This document shows positions 1 through 64,000 of a stretch of DNA of 64,000 nucleotides, piece by piece. This DNA is from Pseudonocardia sulfidoxydans NBRC 16205. Its GTDB lineage: Bacteria; Actinomycetota; Actinomycetes; Mycobacteriales; Pseudonocardiaceae. Both the position numbers and the translations under genes were made by a program. Positions within the stretch are counted from its first letter, which is position 1, and each line of letters begins with the position of its first letter. The DNA lies in NCBI RefSeq assembly GCF_007989085.1, contig NZ_BJVJ01000002.1, positions 124,001-188,000 of the forward strand, given 5' to 3'. The notes under the pieces were generated by a model. It did not search any database and was not told where the DNA came from. It saw only the letters and a program-made list of their open reading frames with translations.

Positions 1-1443
1 CTCGCCCGCCGAGTCGTGGTGGCCCAGCGAGCGCCACAGCCGCGCCGTCTGCACCAGCAGCTCGAGACCGACCTCGCGCTCGAACTCCAGGTCGCCGGTG
101 GCGGCGACGTGGCGGCGCACGGCGTCGGCGATGTCGGCGTTGATGTGGAACGCGGCGGTACCGGCGGGCCAGTAGCCGGAGCACTCGTGGCCGCGGATGG
201 TCCGCCACGGGAACGCCGCACCCGCCAGACCCAGCTGCTCGGCGCGTTCCATGGCCTGCGGCAGGATCGAGCGCCGCCAGCGCAGCGCGTCGGCCGCCGC
301 GTCGGGGGCCAGGTGCGACAACACGGGCAGCGCGAACGTCTCGGTGTCCCAGAAGGTGTGGCCGTCGTAGCCGTCGCCGGTGAGGCCCTTGGCGCCGATG
401 GCGCGCCGCTCCGCCCGGGCACCGGCCTGCAGGACGTGGAACACCGCGAGCCGCACGGCCTGCTGCAGCTCGGCGTCACCGTCGATCTCGACGTCGGCGG
501 TGATCCAGAAGTCGTCGAGGTAGGCGCGCTGTTCGGCGAGCAGCCCGTCCCAGCCGGTGAACCGGGCCGCGGCCAGCGCCGCGCGGACCTGGTCGTGCAC
601 CGCGGGCAGCGACCGCCGCGACGACCAGCCGTAGGACAGGTACTTGACGATCCGCAGCGTCTCCCCCGGCTTGAGCCGGGCGATCACCGTGGTGCGGCCG
701 ATGTCCTCGGTGGCCTCCGACGACGTCTGCGTCGACTCCGGCCCGTACACCTCGTGGTCCATCGCCGCGGCCAGGCGCAGCCCCGACTGCCGGGTCTGGT
801 GCACGAGCGTGGCGCCGGCGCTCTCGCTGCGGTGCTGCTCGGACACCAGCGGCTCGGCCAGCGCGGCCTCGACACGGGGGTCACCGTTGGCGCGCTGCGG
901 GAGCTGCTCGTTGGCGACGAGCTCGGACTGCACGACGAGCGTCGTCGGTGCGTCGACGGCCTCGACCTCGTAGCAGATCGCCGCGATGGCCCGCTGTGTC
1001 AGCGACACCAGCCGGGTGCTGCGCACCCGGATCGTCTTGTCGGCGGGCGAGGCCCACTCGACCTCGCGGGTGAGCGTCCCGGCCTGCAGGTCGAGCACCC
1101 GCTCGTGGCGGGTGAGGTTGCCGTAGCGCAGGTCGAACGGCTCGTCGTCGACCAGCAGCCGGATCAGCTTGCCGTTGGTGACGTTGATGATCGTCTGACC
1201 GGACTCCGGGTAGCCGTAGCCGCCCTCGGCATACGGCAGGGGCCGCCGCTCGTACAGCGAGTTCAGGTAGGTGCCGGGGATGGCGTGCGGCTCGCCCTCG
1301 TCGAGGTTGCCGCGCATCCCGATGTGGCCGTTGGACAGCGCGAACACCGACTCGGTCTGGCCCATCGCCTCCAGGTGCAGCGCCGGTTCGCGCACGCACC
1401 ACGGCTCGACGGTGAACGGCCGCCCGGCCTCCGCGGCGGTCAC
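1..1443 (-). CDS. Glycoside hydrolase family 65 phosphorylase (partial, 3' end off window)
   Basis: The first 481 residues are visible; the C-terminal part lies beyond the left edge. GH65 enzymes split an alpha-glucobiose (trehalose, kojibiose, nigerose or maltose) with phosphate to beta-glucose-1-phosphate and glucose in the cytosol. The N-terminal beta-sandwich covers about residues 10-270 ([13 protein letters not shown] at 34-46). The helical catalytic barrel follows, with [13 protein letters not shown] at 358-370, [17 protein letters not shown] at 412-428 and [10 protein letters not shown] at 433-442, all typical of the family. The GTG start overlaps the stop of the upstream phosphomutase gene as GTGA, so the two are probably translationally coupled. 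The substrate cannot be told from this fragment. Confidence 0.9.
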
Positions 1444-2189
1444 CGGGCCGCCCCGTCGAGCAGCTCCGCCAGGTCGTCGACGACGACCGTCGCACCGTGC
1501 TCGCGCAGCGCCGCCGCCTGGTCGAGCCGGTTGACCCCGACGACCGCGACGAACCCGCCGGCGCGGCCCGCCGCCACCCCGGCGAGCGCGTCCTCGAACA
1601 CGACGGCCTCACCGATACCGACCCCGAGATCGGCCGCGGCGGCGAGGAACGTGTCGGGCGCGGGTTTGCCGGGCAGCGACCGCTGCTTCGCGACGACACC
1701 GTCGACCCGGTGGTCGACGTAGCGCGCGAGGCCGGATACCTCCAGGACCTGCTCGGCGTTGGCCGACGACGACACCACCGCCGTGGCCAGCCCGGCCTCG
1801 CGCACCGCCGTCAGGTAGCGCACCGAGCCCGGGTAGACGTCGACACCGTTCGTCGTGATCTTCTCCTGGACCAGGTCGTTCTTACGGGTCGACAGGCCCC
1901 AGACCGTGTCGGCCGACGGCCCGTCGTCCGGGCCGCCGAGGGGCAGCTCGATGGCGCGGGAGCGCAGGAACTCGGCCGTGCCCTCCATCCGTGGCCGGCC
2001 GTCGACGTACGGGCCGTAGTCGGCCGACAGGTCGAACGGCCGCAACGGCTGGCCCGTGCGCTGCGAGCGGGCCCGCAGGAAGTCGTCGAACATCTGCTTC
2101 CACGCCGCGGCGTGGACGCTCGCGGTGTCGGTCAGGACACCGTCGAGATCGAACAGGCAGGCGCGTGTGGCGTCCGGCAGACCCAGCAT
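1440..2189 (-). CDS. HAD-family hydrolase, beta-phosphoglucomutase-like
   Basis: 249 residues. HAD motif I is clear ([12 protein letters not shown], nucleophile Asp14 and acid/base Asp16). Motif II is [12 protein letters not shown], and the Lys/acidic motifs are [16 protein letters not shown] and [13 protein letters not shown]. The cap insertion after motif I is of the beta-phosphoglucomutase type. Known family role: beta-glucose-1-phosphate to glucose-6-phosphate, which would take the product of the adjoining GH65 phosphorylase into glycolysis. The stop overlaps the GH65 start by four bases, so they form a two-gene disaccharide phosphorolysis unit. A trehalose-6-phosphate phosphatase-like role is a less likely alternative. 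The start is ATG with no competing upstream codon in good context. Confidence 0.9.
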
Positions 2190-2254
2190 GCGCCGAACCG
2201 TATCTCCCGATCATCACAGTCGCGCGACGGGCTGTCGAGCAGTCGCCCGCGCTC

Positions 2255-3832
2255 CTACGTGATGGTGGCGACGGCCGGGCGCACCGTCCAGGACTGCTCC
2301 GTGGCCGTCTCGGTGATCGTCACGACGCAGTGCTCGCCGTCCGCGGCGGCCTCCACGGTGACCGTGCCGCCCTCGGGCCGCGGCTCGACGATCTCCTGCA
2401 CCACGGACCTGACCCGGCCCAGCACCTCCATCGAGGTGACGGGGACGTCGTCGAGACCGGGTGCCGACGACACCGTCGACGTGAGCCGCTTGCCGAAGCG
2501 GGCCTGCTCCAGCTGCAGGTAGGCCCGCACCGAGTCGAGCTCGTCGCGCAGGGTGATCGTGTCGTCGGTGGGGCGGTCGGCCGCGCGGGTCAGGTCGGCG
2601 AACCCCAGCAGCAGCTCCCGGGCCCGGCCCGGGTCGGTGCGCACCAGCGACGCGATCGTGTTGAGCGAGTTGTAGACGAAGTGCTGCTCGAGCCGGCGGG
2701 CCTGCACGCGCGCGGCCGGGTCGGGACCGGCCGGCGCGGCCGGTTCCGGCGGGGCCTGGGCGGCCGGCCGCGGCGAGGGCTCCTCGGGCCCGTCCAGGTC
2801 GACCGTGCGTACCTGCGCGTCGGTGCCGTCGTCCCAGCGCTCGTCGTCGGCGAACTCGTCGTCCCACAGGCCGTCCTCGACGTCCTCCGGAGCGACCAGC
2901 CCGCGCCACACCGGCAGCCGCAGCCGCCCGCCCACCGTCCACTCGGTGAACTCGACCTGCCCGACCAGCCGCGGCACCGCCCAGCGGGCGTCCCGGGCCA
3001 CACTCGCCGGCACCTCGCCCGCGAACGCCGAGTCGTCGGTGCCCAGGTCGGGCAGCAGCGCGGTCACCGCCGCGCGCGGGGCGCCCGCGCCCAGACCCAC
3101 CCGGCCGACGTAGCGCAACCCGCCCGGACCCGGTACGCCCAGCAGCAGCGCGGCCACCGTGTCGGGACGGTCGGGCGAGGCCGGTGTCCACCCGCCGACG
3201 ACGACCTGCCGCGACTGCCGCAACGGCACCCGCAGCCAGTTCCGCGACCGCCGCCCCGGCTGGTAGGCCGAGTCGAGCCGCTTCGCGTAGACACCGTCGA
3301 GGCCGTAGCGCCGGGCCGTCGCCAGCACGTGCCCGGCATCGCCTGCCGGCCACGACGGCGACAGCACGACCGGCTGCTCGGCGAGCCCGAGATCGTCGAC
3401 GAGCTCGCGGCGACGCTGGTAGGGAAGCGCCGTCGTCGGCTCACCGTCGAGCCACAGCAGGTCGCTGACGAAGAAGCCCACCGGCACGTCGGCCACCAGC
3501 GTCGCGCCCGGCCGCTGCGTGGCGGTGCGGCGCATCAGCAGCCGCCTGCTCGGCACGCCCGCGTCGTCGAGCGCGACGACCGTCCCGTCGAGGATCACCC
3601 CGCCCCGCGGGGCCTTGGCCGCCAGCACGTGCAGCTCCGGGAACGCCGACGTGACCGACCGGTCCCGGGCGGTGAGCATCCGGACGCGGCCGGGGCGCGC
3701 GTAGGCGATGCAGCGCAGCCCGTCCCACGCGAACTCGACGGCCCAGCCCGGGCCGCTCGGCAGGTCCCCGGTGGCCGCCTGCATGGGCGGCACCAGGTCG
3801 GGCATCCCGCCCGCGCCCGCCCGGCCCATCAC
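2255..3832 (-). CDS. Degenerate LigD-type ATP-dependent DNA ligase domain fused to a LytS-type histidine-kinase domain
   Basis: 525 residues. Residues 11-320 align along a whole LigD ligase module: VPPM entry, nucleotidyltransferase domain, then an OB fold (PRLVGQVEFTEWTVGGRLR at 287-305, WRGL at 309-312). The catalytic set is broken: motif I is AWDG with Ala35 where the AMP-accepting Lys belongs, motif III is DGT instead of DGE, motif IV is DGVYAK instead of EGVxAK, and motif V is WLRVP with both lysines lost. An acidic, Pro-rich linker (321-378) leads to a LytS/YehU-like dimerisation domain, LEQHFVYNSLNTIASL at 381-396 with His384, and ELDSVRAYLQLEQARFGKRL at 431-450. The ATPase part at 460-515 lacks a recognisable N box and DxGxG box. 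Inferred: a non-enzymatic sensor or scaffold. Residue 10 (Met) is an alternative start. No Ku or LigD polymerase gene is nearby. Confidence 0.88.
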   Translation of the reverse strand: MMGRAGAGGMPDLVPPMQAATGDLPSGPGWAVEFAWDGLRCIAYARPGRVRMLTARDRSVTSAFPELHVLAAKAPRGGVILDGTVVALDDAGVPSRRLLMRRTATQRPGATLVADVPVGFFVSDLLWLDGEPTTALPYQRRRELVDDLGLAEQPVVLSPSWPAGDAGHVLATARRYGLDGVYAKRLDSAYQPGRRSRNWLRVPLRQSRQVVVGGWTPASPDRPDTVAALLLGVPGPGGLRYVGRVGLGAGAPRAAVTALLPDLGTDDSAFAGEVPASVARDARWAVPRLVGQVEFTEWTVGGRLRLPVWRGLVAPEDVEDGLWDDEFADDERWDDGTDAQVRTVDLDGPEEPSPRPAAQAPPEPAAPAGPDPAARVQARRLEQHFVYNSLNTIASLVRTDPGRARELLLGFADLTRAADRPTDDTITLRDELDSVRAYLQLEQARFGKRLTSTVSSAPGLDDVPVTSMEVLGRVRSVVQEIVEPRPEGGTVTVEAAADGEHCVVTITETATEQSWTVRPAVATIT

Positions 3833-4103
3833 GTCGCTCAGCGTAGTTCGCGGCCCCGGCCCCGGACGCCGCCCGTCGGCCGTACGGACGCCACAGCGGG
3901 ACGAACGGAGATCAACTGGTGTCCCGGGAGCGCCGAACGGTCGGCTCCGCGGCCTCGCACACCCGCCGGATCGCCGTGACCTGCGACGACCACTCCCCGG
4001 CCCGGTCGCCGACGACGCCGTTCACCCGCTCGGCGCACCCGGTGGCTCCCCCGGCAACCCCGGCGCGGCACCGACTCCGCCCGCGGGGCACCATCGACCC
4101 ATC

Positions 4104-6644
4104 ATGACCAGCACCCTCGCCGACCGGCTGCCCTCCCCCGACGACCCCGACGCCCTCGTCGAGACCTTCGCCGAGTGGGCGTTCGAGGAGCAGGGCCTGT
4201 CGCTGTACCCGGCGCAGGAGGAGGCGCTGCTGGAGCTGGTCACCGGCGCGAACGTCATCCTGTCGACGCCCACCGGCTCCGGGAAGTCGCTCGTCGCCAT
4301 CGCCGCGCACGCCGTCGCGCTGGCCCGCGGCGAGCGGACGTTCTACACCGCGCCGATCAAGGCGCTCGTCAGCGAGAAGTTCTTCGCGCTGTGCGCGGTG
4401 TTCGGCGCCGACAAGGTCGGCATGCTCACCGGCGACGCCGCCGTCAACGAGACCGCGCCGATCATCTGTTGCACCGCCGAGATCCTCGCCAACATCGCGC
4501 TGCGCGGCGGCAAGGGTGCCGACGTCGGCTCGGTGATCATGGACGAGTTCCACTTCTACGCCGACCCCGCACGCGGCTGGGCGTGGCAGGTCCCGCTGAT
4601 CGAGCTGCCGCAGGCGCAGTTCCTGCTGATGAGCGCCACCCTGGGCGACGTCACCTTCTTCCGCGACGACCTCACCCGCCGCACCGGCCGCCAGACCGCG
4701 GTGATCACGTCGGCGGAGCGGCCGGTGCCGCTGCACTACCGCTACGTCCTCACGCCGCTGCACGAGACCATCGACGAGCTGCTCTCGACGCACGAGGCCC
4801 CCGTCTACGTCGTGCACTTCACCCAGCAGGCTGCCGTCGAACGGGCGCAGTCGCTGATGAGCGTCAACGTCTCCTCCAAGGAGGACAAGGCCGCCATCGC
4901 CGACCTCATCGGCGCCTTCAGGTTCACCGCCGGGTTCGGCAAGACGTTGTCGCGGCTGGTCCGCCACGGCATCGGCGTCCACCACGCGGGCATGCTGCCG
5001 CGCTACCGCCGCCTCGTCGAGACGCTCGCCCAGGCCGGTCTGCTCAAGGTCATCTGCGGCACCGACACCCTCGGCGTCGGCATCAACGTCCCCATCCGGA
5101 CGGTGCTGTTCACCGCGCTCACCAAGTACGACGGCGTACGCGTGCGCGGGCTCAAGGCCCGCGAGTTCCACCAGATCGCCGGCCGTGCCGGGCGGGCCGG
5201 CTACGACACCGTCGGCACCGTCGTCGCCGAGGCTCCCGACCACGAGGTCGAGAACGCCCGGCTGCTCGCCCGCGCCGGCGACGACCTGAAGAAGCGCAAG
5301 CGGATCGTGCGCAAGCAGCCGCCGGAAGGGTTCGTCGGCTGGAGCGAGAAGTCGTTCGAACGGCTGCAGACCGCGCAGCCCGAAGCGCTGACCAGCCACT
5401 TCGCAGTCACGCACTCCATGCTGCTCAACGTCGTCTCCCGCCCCGGCGACGCCTTCGCCGCCATGCGCCACCTGCTCGAGGACAACCACGAGCCCCGCGA
5501 CCGGCAGCGCCGCCACATCCTGCGCGCCATCGCCATCTACCGGGCCCTGCGCGACTCCGGCGTCGTCGAGGAGCTCCCCGAGCCCGACGCCGAGGGCCGC
5601 CGCGTCCGCGTCGTCGGCGACCTGCAGCTCGACTTCGCGCTCAACCAGCCCCTGTCCCCCTTCGCCCTCGCCGCCGTCGAGCTCCTCGACCGCGAGTCGC
5701 CCACCTACGTCCTCGACGTCCTCTCCACCATCGAGGCCACCCTCGACGACCCGCGCCAGGTCCTGCACGCGCAGGAGAACAAGGCCCGCGGCGAGGCCGT
5801 GCAGCAGATGAAGGCCGACGGCATCGAGTACGAGGAGCGCATGACGCTGCTCGAGGACGTCACCTACCCCAAGCCCCTCGCGGAGTCCCTCGACGCCGCG
5901 CTCGAGACCTACCGCCGCGGCCACCCCTGGGTCGCCGACACCCGGCTCTCCCCCAAGTCCGTCGTGCGGGACATGTCCGAGCGGTCGATGACGTTCGTCG
6001 AGTACGTCGGCTACTACCAGCTCGCCCGCTCCGAAGGCCTCGTCCTGCGCTACCTGGCCGACGCCTACCGCGCGCTGCGCCAGACCGTGCCCGACGACGC
6101 CAAGACCGAGGAGCTCACCGACCTCGTCGAATGGCTCGGCGAATTGGTCCGGCAGGTCGACTCCAGCCTCCTCGACGAGTGGGAGGCCCTCGCCGCGGGC
6201 GCCGGGGCCGGCGACGAACCCACCCCCCCGTCCCTCGACCAGGGCCCGGCCGGTGTCACCCGCAACGTCCGCGCCTTCCGCGTGCTGGTGCGCAACGCCC
6301 TGTTCCGCCGCGTCGAGCTCGCCGCCTTGCGGCGCTGGGACCTGCTCGGTGAGCTCGACGGCGGTCAGGGGTGGGATGCGGACGCGTGGCGCGAGGCGTT
6401 CGAGCCCTACTGGGACCTGCACGACGACATCGGCACCGGCCCCGACGCCCGCGGCCCCCAGCTCGTGTCGATCGAGGTCGAGCCCGAGCGCTGGCGCGTC
6501 CGCCAGGTCCTCGACGACCCCGCGGGCGACCGCGACTGGGCCATCACCGCCGAGGTCGACCTCGCCGCGTCCGACGAGGCCGGCGAGGCCGTCGTCTGGG
6601 TCACCGGGGTCTCCGACGCGACGGACTGGGCCCGGGCCTCGTAG
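4104..6644 (+). CDS. DExH-box (Ski2-like) helicase with C-terminal DUF3516-type region
   Basis: 846 residues from ATG 4104; an in-frame upstream extension exists but lacks helicase homology. RecA-like domain 1 has STPTGSGKS (Walker A), DEFH (Walker B) and MSATL. Domain 2 ends with HQIAGRAGRAG. The C-terminal 400 residues match the region described as DUF3516 in actinobacterial Ski2-like helicases. Probable role: ATP-dependent unwinding of RNA in processing or decay; substrates are not known. It is transcribed divergently from the ligase/kinase fusion across a 270-bp gap (3833-4103) in which I see no other gene. Confidence 0.93.
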   Translation: MTSTLADRLPSPDDPDALVETFAEWAFEEQGLSLYPAQEEALLELVTGANVILSTPTGSGKSLVAIAAHAVALARGERTFYTAPIKALVSEKFFALCAVFGADKVGMLTGDAAVNETAPIICCTAEILANIALRGGKGADVGSVIMDEFHFYADPARGWAWQVPLIELPQAQFLLMSATLGDVTFFRDDLTRRTGRQTAVITSAERPVPLHYRYVLTPLHETIDELLSTHEAPVYVVHFTQQAAVERAQSLMSVNVSSKEDKAAIADLIGAFRFTAGFGKTLSRLVRHGIGVHHAGMLPRYRRLVETLAQAGLLKVICGTDTLGVGINVPIRTVLFTALTKYDGVRVRGLKAREFHQIAGRAGRAGYDTVGTVVAEAPDHEVENARLLARAGDDLKKRKRIVRKQPPEGFVGWSEKSFERLQTAQPEALTSHFAVTHSMLLNVVSRPGDAFAAMRHLLEDNHEPRDRQRRHILRAIAIYRALRDSGVVEELPEPDAEGRRVRVVGDLQLDFALNQPLSPFALAAVELLDRESPTYVLDVLSTIEATLDDPRQVLHAQENKARGEAVQQMKADGIEYEERMTLLEDVTYPKPLAESLDAALETYRRGHPWVADTRLSPKSVVRDMSERSMTFVEYVGYYQLARSEGLVLRYLADAYRALRQTVPDDAKTEELTDLVEWLGELVRQVDSSLLDEWEALAAGAGAGDEPTPPSLDQGPAGVTRNVRAFRVLVRNALFRRVELAALRRWDLLGELDGGQGWDADAWREAFEPYWDLHDDIGTGPDARGPQLVSIEVEPERWRVRQVLDDPAGDRDWAITAEVDLAASDEAGEAVVWVTGVSDATDWARAS

Positions 6645-6699
6645 CGGTTCGTGTGGGCTGGGACCGGTGGATCCGGTCCCAGACCACGGCGTGGCGTCT

Positions 6700-6728
6700 T
6701 TTTCGGTGCCGGCGTGTCAATGTATGGT
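6700..6728 (+). promoter_or_regulatory. Putative promoter for a leaderless transcript
   Basis: TATGGT (6723-6728) fits an actinobacterial -10 box (TANNNT) and lies six bases upstream of GTG 6735, the usual geometry for a leaderless mRNA. The -35 match near 6700-6705 (TTTTCG) is weak. This site argues for GTG 6735 rather than ATG 6720 as the start. Confidence 0.4.
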
Positions 6729-6734
6729 TTACGA

Positions 6735-7124
6735 GTGAAGTACGACGAAGCCCAGCGCTGGCTGGCCAAGGCCGGGCCCTTTCCCGACTCCGGCGAGCCG
6801 TCCCTGGTCGAGCAGCTCGACCGGCTCAAGGAGCTCGCCGCCGACGACGCGTTGCCGCACAGCGGCATCGCCGTCTGGTACGCCCTGGTCCAGGAGATGC
6901 GACGGCTGGCCGACTACTACGAACGCGACCTCATCCGCGGCCTGCGCTCCGACGGCATGACCTGGGCCCAGGTGGCCCACGCCGTCGAGGCGCAGCTGTC
7001 CAGCCGGCAGGCCGCGCACGCCAAGTGGAAGCGGCTCATCGACCCCGGCCGCCGCACGACCACTGGCGACATGCGCCGCGGCGGCCGCCCCAAGGACCCG
7101 CCCGCCCTCTCCCCCGGCGAGTAA
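6735..7124 (+). CDS. Small conserved-looking protein of unknown function
   Basis: 129 residues from GTG 6735; ATG 6720 in the same frame would add five residues. I do not recognise the family. It begins KYDEAQRWLAKAGPFPDSGEPSLVEQLDRL, has a predicted helical middle (WYALVQEMRRLADYYERDLIRGLRSDG) and then MTWAQVAHAVEAQLSSRQAAHAKWKRL, which reads like a helix-turn-helix or sigma-region-4-like pair of helices. The tail is basic (RRGGRPKDPP). A small DNA-binding protein is possible but not shown. A 40-bp palindrome begins four bases after its stop. Confidence 0.7.
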   Translation: MKYDEAQRWLAKAGPFPDSGEPSLVEQLDRLKELAADDALPHSGIAVWYALVQEMRRLADYYERDLIRGLRSDGMTWAQVAHAVEAQLSSRQAAHAKWKRLIDPGRRTTTGDMRRGGRPKDPPALSPGE

Positions 7125-7128
7125 CCCT

Positions 7129-7168
7129 GTGAGCGGCGATAGTCGCTATAGCGACTATCGCCGCTCAC
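7129..7168. repeat. Family A palindrome, copy 1
   Basis: A perfect 40-bp palindrome with arm GTGAGCGGCGATAGTCGCTA, beginning four bases after the stop of the preceding gene. It is related to 28637-28680 and 60859-60898, with paired changes in both arms. It could form a strong hairpin in RNA (a terminator without a U tract) or be a symmetric protein site. Confidence 0.85.
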
Positions 7169-7315
7169 GAGGCCTGACGTGGGCTGTGGACCGGCCGACG
7201 ACCAGCCGGCGCAGGGGCGGGCTGGACAGCGGGTCAGCCTCACATCGGGCCGGGGTTGGCGGCCGCGCAACGCCGACGTTGGGCAAGCTGCTGCTCTCGG
7301 GGCGTCCCGCTGCAG

Positions 7316-7421
7316 CGAGCGTGTCACCAGCGCGGCCGAGGTGCGCTCACAACACGTCCGTCGACGAGCCCCGTCCCGAGCGTGTGATCAGCGTCGTCCG
7401 TCGACTCTCATGACACGTTCG
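7316..7421. repeat. Family C palindromic array, two 45-bp units
   Basis: Units 7316-7360 and 7377-7421 are each 45 bp, separated by a 16-bp linker. Each opens with CGAGCGTGT and closes with ACACGTCCG or ACACGTTCG. The same layout recurs at 9989-10094 and 51560-51785. Confidence 0.75.
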
Positions 7422-7540
7422 GCCGTGGGGCGCCGAGTCGGAGTGGCGCCACGGCGCGGCGCCCACACCCCGACCCGGTGGCCTCTCGGGGCGGCTCCCC
7501 CTGCCCCAGCGGTGCGGCACGACGGGTCGTCCACGCGTCG

Positions 7541-7562
7541 CGTCAATGAATCGTTGTCAAAG
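7541..7562. repeat. Left direct repeat flanking the HEPN/MNT pair
   Basis: 22 bp, CGTCAAT..A.TCGTTG.CAA.G, matching 8679-8700 at 18 of 22 positions in the same orientation. The two copies bracket exactly the HEPN and MNT genes. Confidence 0.5.
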
Positions 7563-7594
7563 AGGGAGACGGCCGCCGTTTCGAGCGGGCAGAC

Positions 7595-8035
7595 TCAGTC
7601 CAGGCGGCGCAGCCTCGCCGCCACGAACTCCACGACCCGGGTGGCGGCCGGGAGGTCGGCGTCGACGTCGTCGGGGTGGACCTCTCCCCCGAGGTACTCG
7701 ACCTCGTTCCGGCGCCGGCGAACCCGGTCGAAGGGTCGCAACGCCTCCGCGCGGGCGTGCATGGCGACGACCGCCCGCTGCACCGCGAGGTGCCCTCCCC
7801 TGCTGGTCGCCCGCAGCCCCTGCGCGGCGAGCAGCGCCGCGCACGCCTTGCGCATGGCGTCGTAGAGGGCGGTGTACGCGAGGTCGGGGTCGTCGTCGGC
7901 CAGGGTGCGCGCCGACTCCAGATGACGACGCGCCGACGCGACCGCCCGGACCGCGGCCTCGGGGTCGGCGGGGACACGTTCGAGCCGGCCTGCGGCGAGC
8001 AGGGCGTCGAGCTCGCGCTGCCCCTGCCGGTCCAC
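7595..8035 (-). CDS. HEPN-domain protein (toxin-like partner of MNT)
   Basis: 146 residues, all-helical. The middle helices (ARTLADDDPDLAYTALYDAMRKACAALL) and a late RRRRNEVEYLGGE motif match HEPN domains of the SAV_6107/DUF type; the RN-x3-[H/Y] signature appears as RNEVEY. Many HEPN proteins paired with a minimal nucleotidyltransferase are RNase toxins silenced by AMPylation, but a Tyr in place of the usual His means activity is uncertain here. The gene lies 9 bp downstream of the MNT gene and is surely co-transcribed with it. The alternative is a non-toxic HEPN accessory domain. Confidence 0.82.
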   Translation of the reverse strand: MDRQGQRELDALLAAGRLERVPADPEAAVRAVASARRHLESARTLADDDPDLAYTALYDAMRKACAALLAAQGLRATSRGGHLAVQRAVVAMHARAEALRPFDRVRRRRNEVEYLGGEVHPDDVDADLPAATRVVEFVAARLRRLD

Positions 8036-8044
8036 CGGGCGAAC

Positions 8045-8623
8045 CTACCGGCGCGGCACCGGAACGCGGGACGACTCGCGGACACGGGTCACGAACCCGT
8101 CGGTACCGCTTTCCCAGCGCTGCGGGGCGACGACGGTCGCGTTGACGGGCAGGCCGATCCGCTCCTCGGCGCGGGTGGCCGCGTCGTGGACGGTGTCGCG
8201 GTCGGGGCTGCCGACGACGAGCACGTCGACGTCGGCGGGCGGGGCGCCGTGCTCGCCGTGGTGGCGGGCGGCCCAGGACCCGAAGACCTCGAGGGCGTCG
8301 ACGTCGGCGATCCCGTCGAACTCCTCCGCCAGCACCTGGACCGGGCCGAAGCTCAAGGTCACGAGCTCGGTGAGGGGTGCGATCGCGGGCGAGGCGGGAT
8401 CGGCGGAGACGAGCCGTGCGTTGCCGATGCGGCGTGACCGCAGGATGCCGGCCTCCTCGAGCCTGCTCGTCTCGCGCTGGACGGCGGCGAGCGATCCCCC
8501 GGTGCGGCCGGCGAGCGCGGTGAGGGTCAGCTCGGTGCCGGGCACGACGAGCAGGACGGCCAGCAGGTCGCCCTGGAGTCGGCTGCGGAACACCGGCAGC
8601 AACGGCGGCGCGGGAGCTACCAC
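8045..8623 (-). CDS. Winged-helix plus minimal nucleotidyltransferase (MNT) antitoxin-like protein
   Basis: 192 residues from GTG 8623; a TTG at 8632 would add MRD. Residues about 10-85 form an ArsR/MarR-like winged helix (VPGTELTLTALAGRTGGSLAAVQRETSRLEEAGILRSRRIGNARLV). Residues about 110-140 hold the nucleotidyltransferase signature: FGSWAARHH followed by DVDVLVVG, the GS-x-D-x-D pattern of MNT domains. Known family role: AMPylates or neutralises a HEPN toxin. The fused winged helix suggests autoregulation through the palindrome at 8624-8647, which abuts the GTG start. The HEPN gene follows. Confidence 0.85.
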   Translation of the reverse strand: MVAPAPPLLPVFRSRLQGDLLAVLLVVPGTELTLTALAGRTGGSLAAVQRETSRLEEAGILRSRRIGNARLVSADPASPAIAPLTELVTLSFGPVQVLAEEFDGIADVDALEVFGSWAARHHGEHGAPPADVDVLVVGSPDRDTVHDAATRAEERIGLPVNATVVAPQRWESGTDGFVTRVRESSRVPVPRR

Positions 8624-8647
8624 ATCACGCAAAGTACCTTGCGTGAT
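8624..8647 (-). promoter_or_regulatory. Putative autoregulatory operator of the MNT-HEPN operon
   Basis: Perfect inverted repeat ATCACGCAA / TTGCGTGAT (9-bp arms) with a 6-bp centre AGTACC, directly upstream of GTG 8623. On the minus strand a TACTTT box lies seven bases before that GTG and could serve as a -10 box, so a bound dimer would cover the promoter. Confidence 0.65.
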
Positions 8648-8678
8648 CCGAAAATGCCCGACGAGGCGGCGCGCGTTA

Positions 8679-8700
8679 CGTCAATCAGTCGTTGACAACG
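8679..8700. repeat. Right direct repeat flanking the HEPN/MNT pair
   Basis: 22 bp matching 7541-7562 at 18 of 22 positions in the same orientation. It lies between the MNT start and the acyl-CoA dehydrogenase stop. Confidence 0.5.
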
Positions 8701-8705
8701 TGTGC

Positions 8706-9905
8706 TCAGCCGATCTCGCTGCGCGGCAACAACCGGTCCGCGATCATCTTCGCCTGAATCTCGCTGGTGCCCTCGAAGATCGTCGTCAGCCGGGCGTCGC
8801 GCCAGTGCCGCTCCACCTGGTGCTCGGTGGTGTAGCCGTTGCCGCCGTGCAGCTGGATGCCGTCGCCGGTGACCTCCGCCGCCATCTCGGTGGCCAGCAG
8901 CTTCACCATCGCCGCCTCGCGCCCGCACGGCTCGCCGAGGTCGATCAGGTGCGCGACGTGCTGGTAGAACGCCCGCGCCTGCTCCACCCGCGCCGCCATC
9001 CGGGCCAGGGTGAACCGGACAGCCTGGAAATCGCCGATCGGGCGCTCGAACTGCCGGCGCTGCTGCAGGTAGTCGATGCAGTCCTCCACCGCCGCGCGCG
9101 CCAGCCCGACGGCCCGGGCCGCGGTGTGGACGCGCGCGATCGTCAGCCAGCGCTGCGTGTGCGCGAACCCGCCCGCGGTGATCTCGTTCGCCGCGGGGAC
9201 GCGCAGCCCGTCGAACTCCAGGTCCCAGGTGACGAACCCGTGGTAGCCGATCTTGTCGATCGGCGAGCCGGTGAGCCCGTCGGGGAACGTGCCCGGCTCC
9301 TTCTCGACGAGCAACGTCGCCAGCCCCGCGGACCGCTTCTCCCCCGGCTCCGGGTCGGCCGTGCGCACGAGCACCTGGATGAAGTCGGCCGCCTTCGCGT
9401 TGCCGATCCAGCGCTTGCGCCCGGTCAGGACGAAGTCGTCACCGTCGCGCTCGGCGCGGGTCGAGACGGCCGCGAGGTCGGACCCGGCGTCCGGTTCGGA
9501 CAGGGCGATCGCCCCGATCCACTCCCCCCGCGCGCTGCGCGCCAACAGCTCCGCGCGCCGCTGGGCGTCGCCGACCCCGGTCCCGGCGCCCTGCGCGCGG
9601 GCGATGATGCTGCCGACGCTCATCCACGCCCGCGCCAGCTCCTCGGCCACCATGCAGTACTCGTAGGCGCCGAGGCCGAGGCCGCCGTACTCGGTGCCGA
9701 CGGTGATGCCGAAGAACCCCAGCTCGCCCATCTCGGTGAGCAGCGACCGCGGGATCTCGCCCTTCTGCGGGTCCAGCTCGTTCGCGACGGGCAGCACCCG
9801 TTCCGTCGCGAACCGGCGGGCGGTGGCCTGGAGCGCGACGCGGACGTCGGTCCGGTACTGCGGCGGGACCTCCGGCAGCGGGGGCGGGAGGAGATCGTCG
9901 TCCAT
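8706..9905 (-). CDS. Acyl-CoA dehydrogenase
   Basis: 399 residues from ATG 9905 (MDDDLLPPPLPEVPPQYR). Full-length FAD-dependent acyl-CoA dehydrogenase. The N-terminal helical domain ends near GITVGTEYGGLGLG, the middle beta domain has ALSEPDAGSDLAAVSTRAERDGDDFVLTGRKRWIGNA, and the C-terminal four-helix domain has RRQFERPIGDFQAVRF and GDGIQLHGGNGYTTEHQVERHWRDARLTTIFEGTSEIQ. The catalytic Glu is expected at the IFEGTSEIQ end. It oxidises acyl-CoA to enoyl-CoA; chain length is not predictable. It stands alone between the MNT cassette and a family C array. In-frame codons upstream to 10049 overlap that repeat array and were not used. Confidence 0.93.
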   Translation of the reverse strand: MDDDLLPPPLPEVPPQYRTDVRVALQATARRFATERVLPVANELDPQKGEIPRSLLTEMGELGFFGITVGTEYGGLGLGAYEYCMVAEELARAWMSVGSIIARAQGAGTGVGDAQRRAELLARSARGEWIGAIALSEPDAGSDLAAVSTRAERDGDDFVLTGRKRWIGNAKAADFIQVLVRTADPEPGEKRSAGLATLLVEKEPGTFPDGLTGSPIDKIGYHGFVTWDLEFDGLRVPAANEITAGGFAHTQRWLTIARVHTAARAVGLARAAVEDCIDYLQQRRQFERPIGDFQAVRFTLARMAARVEQARAFYQHVAHLIDLGEPCGREAAMVKLLATEMAAEVTGDGIQLHGGNGYTTEHQVERHWRDARLTTIFEGTSEIQAKMIADRLLPRSEIG

Positions 9906-9988
9906 CCGCTGGTTGTGCCACACCCGGCGGACGCCCGCACCCCGGGAGGCCGGCGACCCGGCCGGGCAGGCGGGCAGCTCCGCGCCAC

Positions 9989-10094
9989 CGGACGTGTCAG
10001 GAGCGCCGTCGGAACGAGCTGCTGACACGCCGGACGTAGACGGCATCACCGGCCGTGTCGTGAGCGCGGCCGGAGAGCTCTGACGACACGTTCG
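9989..10094. repeat. Family C palindromic array, two 45-bp units
   Basis: Units 9989-10033 and 10050-10094 with a 16-bp linker and 61-bp period. The end arms are CGGACGTGT/ACACGCCGG-like and CGGCCGTGT/ACACGTTCG. The array lies between the acyl-CoA dehydrogenase start and the DUF742 gene stop. Confidence 0.7.
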
Positions 10095-10142
10095 CGCACG
10101 TGTGCCCTCGTCCGGGGCCGGGCTCCGGGGGCGGTGCGCCCT

Positions 10143-10757
10143 TCAGAGGCGCCGCAGGCCGTCGACGACGCGGGCGAGCAGCCCCTGCTCGGGTGGCGCG
10201 GCGGTCGCCGGGCCGTGGACCTGCACCGTCCCCGCCACGACGACGTCGCCGATCAGGACGCGTACCACCCCGAGCGGCACGCCGGTGGTCGCGGCGACCT
10301 CCGCCACGGAGCATGGGACGCGGCAGCGGTCGAGGACGGCGCGATGGGCGGGCGACGGGGCGGTCGGGCCGGCGTCGGGCCGGACACCGACGAGGGTCTC
10401 CAGCCCGAGCTCGACCGGCGCGCGGGTCCGGCCCCCGGTGAGCATGTAGGGCCTGACGGACGGTCCCGACCCGTCGGCGGGGAGATCCGGTTCGACGACA
10501 GAGATCGGGACGGTCACGGGCTCGTCGGCGACGGGCTGCCTCGCCCGGGCCTCGCGCCGCCGTCGTGGCGCCCCGCCGAAGCGCGCACCGGTCCGTCCGA
10601 CGACCGGTCCGCCGTCATCGGGTTCGTGGTCCGGCACCCCGCCATCGGACGTGACGGGTGTTGCGGGGTCGTGTCGTGGGCGTTCCGTGCGTGTGACGAT
10701 CCGCCGGTCACGCCACGGCGATCCTCCGCACACCGGATCCGGCGCACCGGGCCACAC
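10143..10757 (-). CDS. DUF742 domain protein (orphan)
   Basis: Up to 204 residues; the conserved part is the C-terminal 110 residues, starting at SVRPYMLTGGRTR, then ELGLETLVGV, a winged-helix-like segment (CSVAEVAATTGVPLGVVRVLIGDVVVAGTVQVH) and a short tail. DUF742 proteins normally sit in actinobacterial conservons beside a sensor kinase, a Roadblock protein and a small GTPase; none is present here. The long basic N-terminus (about 90 residues) is unusual, and GTG 10637 is an alternative start. It is divergent from the next gene with only 38 bp between the longest start and ATG 10796. Confidence 0.78.
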   Translation of the reverse strand: MWPGAPDPVCGGSPWRDRRIVTRTERPRHDPATPVTSDGGVPDHEPDDGGPVVGRTGARFGGAPRRRREARARQPVADEPVTVPISVVEPDLPADGSGPSVRPYMLTGGRTRAPVELGLETLVGVRPDAGPTAPSPAHRAVLDRCRVPCSVAEVAATTGVPLGVVRVLIGDVVVAGTVQVHGPATAAPPEQGLLARVVDGLRRL

Positions 10758-10795
10758 GCTGTGCGCCGCGGCGTGCGCGCAGTAGTTTGCCCGGC

Positions 10796-12328
10796 ATGAT
10801 CCGCACCTCGGCCGTCGGACGCATGTGGTTCGCCGCGACGGCGGTCGTGGTGGTGGTCGCGATCGTCGTGCAGGCCGTCGTCGCCGCCCGGGGCAACCCG
10901 TACTCGCTGTTCGACACGCCCGGCGAGCGGCTGGCGAACATGCTGGCGTTCTTCACGATCCTGTCGAACCTGCTGGTCGGCGTCACGTTCGCGGTGCTCG
11001 CGCTGCGCCAGGGCCCGTACCCGCGGCTGCTGCGTGTGCTGCACCTGGACGCGGTGCTGGGCATCGCGGTGACGGGCATCGTCTACAACCTGGTGCTGGC
11101 GCCGCTGTTCGACCTGTCCGGGGCGGCGTGGCTCGCGAACCTGCTGCTGCACGTCGTCGTCCCGATCATGGCGGTGCTGGGCTGGCTGGTGTTCGGGCCG
11201 CGCGGCCAGGTCGACACCTCGACGGTCCTGTTGTCGACGATCTACCCGATCCTGTGGCTGGCGTTCACGCTGGTCCGTGGCGCGGTGACCGACTGGGGCC
11301 CGAACCCGCCGTGGTACCCGTACCCGTTCGTCGACGTCGGTGAGCTGGGGTACTGGCGGGTCGCGATCAACTGCGTCGTGATCGCGGTGCTGTTCCTGGG
11401 GCTGGCGTTCGGCGCGAAGGCCCTGGACCGGTTCCTGACGCGGCGGTTCCACCCCGACGCGGCCGCAGCGGCAACGGGCGGCGCAGCCCGGACCACGCCG
11501 CGCACCGCCGCCGACACCGCCGCCGACACCGCGCCCGGCACCGCCGGCGCACGACCGCCCGTCCGCATCGGCGTCCAGCTCCAGCCCCAGCACGCCGACT
11601 ACGCCCGCATCCGGGACGCCGTCGCCGAGGCCGAGGAGGCGGGCGTCGACGTCGTCTTCAACTGGGACCACTTCTTCCCGCTGCGCGGCGACGCCGACGG
11701 CAGGCACTTCGAGTGCTGGACGATGCTGGGCGCGTGGGCGGAGGCCACGGAGCGCGTCGAGATCGGGGCGCTGGTGTCGTGCGCGGGGTACCGCAACCCG
11801 GAGCTGCTGGCCGACATGGCCCGCACCGTCGACCACATCAGCGGGGGCCGGCTGATCCTGGGCATCGGCGCGGGCTGGTTCCGTCGCGACTACGACGAGT
11901 ACGGCTACGACTTCGGCACCCCGGGGTCGCGGCTGGCGACGCTGGCCGACGCGCTGCCCCGCATCCAGGCCCGCTGGGAACGGCTCAACCCGCCGCCGAC
12001 GCGGACCATCCCGATCCTCGTCGGGGGCGGCGGGGAGAAGAAGACGTTGCGTTACACCGCCGAGCACGCCGACATCTGGCACGGCTTCGGCGATGCCGAG
12101 ACGATCGCGCACAAGAGCCGGGTGCTCGACGAGCACTGCGCCGACGTGGGCCGGGACCCTGCGGCGATCGCGCGGTCGGCGGGGGTGCAGTCGGCGCCGG
12201 ACACGGTGGCCGACGCGATGCTCGCCGCGGGGGTCACGCTGTTCACGATCGGCGTGGGCGGGCCCCGCTACGACCTGGGCCTGCTGCGCGACTGGATCGC
12301 CTGGCGCGACGCGCTCCCCCCGGCCTGA
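10796..12328 (+). CDS. Pr6Pr-type membrane domain fused to an F420-dependent LLM-class oxidoreductase
   Basis: 510 residues from ATG 10796. Residues 10-210 hold six hydrophobic segments (about 10-31, 46-71, 83-102, 110-134, 143-163, 185-210) with the Pr6Pr-like pattern FFTILSNLLVG and NLLLHVVVPI. An Ala/Thr-rich linker (223-251) leads without a stop into a luciferase-like domain from about residue 255: RIGVQLQPQHADYARIRDAV, DHFFPLRGDADGRHFECWTMLGAWAE, GGRLILGIGAGWFRRDYDEYGYDFGT, IPILVGGGGEKKT. That domain is typical of F420-dependent dehydrogenases. No start codon occurs in the linker, so this is a fusion rather than two genes. It would tether the enzyme to the membrane. The substrate is unknown. 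Confidence 0.88.
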   Translation: MIRTSAVGRMWFAATAVVVVVAIVVQAVVAARGNPYSLFDTPGERLANMLAFFTILSNLLVGVTFAVLALRQGPYPRLLRVLHLDAVLGIAVTGIVYNLVLAPLFDLSGAAWLANLLLHVVVPIMAVLGWLVFGPRGQVDTSTVLLSTIYPILWLAFTLVRGAVTDWGPNPPWYPYPFVDVGELGYWRVAINCVVIAVLFLGLAFGAKALDRFLTRRFHPDAAAAATGGAARTTPRTAADTAADTAPGTAGARPPVRIGVQLQPQHADYARIRDAVAEAEEAGVDVVFNWDHFFPLRGDADGRHFECWTMLGAWAEATERVEIGALVSCAGYRNPELLADMARTVDHISGGRLILGIGAGWFRRDYDEYGYDFGTPGSRLATLADALPRIQARWERLNPPPTRTIPILVGGGGEKKTLRYTAEHADIWHGFGDAETIAHKSRVLDEHCADVGRDPAAIARSAGVQSAPDTVADAMLAAGVTLFTIGVGGPRYDLGLLRDWIAWRDALPPA

Positions 12329-12332
12329 GCCC

Positions 12333-13253
12333 TCACCGCGCCGTCGTCAGCAGGTCACCGAGCGCGCCGAGGGCGGTGGCGCCGGCGGCGTCGGCGGCCG
12401 CGACGAGCCCGATGAACGCCGCGTACCCGTGGATGAGGCCCGGCCCGGGGACGTGGGTGACCGGGACCCCGGCGGCGCGCAGCCGTTCGGCGTAGGCGTC
12501 GCCCTCGTCGCGCAGCGGGTCGAACTGGGCGGTGGCGACGACGGCAGGCGCGACGCGGGCGACGTCGGCGTGCCGCAGGTCGACGAGCGGGTCGTCGGAG
12601 CCACCGGGCAGGTACTGCTCGTAGAACCAGCGCATGTCCGACGCGGTGAGGAAGTAGCCCTCGGCGTTGTCGCGCACCGACTGCGAACTCTGCGTCGGGT
12701 CGGTCGAGGGGTACCAGAGCAGCTGCGCGGCGAGCGGGATGCCCTCGTCGCGGGCGACGAGCGCGACACCGGCGGCGAGGCTCGCCCCGGCACTGTCCCC
12801 CGCCACGGCGAGCGGCCGGTCGGGGTGGGCGGCGTGGGTCCAGCGCAGGGCGGCCACGGCGTCACCGAGGGGGACGGGGTGGGGGTGCTCGGGGGCGAGC
12901 CGGTAGTCGACGGCGACGACGACCGACCCGGTCTCGCCGGCGACCTTGCGGCACACGGGGTCGTGGGTGTCGAGGTCGCCGACGACCCAGCCGCCACCGT
13001 GGAGGTAGGTGACGACGCCGCCCCGGTCGTCGAGGGGCCGGTAGACGCGGATGCGGATCGGGCCGGCAGGTCCGTCGATCTCGTCGTCGGAGACGCCGGC
13101 GACGGGGAACGGCACGTAGTCGGCGCCGCGGCGGGCGAGCGAGAGGTTCCGGTAGTGCTCGCGAGTCTCGAGGGCCGAGCCGCGGATCAGCGGCAGCGCG
13201 CCGTTGGCCTCCAGCGTGTCGAGCACGGTGCGGAACTGGGGGTCGAGCGCCAT
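12333..13253 (-). CDS. Alpha/beta hydrolase, HSL (acetyl esterase) family
   Basis: 306 residues. The HSL signature is complete: oxyanion-hole HGGGWVVGDLDTHD, nucleophile elbow AGDSAGASLAAG, Asp in DPLRDEGDAYAERL and His in GLIHGYAAF. Cytosolic carboxylesterase of family IV with small acyl esters as the usual substrates. It is convergent with the F420 fusion gene (4-bp gap). The first codon is ATG at 13253. No operon partner. Confidence 0.93.
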   Translation of the reverse strand: MALDPQFRTVLDTLEANGALPLIRGSALETREHYRNLSLARRGADYVPFPVAGVSDDEIDGPAGPIRIRVYRPLDDRGGVVTYLHGGGWVVGDLDTHDPVCRKVAGETGSVVVAVDYRLAPEHPHPVPLGDAVAALRWTHAAHPDRPLAVAGDSAGASLAAGVALVARDEGIPLAAQLLWYPSTDPTQSSQSVRDNAEGYFLTASDMRWFYEQYLPGGSDDPLVDLRHADVARVAPAVVATAQFDPLRDEGDAYAERLRAAGVPVTHVPGPGLIHGYAAFIGLVAAADAAGATALGALGDLLTTAR

Positions 13254-13533
13254 CTCAGCACACCCCCCGGACGGGACGGTGGGTGATGCGGGATGAGCGG
13301 CGGGGAGCGTGCACGTCGTCGTTCACGCGATCACCGTATGCCGCAGCTGCCCCTCCCGGAACCTCTCGGCGCTGCGACGGCAGCGCTGCGGACGGAGCCG
13401 CCGGCGCCGCCGAGCGGGGACGTCGTCGAGCGGGGACGTCGTCGGCTGATCCCCCGATTTCACCTCTCCGGGGTGAGTGCCGGAGCACGGATCATCTGTG
13501 CAATCGGACGCCCAGGCCGAGAAGGGAACACCG

Positions 13534-14865
13534 ATGACCAACACCCCGCCGGACGACGAGACGATCAGGGTCATCGGGGTCGAGGGCTACACATACCTGT
13601 ACCCGCTCGTCCTGATGGACGTGACGCGGCAGCAGCTCACCAACGTGCGCACGGCCCACGACGTCCCGATGCGGGCTCCCCGCGACACGTTCGTCCACGC
13701 ACCCACCTTCCCCGCGGGGGACTTCCGCGCCGTCGTCCGGCCGAACTTCGACACGCTGTACTCGGCGGCGTTCCTCGACGTGCACGAGGAGCCGCGGATC
13801 GTGTCGCTGCCCGACGCCGGCGACAAGTACTACCTGCTGCCGCTCTACGACATGTGGGGCGAGGTGTTCAGCTGCCCCGGGACCCGCACCACGGGAAACG
13901 CGGCGATCGACGTCGCGGTCTGCCCGCCCGGCTGGAGCGGACGGCTGCCCGCCGGGGTCCGCCGCTACGAGGCGCCGACCCCGTGGGTGTGGGTGATCGG
14001 CCGGACCGAGGCCAGCCCGGCCACCTACGCCGCGGTGCACGAGTTCCAGGCCGGTATGACGATCACCCCGCTGTCGGCGTGGGGCGGCACGGCGCCGACC
14101 GTCACCGGGGAGATCGATCCCGCTGTCGACGACGAGACGCCACCCTTGCGGCAGGTCTTCGCGCTCGACGCCGCCGCGTTCTTCGGCCGGGCGGCCGAGC
14201 TGATCGCCGAGCACCCCCCGCACCACGCGGACTACCCGATTCTCGACCGGCTGGCCCGGATCGGCTTCGTCCCGGGCGAGCCGTTCGACCTGGCCGCGGC
14301 CGATCCCGCCGTCCGGTCCGCCCTGCAGGACGTGACCCCCGAGGCGCGCAAGCGGATCAGCGACGAGCAGACCCGGCTCGCGAAACCGGACGACGGTTGG
14401 GTCGTGCTCCGGTCCGGCATGGGCACCTACGGCGGCGACTTCCTGCGGCGGGCGTGCGTGGAGCTGATCGGGTTGGGCGCCAACCTCGCCGAGGACGCGA
14501 TCTACCCGGTCACCTACGTCGACTCCGACGGGAACCCGTTCACCGGGGCCGAGCGCTACGTGTGGCACTTCGAGAAGGACGCGATGCCGCCCGTACGTGC
14601 CTTCTGGTCGCTGACCCTCTACGACCCGGAGGGGTTCCAGGTACCCAACGAGCTCGACCGGTTCGCCATCGGCGACCGCGACGACCTGCGGTTCAACTCC
14701 GACGGGTCCCTCGATCTCGCCGTGTCGCACACCGGGCCCGAGGAAGGCACGTCGAACTGGCTGCCCGCCCCGGAGGGCGTGTTCAACCTCTGCGCCCGCT
14801 TCTACCACCCGGAGCGGGCGCTGCTCGACGGCCGCTGGACGCCGCCGCCGGTCCGCCGGGTCTGA
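13534..14865 (+). CDS. DUF1254/DUF1214 domain protein
   Basis: 443 residues from ATG 13534, preceded by GAGAAGGGA as ribosome binding site. The N-terminal DUF1254 part includes GYTYLYPLVLMDVTRQQ and VVRPNFDTLYSAAFLDV. The C-terminal DUF1214 part includes AIYPVTYVDSDGNPFTGAERYVWHFE, FWSLTLYDPEGFQVPNELDRFAIGDRDDL and the end WLPAPEGVFNLCARFYHPE. No signal peptide is visible, although many relatives are exported. Biochemical role unknown; some members are linked to lipid or xenobiotic metabolism by context only. The 280-bp gap before it holds a short repeated GGGGACGTCGTCG near 13420-13445. Confidence 0.9.
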   Translation: MTNTPPDDETIRVIGVEGYTYLYPLVLMDVTRQQLTNVRTAHDVPMRAPRDTFVHAPTFPAGDFRAVVRPNFDTLYSAAFLDVHEEPRIVSLPDAGDKYYLLPLYDMWGEVFSCPGTRTTGNAAIDVAVCPPGWSGRLPAGVRRYEAPTPWVWVIGRTEASPATYAAVHEFQAGMTITPLSAWGGTAPTVTGEIDPAVDDETPPLRQVFALDAAAFFGRAAELIAEHPPHHADYPILDRLARIGFVPGEPFDLAAADPAVRSALQDVTPEARKRISDEQTRLAKPDDGWVVLRSGMGTYGGDFLRRACVELIGLGANLAEDAIYPVTYVDSDGNPFTGAERYVWHFEKDAMPPVRAFWSLTLYDPEGFQVPNELDRFAIGDRDDLRFNSDGSLDLAVSHTGPEEGTSNWLPAPEGVFNLCARFYHPERALLDGRWTPPPVRRV

Positions 14866-14977
14866 TCCCCCGGAGTGAGATCCGGGCCGCTCGGCCCAGT
14901 GACCCTCCCGTCACACTTTCGGGTGGGTTAGGCGCGGCGAACGCGACTCCGGCAGGCGAGATGGACACTCTGGGCGC

Positions 14978-15181
14978 ATGGGCTTGCGGACGCATCGGAC
15001 CGATGATCACTCGGACGGGCAGGAGAAGCGTCGCGCTGATCACCGTCGGGCGACGTCAGCGGTGGCCGTCGGTGCGCTGGTGGCCACGCTCGCCGCCGGC
15101 TGGGTGGCCTCGACCGACCCGGCGGCAGCGAACCGCGGCTGGGACGCGGGCCACGCCTGGGCGACGTCCCAGCTCGGCTAG
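14978..15181 (+). CDS. Possible small membrane or exported protein
   Basis: 67 residues, with a charged N-terminus (RTHRTDDHSDGQEKRRADHRR) followed by one hydrophobic stretch (TSAVAVGALVATLAAGWVAS) and a short Ala-rich tail. Reads as a single-pass or secreted peptide. The ribosome binding site is weak. The stop overlaps the convergent dehydrogenase stop by 4 bp. Not recognised; could be spurious. Confidence 0.4.
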   Translation: MGLRTHRTDDHSDGQEKRRADHRRATSAVAVGALVATLAAGWVASTDPAAANRGWDAGHAWATSQLG

Positions 15182-16062
15182 GGGGCGCCGCGCCCGAGCT
15201 CCAGGGTCCCGTCGGCGAGCCGCCGGTAGACCTCCGCCGCCGCGCGGGAGAACCCGTCGGGCAGGCCTTGTGCCGCAACGGTGTCGGCGGCCTCGTCCAT
15301 CTCCCCCGCCCAGCGCCACGCGCGGTCACCGGACTTGTCCGCCAGTGCGGCCAGCTGTGCGTCGAGGTCGCCGCCCATGCGCCCCACCTCGGCGCGCAGG
15401 TCGTCGAGCACGCCGTAGCCGTTCGCGGCGGCCGCCATGACGGCCCAGATCGTCGGCAACGCCTTGGTGTGCAACGCGAAGCACGCCTTGAGCGCGCTCG
15501 CGGCGCCGAGGCCACCGTCGAGGACCCTCGCCGCGAACGGGGAGCCCTCGAACAGGCGGGCGACCGACGGTGCCGCCGCACCGGAGAGCCACAGGACGGT
15601 CCGGCCCGCCTCGTAGGCGGCCGGGCCGATCACCGCCCCGTCGACGACCCCGGCTGCGCCGTCACCGCGGTCGAACAGCTCCGCGATGGCAGCGACGGTC
15701 GTGGGCGAGACCGCGTTGGCGTCGACGTAGAGCGGGGGGTGGGCGCGGTCGCGGACGGCGTCGGCGACCTGCCGGGCGACGTCGAGGGCGGCGTGCGGCG
15801 GGCAGATCGAGATGACGACGTCGCTGCGCCGGGCCAGCTCGTCGACGTCGGGGACCCCGATCAGGTCGGCGATCTCGGCGCGCTTGGACGTGACGTCGCT
15901 GCGGCCGGCCGCCGCCCACACCACCGCCCCGGCCCGCGGCTTGAGCGCCGAGCCGAGGGCGGAGCCCATCGCGCCGGGATGCAGGATCCCGACGACCGGC
16001 CGGTCGGGCAGCACGCCGGTGTGGCCAACCTCTGCGTCGCTCACCACGGCATCATCACCCAT
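15178..16062 (-). CDS. NAD(P)-dependent oxidoreductase, 6-phosphogluconate/hydroxyisobutyrate dehydrogenase-like
   Basis: 294 residues from ATG 16062. The Rossmann motif is GILHPGAMGSALGSAL near residue 22, followed by DVVISICPPHAALDVA and a substrate-binding helical domain (GLGAASALKACFALHTKALPTIWAVMAAA). The C-terminus matches the DUF1932-type dimerisation domain (GDLDAQLAALADKSGDRAWRWAGEMDEAADT). The catalytic Lys position (K in ALKACFAL) is retained. Probable beta-hydroxyacid or imine reductase-like activity; substrate unknown. Its start overlaps the stop of the upstream membrane protein gene by 8 bp, so the two are co-transcribed. Confidence 0.88.
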   Translation of the reverse strand: MGDDAVVSDAEVGHTGVLPDRPVVGILHPGAMGSALGSALKPRAGAVVWAAAGRSDVTSKRAEIADLIGVPDVDELARRSDVVISICPPHAALDVARQVADAVRDRAHPPLYVDANAVSPTTVAAIAELFDRGDGAAGVVDGAVIGPAAYEAGRTVLWLSGAAAPSVARLFEGSPFAARVLDGGLGAASALKACFALHTKALPTIWAVMAAAANGYGVLDDLRAEVGRMGGDLDAQLAALADKSGDRAWRWAGEMDEAADTVAAQGLPDGFSRAAAEVYRRLADGTLELGRGAP

Positions 16063-16885
16063 CTCCCGAGCGGGCGGCGAGCAGGTCCCCGACCCGGTCA
16101 CGCAGGTCCAGGGCGAGGTCCCCGGCCCCGGGCACGACGAGCAGCACCAGCAGGAACACCGCGAGCGCCAGCGCGGGCGCGACCAGCATCGTCTCGACCC
16201 GCCCGCCCGTGCGCATCCGCAGCGGCCGCGGCCCGCCGACGGGGTACCAGCGGCGGCGGCGGATCGGCAGCGGCCACAGCAGCGGCGCCCCGGACTCGGT
16301 GACCGCGTCGCCGACCGAGTGGACGAGCATCCCGAGGGTGACGGCGGTGCCGAGCCAGCCGGCGGTGCCGTCGACACCGCCGGGCATCCAGGCGCCGACG
16401 GCGTAGGTGAGACCGGCGGCGATCAGCAGCGACGGGGGGCCGGGCACGATCGCGTCGAGCCCCTTGATGGCCAGCGCGATGCAGACGAACAGGGTGCCGA
16501 GCAGCACCGGTGCGCCCCATGCCGCCGACGCGGCGTTGATCGCCGCGCCCACACCGACGGCGAACAGCGCGGTGTGGGTGAGCCCCCGGTGCGTGCCCCG
16601 GCCGGTGTCGCGGGGCGCGCGGGTCAGCCGGTACACCAGCGCCGACAGCGGCCGCACGGCGCGGCCGGCCACGACCGACGCCCAGGAGAACCGGGCGGTC
16701 GCCATGGACGAGGGATGGTCGAGGTCGGGCAGCAGCGCTGCGCCCGCGCACACGGCGGCGAACGTCAGCACCCCGCCCGCGTCGAGCGGGGCGCCCGACC
16801 AGCCGGCCGCGAACCCGGCGACGCCGAGCCCCAACGCCGCTCCCGACAGGGCATGACTGACCCCGAGCACCTTGCGCCCCACCAC
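16055..16885 (-). CDS. Membrane-bound metal-dependent hydrolase, YdjM/DUF457-like
   Basis: 276 residues with about six hydrophobic segments. The family metal-site motifs are visible: SHALSGAALG near residue 10, LLPDLDHPSS near residue 50, GTHRGLTHTALFA near residue 96, and LVHSVGDAVTESGAPLLWPLPIRRRRW near residue 187. Family members are integral membrane proteins presumed to be hydrolases; the YdjM branch is a LexA-regulated inner membrane protein. The reaction is unknown. Upstream partner of the dehydrogenase gene. Confidence 0.88.
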   Translation of the reverse strand: MVGRKVLGVSHALSGAALGLGVAGFAAGWSGAPLDAGGVLTFAAVCAGAALLPDLDHPSSMATARFSWASVVAGRAVRPLSALVYRLTRAPRDTGRGTHRGLTHTALFAVGVGAAINAASAAWGAPVLLGTLFVCIALAIKGLDAIVPGPPSLLIAAGLTYAVGAWMPGGVDGTAGWLGTAVTLGMLVHSVGDAVTESGAPLLWPLPIRRRRWYPVGGPRPLRMRTGGRVETMLVAPALALAVFLLVLLVVPGAGDLALDLRDRVGDLLAARSGDG

Positions 16886-16992
16886 TTCCCACCGCGCCCG
16901 GGCCGTGCGCGCGGACGGTCGGGAACTCTAGGCGCCCGGCTGTGCACGGATCGGCAGGCGCGCCGGGGGGCCCGTGCGGCAGGGTGGGGATC

Positions 16993-17754
16993 ATGAGCGA
17001 GAGCGGACTGCTGGACGTGCTGCGTGGTGACGCCGTCGGGGGCTGGCTGCAGCTGCCGGGATCGGCGACGGCGGAGGTGATCGGCTCGGTGGGGTTCGAC
17101 GTGGTGTGCGTCGACACCCAGCACGGCCTGATCGGCCCCGACTCCCTGCTCCCCATGCTGCAGGCGCTCGCCGCGACGGGCACCCCGTCGATGGTGCGCG
17201 TGCACTGGAACGCGCCGTCCCCGATCACCGAGGCGCTCGACCGCGGCGCGGCGGGTGTGATCGTCCCGCTGGTGAACTCCGCGCAGGAGGCGGCCGCGGC
17301 GGCGTCGGCGTGCCGCTGGCCCCCGCACGGCACCCGTAGCTACGGCCCGACCCGGCACGGTTTCATGACGTCGGCGCCCGGTGACCCGGTGTGCGCGGTG
17401 ATGGTGGAGTCGGTCGCGGCCGTCGAGGCGGTGTCCGACATCGTCGCCGTCGACGGGGTGGACGCGGTGTTCGTCGGGCCGTCGGATCTGGCGCTGTCGA
17501 TGGGCAGGCCGACCTCGGCGCAGGACGGTGACCCCGACTACGACGCGTTGCTGGCGAGGGTGCTCGAGGCGGGCAGGGCCGCGGACATGCCCGTCGGCAT
17601 CTTCTGCGCCTCCGCCGGGCACGTGCAGCGGTTCCGGGAGCTGGGGTTCACGTACTTCTTCGTCCGCGGCGACGGTGCGCTGCTCGCCGAGATGGCGGCC
17701 GCGGAGCTGCGGGCGAGCCGTCCCGGTGGGGCGGAGCCGCTCAGGCGCGGCTGA
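16993..17754 (+). CDS. HpcH/HpaI-family aldolase (2-dehydro-3-deoxy acid aldolase-like)
   Basis: 253 residues from ATG 16993. TIM-barrel class II aldolase with GFDVVCVDTQHGLIG, MVRVHWNAPSPITEALDRGAAGVIVPLVNSAQEA, RSYGPTRHG and VDAVFVGPSDLALSMG. The His of DTQHG and Arg of MVRV match the catalytic and pyruvate-binding positions of the HpaI group. Known reactions are retro-aldol cleavage of 4-hydroxy-2-oxo acids to pyruvate plus an aldehyde; the exact substrate is unknown. It overlaps the convergent YihY gene by 14 bp at the stop codons. Confidence 0.92.
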   Translation: MSESGLLDVLRGDAVGGWLQLPGSATAEVIGSVGFDVVCVDTQHGLIGPDSLLPMLQALAATGTPSMVRVHWNAPSPITEALDRGAAGVIVPLVNSAQEAAAAASACRWPPHGTRSYGPTRHGFMTSAPGDPVCAVMVESVAAVEAVSDIVAVDGVDAVFVGPSDLALSMGRPTSAQDGDPDYDALLARVLEAGRAADMPVGIFCASAGHVQRFRELGFTYFFVRGDGALLAEMAAAELRASRPGGAEPLRRG

Positions 17755-18949
17755 CCGTTCCCCCGTGGGGGTCGGCGGGCGGGTCGGACGCGGGCGGGTC
17801 CGGCTGCCCGTCGGGACCGTCGGTCGGCTCGCGGCTGCTCAGCGCGCCCCGGCGGTCGGACAGGCGGGCGGGCCACAGCTCCTGGATGGCGGCGTTGAGG
17901 TGCGCGCCCAGCACGATCGCGAAGCCGATGAAGAACGCCGCCAGCAGGAACGCGATCGGGGCGGCCAGCGCGCCGTAGGTGTAGCCGGTGCCGGTGAGCC
18001 AGTCGATGTAGACGCGCAGCCCCGTCACCCCGACCAGGAACACGACGGCGGCGAACAGCGCGCCGGGCAGCCCCCGCCACCACGGCGGCTTGGCCGGCAG
18101 CGCCACCTTGTAGAGCGTGGTGAGCGCGAGGACCAGGATGACGCCGATGACCGGGTAGTACAGGTCGGAGATCAGCGTGATCGCCGTGGGCCGCCACGAC
18201 TCGGGCAGGATGCCGGGCAGCCGGTCGGGGCCCAGGGCGAGCAGCGGCAGCGAGATGATCCCGCCGACGAGCCCCACCAGGTACAGCAGCAGCGCCAGGA
18301 TGCGCTGCCAGACCGGGTTGCGGATGCCGTACTGGCCGTGGGCGCGGGTGATCGCGTCGACGAACGACGACATCGCCGACGACCCGGACCACAGCGAGAT
18401 GACGAAGCCCAGCGAGATCAGCTCGCTGCGGCCGGTGGTGAGGATCTGGGAGACGGTGGGGGCGATGATCTCGTCGACGGCGTTGCGGCTGAAGATGCCG
18501 CTGGTGGCCGCCACGATCCGGTTCTCGACGATCTGCGCGGTGTCCGGGCCGAACCAGCCGCCGATGTAGCCGAGCGCCCCGAGCAGGCCCAGCAGCAGCG
18601 GGGGCAGCGACAGGGTCTGCCAGAACGCGGCCGCCGCCGACTCGGAGAAGATGTTGTCGTCCCAGGCGCCGCCGACGGTGCGGGTGATCAGCCGCCGCGC
18701 CCCGGGTTTGCGTTTCTGCCCGCCGTCGCGGAGCTCGGCGTCGACGGGCCGCTCCACGGTCTCGTCGACGGACTGCGCCGCGGTCTCGTCGACGGGCTGC
18801 TCCGCGGTCTCGTCGACGGGCTGCTCCGCGGTCTCGTCGACGGGCTGCTCCGCGGGGACCGTCGGCGAAGAATCCCCGGGTCGGTCCCGGCGTGCGTCGT
18901 CACCGGGCGGGGTGGTGGACCCGTCCTTCCCGGTGTGCAGCTCCGTCAC
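17741..18949 (-). CDS. YihY/BrkB-family membrane protein with acidic repeat N-terminus
   Basis: 402 residues from GTG 18949. Residues 1-90 are hydrophilic and contain AEQPVDET three times in tandem plus a diverged fourth and fifth copy (AAQSVDET, VERPVDAE). The core is a six-segment YihY domain: ESAAAAFWQTLSLPPLLLGLLGAL, GRSELISLGFVISLWSGSSAMSSFVDAI, LTTLYKVALP, VFLVGVTGLRVYIDWL and FLLAAFFIGFAIVLGAHLNAAIQ. Old annotations as ribonuclease BN are wrong for this family; function unknown. 127 bp downstream of meaB on the same strand. Confidence 0.9.
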   Translation of the reverse strand: MTELHTGKDGSTTPPGDDARRDRPGDSSPTVPAEQPVDETAEQPVDETAEQPVDETAAQSVDETVERPVDAELRDGGQKRKPGARRLITRTVGGAWDDNIFSESAAAAFWQTLSLPPLLLGLLGALGYIGGWFGPDTAQIVENRIVAATSGIFSRNAVDEIIAPTVSQILTTGRSELISLGFVISLWSGSSAMSSFVDAITRAHGQYGIRNPVWQRILALLLYLVGLVGGIISLPLLALGPDRLPGILPESWRPTAITLISDLYYPVIGVILVLALTTLYKVALPAKPPWWRGLPGALFAAVVFLVGVTGLRVYIDWLTGTGYTYGALAAPIAFLLAAFFIGFAIVLGAHLNAAIQELWPARLSDRRGALSSREPTDGPDGQPDPPASDPPADPHGGTVSRA

Positions 18950-19076
18950 GTCGTCCAGGATGCTCCCCCACAGCGCGTGACGCCTGATCCGTGGCCGGGC
19001 CGTGACCGGCCGGAACGGGTGAACCGGGCTCTCCGCCGGCCCAGGAGAGGACTCACGGGAGGGCTCGGGAGACGGC

Positions 19077-20057
19077 TCAGCCGAGGAGGTCGAGCACCGT
19101 GCGGGCGGCCACGCTGGGTGGCAGCCCACCGGCGCGGACCTCGCGTTCGAGCGTCGGGAGCTTCTCGCGGACACCGGGGTCGGAGCGCAGCCGGTCCATG
19201 AGCTGGTCGCGCACCATGGCCCACATCCACCCCACCTGTTGCGCCGCGCGGCGGTCGGCGAGCTCACCGGTGCCGTCGAGGGTGGCCCGGTGCTTCTCGA
19301 CGGCCGCCCAGACGTCGTCGAGCCCGGCGCCGGTCTGCGCGGAGCACGGCAGCACGGGCGGGCGCCACGACTCGCTGGCCGGTGTCATCAGCCGCAGCGC
19401 CGCGCGCAGCTCGGCGGCCGCGCCGCGGGCCTCCTTCTCGTGCGGGCCGTCGGCCTTGTTGACGGCGACGACGTCGGCGATCTCGAGGATGCCCTTCTTG
19501 ATGCCCTGCAGCGCGTCGCCGGTGCGGGCGATGGTGAGGAACAGGAAGGTGTCGACCATCTCCGACACCGCGATCTCGGACTGTCCGACCCCGACGGTCT
19601 CGACGAGCACGACGTCGAACCCGGCGGCCTCCATCAGCACGATGGTCTCGCGGGTGGCGCGGGCGACGCCGCCGAGCGTGCCGGCGTTGGGCGAGGGCCG
19701 GACGAACGCGTTGTCGTCGACCGACAGCCGGGCCATCCGCGTCTTGTCGCCGAGGATGGAGCCCTTGGTCCGGGTCGACGACGGGTCGACGGCCAGCACG
19801 GCGACGCGGTGGCCGTCGGCGGTGAGCCGGGTGCCCAGCGCCTCGATGAACGTCGACTTGCCGACGCCGGGAACCCCGCTGATGCCGACGCGGCGCGCGG
19901 CCCCGGCGTGCGGCTGCAGCCGCGACAGCAGGTCCTGCGCGGCGAGGCGGTGGTCGGCGCGCTGCGACTCGACGAGCGTGATGGCCCGGGCCAGCAACGA
20001 CCGTGACCCGCCGAGCACGCCCTCGGTGAGCGCGTCGACGTCGATCTGCCGTGCCAC
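19077..20057 (-). CDS. meaB: Methylmalonyl-CoA mutase-associated GTPase MeaB
   Basis: 326 residues. G3E-family P-loop GTPase: Walker A GISGVPGVGKST near residue 58, AVDPSSTRTKGSILGDKTRM, base-recognition VNKADGPHEKEARG near residue 200. MeaB protects methylmalonyl-CoA mutase from inactivation and gates cobalamin loading. It lies downstream of mutA and mutB in the same direction, separated from mutB by the family B palindrome at 20074-20135. Confidence 0.95.
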   Translation of the reverse strand: MARQIDVDALTEGVLGGSRSLLARAITLVESQRADHRLAAQDLLSRLQPHAGAARRVGISGVPGVGKSTFIEALGTRLTADGHRVAVLAVDPSSTRTKGSILGDKTRMARLSVDDNAFVRPSPNAGTLGGVARATRETIVLMEAAGFDVVLVETVGVGQSEIAVSEMVDTFLFLTIARTGDALQGIKKGILEIADVVAVNKADGPHEKEARGAAAELRAALRLMTPASESWRPPVLPCSAQTGAGLDDVWAAVEKHRATLDGTGELADRRAAQQVGWMWAMVRDQLMDRLRSDPGVREKLPTLEREVRAGGLPPSVAARTVLDLLG

Positions 20058-20073
20058 GTTCCTCCCTAGAACC

Positions 20074-20135
20074 GTCGAGTTCGACGCTGGACTGGTTCGA
20101 TCATGGTGCTGGGCAGTCTCAGGTCGAGCTCGGCG
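20074..20135. repeat. Family B palindrome, copy 1
   Basis: About 62 bp. Left arm GTCGAGTTCGAC, right arm GTCGAGCTCGGCGG, with an internal CTGGTTCGATCA shared with 37964-38031. The right arm runs into the last codons of mutB. It may be a terminator or processing hairpin between mutB and meaB. Confidence 0.65.
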
Positions 20136-22311
20136 GGGCGTCGTCGGAGTGCAGGGTCGCCGCGAGCTTGCCGACGAGGTCGATGGCCGCCTCGGCGATC
20201 ACCGTGCCGGGACCGAACACCGCGGCGGCGCCCATCTCCAGCAGGGTGGGGACGTCGGCGGGCGGGATGACGCCGCCGACGACGACCATGATGTCGGAGC
20301 GGTCGAGCTCGGCCAGCGCCGAGCGCAGCTCCGGCACCAACGTCAGGTGCCCGGCGGCCAGCGAGCTCACGCCGACGACGTGCACGTCGGCCTCGACGGC
20401 CTGGCGCGCGACCTCGCCGGGGGTCTGGAACAGCGGGCCCACGTCGACGTCGAAGCCGAGGTCGGCGAACGCCGTCGCGATGACCTTCTGGCCGCGGTCG
20501 TGGCCGTCCTGGCCCATCTTGGCGACGAGGATGCGGGGGCGGCGGCCCTCCTCCTCGGCGAACTCGTCGACGAGCTCACGGGCACGGGCGATCGCCGGGT
20601 TGCGCCCGGCCTCCTCGGAGTACACGCCGGAGATGATCCTGATCTGTCCGGAGTGCCGCCCGAACACCTTCTCCAGTGCGTCGGAGATCTCCCCGACGGT
20701 GGCCTTCGCGCGGGCGGCGTCGACCGCGAGGGCCAGCAGGTTCTGCGATGCGTCGCGGGCCGAGCCCTCGGCGATCGCGGCCGCGGCGGCGGTGAGCTTC
20801 TCGCACGCGGCGTCGACCTCGCGGGAGTCGCGTTCGCGGCGCAGCCGCTCCAGCTTCTCCAGCTGCTCGCGGCGCACCCCGCCGTTGTCGACCTTGAGCA
20901 CGTCGATCTGCTCGTCGGACTCGGTGATGAACTTGTTGACGCCGATGACGGGCTGGCGGCCGGAGTCGATGCGGGCCTGGGTGCGGGCCGCGGCCTCCTC
21001 GACGCGCAGCTTGGGGATGCCGGCGTCGATGGCCTGGGCCATGCCGCCGGCCTTCTCGACCTCGCTGATGTGCGCCCACGCGCGGCGGGCGAGGTCGTAG
21101 GTGAGGCGCTCGACGTAGTAGCTGCCGCCCCACGGGTCGATGACGTCGGTGGTGCCCGACTCCTGCTGCAACAGCAGCTGGGTGTTGCGGGCGATGCGGG
21201 CGGAGAAGTCCGTCGGCAGCGCGAGGGCCTCGTCGAGGGCGTTGGTGTGCAACGACTGTGTGTGGCCCTGGGTGGCGGCCATGGCCTCGACGCAGGTGCG
21301 GACGACGTTGTTGTAGACGTCCTGCGCGGTCAGTGACCAGCCGGAGGTCTGCGAGTGTGTGCGCAGCGACAGCGATTTCGTGTTCTTCGGGTCGAACTGG
21401 CGCACGAGCTTGGCCCAGAGCAGGCGCGCGGCCCGCATCTTGGCGATCTCCATGAAGAAGTTCATGCCGATCGCCCAGAAGAAGCTCAGCCGGGGCGCGA
21501 ACCTGTCGACGTCGAGCCCCGCGTCGATCCCGGCCCGCAGGTACTCCACGCCGTCGGCGAGGGTGTAGGCGAGCTCGAGGTCGTTGGTCGCTCCCGCCTC
21601 CTGGATGTGGTAGCCGGAGATGGAGATCGAGTTGAACCGGGGCATCTTCTCCGACGTGAAGCTGAAGATGTCGGAGATGATCTGCATCGACGGCTGCGGC
21701 GGGTAGATGTAGGTGTTGCGGACCATGAACTCCTTGAGGATGTCGTTCTGGATGGTCCCCGTGAGCGACGCCGGTGTCACCCCCTGCTCCTCGGCCGCCA
21801 CGATGTAGAGGGCGAGGACGGGCAGGACGGCGCCGTTCATGGTCATCGACACCGACATCTTGTCCAGCGGGATGCCGTCGAAGAGCTGGCGCATGTCGTA
21901 GATCGAGTCGATCGCGACACCGGCCATGCCGACGTCGCCTGCGACGCGCGGGTGGTCGGAGTCGTAGCCGCGGTGCGTGGCCAGGTCGAACGCGATCGAC
22001 AGGCCCTTCTGGCCGGCGGCGAGGTTGCGCCGGTAGAAGGCGTTGGACGCCGCGGCGGTGGAGAACCCGGCGTACTGACGCACCGTCCAGGGCTGGGTGA
22101 CGTACATCGTCGGGTAGGGCCCGCGCAGGTAGGGCGCGACGCCCGGGAAGGTGCCGAGGAAGTCGACGTCGCCCAGGTCGGCAGCGGTGTAGAGCGGCGA
22201 GACGGGAATGCCCTCGGGCGAGTCCCAGGCCGGCGGGGCGTCCCCGGCCGGTGCGCCTGCCGGGGCGGCGCCGCCGTCGAGGTCGACGCGGGTGAAGTCG
22301 GGGACGGTCAT
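20119..22311 (-). CDS. mutB: Methylmalonyl-CoA mutase large (catalytic) subunit
   Basis: 730 residues from ATG 22311. Catalytic TIM barrel with [59 protein letters not shown] and [17 protein letters not shown]. The C-terminal cobalamin domain carries the base-off signature GQDGHDRG with the cobalt-ligand His, then VSSLAAGH and VVVGGVIP. Converts (R)-methylmalonyl-CoA and succinyl-CoA into each other in propionate and odd-chain catabolism or precursor supply. The start overlaps the mutA stop as ATGA. Confidence 0.97.
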
Positions 22312-24221
22312 CGAGCGTCCTTCCCATCGGAGAGGGCGGCGTAGACGTCGTCGATCACGGCGAGCGCGTCGCACCCGGCGTAGAGCGTGGCGTCGATGCC
22401 GTCGACGTCGGCCTTGCCCGCCAGCAGGATGCGCGTGGCGCCGGCCTCGCGCAGCGCGGCGGCGGTCGCGGCGGCACGCTCGGTGTAGGCGGCGTCGGTG
22501 CCGCACACGACGGCGACGGTCGTGCCCGACTCCCGGAACGCGGCGACGACGTCGTCGGCGGTCTCGGTGGCCCCGGCGTCGGGGGCGGCGATGCCGCCGG
22601 CGCCCAGCAGGTTGCGGGCGAACCCGGCGCGGGCGCTGTGCGCGGCGACCGGGCCGAGTGTGGCCAGGAACGCGGTGGGGCGGGCGCCGGTCTCGGCGAG
22701 GACCGCGTCGGAGCGGTCGCGGCGCTCCTCGAACGCGGCGGCGGCCCGGTAGACGGGCAGACCCGCGGACGCGGCCGGGGCCGGGTGGGGTTCGCGTTCG
22801 ACGGGCTTCTCGTCGATGTCGGGGAACTCGCTGACCCCGGTGACGGGGGTGCGCCGGGTGGCGACGGCGCGTTCGCGACGCTCCCGCACCGCGGCGACGG
22901 CGTCGGCGACGAATCCCGAGTCGAGTGCGGCGACGGCGCCGCCCGCGCCCTCGACCTCCTGGAAGAACGCCCAGGCGGCGCGGGCCAGGTCGGCGGTGCG
23001 CGACTCCACGTACCAGGACCCGCCCGCCGGGTCGACGACCCGCGCCAGGTGCGACTCCATGATCAGCAGCGACTGGGTGTTGCGGGCGACGCGCCGCGCG
23101 AACGGGGCGGCGACGCCGATCGCCTCGTCGAAGGGGGCGACGGTCACCGCGTCGGCGCCACCCACACCGGCGGCGAAGCCGGAGACGGTGCCGCGCAACA
23201 TGTTCACCCACGGATCGCGGCGCGTGGTGCCGACGGGTGAGCTGACGGCGTGCTGGACCTGGCCGGGCGCGTCGGCGGCGCCGCAGGCCTCCAGGACCCG
23301 CGACCAGAGCCGGCGCGCGGCGCGCAGCAGCGCGATCGTCGCGAACTGGTCGCCGGTGGCGGCGTAGCGGAACTCCAGCAGGCGCGCGGCCGTCGTGACG
23401 TCGAGCCCGCCGTCGGTGAGCGCGCGCAGGTAGGCCACCCCGGCGGCCATCGACCAGCCGAGCTGCTGGGCGTCGGACGCGCCGGCACCGTGCACGGGCA
23501 GGGCGTCGACGACGATCGCGTGCAGCGCCGGGAAGGCCTCGGCGACGCGGCGGGCGAGCGGGAGCACGGAGTCGACGGCCGGGCCGTCGCCGGTGGCGGC
23601 GCGCAGGCCGATCGGGTCGAGGCCGAGGTTGCCGCGGACCTGGCCTGCGTCGACACCGGACGCCTCGACGTGAGCCAGGAACGCCTCTGCCGCGGCCCCG
23701 GCGTCGGCACCCGCGTCGAGGACGACGGCGGCGAGGTCGAGCATGACACCGTCGAGGGCGGCAGGGATGTCGGCGACGGCGACGCCGCGCTCCCCCGCCC
23801 CGAGCCACAGCGAGGTGACGCCGTTCTCGAGGTCCTCGGCTGCGGCCGCGGCGACGGCGGCGGGATCGGCGGCGGTGTGGCGGGCGCGGACGTCCCAGCC
23901 GTCGGGGACGTGGCCGTGGGCGCGGCTGCCGCGGACGTAGGGGGCGGCGCCCGGGACGCCGGTCGCCTCGGGAGCAGGGGCGTCATCGGCGGTGTAGAGC
24001 GGGCGGACCGCGATGCCGTCGAGGGTTTCGCGGACCAGCGTGTCGACGCCGGATCCGGCGGGGGCGTCCTCGGCGAGGCGACCCGCCTTGCGCAGCACCC
24101 CGTCGACCAGGGTGGCCCACTCCTCGCGGGTGGCCTGCGGGAACTCGGCGGCGAGGGCGAGCTCGTCGGGCTCCTCGGGAGCGCCCCGTTCCACCACCTC
24201 GGGGTCGACCTGCGGGGTCAT
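22308..24221 (-). CDS. mutA: Methylmalonyl-CoA mutase small subunit
   Basis: 637 residues from ATG 24221 ([13 protein letters not shown]). Same fold as MutB but degenerate: the barrel half is recognisable ([43 protein letters not shown]). The C-terminal half has VAAHSARAG where MutB has the cobalamin-binding DGHDRG, so it is not expected to bind B12. It acts as the structural subunit of the heterodimer. First gene of mutA-mutB-meaB; divergent from cydA across 198 bp. Confidence 0.95.
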
Positions 24222-24365
24222 CGCTCTCCCTCCTGCGCCCATGGGCCGCCGATGGCCGTGGGGTTTCGCGGAGTCTAGGTCGGTTCACCGGACCCCGGCA
24301 CGGCTTGTGTCGCCGGGCTCACGCGGCGGACGCGGTGTCGCGCAGCACAACATCGACTCCCGACT

Positions 24366-24400
24366 TTCTACGTGGTGTAGAACTACTACAGGACGTAGAA
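24366..24400. promoter_or_regulatory. 35-bp dyad in the mutA-cydA intergenic region, putative cyd operator
   Basis: Nested inverted repeat: outer arms TTCTACGT and ACGTAGAA, inner arms TGTAG and CTACA around a 5-bp centre. The dyad ends 19 bases before cydA ATG 24420; GGAGG at 24410-24414 is the cydA ribosome binding site. A TAGAAC box (24397-24402) could be the -10 element, so a repressor here would block RNA polymerase. The inner TGTAG/CTACA resembles BlaI/CopY-family sites, which is inference. Confidence 0.6.
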
Positions 24401-24419
24401 CATCAGCCCGGAGGCCATC

Positions 24420-25880
24420 ATGGACGCGCTCGACCTCGCCCGCTGGCAGTTCGGGATCACCACCGTCTACCACTTCCTCTTCGTCCCGCTGACGATCGGG
24501 CTGTCCGCGATCGTCGCGATCCTGCAGACGGCCTGGCACCGCACCGGCAAGGTCGAGTACCTGCGCGCCACCCGCTTCCTCGGCAAGCTCTTCCTGATCA
24601 ACTTCGCGATGGGCGTCGTCACCGGGATCGTCCAGGAGTTCCAGTTCGGGATGAACTGGAGCAGCTACTCGACGTTCGTCGGCGACGTCTTCGGCGCCCC
24701 GCTGGCCATGGAGGCGCTGCTCGCGTTCTTCCTGGAGTCCACGTTCATCGGGCTCTGGATCTTCGGCTGGGACCGGCTCCCCCGCCGCATCCACCTGGCC
24801 TGCATCTGGATCGTCGCGATCGGCACCAACTTCTCGGCGTACTTCATCATCGCCGCCAACGCCTGGATGCGGCACCCCGTCGGCTTCACCGTCGACGAGA
24901 CGACCGGGCGCGCCCGCCTCACCGACATCTGGGCCGTCCTCACCAACGACCAGGCCTGGTCGACCTACCTGCACGTCGTCTCGGGCGCCTTCATCGCCGC
25001 CGGCCTGTTCGTCGTCGCCGTCAGCGCCGTCAAGCTCATGCGCGCCCGCTGGCCGCGGCGCTCGACCGACGCCGTCCCGCACCCGTCGGAGCACGGGCTG
25101 TTCCGCAAGACCCTGCGCCTCGGGCTCGCCGTCACCGCCATCGCGGGTGCACTCGTCGTGTTCTCCGGCGACCACCAGGCCAAGCTCATGGCCCAGTACG
25201 AGCCCATGAAACTCGCCGGTGCCGAAGCGCTGTGGGAGGACGAGCAGGGCGCCGGGTTCTCGCTGTTCGCCGTCGGCGACATCCGCGAGGGCCGCAACCA
25301 CATCAACGTCCAGGTCCCCAACGTGCTGAGCTTCCTCGCCACGGGTGACTTCCAGGGCGACGTCCAGGGCATCAACGACGTCCAGCAGCGCTTCGAACAG
25401 CAGTTCGGCCCCGGCGACTACCGGCCGGACATCGCCGTCCTCTACTGGTCGTTCCGGCTGATGATGGGGCTCGGCCTGGCCGGCGTCGGCATCGGCGTCC
25501 TCGGGCTGTGGCTCACCCGGCGCCGTCGGCTGCCCGAACACCGCTGGATGTACCGCGTCGCGATCCTCGGGCTGCCCGCGGCGCTGGCCGCCAACGTCTT
25601 CGGCTGGATCCTCACCGAGATGGGCCGCCAGCCCTGGACCGTCGTCGGCGAACTGCTCACCGCCGCGAGCGTCTCACCCGGGGTGAGCCTCACCGAGGTC
25701 GCGATCTCGCTGTCGACGTTCACGCTGCTCTACGCCGCGCTCGCCGTCGTCGAGCTGAAGCTGCTGCTGCGCTACGTCGCCGCCGGGGCGGCCGCGGTGA
25801 TGCCCTACCCGCCCGACGACTCCGACGTCCCCGCTGCACGCGAGCGCGAGGACGACCGCGTCCCCGCGTTCGTCTACTGA
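24420..25880 (+). CDS. cydA: Cytochrome bd ubiquinol/menaquinol oxidase subunit I
   Basis: 486 residues, nine predicted membrane segments. Key features: N-terminal DLARWQFGITTVYHFLFVPLTIGLS with heme ligand His18, GAPLAMEALLAFFLESTFIGLW with the conserved glutamates, YLHVVSGAFIAAG (His), a short Q-loop region, and ILTEMGRQPWTV. Part of the high-affinity terminal oxidase in the cytoplasmic membrane, used at low oxygen or under stress. First gene of cydABDC, 16 bp from cydB. GGAGG lies six bases upstream of the ATG. Confidence 0.97.
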   Translation: MDALDLARWQFGITTVYHFLFVPLTIGLSAIVAILQTAWHRTGKVEYLRATRFLGKLFLINFAMGVVTGIVQEFQFGMNWSSYSTFVGDVFGAPLAMEALLAFFLESTFIGLWIFGWDRLPRRIHLACIWIVAIGTNFSAYFIIAANAWMRHPVGFTVDETTGRARLTDIWAVLTNDQAWSTYLHVVSGAFIAAGLFVVAVSAVKLMRARWPRRSTDAVPHPSEHGLFRKTLRLGLAVTAIAGALVVFSGDHQAKLMAQYEPMKLAGAEALWEDEQGAGFSLFAVGDIREGRNHINVQVPNVLSFLATGDFQGDVQGINDVQQRFEQQFGPGDYRPDIAVLYWSFRLMMGLGLAGVGIGVLGLWLTRRRRLPEHRWMYRVAILGLPAALAANVFGWILTEMGRQPWTVVGELLTAASVSPGVSLTEVAISLSTFTLLYAALAVVELKLLLRYVAAGAAAVMPYPPDDSDVPAAREREDDRVPAFVY

Positions 25881-25896
25881 GCCCCGAGAGCACGAC

Positions 25897-26898
25897 ATGG
25901 ACCTGCAGACCATCTGGTTCCTCGCCATCGCCGTCCTCTGGACCGGCTACTTCGTCCTCGAGGGCTTCGACTTCGGGGTCGGCATGCTGCTGCCCGTCAT
26001 CGGCCGCGACGACACCGACCGCCGCGTCATGATCAACTCGATCGGCCCGGTCTGGGACGGCAACGAGGTCTGGCTCATCACCGCGATCGGCGCCACCTTC
26101 GCCGCTTTCCCCGCCTGGTACGGGTCGATGCTGTCGGGCTTCTACGTGCCGTTCCTCGCGATCGTCCTCGCCCTGATCGTGCGCGGCGTCGCCTTCGAGT
26201 ACCGCGGCAAGGTCGACGACGACCGCTGGCGGCGACGCTGGGACGTCGCGATCGTCGTCGGCAGCACCGTGCCCGCCCTCGCGTGGGGCCTGATCTTCGC
26301 CAACCTGCTGCGCGGGCTGCCGATGGGCGAGAACCACGTCGTCGACGCCGGGCTCGCCGACATGCTCAGCCCCTACGCCCTGCTCGGCGCGCTCGTCACC
26401 GGCAGCCTGTTCCTCCTGCACGGCGCGGTGTTCCTCTCGCTCAAGACCGACGGCCCCGTCCGGGTGCTGGCCCGCGCGGTCGCGCTGCGCGCCGCGGTCG
26501 TCGCCGTCCCCGCCCTCGTCGGGTTCCTCGGTACGACGCTCGCCCACCGCCCGACCGGCTGGACGCTGCCGGTCGCGGTGATCGCCGTCGTCACCCTGGT
26601 CGTGGGTGCCGGGCTGGCCGGGCGCGGCCGGGAGGGCTGGGCGTTCGCGTCGACGGCCGTGTCGGTGCTGGGCACCTCGGTGGTGATCTTCGGGTCGATG
26701 TTCCCCGTGCTCATCCCGTCGACGACCGACCCGGCGCTGTCGCTGACCGTCGCCGGGGCCGCGTCGGGTGAGTACACGCTCGTGGTCATGAGCTGGATCG
26801 CACTCGTGCTGCTGCCCTTCGTGATCGGCTACCAGGCCTGGTCGTACTGGGTGTTCCGGCGCCGCGTGACCCGCGCGCACATCGCGCCGGCGCACTGA
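25897..26898 (+). CDS. cydB: Cytochrome bd oxidase subunit II
   Basis: 333 residues with eight predicted membrane segments. Typical start DLQTIWFLAIAVLWTGYFVLEGFDFGVGMLLP, then INSIGPVWDGNEVWLITAIGATFAAFPAWYG and VVMSWIALVLLPFVIGYQAWSYWVFRRR. Structural partner of CydA. 16 bp after cydA and 24 bp before cydD. Confidence 0.96.
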   Translation: MDLQTIWFLAIAVLWTGYFVLEGFDFGVGMLLPVIGRDDTDRRVMINSIGPVWDGNEVWLITAIGATFAAFPAWYGSMLSGFYVPFLAIVLALIVRGVAFEYRGKVDDDRWRRRWDVAIVVGSTVPALAWGLIFANLLRGLPMGENHVVDAGLADMLSPYALLGALVTGSLFLLHGAVFLSLKTDGPVRVLARAVALRAAVVAVPALVGFLGTTLAHRPTGWTLPVAVIAVVTLVVGAGLAGRGREGWAFASTAVSVLGTSVVIFGSMFPVLIPSTTDPALSLTVAGAASGEYTLVVMSWIALVLLPFVIGYQAWSYWVFRRRVTRAHIAPAH

Positions 26899-26922
26899 CG
26901 TCCTCGAGAAGAGGTCCGTGAG

Positions 26923-28710
26923 ATGAAACCCCTCGATCCGCGGCTGCTGCGGGCGGCGCGTGCGGTGCGGACGCACGTCGCCGTCACCGCGGCCTGCGGG
27001 TTGGCCCTGACCGGGTTGATCCTCGCCCAGGCCTGGCTCGTCGCCCACGTCATCGGCGGCGCCACCGACGGCCACGGTCTCGACCAGCTCGGCCCGCTGG
27101 TCGCCGCGGTCGCCGCCGTCGCGATCGGGCGGGCCGTGCTGGCCTACGGCGCCGAGGCCGCGGCCCTGCGCAGCGCCGCCCGGGCCAAGTCCCAGCTGCG
27201 GCGGCGGATCGTCGCCCACGTGACCGACCGGCCCGGCCGGGGCGCCGCCACCGCCGGCGAGGTCGCCACCCTCACCACCCGCGGCCTCGACGCCCTCGAC
27301 GACTACCTCGCCCGCTACCTGCCCCAGCTCGTCCTCGCCGCGCTCGTCCCGATCGCGGTGCTGGTCGTCGTCGCCTCCGCCGACTGGATCTCCGCCGTCG
27401 TCATCGCGGTCACGCTGCCGCTGATCCCGCTGTTCATGGCACTCGTCGGCATGCACACCCAGGCCCGCACCCGCAGGCAGTGGACGCTGCTGCAGCGCCT
27501 CGGCGGGCACTTCCTCGACGTCGTCGAAGGGCTGCCGACGCTCGCGCTGTTCCGCCGGGCCAAGGCCGAGGCGGCGCTCGTGCGGCGCGTCACCGACGAC
27601 CACCGCGAGGCGACGATGGGCACCCTGAAGGTGGCGTTCCTGTCGGCGTTCGTGCTGGAGCTGCTCGCCACCCTCGCCGTCGCGCTCGTCGCCGTCGAGG
27701 TCGGGTTCCGGCTGCTCTACGGACAGCTGGACCTGACGACGGCGCTGATCGTGCTGATCCTCGCGCCGGAGGCGTACCTGCCGCTGCGCGAGGTCGGCGC
27801 CCGGTTCCACGCCAGCATGGAGGGCATCGCCGCGGCCGAGTCGGCGTTCGCGATCCTCGAGGCCCCGCGGCCCGCCGTCCCCGGCACCGCGCCGAGCGCG
27901 CGCCGCGGCACGGTCTCGCTCGCGATCGACGACGTCACCTTCACCCACGACGGTCGCGACACCCCGGTGCTCGACGGGCTGAGCCTCGCGGTCGAACCGG
28001 GGCGCTCGGTCCTGCTCACCGGGGCCAGCGGCGCCGGCAAGTCGACGCTGCTGTCGCTGCTGCTGCGCTTCGCCGAGCCGCAGTCCGGTGAGATCCGCGC
28101 CGACGGCGTCCCCCTGCGCGAGCTCGACCCCGACTCGTGGCGCGCCCGCGTCGCGTGGGTGCCGCAGCACCCGCACCTGTTCGACGACACCGTCGCCGCC
28201 AACGTCGCGCTCGGCGACCCCGGTGCGGGGGACGCCGCGGTCGCCGACGCCGTCGCGGCCGCCGGGCTGACCGACGTCGTCGCCGCGCTGCCCGACGGGC
28301 TCGACACCCGCGTCGGTGAGCGCGGCGCGCGGCTCTCGGCCGGCCAGCGCCAACGCGTCGCGCTGGCCCGGGCGTTCCTGCGCGACCCCGACCTCGTGCT
28401 GCTCGACGAGCCCACCGCCCACCTCGACCCCGACAACGCCGCGCTCGTCCGCGCCGCCACGGCCCGGCTCCTGCGGGGGCGCACCGGGATCGTCGTCGCC
28501 CACGACACGGGCTGGGGCGAGATCACCGACGCCACGGTCGTCCTCACCGCCGGCCGGCTCGCCGCCCACGGCACGCCTCCGGCGGCACCGGCGGCGGCGG
28601 GCAACCCGGCGCTCGCGAACGGCACGCCTCCGGCGCCTGTGAGTGGCAATAGTCGCTATAGCGACTATTGCCACTCACAGGGGGTCGTCTCGCAGGGGGT
28701 GGTCTCGTGA
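26923..28710 (+). CDS. cydD: ABC exporter CydD (thiol reductant export for cytochrome bd assembly)
   Basis: 595 residues: six-helix membrane domain, then an ATPase domain with LTGASGAGKSTLL (Walker A), ERGARLSAGQRQRVALARAFL (signature) and LVLLDEPTAHLDPDN (Walker B). CydDC exports cysteine and glutathione in E. coli and is needed for cytochrome bd maturation. The last 28 residues (about SGNSRYSDYCHSQ onward) are encoded by the family A palindrome and a short GGGGTGGTCTCG-like repeat, and are not part of the normal family. Stop overlaps the cydC GTG as GTGA. Confidence 0.93.
   Translation: MKPLDPRLLRAARAVRTHVAVTAACGLALTGLILAQAWLVAHVIGGATDGHGLDQLGPLVAAVAAVAIGRAVLAYGAEAAALRSAARAKSQLRRRIVAHVTDRPGRGAATAGEVATLTTRGLDALDDYLARYLPQLVLAALVPIAVLVVVASADWISAVVIAVTLPLIPLFMALVGMHTQARTRRQWTLLQRLGGHFLDVVEGLPTLALFRRAKAEAALVRRVTDDHREATMGTLKVAFLSAFVLELLATLAVALVAVEVGFRLLYGQLDLTTALIVLILAPEAYLPLREVGARFHASMEGIAAAESAFAILEAPRPAVPGTAPSARRGTVSLAIDDVTFTHDGRDTPVLDGLSLAVEPGRSVLLTGASGAGKSTLLSLLLRFAEPQSGEIRADGVPLRELDPDSWRARVAWVPQHPHLFDDTVAANVALGDPGAGDAAVADAVAAAGLTDVVAALPDGLDTRVGERGARLSAGQRQRVALARAFLRDPDLVLLDEPTAHLDPDNAALVRAATARLLRGRTGIVVAHDTGWGEITDATVVLTAGRLAAHGTPPAAPAAAGNPALANGTPPAPVSGNSRYSDYCHSQGVVSQGVVS
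28637..28680. repeat. Family A palindrome, copy 2, inside the 3' end of cydD
   Basis: A perfect 44-bp palindrome whose 22-base arm begins CTGTGAGTGGCAATAGTCGC. It lies in frame in cydD and ends 26 bp before the cydC start. The hairpin sits between the two halves of a heterodimeric transporter. Confidence 0.85.
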
Positions 28711-30431
28711 GTGGGGGGCCGCTCGTCCGGATGGTGGCCCTGGCCCGGCCGCGGGGGACGCGGTTCGCGCTCGGGGTGCTGGCCGGGGCTGCCGCGACCG
28801 CGTCGGGGGCCGGGCTGCTCAGCCTCGCCGCCTGGCTCATCGCGACCGCCGCGACGCACCCGTCGGTCACCGCGCTGTCGGTCGCCGTCGTGCTCACCCG
28901 CGCGCTGGGCGTCACCCGCGGCGTGACCCGCTACCTCGAACGGCTCGTCACCCACGACGCCGCGCTGCGCACGCTGTCCGACGTCCGCGTCCGCGTCTAC
29001 GAGCGGCTCGCCCGCACCGAACCGGTCCGCCGCTTCCGCTCCCCCGACCTCGTCACCCGCCTGGTCAGCGACACCGACGCCACCCAGGACCTGCTGGTCC
29101 GCGGGTTGACGCCGCCGTTGAGCGCGGTCGTCGCCGGGGCCGGCGCGGTCACGCTGGCGACCGCCCTGCTCGTGCCCGGTGGGCTGCTGCTCGCGGGGGG
29201 GCTCGTCGTCGGCGGGCTCGTCGTGCCCGTGGTGGCGGCTGCGCTGAGCCGGGCGTCGGGGATCCGGCAGGCCGCGGCGCGGGCCGAGCTGTCGACCGCA
29301 CTCGTCGACGCCCTGCACGGCGCCCCCGACCTCGCCGCCTACGGTGCGACCGGCCGCGCGGTCGCCCGCGTCGAGGCGGCCGACGCCGCGCTCACCGCCG
29401 CCGCCCGCCGCGACGCCGGCCTGCTGGGCCTCGGCGCGGGCGCGTCCGCGCTGGTCGCGGGCCTCACGCTGTGGGCGACGCTGCTGCTCGGCGTGGCCGC
29501 GGTGCAGAACGGGGCCCTCGGCACCGTCCCGCTCGCGGTCCTGGTGCTGACCGCGCTCGCCTCGTTCGAGATCGTCGCCCCCCTGCCCGCCGCGGCCGCG
29601 CGGCTCGGCGCGGTGCGGGCGTCGGGCGAGCGCCTGTTCGACGTCCTCGACACCCCACCCGCGGTGCGCGACCCCGGGGGTGCGGGGGGCATTGCGCCGG
29701 GGGCGTGCCGGGTCCGCGACCTGCGGGTCCGCTACGCCCCCGGCGAGCCGTGGGCACTCGACGGCCTCGACCTCGACGTCGGACCCGGTGCGAAGGTCGC
29801 CGTCGTCGGGCCGAGCGGGTCGGGCAAGAGCACCCTGGCCTCGGTGCTGTTCCGGTTCCTCGACCCCGACTCCGGGACCGTCACCCTCGGCGGCACCGCG
29901 CTCACCGACGTGCCGCCCGACGCGGCGCGCGAGGTGATCAGCGGCGTTCCGCAGCACCCGCACCTGTTCACCGGCACCGTCGCCGCCAACCTGCGGCTCG
30001 CCCGCCCCGACGCGAGCGACCCCGACCTGTGGGACGTGCTGCGCCGGGTCCGCCTCGCCGACGACGTGGCCGCCATGCCCGGCGGCCTGCACGCCGACGT
30101 CGGAGAGCACGGCGAACGCCTCTCGGGCGGGATGCGGCAGCGCCTCGCGCTGGCCCGGGCGCTGCTCACCGACGCGACGCTGCTGGTCCTCGACGAGCCG
30201 ACGACGCACCTCGACCCCGACACCCGCGACGCCGTCCTGGGCGACCTGCTCGCCGCCGCCGGAGACCGCGCGGTGCTGCTGGTGACCCACGACCTGGACC
30301 GGCTCGACGCGATGGACGCGATCCACGTCGTCGTCGACGGGCGGGTCGTGCAGCACGGCACCCACGCCGAGCTGCTGGCCCGCGACGGCTGGTACCGGCG
30401 GGCGCACCGGCTCGCCCCGCTGCCGTCCTAG
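28707..30431 (+). CDS. cydC: ABC exporter CydC
   Basis: 574 residues from GTG 28707. Membrane domain with RALGVTRGVTRYLERLVTHDAALR (typical of CydC), then the ATPase domain with VGPSGSGKSTLASVLFRF, HGERLSGGMRQRLALARALL and LVLDEPTTHLDPDTR. Forms a heterodimer with CydD. Translationally coupled to cydD by the GTGA overlap. Convergent with the tetR gene, with a 4-bp overlap of the stop codons. Confidence 0.95.
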   Translation: MSGGPLVRMVALARPRGTRFALGVLAGAAATASGAGLLSLAAWLIATAATHPSVTALSVAVVLTRALGVTRGVTRYLERLVTHDAALRTLSDVRVRVYERLARTEPVRRFRSPDLVTRLVSDTDATQDLLVRGLTPPLSAVVAGAGAVTLATALLVPGGLLLAGGLVVGGLVVPVVAAALSRASGIRQAAARAELSTALVDALHGAPDLAAYGATGRAVARVEAADAALTAAARRDAGLLGLGAGASALVAGLTLWATLLLGVAAVQNGALGTVPLAVLVLTALASFEIVAPLPAAAARLGAVRASGERLFDVLDTPPAVRDPGGAGGIAPGACRVRDLRVRYAPGEPWALDGLDLDVGPGAKVAVVGPSGSGKSTLASVLFRFLDPDSGTVTLGGTALTDVPPDAAREVISGVPQHPHLFTGTVAANLRLARPDASDPDLWDVLRRVRLADDVAAMPGGLHADVGEHGERLSGGMRQRLALARALLTDATLLVLDEPTTHLDPDTRDAVLGDLLAAAGDRAVLLVTHDLDRLDAMDAIHVVVDGRVVQHGTHAELLARDGWYRRAHRLAPLPS

Positions 30432-31135
30432 GAGGAGGGGCCGCGGCGTTGCGCGCGCAGCTCCCGGGTGCGGGCCGACACCCGCGAGCCCAGGAGCCCG
30501 GCGGCGGCGTCGACGAGCTGGCTGACGAACAGCCGATGGTCGTCGCGGCCCGCGCGGGCCCGTTGCGCCATCTCGACCGCCACGAACCGGACGGTCAGGA
30601 ACCGCCGGTGCAGCTCGACGGCGTCGGGCTCCAGCACCGGTTCGAGCAGCGCGCGCCAGCGGCCGATGCTGCCGCCGGGCTGGTCGAGGGCCAGCGGCGC
30701 CATCGACGGCACCGGCCGCGTCAGCAGGTCGGCGACGGTGCGCAGGTAGCCGGCACCGGCCGCGCCCTGGTCGAGCTTCGCGGCGAGGGGCTCGACGAGC
30801 GCGGCGGCCAGCTCGTGCACGGCGCCGTCGGCACCCGGGCCGCCGACGACGGCGTCCGCGTGCGGGCCGGCGCCGAACTCGTCGAGCAGCCGGTGGCGGT
30901 GCCGCTCCACCTCGGGGGCGTGCCGGTCGAGCAGCGCCTGGACGAGGCCGTCGCGGTCGGTGAACCAGTACTGGGCGGCGATGACGTTGCGCGCGCCCGC
31001 GGCCCGGCCGATCTCACGCAGCGACACCGCGTCGCTGCCGCGGTCGGCGAACAGCTCCTCGGCGGCGCTGAGCAGCCTCGACCGGGTGTCGCGACCGTCG
31101 GCCGCACCCCCGTCGGGCCCCGCAACGCGCGTCAT
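30428..31135 (-). CDS. TetR-family transcriptional regulator
   Basis: 235 residues. N-terminal DNA-binding domain TRSRLLSAAEELFADRGSDAVSLREIGRAAGARNVIAAQYWFTDRDGLVQALLDR (about residues 17-70); the rest is a helical ligand domain of no recognised subgroup. It lies 33 bp downstream of the fabG-like gene and is probably co-transcribed with it, so that gene is a plausible target. Confidence 0.9.
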   Translation of the reverse strand: MTRVAGPDGGAADGRDTRSRLLSAAEELFADRGSDAVSLREIGRAAGARNVIAAQYWFTDRDGLVQALLDRHAPEVERHRHRLLDEFGAGPHADAVVGGPGADGAVHELAAALVEPLAAKLDQGAAGAGYLRTVADLLTRPVPSMAPLALDQPGGSIGRWRALLEPVLEPDAVELHRRFLTVRFVAVEMAQRARAGRDDHRLFVSQLVDAAAGLLGSRVSARTRELRAQRRGPSS

Positions 31136-31168
31136 CGGCGCAGGCTACCGGGCCGACCGCGCACCGGA

Positions 31169-31924
31169 TCAGGCCTTGGGGCCGCCGGCGACGTAGACGA
31201 CCTGCCCGGACACGAACCCGGCGCCCTCGCTGACGAAGAACGACACGGTGTGGGCGATGTCCTCGACCTGCCCGGCGCGGGCGACGGGGATCTGGGCGGC
31301 GCGGGCGGCGACGTAGGTGTCCCAGTCCTCCCCGATCCGCTCGGCGGTCGCCTTCGTCATGTCGGAGACGATGAAGCCGGGGGCGATGCAGTTGGCGGTG
31401 ACGCCGAACTTGCCCAGCTCGATCGCGAGGGTCTTGGTGAAGCCCTGCAGCCCGGCCTTGGCGGTGGAGTAGTTGGACTGGCCGCGGTTGCCCAGCGCCG
31501 ATGTGCTCGACAGGTTCACGATCCGGCCGTACTTCGCCTCGACCATGTGCTTCTGCACGGCGCGGGCCATCAGGAACGAGCCGCGCAGGTGCACGTTCAT
31601 GACGGTGTCCCAGTCGAGCTCGGACATCTTGAACAGCAGGTTGTCGCGGGTGACGCCGGCGTTGTTGACCAGGACGGTCGGGGCGCCGAGCTCGGCGGCG
31701 ACCCGGTCGACGGCGGCGCTCACCTGGTCGGCGTCGGAGACGTCGGCGCCGACGGCGATCGCCTTCCCGCCGGCGGCGACGATCGCGTCGACGGTGGCCT
31801 TGCAGGCGGCTTCGTCGAGGTCGAGGACCGCGACGGCGAACCCGTCGGCGGCGAGCCGGACGGCGGTGGCCGCCCCGATCCCCCGTGCCGAACCCGTGAC
31901 GATCGCGACGCGTGCCTCAGCCAT
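31169..31924 (-). CDS. fabG: 3-oxoacyl-[ACP] reductase-like short-chain dehydrogenase
   Basis: 251 residues from ATG 31924. Classical SDR: TGSARGIG cofactor motif at residues 10-17, NNAG, IVNLSSTSALGNRGQSNYSTAKAG with catalytic Ser, Tyr and Lys, and VTANCIAPGFIVSDMT. NADPH-dependent reduction of 3-oxoacyl thioesters is the usual role of this subgroup; a beta-oxidation or PhaB-like role is possible because it is outside a fatty-acid synthesis cluster and paired with a TetR regulator. Confidence 0.9.
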   Translation of the reverse strand: MAEARVAIVTGSARGIGAATAVRLAADGFAVAVLDLDEAACKATVDAIVAAGGKAIAVGADVSDADQVSAAVDRVAAELGAPTVLVNNAGVTRDNLLFKMSELDWDTVMNVHLRGSFLMARAVQKHMVEAKYGRIVNLSSTSALGNRGQSNYSTAKAGLQGFTKTLAIELGKFGVTANCIAPGFIVSDMTKATAERIGEDWDTYVAARAAQIPVARAGQVEDIAHTVSFFVSEGAGFVSGQVVYVAGGPKA

Positions 31925-32027
31925 GCCTGACGTTCCTTCCGTTGTCACCACTGTGTGCCGGGCCCGATCGTCGCATCCTGGCGGGGTGCCGGCCGCCCAG
32001 GGCGGGGGGACGTCACACGGACCTTCG

Positions 32028-32080
32028 CGCGCAACCTGACGGTCGTCGCGACGGGGCGCGGACAGCAGGGAGGTTGCGCG
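32028..32080. repeat. Family D inverted repeat, copy 1
   Basis: Arms CGCGCAACCT (32028-32037) and AGGTTGCGCG (32071-32080), with GTCGTCGCG in the loop side. Closely related to 48968-49018. Confidence 0.65.
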
Positions 32081-32123
32081 GGGCTCTCGACGGCCGCTCC
32101 GGCGGCCGGGCCGGAACGCGGCA

Positions 32124-32159
32124 CGGCGCCGCCGGCTCCCGGAGGAGCCGACGGCGCCG
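32124..32159 (-). terminator. Hairpin terminator downstream of the antiporter gene
   Basis: 16-bp arms, CGGCGCCGCCGGCTCC and its near-complement (one mismatch), with a CGGA loop. No U tract. About 145 bp past the antiporter stop in the minus direction. Confidence 0.6.
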
Positions 32160-32305
32160 GATGGGCGACAAGTCGGTGGCGGGCGCCGGTGCGCGCCCGG
32201 TCCGGGAAGCGCTGTCCCGGAGCTGTCGGTTCCGAACGCTACCCGGTGACCCATGTCACGTCAACGCCGTTCGCCGAGCGGCTTTCAGTGCTCTGACCTG
32301 CAAGA

Positions 32306-33889
32306 TCAGTCGAGCAGAACGGTGCGGAGATCGAGTCGGTGCAGCACCCGGTCGGCCGCCTCCGGGTCGACACCGGACTCACGACGGGCCGCCAGGACCT
32401 CCGCGCGGGCGGCCGAGAGGGCCTCCGCCTGCACCGCACCCAGCGTGGCGCGGCTGGCACGCAGCGTGGCGAAGCGGTCGCGCTCCTCGTCACCGAGGGT
32501 CTCACCCGCGAGCACCGCCTCGAGCCTGCCGATGCTCTGGTGCAGCACCGCCGACACCTCGTCGGGGAGGCCGTCGGCGCGCTCACGTTCGACGAGCCGG
32601 GTCAGCGCGGCGTGCCACGCGCGGTGGGCCAGCATCCGCTCGGCGGCACGCTCGGCGTCGGCGTCCTCGGCGACCTTCAGCACCCGCACCACGATCGGCA
32701 GCGTGAACCCGGGCAGCAACAGCGTCACGACCAGGACCGAGCAGGCGACGACGACGATCTCGGTGCGCGCCGGGAACGCCGCGCCCGTGGACGTGACCGC
32801 CGGCAGCGCGAGGGCGAGCGCCAGCGTCGCGAGCCCGCGCATCCCGCACCAGGCCAGCACGACCGCCTCCCGCCCGGTCCGCGGCGCGACGCCCGGGTCC
32901 TCGCGGCGGCGCACCGCGAGCAGCGCGCCGGTCATCCACAGCGCCCGCAGCACGATGACCACGCCGCACACGATCGCGGCGTGCACGAGCATCCGGGGCA
33001 GGTCGGCGCCCGCGTCGATGACGACCTGCCGCAGGTCGAGCCCGATCAGCCCGAACGCCACCCCGGTCACGAGCAGCTCGACGACGTCCCAGAACGAGCG
33101 TTGCACCAGACGTTCGGCGGCCTCGTCGGCGTTGGCGTGCACGCGCAGCTGCAACGCCACCACGACGACGGCGACGACACCGGACGCGTGCACCTCCTCG
33201 GCGAGCAGGTAGACCGCGAACGGCAGGACGACGGTGAGCGCGCTGCGGCCGGTGGTGTCGGTGACCTTCGTCGACACCCAGCGGGCGATCTTCGCGACGA
33301 CGATCCCGATGACCACGGCCAGCGCCGCGCCCAGCAGGAACCGGCCGGCGACGAGCGGGAAGCTCAGCTCGTCGCCGCTGACCGTCGCGAACACGGCGGC
33401 CTGGAACACCACGAGCGCGGTGGCGTCGTTGAACAGGCCCTCGCTCTGCAGCACCGCGAGCAGCCGCCGCGGCATCCGGACCGGCCCGGCGACGGCCTCC
33501 ACCGCGACCGGGTCGGGCGGGGCGACCATCGCACCCAGCGCGACCGCGGCCGACAGTCCGATGCCGGGGATCAGCGCCATGGCCGTCCCGGCGACGACCG
33601 CGATCGTGACGGCGACGAGCGCGATCGCCAGCATCACGATGCTGCGCCACCGCGCCCGGAACAGCGCCCACGACGTGCGCTGGGCCGTCGCGAACAGCAG
33701 TGGGGGCAGGAACAGCGGGAGGATCAGGTCGGGTTCGAGCTCGAACCGGTCGGGCAGGCCCGGGACGAACGCGACCGCCGCGCCGAGCACGACCATCAGC
33801 GCCGGCCACGGCAGGTGCAGCCGGTCGCCGATACCGACGAGCACGACCGCGGCCAGCATCAGCCCGACGACGAGCAGCAGCAGCTCCAC
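32306..33889 (-). CDS. Na+/H+ antiporter, NhaP/CPA1 type
   Basis: 527 residues with about 12 membrane segments in the first 400, then a hydrophilic helical cytosolic tail ([30 protein letters not shown] onward). Transport motifs: [32 protein letters not shown] with the paired Asn-Asp that marks CPA1 exchangers, and [17 protein letters not shown]. Exchanges Na+ (or K+) for protons across the cytoplasmic membrane. Stands alone, divergent from the PEBP gene. Confidence 0.95.
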
Positions 33890-34069
33890 ATGCGACAGAC
33901 TGCCCGGCGGGTGCGCGGTGCGGACGGGCGGCCCCGATGGTTACGGTGGCCCGAGATCCCCCGTGATCCCCCGTGGTCCCGGCGTACCCGGTCCCGCCGG
34001 GGCCGGTGCGGGAGACCATCCGTGACCGCGCCCGCGACGTGGCGGGCGCCCAGCCGACAGGGAGCAGCG

Positions 34070-34594
34070 ATGGCGCACGACCCCTATGCCGATCTTCCCC
34101 AGGTCCCGTCCTTCGACGTCACCAGCACCGACGTCACCGACGGCGAGCCGCTCGCGATGCCGCAGGTCAGTGGCATCTTCGGCGCGGGCGGTGAGGACCG
34201 CTCACCGCAGCTGTCGTGGAGCGGCGCCCCCGATGCCACCCAGTCCTACGTGGTCACCTGCCTCGACCCCGACGCCCCGACCGGGTCGGGCTTCTGGCAC
34301 TGGGCCGTCGTCGACATCCCGGCGTCGGTGACCTCGCTCGACGCCGGCGCCGGCGACGGCGCGCTGCCCGAGGGCGCGTTCACCCTGGCCAACGACGCCG
34401 GCCTGAAGAACTACCTGGGCGCCGCCCCACCCGCCGGGCACGGCCCGCACCGCTACATCTTCGTGGTGCACGCCGTCGACGTGGCGTCGCTGGGGATCCC
34501 CGCCGAGGCGACCAACGCGTTCCTCGGGTTCAACCTGTTCTCCCACACCCTCGCCCGGGCGACGATCACCCCGGTGTACGAGATCACGGAGTAG
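34070..34594 (+). CDS. YbhB/YbcL-type phosphatidylethanolamine-binding protein family
   Basis: 174 residues from ATG 34070 with ACAGGGAGCAG as ribosome binding region. PEBP fold motifs: [66 protein letters not shown]. Ligand-pocket Asp-Pro-Asp-Ala-Pro and the GPHRY segment are intact. No signal peptide; cytosolic. Ligand and role in bacteria are unsettled. Convergent with the next gene across a hairpin. Confidence 0.93.
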
Positions 34595-34611
34595 GCCTTC
34601 CTCCGGCGAGC

Positions 34612-34650
34612 GGTGGCCGGGGCGAGCGCGCCGAGCGCCGCCCGGCCACC
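34612..34650. terminator. Bidirectional hairpin between convergent genes
   Basis: Arms GGTGGCCGG (34612-34620) and CCGGCCACC (34642-34650) with further G/C pairing inside; no long U tract. Lies between the PEBP stop and the stop of the minus-strand gene at 34666. Confidence 0.6.
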
Positions 34651-34665
34651 CGCGACCGTGCCGGG

Positions 34666-35385
34666 TCAGGCTGCGACGCGGCGGGTGCGGACGGTGACGC
34701 CGCCGACGGGTCGCCCGCCGGCGTGTCTCGTGATGCGCAGCAGGACCTCCGTCCACAGGTTGAGCTGGATCTCCTTGGCCGCCAGCAGCTTGTCGTAGAG
34801 CACGCGCGACACGACGTCACCGGGGCGGGCCCACGACTCGATGCCCATCACCAGCTCGCCGTCGACGTCGCGGGCCCGGAACTCGATCTGCCCGGCCTCC
34901 AGGTGCCCGCGCAGCGTCGCGAACCGGAAGCCCGTCGCGTCACGGCCCACGACCCGCACCGGCCCGTCCCACGGCCCGGGGAGCCGGATCAGGAACTCGT
35001 CGCCGTCGCGTATCGTGCCGACCTCACCGCGGGTGCGCCGGAACACGGCGACGCCCGTCGGGAACCACTCGTTGATGTCGCGGACCAGGTCGGCCACGAG
35101 GGCCTCGGCGTCGAGACCGGACCCACCGATGTGCACCGTGTACCGGCGGTGCAGCAGGTCCCCGTGCCCGTCCGCGGCCTCCTGCACGCGGTCGTCGCGA
35201 TGGTGTGCGGGCAGCTCGGGGGCCTCGTCGGAGGCGTCACCGTCGACCTCGCTGCGGTGCAGCGGGACCGTGCGCCACATGTAGCGCCAGCTCACCGCGG
35301 CCAGCCCGACCGGCCACCGCACGAGTGCGGCGACCCGGCGGTGACGTCGGGTCCCGGTGGCGGCCTTGCGGCTGAGCACTGCCAT
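34666..35385 (-). CDS. Uncharacterised protein resembling DUF1990 (UPF0548)
   Basis: 239 residues from ATG 35385; GTG two codons later is an alternative. The N-terminus is basic with a weak hydrophobic segment (RWPVGLAAVSWRYMWRTVP), so it may be membrane-associated. The C-terminal 150 residues (AVFRRTRGEVGTIRDGDEFLIRLPGPWDGPVRVVG, FRFATLRGHLEAGQIEFRARDVDGELVMGIESWARPGD) follow the DUF1990 pattern: a beta-rich domain with GHLEAGxIxF and an ESWARPGD close. Function unknown. Only six bases separate its start from the divergent ATG at 35392. Confidence 0.75.
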   Translation of the reverse strand: MAVLSRKAATGTRRHRRVAALVRWPVGLAAVSWRYMWRTVPLHRSEVDGDASDEAPELPAHHRDDRVQEAADGHGDLLHRRYTVHIGGSGLDAEALVADLVRDINEWFPTGVAVFRRTRGEVGTIRDGDEFLIRLPGPWDGPVRVVGRDATGFRFATLRGHLEAGQIEFRARDVDGELVMGIESWARPGDVVSRVLYDKLLAAKEIQLNLWTEVLLRITRHAGGRPVGGVTVRTRRVAA

Positions 35386-35391
35386 GCGCGC

Positions 35392-35670
35392 ATGAGAACA
35401 CGCCCCACGGGGAAAGCGCTCGTCGTGACCGTCGGACGACTGCTGCACCGCATCGGGTTCCGTGCCATCCATCTGCAGGCCACCTCGCTGGGGTCGATCG
35501 TGTTGTGCATCGCGCTCTGGCTGCGCGCGAAGACCGTCGACCAGGACGAACGCGGCAACGCCGAACGGCGCGCCCTGTTCGTCGGGCTGTGGCCGCCCAT
35601 GTTCTGGGCGATCGGCGAGTCGGTGCGCCAGAACGAGGACCGCGGCCTGCTCCGGGGGCCCCGGACATGA
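35392..35670 (+). CDS. Small membrane-associated protein upstream of a DUF1990 gene
   Basis: 92 residues from ATG 35392; GTG 35425, preceded by GGGGAAAG at a good distance, may be the true start (81 residues). One hydrophobic stretch (HLQATSLGSIVLCIALWL) is followed by a charged region and WPPMFWAIGESV. Not recognised. Its stop overlaps the next start as ATGA, so the two are coupled. Confidence 0.6.
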   Translation: MRTRPTGKALVVTVGRLLHRIGFRAIHLQATSLGSIVLCIALWLRAKTVDQDERGNAERRALFVGLWPPMFWAIGESVRQNEDRGLLRGPRT

Positions 35671-36440
35671 GGGCCCGGGGGCTCGTCGCCGAGCTCGACC
35701 GGCTGCCACCGCTGGGGGTCAACTACGAGGAGTCCGAGGCTCCGACGGGGCCCGACGACCCGGCCTGGCACGTCGACGTCGCCTGCGCCGAGCTGGGCAC
35801 CGAGCCGCCCGGCGACCCCGTTCCCGACGGGATCTTCGACGCGGCGTGCATCCTCGTGCGCGACTACGAGTTCTCCGACCACCGCCTCATCCGCGGGGTC
35901 TTCCGGCCCGCCGACGAGCTGCTGGGCCGCAACATGCTGCTCGAGGGCCGGTTCCTGTTCCTGCGGTTCTACCTGGGCGTGCGGGTCACCGGAGTCGTCG
36001 AGGGCACCCGCGACGGGCCCGACGGCCCCCAGCGCGTCTGGGGCTGGACCTACCAGACCCTCGACGGCCACCTGGAGCAGGGCAAACTCACCTACGAGGT
36101 GCTCAAGGACCTCACGACGGGTGTGGTGTCCTTCCGCCTCGACGCCTACTCCCGGCGCGCCCCCATCGAGAACCCGGTGCTGCGCGGCGGCTTCCGGGTG
36201 TTCGGGCGCCGCACCCAGCTCGACTTCTACCGGCGCGTCGGGCGCCGCATGCACGACCTGCTCGCCGACCACCGGCCCGGCGACCCCCTGCCCCACCCCT
36301 CGCGGCTCGCGGGCGACGTCGTGCTCGCCCCGTCGCAGAGCCGGATGCGCCCGTGGGACCCGGCCGCGCTGCCGCTGCGCCATCCCGGTGTCCACGTGCA
36401 CCGCCGCCGCCTGGCGCTGCGCCGGAGGGCCCGTACGTGA
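35667..36440 (+). CDS. DUF1990 (UPF0548) family protein
   Basis: 257 residues from ATG 35667. Conserved DUF1990 core: NYEES near residue 14, RGVFRPADELLGRNMLLEGRFLFLRFYLGVRV, RVWGWTYQTLDGHLEQGKLTYEVLKDLTTGVVSFRLDAYSRRAP and GRRTQLDFYRRVGRRMHDLL. Family function unknown. It forms a divergent set with another DUF1990-like gene on the other strand (34666-35385), so the locus holds two members. Confidence 0.87.
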   Translation: MRARGLVAELDRLPPLGVNYEESEAPTGPDDPAWHVDVACAELGTEPPGDPVPDGIFDAACILVRDYEFSDHRLIRGVFRPADELLGRNMLLEGRFLFLRFYLGVRVTGVVEGTRDGPDGPQRVWGWTYQTLDGHLEQGKLTYEVLKDLTTGVVSFRLDAYSRRAPIENPVLRGGFRVFGRRTQLDFYRRVGRRMHDLLADHRPGDPLPHPSRLAGDVVLAPSQSRMRPWDPAALPLRHPGVHVHRRRLALRRRART

Positions 36441-36454
36441 CGACCGGCCACAGT

Positions 36455-36478
36455 GGTGTCCCGGCGCGCCGGGACACC
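36455..36478. promoter_or_regulatory. 24-bp palindrome upstream of the hemerythrin-encapsulin operon
   Basis: Perfect palindrome with arms GGTGTCCCGGCG and CGCCGGGACACC. It lies 14 bp after the DUF1990 stop and 24 bp before the hemerythrin GTG, so it could end the former transcript or act as an operator for the latter. Confidence 0.5.
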
Positions 36479-36502
36479 GGATCCGGCGTAGCGTCCCGGG
36501 CC

Positions 36503-37102
36503 GTGCCCGACATCACCGAACTGATCCTCGACGACCACGAGTGGTTCCGTCGCCAGTTCGCCGCGCTCGACGAGGTGCGCAGGTCGACGCCCGTCGACGC
36601 CACCGCACTGCGCGACCTTTGGCAACCACTGGCCGACCATCTCGACGTCCACGCCGTGGCCGAGGAGGAGATCTTCTACCCGCAGCTGCTGCGCCGGGGC
36701 GGCGACGACGCCGAGGACGAGACCGTCGACGCCATCGGCGACCACAACGACATCCGTGACGGCGTGCACGCCGCGGCCCGCCACCCCGTCGGCACCTCCG
36801 CCTGGTGGGACGCCGTGCAGGCCGCGCGCGACGCCAACGACGAGCACATGTCCGAGGAGGAGAACGAGGGCCTGCCCGACTTCCGGCTGCACGCCGCGAC
36901 CGGGTTGCGCAAGTCGCTGGGCCGGCAGTTCGCCACGTTCATGGAGCGCCACCGAGGTGCGCGCGACCTCGACGTCGGCGACAAGGACCCCGAGACCTAC
37001 GTCGCGCGGACCGAGGAACGCAATACGATCACCTCCGGTGACGCCGACGAGGCCGCACGCCTCGACGGGTCGCTCGGCATCGGCAGCCTGAAGGGGAAGT
37101 GA
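36503..37102 (+). CDS. Hemerythrin HHE-domain encapsulin cargo protein
   Basis: 199 residues from GTG 36503. Four-helix hemerythrin fold with iron ligands in the expected places: DDHEWF (His12), DHLDVHAVAEEEIFYP (His46, His50, Glu54), GDHNDIR and DEHMSEEEN. After a flexible stretch the protein ends in LDGSLGIGSLKGK, a textbook encapsulin targeting peptide. The neighbouring shell gene confirms the pairing. Probable role: an encapsulated di-iron protein handling O2, NO or oxidative stress. The stop lies 8 bp before the shell ATG. Confidence 0.93.
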   Translation: MPDITELILDDHEWFRRQFAALDEVRRSTPVDATALRDLWQPLADHLDVHAVAEEEIFYPQLLRRGGDDAEDETVDAIGDHNDIRDGVHAAARHPVGTSAWWDAVQAARDANDEHMSEEENEGLPDFRLHAATGLRKSLGRQFATFMERHRGARDLDVGDKDPETYVARTEERNTITSGDADEAARLDGSLGIGSLKGK

Positions 37103-37110
37103 GCACGCCC

Positions 37111-37935
37111 ATGACCACACCCGCCGACCACCTCCTGCGGGGGCTCGCCCCGATCCCCGCCGAGGCGTGGACGCAGATCGACGACGAGGCCCGCGAGCGC
37201 CTCACCCCGCTGCTGGCCGGCCGTCGCATCGTCGACTTCGCCGGCCCCGGCGGCTGGTTCCACTCCGCCACCAGCCTGGGCCGCACCGAGGACCTGCTCG
37301 CCCCGCCCGAAGGTGTCTCCCCCGACGGTGTGCGCACCCGGCGCCGCCGCGTCCTGCCGCTCGCGGAGGTGCGGGTGCCGTTCACGGTCGCGCGCGCCGA
37401 GATCGACGACATCCAGCGTGGTGCCGCCGACCCGGAGTTCGACGACCTCGCCCGCGCCGCCCGCGTCGCCGCCGAGATCGAGAACCGCGCGATCCTGCAC
37501 GGCTGGGCCGCCGCCGGCATCGAGGGCCTCAGCGCCGTCGCGCCCTACCCGGCGATGACGCTGGGCACCGACTGCAACGCCTACCCCGGCATCGTGGCCC
37601 GCGCCGTCGACACGCTGCGCCGCAACGGGATCGAGGGCCCCTACTCGCTGATCATCGGGCCGGAGGGCTACACCCGCATCGTCGAGACCGCCGAGCACGG
37701 CGGCTACCTGCTGTTCGACCACCTCGCCCGCATCCTCGGCGGCTCCATCGTCTGGGCGCCGGGCACGGAGGGCGCGATCGTCGCCAGCACGCGCGGCGGG
37801 GACTTCCGTCTCGACGTCGGGCAGGACCTGTCGATCGGCTACTCCCACCACGACGCCGACACGGTGCACCTGTACCTGGAGGAGAGCTTCTCCTTCCGCG
37901 TCGTCGAGCCCGACGCCGCGCTCGCCCTGTCCTGA
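37111..37935 (+). CDS. Encapsulin shell protein (family 1, HK97 fold)
   Basis: 274 residues from ATG 37111; GTG 37099, overlapping the cargo stop, is an alternative that adds four residues. Family features: HLLRGLAPIPAEAWTQIDDEARERLTPLLAGRRIVDFAGPGG at the N-terminus, VRVPFTVARAEIDDIQRGAADPEFDDLARAARVAAEIENRAILHGW (E-loop and spine helix), LIIGPEGYTRI, and DLSIGYSHHDADTVHLYLEESFSFRV near the end. Self-assembles into a protein nanocompartment that loads the hemerythrin. Followed by a terminator. Confidence 0.95.
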   Translation: MTTPADHLLRGLAPIPAEAWTQIDDEARERLTPLLAGRRIVDFAGPGGWFHSATSLGRTEDLLAPPEGVSPDGVRTRRRRVLPLAEVRVPFTVARAEIDDIQRGAADPEFDDLARAARVAAEIENRAILHGWAAAGIEGLSAVAPYPAMTLGTDCNAYPGIVARAVDTLRRNGIEGPYSLIIGPEGYTRIVETAEHGGYLLFDHLARILGGSIVWAPGTEGAIVASTRGGDFRLDVGQDLSIGYSHHDADTVHLYLEESFSFRVVEPDAALALS

Positions 37936-37963
37936 CCCCCGGCACACCCGCGCCCCTGACCCC

Positions 37964-38031
37964 CGCCGAGTTCGACACCGGCCTGGTTCGATCACGATCG
38001 GGACCAGTCCCCTGTCGAACTCGGCGTTTTT
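37964..38031 (+). terminator. Intrinsic terminator after encapsulin; family B palindrome, copy 2
   Basis: Perfect 14-bp arms CGCCGAGTTCGACA (37964-37977) and TGTCGAACTCGGCG (38013-38026), followed by TTTTT (38027-38031). The interior shares CTGGTTCGATCA with family B copy 1 at 20074-20135. Confidence 0.85.
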
Positions 38032-38046
38032 CCGGGGCGACGTCGT

Positions 38047-38078
38047 CCGGCCGGGACCCGTGTTCGGGTCCCGGCCGG
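38047..38078 (-). terminator. Hairpin terminator for the minus-strand pair
   Basis: Perfect 14-bp arms CCGGCCGGGACCCG and CGGGTCCCGGCCGG around TGTT, 24 bp beyond the stop at 38102. No U tract. Confidence 0.7.
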
Positions 38079-38101
38079 GTCGTACGTGTGCGGGGCTGCG
38101 G

Positions 38102-38707
38102 TCAGAAGTTCAGCAGCCGGTCGAAGAACGTCCGGTAGCGGCCGAGGGCGAGGCGCAGGTCCTCGGTGGACGCGGCGTCGTCGTGCAGGTCGCGTTCGAG
38201 GTCGCTGCGCTGGGTGCGGAAGGTCTCCTCGATCTCGTCGAGCACCTGGCCGACGAGCTCGTTGGCGTCCCGCACCGCGGTGCGCGGCTCGTCGACGAAC
38301 TGGGCTTTGAGTACCTGCCAGCGGTCCTGGTAGTCCGAGGCCCGTTGTCGGGGGATCAGCGCCGTCCGTTCGGCCTCGTGCTGCGACACCGCCGACGGCT
38401 CGGACAGCCGCGCGGCCCGGCTCCCGTCCTGCGCCGCCCCCGCGCCGGCCGCGTTCGGGTCCGGGGGCTGCGGGTGTGCCGTGGGCGGCGTCTGCGCCGG
38501 GGCGCCGCCGTCGTGCCCGTTGCCCTGGCCGCCCCAGCCGCCCGGGCCGCCGGCCTCGCCGCCACGGGGATCACGGGGATCGCCGTCACGGGGTTCGGCT
38601 GCGGTCGGGTCGACGGCGTCATGGTGGCGCTGGTCGAGCTGGTCGTCGAGTCGGTCCTGCATGGTGCCCTCCGTCGTCGTCGCGTGCGCGTCGGTCGGGC
38701 GGCTCAT
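38102..38707 (-). CDS. Uncharacterised protein, paralogue of its upstream neighbour
   Basis: 201 residues from ATG 38707. The first 110 residues are low-complexity, Gly/Pro/Asp/His-rich and probably disordered. The last 85 (DYQDRWQVLKAQFVDEPRTAVRDANELVGQVLDEIEETFRTQRSDLERDLHDDAASTEDLRLALGRYRTFFDRLLNF) match the middle of the neighbouring protein. The pattern RW..L...FVD.P..AV..A..LV is common in actinobacterial proteins of unknown function. Its start overlaps the neighbour's stop as ATGA. Confidence 0.85.
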   Translation of the reverse strand: MSRPTDAHATTTEGTMQDRLDDQLDQRHHDAVDPTAAEPRDGDPRDPRGGEAGGPGGWGGQGNGHDGGAPAQTPPTAHPQPPDPNAAGAGAAQDGSRAARLSEPSAVSQHEAERTALIPRQRASDYQDRWQVLKAQFVDEPRTAVRDANELVGQVLDEIEETFRTQRSDLERDLHDDAASTEDLRLALGRYRTFFDRLLNF

Positions 38708-39474
38708 CGGGTCGGCTCCTCGTGCCGGTTCGACCGGCCCCACGCGGCGTCGGGGGCGACACCACCGTCGTGGCGGCCCGCGGCCTCGTGACGCCCGGCC
38801 GGTTCGTGATGCCCATCGGCGTCGTGGCGCCCGTTGGATTCGTGGCGCCCGTGGGATTCGTGGCGCCCGGACCCGGCGTGCCGATCGGGGGCGCCGTCAC
38901 GGGAACCACGGTGGGACTCGCCGCGGGCGTGGTCGCCGGACTCGTCGAGCAGGGCGTCGACCAGGGCCCGGTAGGAGGTCACGGCGTGGCGCAGCTCCTC
39001 GGTGTCGACGCCGCCGCGGGAGTTGCGCTGGGCGATCGCGCGGGCCTCCCGGTAGCGCTGGACGACGACGGGGTGCTCGACGGACACGTCCTCGGCACGC
39101 TGGTCGAAGTCGGCGACCGGGTAGCCGCGGGCGTGCATCACCTCGGCGACGAAGGTGTCGGCGCGCTCGACGGCGCGGTCGGGGTCGTCGACGAACTCGC
39201 CCTGCAGGGTCAGCCAGCGGTCGCGGAAGTCGGCGCGCTCGCGGTCGTCGAGGGGACGCAGGTCCAGGGACCGGTGCCGCTTCTCGCGCTCGGCGAGATG
39301 ACGCTCGGCCGCACGCTCGTCGTCGGTCCGGGCGAGGGTGCGCTCGTACTCCGGTCCGAAGTGTTCGCGCAGCCGCTCGCTGCGGCGCCGTTTGCCGACC
39401 AGGTAGGCCGCCACGCCGATGCCGAGCAGGACCACCACGATGACGATGATCACTACGATGACAGTCGTGTCCAT
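38704..39474 (-). CDS. Single-pass membrane protein of unknown function with His/Arg/Gly-rich repeat tail
   Basis: 256 residues from ATG 39474. One N-terminal membrane helix (TVIVVIIVIVVVLLGIGVAAYLV), then a charged helical stretch (RRRSERLREHFGPEYERTL). The shared soluble domain FRDRWLTLQGEFVDDPDRAVERADTFVAEVM is followed by EELRHAVTSYRALVDALLD. The tail repeats GRHESH, GRHESN, GRHDAD, GHHEPA and GRHEAA, six-residue units that could bind metal. Function unknown. Forms an operon with the gene at 38102. Confidence 0.88.
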   Translation of the reverse strand: MDTTVIVVIIVIVVVLLGIGVAAYLVGKRRRSERLREHFGPEYERTLARTDDERAAERHLAEREKRHRSLDLRPLDDRERADFRDRWLTLQGEFVDDPDRAVERADTFVAEVMHARGYPVADFDQRAEDVSVEHPVVVQRYREARAIAQRNSRGGVDTEELRHAVTSYRALVDALLDESGDHARGESHRGSRDGAPDRHAGSGRHESHGRHESNGRHDADGHHEPAGRHEAAGRHDGGVAPDAAWGRSNRHEEPTR

Positions 39475-39590
39475 GCGTCCGGGTGCCCGGACGATGTCCG
39501 CCACAACCAGTTCGCGCGATTCGGAGATGTGACACCCATCACATTCTATGGATTCGGGAGGCACGCGGTGGTCCACGTGGGTGCACGACG

Positions 39591-40592
39591 ATGAGTGAGG
39601 ATGCGCCCGATCGGGTGGAGGACGCGGCGGAGGAGCTGTACGGCGTCGCACCCGACGACTTCGTCCCCGTCCGCGACGAGCTCGTCGCCGCAGCCCGGGA
39701 GGCGGGCGACCGCGACGCCGCCCGCGCGATCGCCAAGCTGCGCCGTCCCACCCAGGCCGCGTGGCTGGCCAACCTCCTCGCCCGCGAACGCGCGACGCAG
39801 CTCGACGGGCTGCTGTCGCTGGCCGCCGACCTGAACGACGCCCAGCGCACCCTCGACGGGTCGGCGCTGCGCGCGCTCTCGGCCCAGCGGGGCAAGCTGG
39901 TGGCGGCGATGGCCCGGGAAGCGCGGGCGCTCGCGGGCCGCGACGGCCACAAGGTCGCCGAGAGCACCGAGCGCGACCTGCGCGGCATCCTCGACGCCGC
40001 ACTCGCCGACGCCGACATCGCCGAGCAGGTGCGGTCGGGGCGGTTGCACCGCACCGTCAGCTACTCGGGGTTCGGCCCGGACGCCCTCGCCGGGGCGGAG
40101 CCCCGCCCCGCGCCGAGACGTCGCGAGCCCGAGGCCGGCTCCGCGCAGGACGGTGTCGCGCAGAACGGTGTCGCGCAGAACGGTGTCGCGCAGAACGGTG
40201 TCGCGCAGAACGGTGTCGCGCAGAACGGTGTCGCCGACGACCCGTGGGCGATGCCCGACGACGCCGCCGCCCGCGCGGAGCAGGAGCGGCGCGCCCGCGA
40301 GCTCGCTGAGGCCCGCCGCAGCCTCGACGACGCCCGGTCGACCGCCGGCGAGGCGCGCGACCGCGAGGAGGCCGAGCGGCGCGCCCACGAGGAGGCAGAA
40401 CGTCGCCTGGCCGACGCGAAGGCCCGCGTCGCCGACCTCGCCGCCGAGCTGGAGGAGGCCCGGGCCGCGCAGCGCGACGCGACGGAGTCCGAACGCAGCG
40501 CGGCGGCAGAGCTGCGCGAGGCAGCCGCCCGCACCCGCGCCGCCGCGGCCGACGTCGAACGGGCCCAGGCGAAGGTGGCCGACCTGTCGTGA
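39591..40592 (+). CDS. Helical coiled-coil protein with NGVAQ tandem repeats
   Basis: 333 residues from ATG 39591. Residues 1-165 form a helical domain (ELVAAAREAGDRDAARAIAKLRRPTQAAWLANLLAR, ALRALSAQRGKLVAAMAREARAL). Residues about 185-215 are five perfect NGVAQ-type repeats. Residues 230-333 are a long Ala/Glu/Arg coiled coil. Similar architecture is found in actinobacterial proteins with no assigned function. A structural or envelope-associated role is only a guess. Divergent from the membrane-protein pair. Confidence 0.87.
   Translation: MSEDAPDRVEDAAEELYGVAPDDFVPVRDELVAAAREAGDRDAARAIAKLRRPTQAAWLANLLARERATQLDGLLSLAADLNDAQRTLDGSALRALSAQRGKLVAAMAREARALAGRDGHKVAESTERDLRGILDAALADADIAEQVRSGRLHRTVSYSGFGPDALAGAEPRPAPRRREPEAGSAQDGVAQNGVAQNGVAQNGVAQNGVAQNGVADDPWAMPDDAAARAEQERRARELAEARRSLDDARSTAGEARDREEAERRAHEEAERRLADAKARVADLAAELEEARAAQRDATESERSAAAELREAAARTRAAAADVERAQAKVADLS
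40153..40227 (+). repeat. Five perfect 15-bp tandem repeats within a CDS
   Basis: Unit GTGTCGCGCAGAACG repeated five times without a mismatch, with a diverged copy on each side. Encodes a five-residue repeat. Perfect identity implies recent expansion or slippage. Confidence 0.9.
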
Positions 40593-40605
40593 GACCCGCG
40601 CCCGG

Positions 40606-42528
40606 TCAGCTCGCGGCCCGGTGCGGGTCGCGGTGGGACTCCACCAGCTCGTGGCCGTCGCGGAACAGGACGCCGTTGCGGCAGCGGGCCTCGACCTTCC
40701 CGTCGGCGAACTGCTCGGTGTAGAGCCGGGCGTACAACCCGCGCTTCGCGAGGAGCTCCGCGTGCGTCCCGCGTTCGACGATCTCCCCGTTCTCGACGGC
40801 GAGGATCTGGTCGGCGCCCAGGATCGTCGAGAGCCGGTGCGCGATCGCGATGGTGGTGCGGGCCTGCGTCGCGGTCTCCAGGGCCTGCTGGACGAGCCGT
40901 TCGCTCGCGGTGTCCAGGGCGCTGGTGGCCTCGTCGAGGATCAGCACGGGCGGGTCCTTGAGCAGCACCCGGGCGATGGCCAGCCGTTGCTGCTCGCCGC
41001 CGGAGAGCCGGTAGCCCCGTTCGCCGACGATCGTGTCGTAGCCGTCGGGAAAGCTCGCGATCCGGTCGTGGATGTTCGCCGCCCGGGCCGCGGCCTCGAC
41101 CTCGGCGTCGGTGGCGTCGGGCTTGGCGTAGCGCAGGTTGGCCGCGATCGTCGCGTGCAGCAGGTGGGTGTCCTGGGTGACCATGCCGACCGCGGCGCGC
41201 AGCGAGTCCTGCGTGAGGTCGCGGACGTCGTGGCCGTCGAGGCGCACGGCGCCGCGGTCGACGTCGTAGAGCCGCGGGACGAGGTAGGACATGGTCGTCT
41301 TGCCCGACCCGCTGGGCCCGACGATCGCGGTGAGCGTCCCCGGTGCCAGCTCCGCGCTGACCCCGCGCAACGCCCACGGCCGCACCGGGGTGCCGGGCGC
41401 GGCCGGGTCGTCGCGGTCGGCGAGGGGGTAGCTGAACCAGACGTCGTCGAGGGTGACCGCGCCCCGGACCGCCGCGGGATCGAGCACCGTCGCGGCCGGG
41501 GTGTCGACGATCCGCGGCGTCAGGTCGAGATAGGAGAAGATGCGCCCGAACAGCGCCAGCGAGGTCTGGACGTCCAGTGAGACGCGCAGCAGGTTGACCG
41601 TCGGGAACAGCAGCCGGGTCTGCAGCGTCGTGAACGCGACGACGGTGCCGGCGCTGAGCCCGCTGCCCGCACCGATCAGCAGCCCGGTCACCAGGTAGAC
41701 CAGCGCGGGCGTGACACCGAGGAACGTCTGGACGACGGCGAAGAACGTCTGCCCGGTCATGGCCTGGCGGACCTGCAGGCCGACCTGGTTGGCGTTCTCC
41801 TCGCGGTAGCGGCGCACCTCGTCGGCCTGCCGGTTGAACACCTTGGCCAGCAGCACACCCGAGACCGACAGGGCCTCCTCGGTGATCGCGGTCATGTCCG
41901 ACAGCGACTCCTGGGTGCGGCCCGCGATCCTGCGCCGGATCCGCCCGACCCGGACCTGCAGCAGCACGAACACCGGTACGAGCGCGACGGCGATCAACGT
42001 CAGCTGCCAGCTCAGCAGCAGCATCGCGATCAGCGCGGCCACCACGGTGACGACGTTGCCCAGGATCGAGGTCGCCGTCTCGGTGAGGACGGTCTGGACG
42101 CCGCCGACGTCGTTGGCCAGCCGGGACTGGATCGCGCCGGTGCGGGTGGCGGTGAAGAACGACAGGTCCATCCGCTGCAGGTGCTCGAACAGCCGCCCGC
42201 GCAGGTCGGCCATGACGCGGTTGCCGAGCAGCGTGGTCTGCCAGGTCTGCCACACCCCGATCAGCGCGGACACGACGGGGATCGCGATCATCCCGGCCAC
42301 GAGCCACACCAGCAGTTCCATGTCGACGCGCCCGCCGGGCGGGAACAGCGCCTTGTCGAACGTGGCCTGGGTGAGGAACGGGGTGATGATGCCGAGCCCA
42401 CTGGACACGAGGACGGCGGTGAGGATCCCGGTGAGCGCGAGCCGGTGCGGGCCGAACAGCGCCCACACCCTGCGCCCGATGCGGTCGTTCGCCCCGGTCG
42501 TCGCCTCTGCGTCCTTCGCCCCGGTCAC
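40606..42528 (-). CDS. ABC transporter, fused permease/ATPase (type I exporter)
   Basis: 640 residues from GTG 42528, preceded by GGGGG at six to seven bases. Six-helix membrane domain (residues about 25-350), then the ATPase: VGPSGSGKTTMSYLVPRLYD, YRLSGGEQQRLAIARVLL, PVLILDEATSALD, IAHRLST. Half-transporter of the MsbA/multidrug type, working as a homodimer because no partner gene is adjacent. A short acidic/basic tail (FRDGHELVESHRDPHRAAS) follows the ATPase. Substrate unknown. Confidence 0.94.
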   Translation of the reverse strand: MTGAKDAEATTGANDRIGRRVWALFGPHRLALTGILTAVLVSSGLGIITPFLTQATFDKALFPPGGRVDMELLVWLVAGMIAIPVVSALIGVWQTWQTTLLGNRVMADLRGRLFEHLQRMDLSFFTATRTGAIQSRLANDVGGVQTVLTETATSILGNVVTVVAALIAMLLLSWQLTLIAVALVPVFVLLQVRVGRIRRRIAGRTQESLSDMTAITEEALSVSGVLLAKVFNRQADEVRRYREENANQVGLQVRQAMTGQTFFAVVQTFLGVTPALVYLVTGLLIGAGSGLSAGTVVAFTTLQTRLLFPTVNLLRVSLDVQTSLALFGRIFSYLDLTPRIVDTPAATVLDPAAVRGAVTLDDVWFSYPLADRDDPAAPGTPVRPWALRGVSAELAPGTLTAIVGPSGSGKTTMSYLVPRLYDVDRGAVRLDGHDVRDLTQDSLRAAVGMVTQDTHLLHATIAANLRYAKPDATDAEVEAAARAANIHDRIASFPDGYDTIVGERGYRLSGGEQQRLAIARVLLKDPPVLILDEATSALDTASERLVQQALETATQARTTIAIAHRLSTILGADQILAVENGEIVERGTHAELLAKRGLYARLYTEQFADGKVEARCRNGVLFRDGHELVESHRDPHRAAS

Positions 42529-42619
42529 GTCGCCGCCCCCTCGGTGAGACCGGCCACACCGCACCGGCCGGGCCAGCCTGCCAGGCGCGACGCGCCGCGC
42601 CCGTGACAGGGTCGGGGGC

Positions 42620-43744
42620 GTGGGATCGGCGTGTCCGGAGACGGCCCCCGCGGCAGCACAGCGGCCGTGGCGCGAACGTCTGCACGCCGTCGCCTGGGGA
42701 CGGTGGGCGCTGCTGGTCGTCCTCACCGTTGCGCTGACGTTCGGGTTCGGGGCGCTCGGTGTCCCGTCGCCCGCGCTGTTCGCGGGCCTGCTCGTCGGGA
42801 CCGTGCTGGCACTGCTCGGCCGCGCCCCGAACGCGGTCCCGCAGCCTGCGACGGCCGGCGCGCAGGCGGTGATCGGTGTCGTCATCGGGCTGATCGCGCA
42901 GAGCGACACCCTGGCCGCCGTGGCCCGGGACTGGCTGCCGGTGCTCGGCATCGGGCTCGCGACGTTGCTGGCCAGCATGGGCGCGGGCCTGCTGATGGGG
43001 GTACAGCGCGGGGTGTCGCCGCTGACCGGGCTGCTCGCGCTCACCGCGGGCGGGGCGTCGGGGCTGGTCGCGATCAGCCGCGAGCTCGGTGGCGACGAAC
43101 GTGTCGTCGCCGTCGTGCAGTACCTGCGCGTCGGGTTGGTGACCGCGACGATGCCGGTCGTCGCGACGCTCGCGTTCGGCGCCCAGCACTCCCCGCCCGG
43201 CGGGGAGGCCGCCGCGACCGCGCCCTGGTACGTCGGGCTCGGGGTGCTGGCGTTCTGCTGCGCCGTCGGGGTGCCGCTCGGTGTGCTCACCCGCGTCCCG
43301 GCCGGGGCGCTGCTGGGCCCGATGGTCGTCGCGCTGGCCCTCGCGCTCACCGGGTGGTCGTTCGGGTCGACGCCGCCGACGCTGGTCGTCGACCTCGCCT
43401 ACGCCGTGATCGGCTGGCAGGCGGGGGTGCGGTTCACCCGGGCGAGCCTGCGCACGGTCGCCCGGGTGCTGCCCCTCGCGACCGGGCTCATCGTCGTGAT
43501 CATCGGGGCGAGCGCGGCGCTGGGCGTGGCGCTGTCGCACCTCACCGGGGCGACGTTGCTGGAGGGCTACCTCGCGACGACGCCGGGCGGCATCTACGCC
43601 GTACTGGCGACGGCCATCTCCGCGGGCACCGACGTCACGTTCGTCGTGGCCATGCAGGTGCTGCGGGTCGTGCTGATGCTGCTGATCGCGCCGTTCCTGG
43701 CCCGGCTCGCCGGCAGGCGCTGGGGCACCACCGGAGCCGACTGA
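42620..43744 (+). CDS. AbrB-family membrane protein (COG3180 type)
   Basis: 374 residues from GTG 42620 with GGGGGC immediately upstream. Ten or more hydrophobic segments in two repeats, each with the AbrB-duplication pattern: VPSPALFAGLLVGTVLALL, GAQAVIGVVIGLIAQ, LTAGGASGLVAISRELGGDERVVAVVQYLRV, and VPAGALLGPMVVALAL, AYAVIGWQAGVRFTR, LATTPGGIYAVLATAISAGTDVTFVVAMQVLRV. Some members are annotated as ammonia monooxygenase in error. Probably a transporter or regulator; function unknown. Confidence 0.92.
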   Translation: MGSACPETAPAAAQRPWRERLHAVAWGRWALLVVLTVALTFGFGALGVPSPALFAGLLVGTVLALLGRAPNAVPQPATAGAQAVIGVVIGLIAQSDTLAAVARDWLPVLGIGLATLLASMGAGLLMGVQRGVSPLTGLLALTAGGASGLVAISRELGGDERVVAVVQYLRVGLVTATMPVVATLAFGAQHSPPGGEAAATAPWYVGLGVLAFCCAVGVPLGVLTRVPAGALLGPMVVALALALTGWSFGSTPPTLVVDLAYAVIGWQAGVRFTRASLRTVARVLPLATGLIVVIIGASAALGVALSHLTGATLLEGYLATTPGGIYAVLATAISAGTDVTFVVAMQVLRVVLMLLIAPFLARLAGRRWGTTGAD

Positions 43745-43799
43745 CCCGCCCGGCGTCACCCCCCGCGCCACCGCACCCGGGCGGTGACGCGATCCGCAC

Positions 43800-44933
43800 T
43801 CAGCGCACCATGCGGAAGAAGGTCCGGATGTCGTCGACCAGCACCTCCGGCTGCTCCATCGACGCGAAGTGCCCGCCCACCTCCGGGTGGTTGAGCATCC
43901 GCAGGTCGGTGAAGCGCCGCTCCAGCCAGTGCCGCGGGAGCCGGCGCATCTCGTGCGGGAACACCGTCGCGCCCGCCGGCACCTCGACGAGGTCGTAGCG
44001 GGTCTTGCCGTAGCTCTCCCAGTACAGCCGCGCCGACGACGCCGCGCTGCCCGTCAGCCAGTACGTCATCACATTGTCGAGCAGCCGGTCGCGCCGGATC
44101 GTGTTCTCCGGCTGCCCCGCGCAGTCGGTCCAGTCCCAGAACTTCTCGACGATCCACGCGCACTGCCCCACCGGCGAGTCGGTCAGCGCGTACCCGATGG
44201 TCTGCGGGCGGGTGGACTGCTGGGCGGAGTAGCCGGTGCCGAAACGGCGGAACTTCTTCGCGTCGAGCATGCCCTTCTTCTCCTCGCGGGAGAGCGGGCG
44301 GCGTTCCTCGTCGGGCGGCACCTCGGCCAGCGGCATCGTCAGGTGGATGCCGACGACGTTCTCCGGCGCCCCCGTCCCGAGCATCGCGGTGATCATCGAG
44401 CCCCAGTCGCCGCCCTGGGCGCCGTAGCGGTCGTAGCCCAGACGGTCCATGAGCTGCGCCCACGCCGTCGCGATCCGTTCGATGCCCCAGCCGGGCAGCC
44501 GGGGCTTGCCGCTGAACCCGAACCCGGGCAGCGACGGCACGACGACGTGGAAGGCGTCCGCGGGGTCGGGCGGGTCGACGAGGTCGTCGATGATGCCCAG
44601 GTACTCCACGATCGAACCCGGCCAGCCGTGGGTGAGGATCAGCGGCAGGGCGTTCTCGTGACGCGACCGCACGTGCAGGGCGTGGACGTCGACGGTGTCG
44701 TCGGCGCCGCCGTCGAGCACGGTGCGGATCTGGGGGCGGGCGTTGATCTCCGCCTCGCAACGCCGCCAGTCGTAGCCGTCGGCCCAGTAGGCGCACAGCT
44801 CCTGCAGGTAGTCCAGCGGGACGCCCTGGGTCCAGCCGTCGACCGTCGCCGGTTCGGGCCACCGCGTCCGCCGCAACCGGTCGCGGAGGTCGTCGAGGTC
44901 GGCCTGGGGGGTCTCGATGCGGAACTCGCGCAC
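43800..44933 (-). CDS. Epoxide hydrolase (alpha/beta fold, EHN N-terminal)
   Basis: 377 residues. N-terminal EHN segment (FRIETPQADLDDLRDRLRRTRWPE, WTQGVPLDYLQELCAYWADGYDWRRCEAEIN), then the hydrolase core: oxyanion HGWPGSIVEYLG, nucleophile AQGGDWGSMI (Asp), a lid with paired tyrosines, and VGGHFASMEQPE with catalytic His. Opens epoxides to vicinal diols, usually in xenobiotic or terpenoid turnover. Last gene of a four-gene minus-strand operon; 24 bp from the SDR. Confidence 0.94.
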   Translation of the reverse strand: MREFRIETPQADLDDLRDRLRRTRWPEPATVDGWTQGVPLDYLQELCAYWADGYDWRRCEAEINARPQIRTVLDGGADDTVDVHALHVRSRHENALPLILTHGWPGSIVEYLGIIDDLVDPPDPADAFHVVVPSLPGFGFSGKPRLPGWGIERIATAWAQLMDRLGYDRYGAQGGDWGSMITAMLGTGAPENVVGIHLTMPLAEVPPDEERRPLSREEKKGMLDAKKFRRFGTGYSAQQSTRPQTIGYALTDSPVGQCAWIVEKFWDWTDCAGQPENTIRRDRLLDNVMTYWLTGSAASSARLYWESYGKTRYDLVEVPAGATVFPHEMRRLPRHWLERRFTDLRMLNHPEVGGHFASMEQPEVLVDDIRTFFRMVR

Positions 44934-44957
44934 CTGCCTACAGTTGCACGCCCCCGC

Positions 44958-45719
44958 TCACAGCTGCACCCCGCGGGTCAGCGCACCGTCGACCACCAGG
45001 TTCGCCCCGGAGATCCGGCTCGCGAGCGGGCTCGCGAGCATGACGACGGCGAACGCCGTCTCGTCGGGGGTGCCCATCCGGCCCGTGGGGTTCAGGCCCA
45101 TGGCCATGGTGAACAGGTCGGGGTTGCCGGTCTCGATGCCCTGCCACACACCGCCGTCGAAGTAGACGTTGCCGGGCGACACGGCGTTGGCCCGGATCCC
45201 CTTGGGCGCCAGGTCGAGCGCGAGCCCGGACATGTAGTGCACCAGCGCCCCTTTCATGACGCCGTAGGAGCCGTTCGCGAAGTCGATCTCGCGGCCCGAC
45301 ACGCTCGACACCGCGATGATCGACGCCGCGTCGCTCTGCTCGAGGTGCGGCATCGCCGCCTCCACCAGCCGCACGGTGTGCAGCAGGTCGACCTCGAAGC
45401 TGTCGCGCCAGTTCTGCTCCCCCGGCCCGATGGCCAGGGCGCTGACGCCGGCGACGACGATGTCGATGCCACCGGCCTCGCGCGCCTCGTCGGCCACCCA
45501 CGCGGCGAGAGCGTCGCCGTCGGCGACGTCGAGTGCGCGGCCGGCGACCTCGTAGCCCTTGCCGCCCAGCAGGTCCACCCGGGCCCGGACGTCGTCCTCC
45601 GTGCGCGCGCAGAACGCCACCCGGGCGCCCTCGGCGGCGAGCTGCTCGACGATCGCGGCGCCGATACCGCGGGTGCCGCCGGTGACAAGGGCCTTGCGGC
45701 CGGCCAGTTGCAGGTCCAT
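44958..45719 (-). CDS. Short-chain dehydrogenase/reductase
   Basis: 253 residues from ATG 45719. SDR motifs TGGTRGIG, IIAVSSVSGREIDFANGSYGVMKGAL (Ser, Tyr, Lys triad) and IRANAVSPGNVYFDGGVW, with a C-terminal GANLVVDGALTRG. Substrate unknown. It sits between an epoxide hydrolase and a formamidase-family gene (14-bp gap), so it may oxidise an alcohol made in the same pathway. A short duplication at its 3' end repeats GTGCA(A/G)CTGT just after the stop. Confidence 0.92.
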   Translation of the reverse strand: MDLQLAGRKALVTGGTRGIGAAIVEQLAAEGARVAFCARTEDDVRARVDLLGGKGYEVAGRALDVADGDALAAWVADEAREAGGIDIVVAGVSALAIGPGEQNWRDSFEVDLLHTVRLVEAAMPHLEQSDAASIIAVSSVSGREIDFANGSYGVMKGALVHYMSGLALDLAPKGIRANAVSPGNVYFDGGVWQGIETGNPDLFTMAMGLNPTGRMGTPDETAFAVVMLASPLASRISGANLVVDGALTRGVQL

Positions 45720-45733
45720 GGGTCTCCTTCGAG

Positions 45734-46735
45734 CTAGAGGGAAGCGGACTGCTCGCGCAGATGGGCGTGCATCCCGTTGTAGGCCCGGCCCGCAGGCAAC
45801 AGCGCCTTCGAGACCTTGGTGACGGCCGAGTAGTTGGTGTCGACGACGTTGGCCAGCGGCGACTCGCTGACCTGCGTGAGCAGCTGGTAGGCGTCGAGTC
45901 GGTCGAGGCCGTACAGCTCGCCGAGCCAGCCGATCATGCCGACCTGGCTGGCCCGCCACGCGTCCTCCAGCGGGCGCGACGACCCGACGACGACGTAGTG
46001 GGTGTCGGACTCGATCCGCGGCCACGCCGGGCCCGCGCCGCCCTTGATCAGCTCGACGAGCAGGGTCACGTCCATGGCCCCCTCGACGGCGGTGCCGCAG
46101 CTCTCGCCCTCGCCCTGGCGGTAGTGCCCGTCGCCGACCGAGAACATGGCGCCCTCGACGTTGACCTGCAGGTAGCAGGTGACACCCGGCTTCATCTCGG
46201 GCGTGTCCATGTTGCCGCCGAACGTGTCCGGCACCAGGCTCGACCGGACCTCACGCCCGGCGGGCGCGACACCGACCGTGCCGAGCATCGGGTTGCAGGG
46301 CAGCTCCAGGCGCATGTCGACGCTGGACGCCTCGAACAGCACCGTGTTCGCGGCGCGGTCGAGCTGGTAGATCCAGGTCCGCTCCGGCAGCGGGTCGTGC
46401 AGCAGCGCGGTCCGGTCCGTCGTGGACAGAGCACCGAAGAACGGGATGGTCGTCGACGCGCCCCAGTCCCGGGCCGGGGTGAGGTCCACGATGTGCAGCG
46501 CCAGGGTGTCGCCCGGCTCGGCGCCCTCGACGAAGAACGGGCCGGTCTGCGGGTTGACCTCGGCGAGGTTCAGCACCTGGCCGGGCCGGTCGGTGACCTT
46601 CGTGATGCGCCCGGAGAACGCGTCTTCGGTCCAGAGTCGCAGCAGCGTGCCGGGTGAGATCCGGTGGCTCGGCGCGACACCGCCGAAGGTCCACACGTAC
46701 TGGTCGCGTTCGGGTCGGTACTCGACGACGTCCAC
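45734..46735 (-). CDS. Acetamidase/formamidase family hydrolase
   Basis: 333 residues from GTG 46735 (VDVVEYRPERDQYVWTFGG); upstream in-frame codons look non-conserved. Family pattern: VNPQTGPFFVEGAEPGDTLALHIVDL, CNPMLGTVGVAP, GGNMDTPEMKPGVTCYLQVNVEGAMFSVGDGHYRQGEGESCGTAVEG, which includes the metal-site GDGHxxQGxGE. Hydrolyses short amides to acid plus ammonia. Part of the four-gene operon; true substrate unknown. Confidence 0.94.
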   Translation of the reverse strand: MDVVEYRPERDQYVWTFGGVAPSHRISPGTLLRLWTEDAFSGRITKVTDRPGQVLNLAEVNPQTGPFFVEGAEPGDTLALHIVDLTPARDWGASTTIPFFGALSTTDRTALLHDPLPERTWIYQLDRAANTVLFEASSVDMRLELPCNPMLGTVGVAPAGREVRSSLVPDTFGGNMDTPEMKPGVTCYLQVNVEGAMFSVGDGHYRQGEGESCGTAVEGAMDVTLLVELIKGGAGPAWPRIESDTHYVVVGSSRPLEDAWRASQVGMIGWLGELYGLDRLDAYQLLTQVSESPLANVVDTNYSAVTKVSKALLPAGRAYNGMHAHLREQSASL

Positions 46736-46784
46736 CCGGCTGATCGTCGACCGTGGACGGTCCCCGCCGCAAGACCCATGCCCC

Positions 46785-47381
46785 TCAGGGTCGCCGGTTG
46801 ATCGAGACCGCGTAGTCGCCACCGCCGTAGGGGGCGCGGTCCCACGTCGCGAACCGGTCGTCCGCGACCAACCCGGCGGCGGCGCTCCAGGCGTCGTACT
46901 CGTGGAGCGTCGGCCAGCCGGGGCGCAGGCTGAACCCGGCCACGAGCAGCCCCCCGGGTCGCAGCGCGCGGGCGCAGGCGGCGATGCCGGCGGCGCGGTC
47001 GTCGGCCGCCATGTAGGGCACGACGTTCCCCGCCAGCACGACCACGTCGAACACGCTGTCGACGCCGAGCGCCTGCAGGCCCCGGTGGTGCCAGGTCAGC
47101 TCGGGCGCCTTCTCCCGGGCGACGGCGATCATGTCGGCGTCCGGGTCGAGCCCCTCGGCGTCGATCCCGCGCCGCGCCAGCTCGATCGCGACCCGGCCGG
47201 TGCCGCAGCCGCCGTCGAGGACCCGGGGTGCGGGCCTGTCCCCCAGCAGCGCCACGACCAGGTCGGCCTCGCCGTGCGGGTTGCCGCCCTCGGCCGCGAT
47301 CCGGGCCCAGCGCTCGTCGTAGGTCCCGACGTCGACAGCGCTGCGCCAACGGCTCCAGTCGTCGGGAAGCTGCTCGGCCAT
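46785..47381 (-). CDS. Class I SAM-dependent methyltransferase
   Basis: 198 residues from ATG 47381. Motif I VLDGGCGTGRVAIELARRG, acidic motif DAEGLDPDADMI, motif IV VFDVVVLAGNVVPYM and LRPGGLLVAGFSL. Short enzyme with no substrate-recognition extension. First gene of the operon leading to the formamidase, SDR and epoxide hydrolase (49-bp gap). Divergent from the cystathionine beta-synthase gene, with 34 bp between the start codons. Confidence 0.9.
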   Translation of the reverse strand: MAEQLPDDWSRWRSAVDVGTYDERWARIAAEGGNPHGEADLVVALLGDRPAPRVLDGGCGTGRVAIELARRGIDAEGLDPDADMIAVAREKAPELTWHHRGLQALGVDSVFDVVVLAGNVVPYMAADDRAAGIAACARALRPGGLLVAGFSLRPGWPTLHEYDAWSAAAGLVADDRFATWDRAPYGGGDYAVSINRRP

Positions 47382-47415
47382 GTTGTGGACATTAGTGGTG
47401 GGGCAGGATCGGGCG

Positions 47416-48783
47416 ATGATCTCTCCGGGCCCCGTGCACGACTCGCTCACCGCCGGCATCGGGGCCACTCCCCTGGTCCGGCTCGACCGGGTCGTCGACG
47501 GCATCGCCGCCGCCGTGCACGTCAAGGCCGAGTACGCCAACCCCGGCGGCAGCGTGAAGGACCGCGCCGCCCACGCGATGGTCACCGCCGCCGAACGCGA
47601 CGGCCGGCTGCGCCCCGGCGGCACCGTGTTCGAGGGGACCTCGGGCAACACCGGCATCGGGCTGGCCATGGTCGCCGCGCGCCGCGGGTACCGGTGCGTG
47701 CTCGTCGTGCCCGACCGGACGGCCGTCGAGAAGATCGCGCTGCTGCGCGCCTACGGCGCCGAGGTCGTCCTCACCCCCGGCACCGTGCCCCAGCACGACC
47801 CCCGCCACGTCCGGCGCCTCGCCGAACGCCTCGCCGCCGAGACCGACGGCGGCTGGCTCGCCGACCAGTACACCAACCCCGCCAACCCGCTCGTCCACGA
47901 GCACACCACCGGTCCCGAGATCTGGGCCCAGACGTCGGGGCGGATCACGCACCTCGTCTCCGGGGTCGGGACGGGCGGGACGATCAGCGGCACCTCCCGG
48001 TACCTGCGCGAGGTGTCCGGCGGGCGGGTGCGGATCGTGGCGGCCGACCCGGCGACCTCCCGGTACTCCGGCGGGGACGGCAGCCCGTACACCGTCGAGG
48101 CCGTCGGGCACTACCTGAACCCCGACACCGTCGTCGACGAGTGGCCGCAGACCTACGACCCGTCGGTGGTCGACGAGTTCGTGCAGGTCCCCGACGGCGA
48201 CGCCGTCCGGCTCGTGCGCCGCGTGGCCCGCGAGGAGGGGATGCTGCTGGGCGGGTCGTCGGGCACCGCACTAGCCGCCGGTCTGCAGGTCGCCGCCGGT
48301 CTGGGCCCCGACGACGTCGTCGTCGTGATCGCCCCCGACTCGGGCCGGGCCTACCTCAGCAAGTACTTCGACGACGACTGGTGCGTGCGGCTGGGGTTCG
48401 TCGACGCGCCGGACGGTCCGCGGGTGCGCGACGTCCTGCCCGCCGCGGCTGCGGGCCTCACGGTGGTGCCGGTCGGTCGCAGCACCGGTGAGGTCCTCGC
48501 GGGACTGCCCGCCGACGCCCCGGACGTGCTGCCCGTCGTCGCGGACCGCGACGGTGCCGGACCCGACCGCGCGTCGGGTGACGCCGTCGGTGCGGTGGCG
48601 GTGTCCGACCTGCGCGCGGCCGCTCCCGGCGATCCGGTGCGGCCCGGGCCGCTGCTCGCGACCGTCGGCATCGGCGAGTCCGTCGCCGGCGCGCTCGCCC
48701 GGGTCCCCGACGACGGCCGCCCGCTGCTGGTCGTCGCCGACGGCCGGATCGTGCGCTCGCTCCCGCGCCCGGCCCTGACCTAA
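47416..48783 (+). CDS. Cystathionine beta-synthase
   Basis: 455 residues from ATG 47416. PLP fold type II: IGATPLVRLDR, PLP lysine Lys48 in NPGGSVKDRAA, GTSGNTGIGLAMVAARRG, VSGVGTGGTISGTSRYLRE, and LLGGSSGTALAAGL. The C-terminal 130 residues are a CBS-pair domain (DVLPVVADRDGAG, LLATVGIGESVAGALARVPDDGRPLLVVADGRIVRSL), more degenerate than usual. Condenses serine and homocysteine to cystathionine in reverse transsulfuration. A cysteine synthase-like role cannot be excluded; no cystathionine lyase is adjacent. Confidence 0.92.
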   Translation: MISPGPVHDSLTAGIGATPLVRLDRVVDGIAAAVHVKAEYANPGGSVKDRAAHAMVTAAERDGRLRPGGTVFEGTSGNTGIGLAMVAARRGYRCVLVVPDRTAVEKIALLRAYGAEVVLTPGTVPQHDPRHVRRLAERLAAETDGGWLADQYTNPANPLVHEHTTGPEIWAQTSGRITHLVSGVGTGGTISGTSRYLREVSGGRVRIVAADPATSRYSGGDGSPYTVEAVGHYLNPDTVVDEWPQTYDPSVVDEFVQVPDGDAVRLVRRVAREEGMLLGGSSGTALAAGLQVAAGLGPDDVVVVIAPDSGRAYLSKYFDDDWCVRLGFVDAPDGPRVRDVLPAAAAGLTVVPVGRSTGEVLAGLPADAPDVLPVVADRDGAGPDRASGDAVGAVAVSDLRAAAPGDPVRPGPLLATVGIGESVAGALARVPDDGRPLLVVADGRIVRSLPRPALT

Positions 48784-48801
48784 CTGGGGGTCTGACGCGC
48801 C

Positions 48802-48867
48802 GCCGCACCCCTTCCGTGCGTGCCGCACCCCCTGCACGGTGTGCGCCGCGAACGGAAGGTGTGCGGC
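48802..48867. repeat. Long imperfect palindrome after cystathionine beta-synthase
   Basis: Arms GCCGCACCCCTTCCGTGCG (48802-48820) and CGAACGGAAGGTGTGCGGC (48849-48867) pair at 17 of 19 positions; further GTGC/GCAC pairing inside. 18 bp past the stop, so a terminator is likely. Confidence 0.65.
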
Positions 48868-48967
48868 CGCTCGGGGTTGCAGCAGTACGCGCAGGCGGCG
48901 CGCCGTCGGGGCGACGTTCCCCAGGCCGACCCACGTCCATCGGACGACGTGCAGCCCCGCCGCGGCG

Positions 48968-49018
48968 CGCGCAACCTCACTGTCGTCGCGGGCCGGATCC
49001 ACGACGCTGAGGTTGCGC
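48968..49018. repeat. Family D inverted repeat, copy 2
   Basis: GCGCAACCT and AGGTTGCGC arms enclosing GTCGTCGCG, as in 32028-32080. Confidence 0.65.
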
Positions 49019-49219
49019 CCGATCTCCGGCGCGTGGGTGGGGCGCGTGGGGTGGGGCGCGGCCGCACGGACGTAACGGAGCCGGCCGTCGTCGCGAGTAC
49101 CGCACCGTGACCTTGCCGCCACGCCGGGCACGCGGCACGCTGCCTGCCGAGGAGGTCGGCGGGAGCCGGCACTCCTGACGTTCGGCGGCGGGGCCGGCGT
49201 GCGACGAGGGGGCAAGGGC

Positions 49220-51532
49220 ATGGCCGAGGCCACGGTGCAGGAACCCGACACCTCCGACGATCCCGCACCGGAACCGGCATCCGCGGTGCTCGCGGTGCTG
49301 AAGCGGGTGCCGTTCACCGCCACCTGCACCCTGATCATGATCGTCACCGGGCTGGCGACGGGCACACTCTGGTCCGCCCTGGAGGACAGCACCTGGTACG
49401 ACAAGGTCGGCTACGGCCTGCCATCCCTGCTCGACGGCCATGTCTGGACGCTTGTCACCGGGCCGTTCTTCGCCGTCGGACCCATCTTCTACATCCCGAT
49501 GGTGCTGTCGTTCGTGCTGTTCACCGGCTGGGCCGAGTGGAAACTCGGCACCGCCCGCGCCGCGGCCGTCACCATCGTCGGCCACCTCGTCGGCATCCTG
49601 GGCTCGGCGCTGATCCTGCTGGTCACCCGGCCCACCGGGTGGCCGTGGGCGGTCACCCTCGGCTCCCAGCTCGACGCCGGGTTCTCCGCGGGCGCCTTCG
49701 CCGCGCTCGCCGTCACCGCGGCCGTGCTGCGCTCCCCGTGGCGGCTGCGACTGCGGTTGGGCATCGGCATCTACCTGATCGTCGCCCTGATCTACGGCGG
49801 CAACCTCGCCGATCTCGAACACTTCGTCGCCGGCTTCGCCGGTCTGTTCGCCGGGCACGCCGTGACCCGCGGCATCGGCGCGGAGCGCACGGGCCGGCCC
49901 AGCCGCCGCGAGTGGCGGCTGCTCGCCGTCGCCGGCGTGCTCGTGATCCTGCTGGGCACGATCCTGTCCTGGCTCATCCCCTCCGACGGGCCACTCGGCC
50001 CGACCGGTGACACCGAGAGCGACTGGGTCGACGTCCTCATCACGCTCGTGCTGGCCCTGCTGCTGGTCAACGGGCTGCGCAAGGGCAAGCGCACCGCGTG
50101 GCGGTGGGCCGTCGGCATCGGGATCCTCAACGTCGTCCTCGGCCTCGCCGTGGCCGCCGTCGTGATCGTCGCGGTGATCCTGGACGAGCCGTGGGAGATC
50201 ATCGGCGGGCCGTTGTTCATCGCGGACCGGCTGCTGTGGCTGATCCTGCTGGTCGTGCTGATCATCGGCAGGCACGCGTTCCGCACCCCGTCGCGGCGGC
50301 GCATCCGCAAGGGCCAGGACTCCGCCGCCGACCGCGACGACGCCATCGCGGCCCTGCACCGCCACGGCGGCGGCACCATCTCGTGGATGGCGACGTGGCC
50401 GGCGAACCGCTGGTTCGGCACCGGCCCGGCGGCCGGCGGCGCCGCCCCCGCCGCCGCGCCCGACACGCTGCTCGACGTCCCCACGCTGCTCGACGTCCCC
50501 ACGCTGCTCGACGTCCCCACGCTGCTCGACGTCCCAGACTCACGCGCGAGCACTGACACCGGGAAGACCGACGAGGACGGCGCAGCACCGGCCGCCGCCG
50601 CCGTCGGGCCCGGGCCCGCCATCGTCATCGCCTACCAGGCGCACGCGGGCGTCGCGATCGGGCTGGGCGACCCGATCGGCCCGGCCGGGTCTCACATCGA
50701 CGCCGTCGGCGCCTTCTCCCGGATGGCCGACCGCGCCGGGCTCGTCCCCTGCATGTTCTCCGTCGGCGACGCCACCGCCGCGGCGGCGGAGACGATCGGC
50801 TGGAAGCACGTCCAGGTCGCCGAGGACACACTCATCGACCTGCCCGGCCTCGCGTTCACCGGCAAGCCGTGGCAGAACGTGCGCTCGGCGATCAACCGGG
50901 CGAAGAAGGAGGGCATCGAGTTCCGCATGGTGACCCTCGCCGACGAGCCCTGGTCGCTCGTCGAACGCATCCGCGGGATGAGCGAGGAGTGGGTGGGCGA
51001 CAAGAGCCTGCCCGAGATGGGCTTCACCCTCGGCGGGGTCGACGAGGCGCTCGACCGGCCCGTGCGCGTCGGGATCGCCCAGGACGCGAACGGCACCCTG
51101 CACGGGGTGACGTCGTGGCTGCCGGTGTACGGGGCCGACGGGCAGGTCCGCGGACGCACCCTCGACCTGATGCTGCGCCGCCCCGACGGGTTCCGGCCGG
51201 TCGTGGAGTTCCTCATCGCGCAGAGCGCCGCGTCGTTCCGCGACGAGGGCGTCGAGATCGTCTCGCTGTCGGGGGCGCCGCTCGCCCGGGCCGAGGGCGA
51301 CGGGCCGGTGCACGGGCTCGCGCGGGTACTCGACCAGATCGGCGACGTGCTGGAGCCGCTCTACGGGTTCCGGTCGCTGCACGCGTTCAAGGCGAAGTTC
51401 CAGCCGCGCTACGAGCCGATGCACCTGGTGTACCGCGACGAGGCCGATCTCGCGCGCATCGGGATCGCGATCACCAGGGCCTACCTGCCGGACACCCCCG
51501 TCCACGAGCTGGTGAAGCTCACCCGGAGCTGA
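49220..51532 (+). CDS. Rhomboid-like membrane domain fused to a DUF2156 (lysyl-phosphatidylglycerol synthase-type) domain
   Basis: 770 residues from ATG 49220 (GAGGGGG seven bases upstream). Residues about 25-215 form a six-segment rhomboid-like region: LLDGHVWTLVTGPFF, DAGFSAGAFAALAV with a GxSxG-like element, and LEHFVAGFAGLFAGHAV with a His. More membrane segments follow (230-345). Residues about 410-440 contain four LLDVPT repeats. Residues 455-770 are DUF2156, a GNAT-like fold found in MprF-type aminoacyl-phosphatidylglycerol synthases (WKHVQVAEDTLIDLPGLAFTGKPWQNVRSAINRAKKEG, MSEEWVGDKSLPEMGFTLGG, FRSLHAFKAKFQPRYEPMHLVY). Likely transfers an amino acid onto a membrane lipid. Whether the rhomboid part is a protease is uncertain. 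Confidence 0.88.
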   Translation: MAEATVQEPDTSDDPAPEPASAVLAVLKRVPFTATCTLIMIVTGLATGTLWSALEDSTWYDKVGYGLPSLLDGHVWTLVTGPFFAVGPIFYIPMVLSFVLFTGWAEWKLGTARAAAVTIVGHLVGILGSALILLVTRPTGWPWAVTLGSQLDAGFSAGAFAALAVTAAVLRSPWRLRLRLGIGIYLIVALIYGGNLADLEHFVAGFAGLFAGHAVTRGIGAERTGRPSRREWRLLAVAGVLVILLGTILSWLIPSDGPLGPTGDTESDWVDVLITLVLALLLVNGLRKGKRTAWRWAVGIGILNVVLGLAVAAVVIVAVILDEPWEIIGGPLFIADRLLWLILLVVLIIGRHAFRTPSRRRIRKGQDSAADRDDAIAALHRHGGGTISWMATWPANRWFGTGPAAGGAAPAAAPDTLLDVPTLLDVPTLLDVPTLLDVPDSRASTDTGKTDEDGAAPAAAAVGPGPAIVIAYQAHAGVAIGLGDPIGPAGSHIDAVGAFSRMADRAGLVPCMFSVGDATAAAAETIGWKHVQVAEDTLIDLPGLAFTGKPWQNVRSAINRAKKEGIEFRMVTLADEPWSLVERIRGMSEEWVGDKSLPEMGFTLGGVDEALDRPVRVGIAQDANGTLHGVTSWLPVYGADGQVRGRTLDLMLRRPDGFRPVVEFLIAQSAASFRDEGVEIVSLSGAPLARAEGDGPVHGLARVLDQIGDVLEPLYGFRSLHAFKAKFQPRYEPMHLVYRDEADLARIGIAITRAYLPDTPVHELVKLTRS
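50465..50536 (+). repeat. Four 18-bp tandem repeats within a CDS
   Basis: Unit ACGCTGCTCGACGTCCCC four times (last base of the fourth differs). Encodes TLLDVP repeats in the linker between membrane and catalytic parts. Confidence 0.9.
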
Positions 51533-51559
51533 CCCCGCCCCCGCCGGCAGGACCCGCAC

Positions 51560-51785
51560 CGAACGTGTCACCAGAGTCGAGCAGGTGCGCTCCTCACACA
51601 TTCGACGGCAGCACGCGTAGCGAACGTGTCACCAGGGCCGGCCAGGCGCACTCAGCACACGTTCGCCGAGGACCCACACCGAGCGTGTCACCAGAGCCGG
51701 CCCGGCGCGCTCCTCACACGTTCGACGGCGGCACGCGCAACGAACGTGTCACCAGCGCGAACCGGCAGCGCTGACGACACGCCCG
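51560..51785. repeat. Family C palindromic array, four 45-bp units
   Basis: Units 51560-51604, 51621-51665, 51680-51724 and 51741-51785, linkers 16, 14 and 16 bp, period 59-61 bp. Each opens with CGAACGTGTCACCAG or a one-base variant; three of the four close with ACACGTTCG or ACACATTCG. The array fills the 300-bp gap 51533-51833; no gene seen there. Confidence 0.85.
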
Positions 51786-51833
51786 GCGCCCGGCCCGGTC
51801 CACCCCCGCCGCCGGCCGATCTGCCTCGTCGGC

Positions 51834-52508
51834 TCAGGCCGCCACGCCCGCTGCGAGCCACAGCAGTGCGGTGAGCGAGTCCGCGTCGGCCCGGGCGGCG
51901 GGGACGCCGGTGGCCTCGCGGGCCTCGGCGGCGGCGCCGGGCCCCAGGTGCGTGGCGACCCAGGCGAGCGCACCGTCGACCGCGTCCCCGCAGGCCGTCC
52001 GCTCGCCGAGCACCTCCGCGGCCATCCGCACCGCCCGCCCGGCGCGACCGCCGTCGGCGGCGACCAGGATCGCCACCTCGTCCCGCGCGGGCTGCGCCGA
52101 CCGGGTCGCGACGGTGGCCGCGACCGCCGCCTCCAGCCGGTGGTCGACGAGGTCGACGACGCAGGCGTGCTCGTCGAGATCGGCGGCGAGGACGGCGGTG
52201 TGGTGGCGGCCCACCGCCGCCGTCCACTCGGCGAGCTGCTCCGGCGGGTAGGAGGCGAGGTCGGCGACGGGCGGGATCCGGTAGCCCAGCTCCTGCTCGG
52301 CGCGGGCCTGGGCGAGCGCGAGCCGCAGCTCGGGGACGCCGTCGGTGCGCTCGACGTCGGGCAGGTCGTCGGGGCCGTAGCCGTCGAGGCCGGGCAGGGT
52401 CAGGATCGGCCGCAGCCCGGTGACGGGCTTGCCGGCGCCGCCACCGCGCCGGCGCCGGGCCGCGACCTTGTCGGCGCGCCGCTGCCCGGCGGGCCGCTTG
52501 CGGACCAC
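51834..52508 (-). CDS. Uncharacterised protein downstream of ilvD
   Basis: 224 residues from GTG 52508. The first 30 residues are strongly basic (RKRPAGQRRADKVAARRRRGGG). The rest is acidic/Ala-rich with LTLPGLDGYGPDDLPDVERTDGVPELRLALAQARAEQELGYRIPPVADLASYPPEQLAEWTAAVGRHHTAVLAADLDEHACVVDLVDHRLEAAVAATV. No family recognised, no membrane segment. It follows ilvD by 5 bp and ends next to the family C array. Codon use is like its neighbours, so I take it as real. Confidence 0.7.
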   Translation of the reverse strand: MVRKRPAGQRRADKVAARRRRGGGAGKPVTGLRPILTLPGLDGYGPDDLPDVERTDGVPELRLALAQARAEQELGYRIPPVADLASYPPEQLAEWTAAVGRHHTAVLAADLDEHACVVDLVDHRLEAAVAATVATRSAQPARDEVAILVAADGGRAGRAVRMAAEVLGERTACGDAVDGALAWVATHLGPGAAAEAREATGVPAARADADSLTALLWLAAGVAA

Positions 52509-52513
52509 CGGGC

Positions 52514-54217
52514 TCAGCCGCAGACCGCGCCGCCGGCCGCGGAGCCGACGAGCTTGATGTACTTGCCGAGCACCCCGGTGCGCAGCTCCGTCTCCCGCGG
52601 TGTCCATTCGGCGCGGCGTCGTTCGAGCTCGTCGTCGTCGACACCGATGTCGAGGGTGCGGGAGGTCATGTCGAGGGTGATGGGGTCGCCGTCGCGGACC
52701 AGCGCGATCGGGCCGCCGTCGGTGGCCTCGGGCGCGATGTGGCCGACGCACAGACCGGTGGTGGCGCCGGAGAAGCGGCCGTCGGTGATGAGCAGGACGT
52801 CCTTGCCCAGTCCGGCGCCCTTGATCATCCCGGTGACGGCGAGCATCTCGCGCATGCCCGGGCCGCCGCGGGGGCCCTCGTAGCGGATGACGACGACGTC
52901 GCCCGCGGTGACGGTGCCGTCGGCGACGGCGTCGAGGGCGCCCTGCTCGCCGTCGAACACCCTGGCGGTGCCGGTGAAGGTGGCCGAGTCGAACCCGGCG
53001 CTCTTGACGACGGCGCCGTCGGGGGCGAGGGAGCCGCGCAGGACGGTGAGCCCGCCGGTGGGGTGGATGGGGTCGGACAGGGCGTGGACGATGGTGCCGT
53101 CGAGGTCGGGCGGGTCGATCTCGGCGAGGTTCTCCGCAACGGTCCGGCCGGTGACGGTCAGGGCGTCGCCGTGGAGCAGCCCGGCGTCGAGCAGCGCCCG
53201 CATGACGACGGGCACGCCGCCGACCTGGTCGACCGACGACATCACGTAGCGCCCGAACGGCTTGACGTCGGCGAGGTGCGGGACGCGGTCGCCGATGCGG
53301 TTGAAGTCGTCGAGGGTGAGCTCGACCTGCGCCTCGTGCGCGATGGCCAGCAGGTGGAGCACGGCGTTGGTGGAGCCGCCGAACGCCATGACGACGGCGA
53401 TGGCGTTCTCGAACGCCTCGCGGGTGAGGATGTCGCGGGCGGTGATGCCGCGGGCGAGCATCCCGATCACGGCCTCGCCCGACGCGCGGGCGGAGCCGTC
53501 GCGGCGCCGGTCGACCGCGGGTGGGCTGGCCGACCCGGGCAGCGCCATCCCGAGCGCCTCGGCCGCGGACGCCATGGTGTTGGCGGTGTACATGCCGCCG
53601 CAGGCGCCCTCGCCGGGGCAGATGTTGCGTTCGATCTCGACGAGCTCGTCGCGGGTGATGAGCCCCTTGATGCAGGCGCCGACGGCCTCGAACGCGTCGG
53701 AGATGTTGACCTCGCGCCCGTCGACGTGCCCGGGCAGGATCGACCCGGCGTAGACGAACACCGACGCGAGGTCGAGACGGGCGGCGGCCATCAGCATGCC
53801 CGGCAGGGACTTGTCGCAGCCGGCGAGCAGGACGGTGCCGTCGAGCCGCTCGGCCTGCACGACGGTCTCGACGGAGTCGGCGATGATCTCGCGGCTGACC
53901 AGCGAGTAGTGCATGCCGACGTGGCCCATGGAGATGCCGTCGGACACCGAGATCGTGCCGAACTCCATCGGGTAGCCACCGGCGCGGTGCACGCCTTCCT
54001 TGGCTGCCTGGGCGAGCCGCTGCAGCGACAGGTTGCAGGGGGTGATCTCGTTCCAGCTGGACGCGATGCCGATCTGGGGCTTGGCGAAGTCGTCGTCGCG
54101 CATCCCGACGGCGCGCAGCATCCCGCGGGCGGCGGTGCGCTCGATGCCGTCGGTGACGTCGCGGCTGCGCGGCTTCAGGTCCTGGGCCGGCGTGAGATCG
54201 GACGTCTGCGAGGTCAT
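52514..54217 (-). CDS. ilvD: Dihydroxy-acid dehydratase
   Basis: 567 residues. IlvD/Edd family with Fe-S cysteine motifs [13 protein letters not shown] and [20 protein letters not shown], plus [17 protein letters not shown], the metal-binding [15 protein letters not shown] and the C-terminal [20 protein letters not shown]. Dehydrates 2,3-dihydroxy-isovalerate and -methylvalerate in valine and isoleucine synthesis. Sequence style is of the biosynthetic branch. Its start overlaps the stop of the upstream MFS gene as ATGA, which is an unusual partner and leaves a sugar-acid dehydratase role open. Confidence 0.95.
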
Positions 54218-55560
54218 TCGCCGCTCCGTGACGTGGTGGGGTGGTCGGGGGCACCCAACCTATCCCCGCGCCCCTGACCCACCGACCGCCGCATGGCGAC
54301 GACCACGACCGCGGACAGCGTCATGAAGCCGGCGACGCACCACATGCCGGCGCGCAGGGACCCGGTGACGTCCTCGAGCCAGCCGGTCAGGTAGGGGCCG
54401 ACGAAGCCGCTGAGGTTGCCGAAGGAGTTGATCAGTGCGATGCCGGCGGCGGCGCCGACGCCGGTGAGGAACGTCGACGGCAGCTGCCAGATCACCGGGA
54501 TGGCCGCGAACACCCCGCACGCGCAGACGGTGACCGCGGCGATGACCAGCAACGGCGAGTCCAGGTAGAGGGCGACGGCCACCGCGACCGCCCCGACGAG
54601 CACCGGCACCGCGACGTGCCCGACCCGCTCCCCCGTCCGGTCCGAGTGCCGCGCCACCAGCACCATCACGACCGACGCCACCGCGTACGGGATGGCCGTG
54701 ATCAGCCCGATCTGCAGGCCCGAGAGCGAGCCTTCGAGCTCGTCGACGACCTGCGGCAGGAAGAACGCCAGCACGTAGAGGCCGAACACCACGCCGAAGT
54801 AGACGACTGACAGGGCCACCACCCGCCCGTCGCGCAGCGCGGCCGCCAGCCCGGGCCCGTGCGGCACCTCGGCCTCGTCCTCGCGCGCGACGGTCTCCTC
54901 GAGAGCGCTCGACTCGGCCTTCGACAGCCAGCGCGCGTCGTGGGGCCGGTCGGGCAGCACGAACAGCACGACGATGCCGAGCAGCAGCGCCGGGATGCCC
55001 TCGACGAAGAACATGAACCGCCACCCGGCGTCGAAACCGAGGACCCCCTCGCCGTTGTCGATCAGCAGCCCCGACAGCGGCCCGCCGACGACCGACGACA
55101 GCGGCACCGCCAGGAAGAACAGGGCCACGACCTTCGCCCGCTGCACCCGCGGGAACCAGTAGGTCAGGTAGAGGATGATGCCGGGGAAGAAGCCCGCCTC
55201 GGCGAACCCGAGCAGGAACCGCACGACGTAGAAGCTGATCGGGCCCTGCACGAACGCCGTCGCCGACGCGATGATCCCCCAGGTGATCATGATGCGGGCG
55301 ATCCAGAGCCGGGCGCCGACGCGGTGCAGGATGACGTTGCTCGGCACCTCGAAGAAGAAGTAGCCGACGAAGAACAGCCCGGCGCCCAGCCCGTAGGCGG
55401 TCGCCGAGAGGCCCAGGTCGGGGCGCATCGTCACCGACGCGAACCCGACGTTGACCCGGTCGACGTAGTTGAGCAGGTAGCACAGCCCCAGCAACGGCAG
55501 CAGCCGCCACATCGCCTTGCGGACCGCACCCGACACGGGCGCGGACTCCGGTGCGGACAC
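54214..55560 (-). CDS. MFS transporter, anion:cation symporter (ACS) type
   Basis: 448 residues from GTG 55560, preceded by GGAGGTGG. Twelve membrane segments; [70 protein letters not shown] is the ACS signature region (tartrate, hexuronate, phthalate-type carriers). Takes up an organic acid anion with a cation; substrate unknown. Translationally coupled to ilvD, which hints that the dehydratase might act on the imported acid. Confidence 0.92.
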
Positions 55561-55760
55561 CCCGACCACCTCCAGGCGCCACCCCGGCGCGGCGCCCTGC
55601 GGTCCTACCCCGGGGGATCGCCGCCCACAACTCGGGACGGACCGCCCGAACACCCCTCCCGGGACTGTCGACGGGGTACCGGACCACCCCGGCGCGTCGC
55701 CGTCACTTGGTCGGGACCGTTCGTCGGCCGTCGCGGACGACACGTCGGGAAAGGACGTAC

Positions 55761-55871
55761 ATGGGCGAGCACAGCACACGGCGTGCCCCGCGGCTGCGGG
55801 GCCCGGCACGCGCCGGTGCACTGGTCGGAGCCGTGGTCGTGGCGGCGAGGGCGGCGGTCCAGGTGCACTGA
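55761..55871 (+). CDS. Possible 36-residue basic, hydrophobic peptide
   Basis: ATG 55761 is preceded by GGGAAAGGA (55748-55756), a strong ribosome binding site at good spacing. The product starts MGEHSTRRAPRLRGPAR and ends in a hydrophobic Ala/Val stretch (AGALVGAVVVAARAAVQVH). A hairpin terminator follows 18 bp after the stop. Could be a small membrane peptide or a leader. Not recognised. Confidence 0.4.
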   Translation: MGEHSTRRAPRLRGPARAGALVGAVVVAARAAVQVH

Positions 55872-55889
55872 CACCTGGCGGTGCAACAG

Positions 55890-55926
55890 CGACGGCCGGC
55901 TCCGGGAACCCCGGAACCGGCCGTCG
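55890..55926. terminator. Bidirectional hairpin terminator
   Basis: Arms CGACGGCCGG (55890-55899) and CCGGCCGTCG (55917-55926) with an inner TCCGGG / CCCCGGA stem. 16 bp beyond the DEAD-box helicase stop at 55942, and shared by the small plus-strand frame. Confidence 0.7.
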
Positions 55927-55941
55927 TGTCGTACGTGGTGG

Positions 55942-57918
55942 CTACGAACGCGCCTCGGCGCGGTCGCGGCGCACGTTGGCGCGCCGGCCCTTCAGCGTGG
56001 TCACGCCGCGCAGGGACCGCAGCACGTCGTCGGCGGCGTGCTCGGGCACCTCCACCAGCGCGTGACGCTCGTGGATCTGGATGGCACCGATGTCGCGGCC
56101 CGACAGGCGCGACTCGTTGGCGAGCGCACCCACGATGTCCTGCGGACGGACACCCGCGGCGCGACCGGCGGAGACGAACAGCCGGGTCGTGCCCGCCCGG
56201 GGCGGACGCGGGCCCTGGCCGCGGCTGCCACCGAACTCGCGGTCGCGGCGGCCACCCGGGCCGCCCCGGCCGTCGCGGTCGCGGCGACCCTCGCGGGGCG
56301 CCCCCACCACGGGGATGTCGATCTCGTCCTCGGGGGCACCGGAGACGTCACGGGCGATGCGGACCGCCGCGGCGGCGACCTCGATCGCGTCGAACTCGCC
56401 CGCCAGGGCGGCGATCATAGCGGCCACACCGTCGTCGGCACCGCGGCCGGCGGTCGCGCGGTCGGCCAGCAGCCGCTCGCGCAGCGCCGCCTTGGTGCGC
56501 TCCACGCGGGAGGCGGCCAGGTCGGCGACCGTCGGCACCGGCGCGACCGGCACCGGGGTGCCGGTGAGGCGCTCGATGTTGCGCAGGTGGCGCACCGACG
56601 CGGGCGCCACCAGCGTGATCGCCACACCCTCGCGCCCCGCGCGGCCGACCCGGCCGATGCGGTGCACGTAGGACTCGGGCGACTTCGGCACGTCGTGGTT
56701 CACCACGTGGGTGAGCGTGTCGATGTCGAGGCCGCGGGCCGCGACGTCGGTGGCGACGAGCAGGTCGGTCCGCCCGTTGCGCAGCCGGTCGACGACGCGG
56801 GTGCGGTGCTCCTGGTCCATGCCGCCGTGCAGCGCCTCGGCACGCAGGCCGCGGCCGGTGAGGGCCTCGGTCACGGCGTCGACGTCGGCGCGGGTGCGGC
56901 AGAACACGATGGCCGCGGTCGGCCGCTCCAGCTCCAGGATGCGGCCCAGCGCCGCCGTGGTGTGGGTGCGCGGCACCATGTACGCGGTCTGGCGGACCCG
57001 GGGCGCCTCGCCCTCGGGCACCTCCTCGCGCTGGATGCGCACCATCACCGGGTCGGTGAGGTAGGTGCGGGCGAGCATCTCGATGCGCCGCGGCATGGTG
57101 GCCGAGAACAGGACGGCCTGCCGGGTGTCCGGGGTGGACTGCAGGATCGTCTCGATGTCCTCGACGAAGCCCATGTCGAGCATCTCGTCGGCCTCGTCGA
57201 GGACGACGACCTCGATCTGGTCGAGGCTCAGCGCACCGCGGTTGATCAGGTCGATCGCACGGCCCGGGGTGGCGACGACGATGTCGACGCCACGCTTGAG
57301 CGCACCGAGCTGCGGGCCGATCGGGGCGCCGCCGTAGACGGCGAGCACCCGCGCGCGGACACCCTTGCCGTAGCGGGCGACGGCCTCGGTGACCTGCATC
57401 GCGAGCTCACGCGTCGGGGCCAGCACGAGCCCGAGCGGCGCGGCGCCGCGGTGGCCGGAGCGGCCCTCGGCGAGGCGCTGCAGCATCGGCAGCGCGAACG
57501 CCGCCGTCTTGCCGGTGCCGGTGGCGGCCTGACCGATGAGGTCGCGCCCGTCGATCAGGGACGGGATGGCCTCGGCCTGGATGGGGCTGGGGCGCTCGTA
57601 GCCGAGCTCGTCGATCGCGCGCTGGATCGCCGGCGCGAGGCCGAGGTCGGCGAAGCGGACACCGCCCTCGTCGTCGGAGTCGGCATCGGAGTCGGCATCG
57701 CCGCTGTCGTCGGCGTCGGCGCTGTCGGCAGCATCGGCGCCGCTGTCGTCGGCGTCGCCGTCGTCAGCGGAGTCGGCGGGGTCGGTCACGTCGTCGAGGT
57801 CGGTCTCGTCGGTCGACGAGAGCTCCTCGACGGAGTCGATCTCGGCCGCCAGCGCGGCGTCGTCGAGCTCGGGGGTCTCGGGGTTGTCATTCTCGGGCAG
57901 GTCGAGCAGGGTAGTCAC
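55942..57918 (-). CDS. DEAD-box ATP-dependent RNA helicase (DeaD/CsdA type)
   Basis: 658 residues from GTG 57918, with AGAGGA six bases upstream. Residues 20-85 are an Asp/Ser/Ala-rich acidic stretch (repeated DADDSG-like units). Helicase core: Q motif FADLGL...YERPSPIQ, AATGTGKTAAF, APTRELAMQ, VLDEADEMLDMGF, FSATMP, and HRIGRVGRAG. The C-terminus has a Arg/Gly-rich spacer (REGRRDRDGRGGPGGRRDREFGG) and a DbpA-type RNA-binding domain ([47 protein letters not shown]). Acts in ribosome assembly or mRNA decay, often at low temperature. Confidence 0.95.
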   Translation of the reverse strand: MTTLLDLPENDNPETPELDDAALAAEIDSVEELSSTDETDLDDVTDPADSADDGDADDSGADAADSADADDSGDADSDADSDDEGGVRFADLGLAPAIQRAIDELGYERPSPIQAEAIPSLIDGRDLIGQAATGTGKTAAFALPMLQRLAEGRSGHRGAAPLGLVLAPTRELAMQVTEAVARYGKGVRARVLAVYGGAPIGPQLGALKRGVDIVVATPGRAIDLINRGALSLDQIEVVVLDEADEMLDMGFVEDIETILQSTPDTRQAVLFSATMPRRIEMLARTYLTDPVMVRIQREEVPEGEAPRVRQTAYMVPRTHTTAALGRILELERPTAAIVFCRTRADVDAVTEALTGRGLRAEALHGGMDQEHRTRVVDRLRNGRTDLLVATDVAARGLDIDTLTHVVNHDVPKSPESYVHRIGRVGRAGREGVAITLVAPASVRHLRNIERLTGTPVPVAPVPTVADLAASRVERTKAALRERLLADRATAGRGADDGVAAMIAALAGEFDAIEVAAAAVRIARDVSGAPEDEIDIPVVGAPREGRRDRDGRGGPGGRRDREFGGSRGQGPRPPRAGTTRLFVSAGRAAGVRPQDIVGALANESRLSGRDIGAIQIHERHALVEVPEHAADDVLRSLRGVTTLKGRRANVRRDRAEARS

Positions 57919-58160
57919 ACACGTCCTCTGTCGCGGCAGGTGAGCGCGTCCCGTTCTGGACGCGGGCACTCACGGAGATCTCTCACGGAAGCCCGCGGGG
58001 CCCTGCGGCGTACATGCATACGTGGACCATCTGGGGCTCTCGGACCGCCGCATTGCAGCGGACCGACGCATCAGTGTCCCATGCCGTCGTCCCGACGATC
58101 ACGCCGGGGCCGGGTCTCGCCGGTCACGTGGGGTTCCGACCTTCCCAACGCCGCGCCACG

Positions 58161-58244
58161 CCGCGCTGTTCCCGAGGCGAGCCGTGCTGTTCCCGACGGG
58201 TGCCGTGCTGTTCCCGACGGGGCCCGGGCTGTTCCCGGCCGGTG
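58161..58244. repeat. Four 21-bp tandem repeats
   Basis: Core CTGTTCCCG in each unit (58161, 58182, 58203, 58224), flanked by CCG and a GACGGG-like end. The central two units differ at two positions only. Directly next to the tex terminator. Confidence 0.75.
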
Positions 58245-58276
58245 CCGGGTGTCGGTGACGGATCACCGACACCCGG
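58245..58276 (-). terminator. Hairpin terminator of tex
   Basis: Perfect 14-bp arms CCGGGTGTCGGTGA and TCACCGACACCCGG around CGGA, 15 bp beyond the tex stop. No U tract. Confidence 0.75.
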
Positions 58277-58291
58277 CCCACCCGCTGTCGG

Positions 58292-60790
58292 CTACTTGTT
58301 GCCGAAGCCCGCGCGGCGCAGCGCGTCGGCCATCGCGTTGTTGGCCGGCTCCTGGCGCGGACGCGACTGCCCCCCGCGCTGGTTGCCGCGCTGGTTGCCG
58401 CCGCCCTGGCCGCCGCCACGCCCGCCCTGCTTGTCGCCGCGGCGGTCGCCACCCCTGTTGTCGCCGCGCCGGTCGCCGCCCGTGTTGTCGCCGCGCCGGT
58501 CACCGCCCGGTCGGCCGCGGTCGTGACCGCCGCGACCGCCACGCTCGCCGCCCTCGCGGCGCTCCCCGTCGCCGCCGCGGCGCCCGCCGGTGCGGCCGGC
58601 GCCGGGCTCGTCGTCCAGACGCAGGGTGAGCGAGATGCGCTTGCGCGCCTCGTCGACGTCGAGCACCTTCACCCGCACGACGTCGCCGGACTTGACGACC
58701 TCCCGCGGGTCGGAGACGAAGCTCGTCGACATCGCCGAGACGTGCACGAGCCCGTCCTGGTGGACACCCACGTCGACGAACGCGCCGAACGCGGCGACGT
58801 TGGTGACCACGCCCTCCAGCAGCATCCCCGGCTTCAGGTCGGCGATCTTGTGGACGCCCTCGGCGAAGGTCGCGGTCCGGAACGCCGGACGCGGGTCGCG
58901 TCCCGGCTTCTCCAGCTCGGCGAGGATGTCGGTGACGGTGGGCAGGCCGAACGTGTCGTCGACGAACCGCTTGGGCTGCAACGTCTTCAGTGTTCCGGCG
59001 TTGCCGATGAGCTCACCGATCGACACCTTCGCCGCGTCGACCATGCGGCGCACCACCGGGTAGGCCTCGGGGTGCACGCCGGAGACGTCGAGGGGCTCGT
59101 CGCCGCCGCGGATGCGCAGGAAGCCCGCGCACTGCTCGAACGCCTTCGGGCCCAGGCGCGGCACGTCGGACAGCGCGGTGCGGGTGCGGAACGGGCCGTT
59201 GGCGTCACGGTGGGCGACGATCGCGACGGCCAGCGACTCGCTGATGCCCGACACCCGGCGCAGCAGCGGCGCCGACGCCGAGTTGAGGTCGACACCGACG
59301 GCGTTCACACAGTCCTCGACGACGGCGTCGAGCGAGCGCGACAGCGACGAGTCGGGCAGGTCGTGCTGGTACTGGCCGACGCCGATCGACTTCGGCTCGA
59401 TCTTCACCAGCTCCGCGAGCGGGTCCTGCAGCCGGCGCGCGATGGAGACGGCGCCGCGGATCGAGACGTCGAGGTCGGGCAGCTCGGCCGAGGCGTAGGC
59501 CGACGCCGAGTACACCGACGCGCCCGCCTCGCTGACCATGACCTTCGTGAGCTTGAGCCCCGGGTTGGCGGCGATGAGCTCGCCGGCCAGGGCGTCGGTC
59601 TCGCGGGAGGCGGTGCCGTTGCCGATCGCGACGAGCTCGACGTCGTGGGCCGTGGCGAGCCGGGTCAGCGTCGCGAGCGAGCCCTTCTTGTCGTTGCGCG
59701 GGGCGTGCGGGTAGATCGTGTCGGTGGCGACGACCTTGCCCGTCGCGTCGACGACCGCGACCTTCACCCCGGTGCGCAGGCCCGGATCGAGCCCCATGGT
59801 GGCGCGGGTGCCGGCGGGCGCGGCGAGCAGCAGGTCGCGCAGGTTGGCCGCGAAGACGCCGATGGCGCCCTCCTCGGCGGCGGTGCGCAGCCGGACCCGG
59901 ATGTCGATGCCCAGGTGCAGCAGGATGCGGGTGCGCCAGGCCCAGCGGACGACGTCGGAGAGCCACTTGTCGGCGGGCCGGCCCTCGTCGGCGATGCCGA
60001 AGTTGGCGGCGATGCGGCGTTCGTACTCGGTGGGGACGCCCGGCTCGGCCGGTTCGGCGGCGGGCTCCAGCGTGACGTCGAGCGCCTCCTCCTTCTCCCC
60101 GCGGAACACGGCGAGGATCCGGTGGCTGGGCAGCGAGGTGAAGTCCTCGGAGAACGCGAAGTAGTCGGAGAACTTGGCCGCGGCGGGGTCGTTCTCCTTG
60201 CCCTCGCGGACGGTGGTGACGAGCCGGCCCTGGTTCCACATCCGCTCGCGCAGGCCGCCGATGAGGTCGGCGTCCTCGGCGAAGCGCTCGACGAGGATCG
60301 AGCGGGCGCCCTCGAGCGCGGCCGCGGCGTCGGCGACCTCACCGGTGACGTAGGGCTCGGCGGTGGCGGTGGGGTCGAGCGACGGGTCGGCCAGCAGCGC
60401 GTCGGCGAGCGGTTCGAGGCCCTGCTCGCGGGCGATCATGGCCTTGGTGCGGCGCTTGGGCTTGTAGGGCAGGTAGATGTCCTCGAGCCGGGCCTTGGAG
60501 TCGGCGGCGAGGATGCGGGCCTCGAGGGCCTCGTCGAGCTTGCCCTGCGAGCGGATTGACTCCAGGACCGCCTCGCGGCGCTCCTCGAGCTCGCGCAGGT
60601 ACCGCAGCCGCTCCTCGAGGGTGCGCAGCTGCGCGTCGTCGAGGGCGCCCGTGGCCTCCTTGCGGTAGCGGGCGATGAAGGGGACGGTCGATCCGCCGTC
60701 GAGGAGGTCCACCGCGGCGGTGACCTGGTGCGGGCGCACGCCGAGCTCGTCGGCGATCCGCTGCTGTACCGAAGCTGCCTTGTCCGTCAC
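58292..60790 (-). CDS. tex: Tex-family S1 RNA-binding transcription accessory protein with Arg/Gly-rich tail
   Basis: 832 residues. Tex N-terminal helical domain ([48 protein letters not shown]), YqgF-like domain with [16 protein letters not shown], helix-hairpin-helix region with [32 protein letters not shown], and S1 domain [37 protein letters not shown]. The last about 100 residues are a [12 protein letters not shown] repeat tail ending [16 protein letters not shown]. Tex proteins bind RNA/DNA and affect transcription and virulence genes. The RGG tail probably adds RNA affinity. Confidence 0.95.
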
Positions 60791-60858
60791 CCGACCATCG
60801 TCGCGAACCGGGCGACGAGGGCCGCCGCCGGGTCACCCCTTTCGACCGGGACCAGCCT

Positions 60859-60898
60859 GTGCGTGGCGATGGTCGCCCTAGCGACCATCGCCACGCAC
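60859..60898. repeat. Family A palindrome, copy 3
   Basis: 40 bp, perfect 18-bp arms GTGCGTGGCGATGGTCGC and GCGACCATCGCCACGCAC around CCTA. Five bases beyond the stop of the dehydratase gene. Confidence 0.85.
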
Positions 60899-60903
60899 GA
60901 CCC

Positions 60904-61773
60904 TCACGCGAACCGGACCGTGCCGGTGATCGACGGCGGGCCGTCGGCGGTGCCCGCGGCGAGGTCCGCGGTGTCCGAGTCGCCGGCGCCCGGGCCCCCC
61001 GCGGCCAGGACCGGCGTACCGGCGAACGCGGGGGCCCGCAGCCGGTACTCGAAGGACCGGACCGTCCTGTCGGGGGCGTGCCGGCGCGGCAGCTCCAGCA
61101 GCAGCAACGCCAGCAGCGGGCCGTGCACCACCAGCCCGGGGAAGCCCTCGACCTGCGTGACGTACGGGAAGTCGTGATGGATGCGGTGGGCGTTGTAGGT
61201 CAGCGCGCTGAACCGGAAGAGCATGACCCCGTCGGGGTCCAGCCGCGCCGTCCACGGGCCGTCGGCGGTGTGCGGCCCGGGTTCCGACGCCACCGGTGCC
61301 GCGGCGCCACGCGCCTGGCCCGGCTTCTGCTGCCGGTAGACGAGGTCCTCCTCCTCGGTGAGCAGCAGGTCGCCCGCGGACCGGAACTCGTGGCGCACCG
61401 TCACGAACAGCATGTCGCCGCTGCGCCCCGACTTCGGCGTCATCGACGCGATCGCGCTGCGGCGTACCACCTCGTCGCCGACGCGGACCGGGGCGTGCCA
61501 CTCCACGCGACCCCCGGCGAACATCCGCCGGCGGTCCGGGATCGGCGGCAGGAAGTGCGACTCGCGGACGTGCCCGTCCTCCCCCAGCTCGTGCTGGGCG
61601 GCCCGCTCGAGGAAGTGGAACCGGTGCCACAGCGGCGGCAGGACACCGTCCTCGACGGGTGCGGGCTGGTCGAGCAGGTCGGCAAAGCTGTGCGCCGACC
61701 AGGCGCCGATCCGGTCGGTCTCCTCGACGGGCCCGGGTGCCCAGTCCGCGACGTACTGCGCGAGTGCTGCCAT
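60904..61773 (-). CDS. FAS1-like / HTD2-type acyl dehydratase
   Basis: 289 residues. Double hot-dog protein: N-terminal MaoC-like half with PLWHRFHFLERAAQHELGEDGH, ESHFLPPIPDRRRMFAGGRVEWHAPVRVGDEVVRRS; C-terminal half with MLFRFSALTYNAHRIHHDFPYVTQVEGFPGLVVHGPLLALLLLEL, where the YNAHRIHHD and VVHGP elements carry the hydratase His/Asp. Likely hydrates or dehydrates an acyl thioester, as in the mesaconyl-C4-CoA hydratase or mycolate HTD2 groups. Last gene of a run with the RNA methyltransferase, 12 bp apart. Confidence 0.9.
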   Translation of the reverse strand: MAALAQYVADWAPGPVEETDRIGAWSAHSFADLLDQPAPVEDGVLPPLWHRFHFLERAAQHELGEDGHVRESHFLPPIPDRRRMFAGGRVEWHAPVRVGDEVVRRSAIASMTPKSGRSGDMLFVTVRHEFRSAGDLLLTEEEDLVYRQQKPGQARGAAAPVASEPGPHTADGPWTARLDPDGVMLFRFSALTYNAHRIHHDFPYVTQVEGFPGLVVHGPLLALLLLELPRRHAPDRTVRSFEYRLRAPAFAGTPVLAAGGPGAGDSDTADLAAGTADGPPSITGTVRFA

Positions 61774-61785
61774 TCCCCGGTTCTA

Positions 61786-62982
61786 TCAGGCGACCCCGGG
61801 GTGTCCCGGCTCCAGCAGGGCCACGCACTCCATGTGGTGGGTCATCGGGAAGGCGTCGAAGGCCCGCAGCGCGGTGAGCCGGTAGCCCTGCGCGGCGAAC
61901 AGGCCGACGTCGCGGCCCAGCGCGGCGGGGTCGCACGCGACGTGCACGATCCGGCGCGGCCCCCGCTCGCAGATGCCCGCGACGAGCGCCCTGCCCAGCC
62001 CGGAGCGGGGCGGGTCGGCGACGACGACGTCCGGGTCGGCGAGCGAGCCCAGGACGTGCTCGACCCGCCCGACCCGCCACGTGACCTGCGGGAGGTCGGC
62101 GAGGGCGACCTCGCCGTCGTCGACCGCGCCCGCCGACGACTCGACGACCGTCACCTCGCCGTCGCGGCCGACCTGGCCCGCGAGCACGGACGCGAACAGC
62201 CCGGCGCCGCCGTAGAGGTCCCACGCGGACTCGCCCGGGCGGGCCTGCGCCCACTCGGCGACCACGTCGGCGAGGGTCCCGGCCAGCTCGGGGTGGACCT
62301 GCCAGAACGCGCCCGGCCGCAGCCGCCACTCCCGGCCCGCGGCCCGCTGCACGACGGGGGCACCGTCGCGTTCGGCGTGGACGATGCCGTCGGCGTCGAC
62401 GACGACCTCGAACTCCGACCCCGGCGCGTGCGGACGGGCCAGCACACCCGGCAGGGCACCCTCGGGGGCGATCGGGCAGTCGGCGACGGGCAGCACGTCG
62501 TGGCTGCGGTGGGCGCGCAGCCCGGCGCGGCCCTCGGCGTCGACGGCGAGCCGGACCCGGCTGCGCCAGCCGAGCGGGCCGCCGGGCAGCTCCTCGACCT
62601 CGACGTCGCTGTCGATCCCGGCCAGCCGCGACAGCTGCTCACGGACGACGGCCGTCTTCAGCTCGCGCTGCAGCACCGGGGTGGCGTGCTGCCAGTCGCA
62701 GCCGCCGCAACCGCCGGCGCGGGCCCAGGTGCAGGCGGGGGCGACGCGCCCGGCGTGCGGAACGCGGACGGAGATGGCGTCGGCGCGGCAGAACGAGCCG
62801 CCGGTGTCCTCGGTGACGACGGCGAGGACCCGCTCACCGGGGAGCGCGTGCCGGACGAACACGACCCGGCCCTCGTGGCGGGCGACGCAGTGCCCGCCGT
62901 GCGCGACGGGGCCGACCTCCACGTCGAGGACGCGGTCGGTCCAGTCGCCGGCCTCGGCGCGGGCCCGGGTGTCGGAACGCAT
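61786..62982 (-). CDS. TrmA/RumA-family 23S rRNA or tRNA uridine-C5 methyltransferase
   Basis: 398 residues. TRAM domain at the N-terminus (VLDVEVGPVAHGGHCVARHEGRVVFVRHALPGERV), Fe-S-type cysteine cluster CTWARAGGCGGCDWQH, SAM domain WDLYGGAGLFASVLAG, VVADPPRSGLGRALV, and catalytic Cys in IVHVACDPAALGRD, ending VALLEPG. Methylates uridine C5 in RNA. It follows the permease gene by 1 bp, so they are coupled. Confidence 0.93.
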   Translation of the reverse strand: MRSDTRARAEAGDWTDRVLDVEVGPVAHGGHCVARHEGRVVFVRHALPGERVLAVVTEDTGGSFCRADAISVRVPHAGRVAPACTWARAGGCGGCDWQHATPVLQRELKTAVVREQLSRLAGIDSDVEVEELPGGPLGWRSRVRLAVDAEGRAGLRAHRSHDVLPVADCPIAPEGALPGVLARPHAPGSEFEVVVDADGIVHAERDGAPVVQRAAGREWRLRPGAFWQVHPELAGTLADVVAEWAQARPGESAWDLYGGAGLFASVLAGQVGRDGEVTVVESSAGAVDDGEVALADLPQVTWRVGRVEHVLGSLADPDVVVADPPRSGLGRALVAGICERGPRRIVHVACDPAALGRDVGLFAAQGYRLTALRAFDAFPMTHHMECVALLEPGHPGVA

Positions 62983-62983
62983 G

Positions 62984-64000
62984 TCATGTCCTCTTGTCGG
63001 TACTGCGGGTCGTGCCGGAGCTGCGGGTCGCGGCGCTGCCGTTGCCGGTGGCGCGGTCCTTCTGGTCGCCCGGCAGCTGCTCCGTCGACGGGTAGCCGCG
63101 CCGCGACGCCCCCGGCGCGAACGGCTGGCGCTTGACCGCCGCCCGTTCCGACGACTCCAGCTGCCACGGCACGCTCGTCACCATCACGCCGGGCTGGAAC
63201 AGCAGCCTGCCCTTGAGCCGCAACGCGCTCTGGTTGTGCAGGATCTGCTCCCACCAGTGTCCGACGACGTACTCGGGGATGAAGACCGTCACGACGTCGC
63301 GGGGGTTGTCGCCGCGGATGCGCTTGACGTAGTCGAGCACCGGTTTGGTGATCTCCCGGTACGGCGACTCGACGACCTTCAACGGCACCGGCAGCTTGCG
63401 GCGCGTCCAGTCGTCCATGAGCCGCTTGGTGTCGGCGTCGTCGACGTTGACCGTCACCGCCTCCAGCACGTCGGGTCGGGTGGCGCGGGCGTAGGCGACG
63501 GCGCGCAGCGTCGGCTTGTGCAGCGTCGACACCAGGACGATCGCGTGGTTGCGCGACGGCAGCACCGTGTCGGCCTCGCCCGCGACGAGCTCCGCGGTGA
63601 CGCGCGTGTAGTGCTTCTGGATGGCGAGCATCAGCGCGAAGAACCCCGCCATCGCCGCGATCGCGATCCACGCGCCGAGGGTGAACTTCGTGATCAGGAC
63701 GGTGACGAGCACGACGCCCGTCATGCCGGCGCCGAACCCGTTGATGGCCTGGGCGCGGCGCATCCGGCGGCGTTCGGACTCGTCGGTCTCCGTCGCGAGC
63801 TTGCGGTTCCAGTGCCGCACCATGCCCGTCTGGCTCAGCGTGAACGACACGAACACGCCGACGGTGTAGAGCGGGATGAGCCGCGTGACCTCCGCCTGGA
63901 AACCGACGACCAGCAGGATGGCGAAGGCGGCCAGCACCAGGATGCCGTTGGAGAACGCGAGCCGGTCGCCGCGGGTGTGCAGCTGGCGCGGCAGGTAGCG
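62984..64000 (-). CDS. APC-superfamily amino acid permease (partial, 5' end off window)
   Basis: The C-terminal 338 residues are visible. Three or four membrane segments (LAFSNGILVLAAFAILLVVGF, LIPLYTVGVFVSFTLSQTGMVRHW, FGAGMTGVVLVTVLITKFTLGAWIAIAAMAGFFALM) are followed by a soluble domain of about 170 residues (NHAIVLVSTLHKPTLRAVAYARATRPDVLEAVTVNVDDADTKRLMDDW) that resembles a USP-like fold. This layout is usual for actinobacterial APC permeases of unknown substrate. A basic tail follows. Stop is 1 bp before the methyltransferase ATG. Confidence 0.9.
   Translation of the reverse strand, partial: RYLPRQLHTRGDRLAFSNGILVLAAFAILLVVGFQAEVTRLIPLYTVGVFVSFTLSQTGMVRHWNRKLATETDESERRRMRRAQAINGFGAGMTGVVLVTVLITKFTLGAWIAIAAMAGFFALMLAIQKHYTRVTAELVAGEADTVLPSRNHAIVLVSTLHKPTLRAVAYARATRPDVLEAVTVNVDDADTKRLMDDWTRRKLPVPLKVVESPYREITKPVLDYVKRIRGDNPRDVVTVFIPEYVVGHWWEQILHNQSALRLKGRLLFQPGVMVTSVPWQLESSERAAVKRQPFAPGASRRGYPSTEQLPGDQKDRATGNGSAATRSSGTTRSTDKRT

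Follow-up and report, generated by a model that had tools for sequence, protein, structure and literature searches.

A dead LigD-type ligase joined to a LytS-type histidine-kinase module in Pseudonocardia and related genera: a possible receptor for broken DNA

Introduction

Accounts of how bacteria respond to broken DNA centre on RecA-LexA, to which PafBC is added in actinobacteria. A gene of Pseudonocardia sulfidoxydans NBRC 16205, found in the stretch of 64,000 nucleotides analysed here (the window), raises the question of what a DNA ligase fold without its catalytic lysine might be doing in front of a histidine-kinase module. The original prediction took the product for a repurposed sensor rather than a pseudogene, and supposed that both of its active sites had been lost in a coordinated way.

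Layout of the gene and its product

The gene occupies positions 2255..3832 of the minus strand, on which all of its features lie, and encodes a pseudo-ligase/LytS fusion of 525 amino acids. Its frame is open for 525 codons, as predicted, from the GTG start at 3832 down to 2255; ATG codons at 3829 and 3805 are alternative starts. The LigD-type nucleotidyltransferase fold (residues 15-203; 3224..3790), which lacks the catalytic Lys, the motif III Glu and the motif V Lys, includes the motif I remnant A-W-D-G-L-R (residues 35-40; 3713..3730), with Ala35 at the Lys position and Arg40 kept. It is followed by an OB-fold domain (residues 206-315; 2888..3217) and by a variable linker (residues 316-371; 2720..2887), of which residues 330-365 have a pLDDT below 50 in the structure model. 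The LytS-type dimerisation and histidine-phosphotransfer helices (residues 372-450; 2483..2719) carry His384 (2681..2683) at the phospho-acceptor position, and the protein ends in a truncated HATPase remnant (residues 451-517; 2282..2482).

Pfam assigned DNA_ligase_A_M (28-201), DNA_ligase_A_C (224-312) and His_kinase PF06580 (380-450), all above cut-off, and found no HATPase in the window protein up to E 1. Among solved structures, the nearest in sequence is the ligase domain of mycobacterial LigD (1vs0). Pfam, the nearest structure and the model thus agree on a nucleotidyltransferase and OB fold, and the claim that the ligase half keeps both holds. Structure prediction of the C-terminal region, which had been proposed as a check, gave the truncated HATPase remnant, composed of one helix and a sheet; the window protein has neither the N-box Asn nor DxGxG, as originally stated.

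Loss of the ligase active site

The motif I Lys, the motif III Glu and the motif V Lys are nucleotide contacts in active ligases. Their fate was followed in a first alignment of 121 rows (the window protein and 120 listed of 699 homologues) and in an extended one of 261 rows (the window protein, P0003-P0242 and L118-L137), made up of 256 fused proteins and five stand-alone relatives (L130-L134). At the position of the adenylated Lys, where AWDG had been read for KxDG, the 119 lettered rows of the first alignment have Ala (110) or Gly (9) and never Lys, while Arg40 is kept in all 119. Thr, Val, Leu or Phe replaces the motif III Glu in 121/121 rows, and the motif V Lys position has Arg in 117 and Lys in 4. 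The predicted losses from motifs I, III and V are thus borne out. The loss of the motif IV Glu has to be toned down to a conservative exchange, with Asp in 79 of the 121 rows and Glu in 42; the Lys184 position of the same motif has Lys in 66 rows, Arg in 54 and His in 1. Absence of the motif I Lys extends across the fused homologues, with Lys in 0 of 250 lettered fused rows of the extended alignment and the motif III Glu in 0 of 252; both residues remain in all five stand-alone relatives. Letters stand at both motif I and the His in 249 of the 256 fused rows, which places the two halves in one protein.

Each of the three fused groups has lost Lys35, Arg55 and Glu84 completely or almost so: Arg55 survives in 0, 0 and 5% of their rows and Lys201 in 3, 0 and 0%, and the replacements at these four positions vary among the groups. 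Arg40, Arg102, Arg195 and Trp199 persist in 95% or more of the rows of every group. The losses in the fusions extend beyond the catalytic residues to others common to all five active rows, Arg55 being an example, which speaks against a break-sensing role. In the three fused groups the ligase half has a positive mean net charge (9.2, 7.3 and 7.8), vs 7 for the five active rows. Individual rows have values as low as -4, and the two separate KWDG ligases of the window genome have charges of +4 and -4, so live and dead ligases are not separated by net charge and charge proves nothing. Several fused proteins are named 'DNA ligase (ATP)' in UniRef while lacking the catalytic lysine, which is likely to be a misannotation.

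The histidine is kept and the ATP site is patchy

A LytS helix with its His had been predicted, and this was upheld: PF06580 scored above cut-off, position 384 is His in 120/120 lettered rows of the first alignment and in 255/255 lettered fused rows, and its H-box neighbours are invariant. The ATP site has a different history. Among the 120 listed of 699 homologues, both the N box and DxGxG were found in a single row (P0109), and a DxGxG match in 15. A search started from an Actinomycetospora member, however, found fusions with both boxes. They occur in 50 of the 51 rows of the Actinomycetospora block (delimited by row order and UniRef names) and in 5/5 Actinomycetospora loci; of the 69 remaining rows, 33 carry both and 48 the Asn, and of 10 other locus rows 7 have both. 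Thus fusions in Actinomycetospora and two further sister genera retain the kinase N and DxGxG boxes. Since P0197, labelled Pseudonocardia sp., retains them too, loss of the ATP site is not strictly a trait of the genus. The precomputed table lists HATPase_c for 50/51 rows of the Actinomycetospora block. By hmmscan it gave 23.4 bits in L120, below the cut-off of 26.4, and 27.9, just above it, in L137; the partial slice of L129 had no match. In three Pseudonocardia genomes (G010, G012 and G021) the fusions L135, L136 and L137 lie in a different genomic place and have full-length kinase halves with partly changed N and DxGxG boxes. Judged by these boxes, they are intermediate between the intact and the truncated forms.

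A quick tree of ligase halves comprised 85 rows, 78 fused and 7 with KWDG. All fused rows fell on one side of a branch with an SH-aLRT of 90, under the program's starred level of 95. Intact and lost ATP sites require at least six changes on this tree, and we infer losses rather than gains. The kinase half appears to have lost its ATP site later than the ligase half lost its own, and patchily. Coordinated loss of both active sites, as supposed in the original prediction, is not supported: the ligase site is gone from all fused rows examined, and sister genera keep the ATP-site motifs of the kinase. No fusion carrying both KxDG and DxGxG was seen; many keep DxGxG and none of those examined has KxDG.

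Selection on the fusion gene

Nei-Gojobori estimates of dN/dS were made between the window gene and single relatives. Against L030, whose protein is 91% identical, dN/dS is 0.10 in the ligase half (301 codons), 0.15 in the linker, 0.02 in the dimerisation helices (79 codons) and 0.39 in the ATPase remnant (60 codons). Against L017 the values are 0.08, 0.48, 0.22 and 0.46 in the same order. The more distant L019, L018 and L050 gave 0.20-0.47 for the ligase half, 0.13-0.33 for the helices and 0.73-0.82 for the remnant; these higher values may reflect dS saturation in GC-rich DNA. In comparison with a near relative, the dead ligase half and the dimerisation helices are under strong purifying selection.

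Distribution and neighbourhood

At E 1e-50 a match was present in 61 of 62 Pseudonocardia genomes, a threshold at which plain ligases can also match. Among the matches listed, both halves were in one place in 53 of the 62, 52 times in one alignment and in G005 in two pieces on one contig. They were on two contigs in G006, G027 and G042, G024, G055 and G061 had the ligase half only, and G051, G063 and G065 had no fusion. Finding the halves together in so many genomes of the genus puts the fusion beyond chance. A family survey of 297 genomes in 46 genera added, again among the matches listed, 17/18 genomes of g50 (Actinomycetospora, by the names of UniRef homologues), 10/10 of genus g11 and 2/2 of genus g45. 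A wider survey of 397 genomes of the order and 396 of the phylum, at E 1e-100 with three candidates scored per genome, found a match spanning both halves only in carriers already known from the family survey. By these matches, the pairing of ligase and kinase is retained in four related genera.

Fifty loci were gathered, of which ten (L057-L066) match the kinase half only and 40 (L017-L056) are of the Pseudonocardia type. Synteny is conserved for three neighbours. A DUF3516 DEAD-type helicase gene (4104..6644, plus strand) diverges from the fusion gene and is present in 35/40 loci, four of the other five being cut by a contig end. Downstream lie a HAD-type hydrolase gene (1440..2189, minus strand; 37/40 loci) and a glycoside-phosphorylase-like gene cut by the window edge (1..1431, minus strand; 39/40), which we take to belong to GH65. 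With LexA and RecA-NDp patterns, no site was found at 3701-4100 of the window or upstream of the gene in the 24 of 40 loci with a recognised start, so that SOS or PafBC control had no hit in its favour in the regions scanned; this also counts against a role in sensing breaks. Membership of a defence system was likewise rejected, as neither the window protein nor L120, its relative from g11, had a match among the PADLOC models.

Linkage to Ku

The neighbourhoods of the sister genera differ in containing Ku. In g11 a Ku gene lies directly upstream on the same strand in 10/10 genomes (three cut by a contig end); that of L120 matched PF02735 at E 1.4e-47. In g45 Ku is adjacent and convergent in L124 and was not found in L123. 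In Actinomycetospora, where 16 of 17 carriers were checked and the sixteenth was on a short contig, Ku lies 8-14 kb from the fusion in all 15 loci reaching that far. Several observations count against a role in break sensing: in Actinomycetospora Ku and the fusion are on opposite strands with other genes between them; there was no Ku near the fusion in G105 (g45) or in Pseudonocardia G010, G012 and G021; and in the window genome Ku is on contigs C21 and C13, unlinked to the fusion. Ku was present in 21/21 fused genomes checked, a sample that consisted of fused genomes only.

In Streptomyces, ligD genes encoding the ligase domain alone are reported to be able to adjoin ku (PMC5124664), and the ancestral gene was therefore plausibly a Ku-linked ligase.

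A second, stand-alone ligase-like gene is found beside Ku in Actinomycetospora (L166-L180; e.g. L166:5425-6471). It has Asp for the motif I Lys in 15/15 loci and is possibly a second dead ligase. A relative of this gene on contig C21 of the window genome keeps KWDG and adjoins Ku.

Origin and candidate partner of the kinase half

None of the 57 receiver domains of the window genome is on the 193 kb contig C2 that carries the fusion. The fusion is therefore an orphan there, contig C2 offering no response regulator as its neighbour, which is a further point against break sensing. Candidate partners were found elsewhere. Over the first 75 alignment columns the helices of all 11 compared rows outside the truncated type of the window are 60-77% identical to those of a GAF-LytS protein on contig C89, and 47-59% identical to those of a LytS protein on contig C4. 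Identity to these two proteins is 52 and 41% for the window helices, and 46-52 and 40-45% for those of four further rows of the truncated type. Both LytS genes have a receiver-LytTR regulator gene close by. Three LytTR genes are present in the window genome; two encode a receiver, both near other LytS genes, and the third protein (contig C66) has no receiver domain by Pfam. The C89-type regulator was present in 21/21 fused genomes tested, all of them chosen as fused genomes. The C89 LytS-LytTR pair is the putative partner of the fusion. At L149:7752-8630 the C89 LytS gene adjoins a gene for an Fpg/Nei-type DNA glycosylase, perhaps another link between this type of LytS and DNA repair.

Comparison with known systems

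The fusion shares with the LigD ligase domain (1vs0, 6nhz) and the stand-alone LigD and LigC of actinobacterial NHEJ the nucleotidyltransferase and OB fold, sequence homology and the Arg of KxDGxR. It differs in lacking the catalytic Lys and the motif III Glu and in having a C-terminal kinase module. Co-localisation with ku has been reported for some Streptomyces ligD genes (PMC5124664). With LytS-type sensor kinases (PF06580; GanS, 6swk) it has the dimerisation helices and the H-box His in common, and in the sister genera also the N box and DxGxG; unlike them it has a dead ligase as N-terminal domain, and in the window protein there is no ATP site and no LytTR regulator on the same contig.

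The whole-protein fold list was filled by the ligase half, and the kinase half was therefore modelled and searched alone. As in ChpT and Spo0B, the window protein combines dimerisation helices carrying a His with an ATPase-like domain that, by its sequence, is presumably ATP-incompetent. The His of ChpT carries phosphate, and ChpT is described as showing no autophosphorylation and no ATP or ADP in its crystals (PMC3433190); the window form resembles it in keeping the His without an ATP site. This likeness is one of fold, in which ordinary kinases tie with ChpT, and this tells against a ChpT-like reading. Unlike ChpT and Spo0B, the fusion is nearest to LytS kinases in sequence and is joined to a ligase fold. 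The DivL pseudokinase has PAS input domains and a Tyr replacing the His; it is of a different kinase class, and the fusion keeps its His. Each half is known already; a dead-ligase input domain on a kinase was not found in searches of open-licence PMC papers, which say little on subscription journals.

What the fusion may do

We tentatively favour, with somewhat less than even confidence, the reading that the pseudo-ligase binds DNA breaks and is the input domain for a histidine-kinase module of LytS type. Loss of the adenylation site, retention of the ligase fold and coding beside Ku in some lineages suggest a break as input; a LytS module behind the ligase fold suggests a phosphoryl signal where ATP-site motifs remain. 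The ligase half would hold on to DNA at a nick or an end, or to Ku bound to DNA, without adenylation or sealing, and binding would alter the helix dimer of the LytS-type module. This change would drive autophosphorylation in the sister genera, followed by transfer to a LytTR response regulator. In the window form, where the ATP site is gone, a different kinase could act on His384, the simplest candidate being the paralogous C89 LytS. The protein might then work in phosphotransfer like ChpT or Spo0B, or might partner the C89 LytS-LytTR pair; its output would probably be ChpT-like phosphotransfer, or dimerisation alone. Against signalling, the retained His384 could be structural. A fuller version, a little more doubtful, would make the family a receptor for double-strand breaks derived from a dead NHEJ ligase, in which Ku and the dead ligase feed a histidine-kinase signal separate from RecA/LexA and the Pseudonocardia kinase half is an ATP-free phosphotransfer or pseudokinase node.

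It is unlikely, though a serious thought, that the window form is a dimeric scaffold without phosphoryl signalling, in which the dead ligase holds ends or nicks, the LytS helices only dimerise and two ends are bridged for Ku and active ligases. The ATP site is lost, yet in the comparison with L030 dN/dS is lowest in the dimerisation helices; Ku is linked in sister genera, and the genome retains separate KWDG ligases. The invariance of His384 and its H-box neighbours would then be surprising, as would the ATP-site motifs of the sister genera, and in the comparison with L017 the helices (0.22) are less constrained than the ligase half (0.08). A distinctly unlikely alternative is a pseudokinase that would heterodimerise with a paralogous LytS and dampen its action, which would fit the 52% identity of the helices to the C89 paralogue and the repeated changes of the ATP site. 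Improbable, too, is a former nucleotide pocket that senses a small ligand (nucleotide or NAD-like), the link to DNA repair being one of ancestry only: the fold is kept in the model and the motif IV Lys in 66/121 rows, but the three nucleotide contacts are lost, their replacements vary by clade and the linkage to Ku points to DNA.

A decaying pseudogene or a misread fusion can be dismissed as highly improbable, since the two lost active sites and the loosely constrained ATPase remnant (dN/dS 0.39 to 0.82) are outweighed by low dN/dS in the ligase half and helices against near relatives, by conserved synteny and by the size of a family with both halves in one protein. The predicted repurposing is supported by the absence of the ligase site from every fused row examined, by strong purifying selection and by the intact ATP-site motifs of Ku-neighbouring sister genera; what is sensed we can infer only.

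Significance

If the preferred reading is true, breaks would be reported directly to two-component signalling by a kinase that has a dead NHEJ ligase for its input domain and a gene beside that for Ku. Bacteria would then offer a case in which the fold of an enzyme has been turned into a receptor, and broken DNA would raise a two-component-type alarm that does not run through RecA/LexA. The family also holds a natural gradation, running from kinase halves whose ATP-site motifs are intact to those that keep the His without an ATP site, useful for asking how kinases turn into pseudokinases or phosphotransferases.
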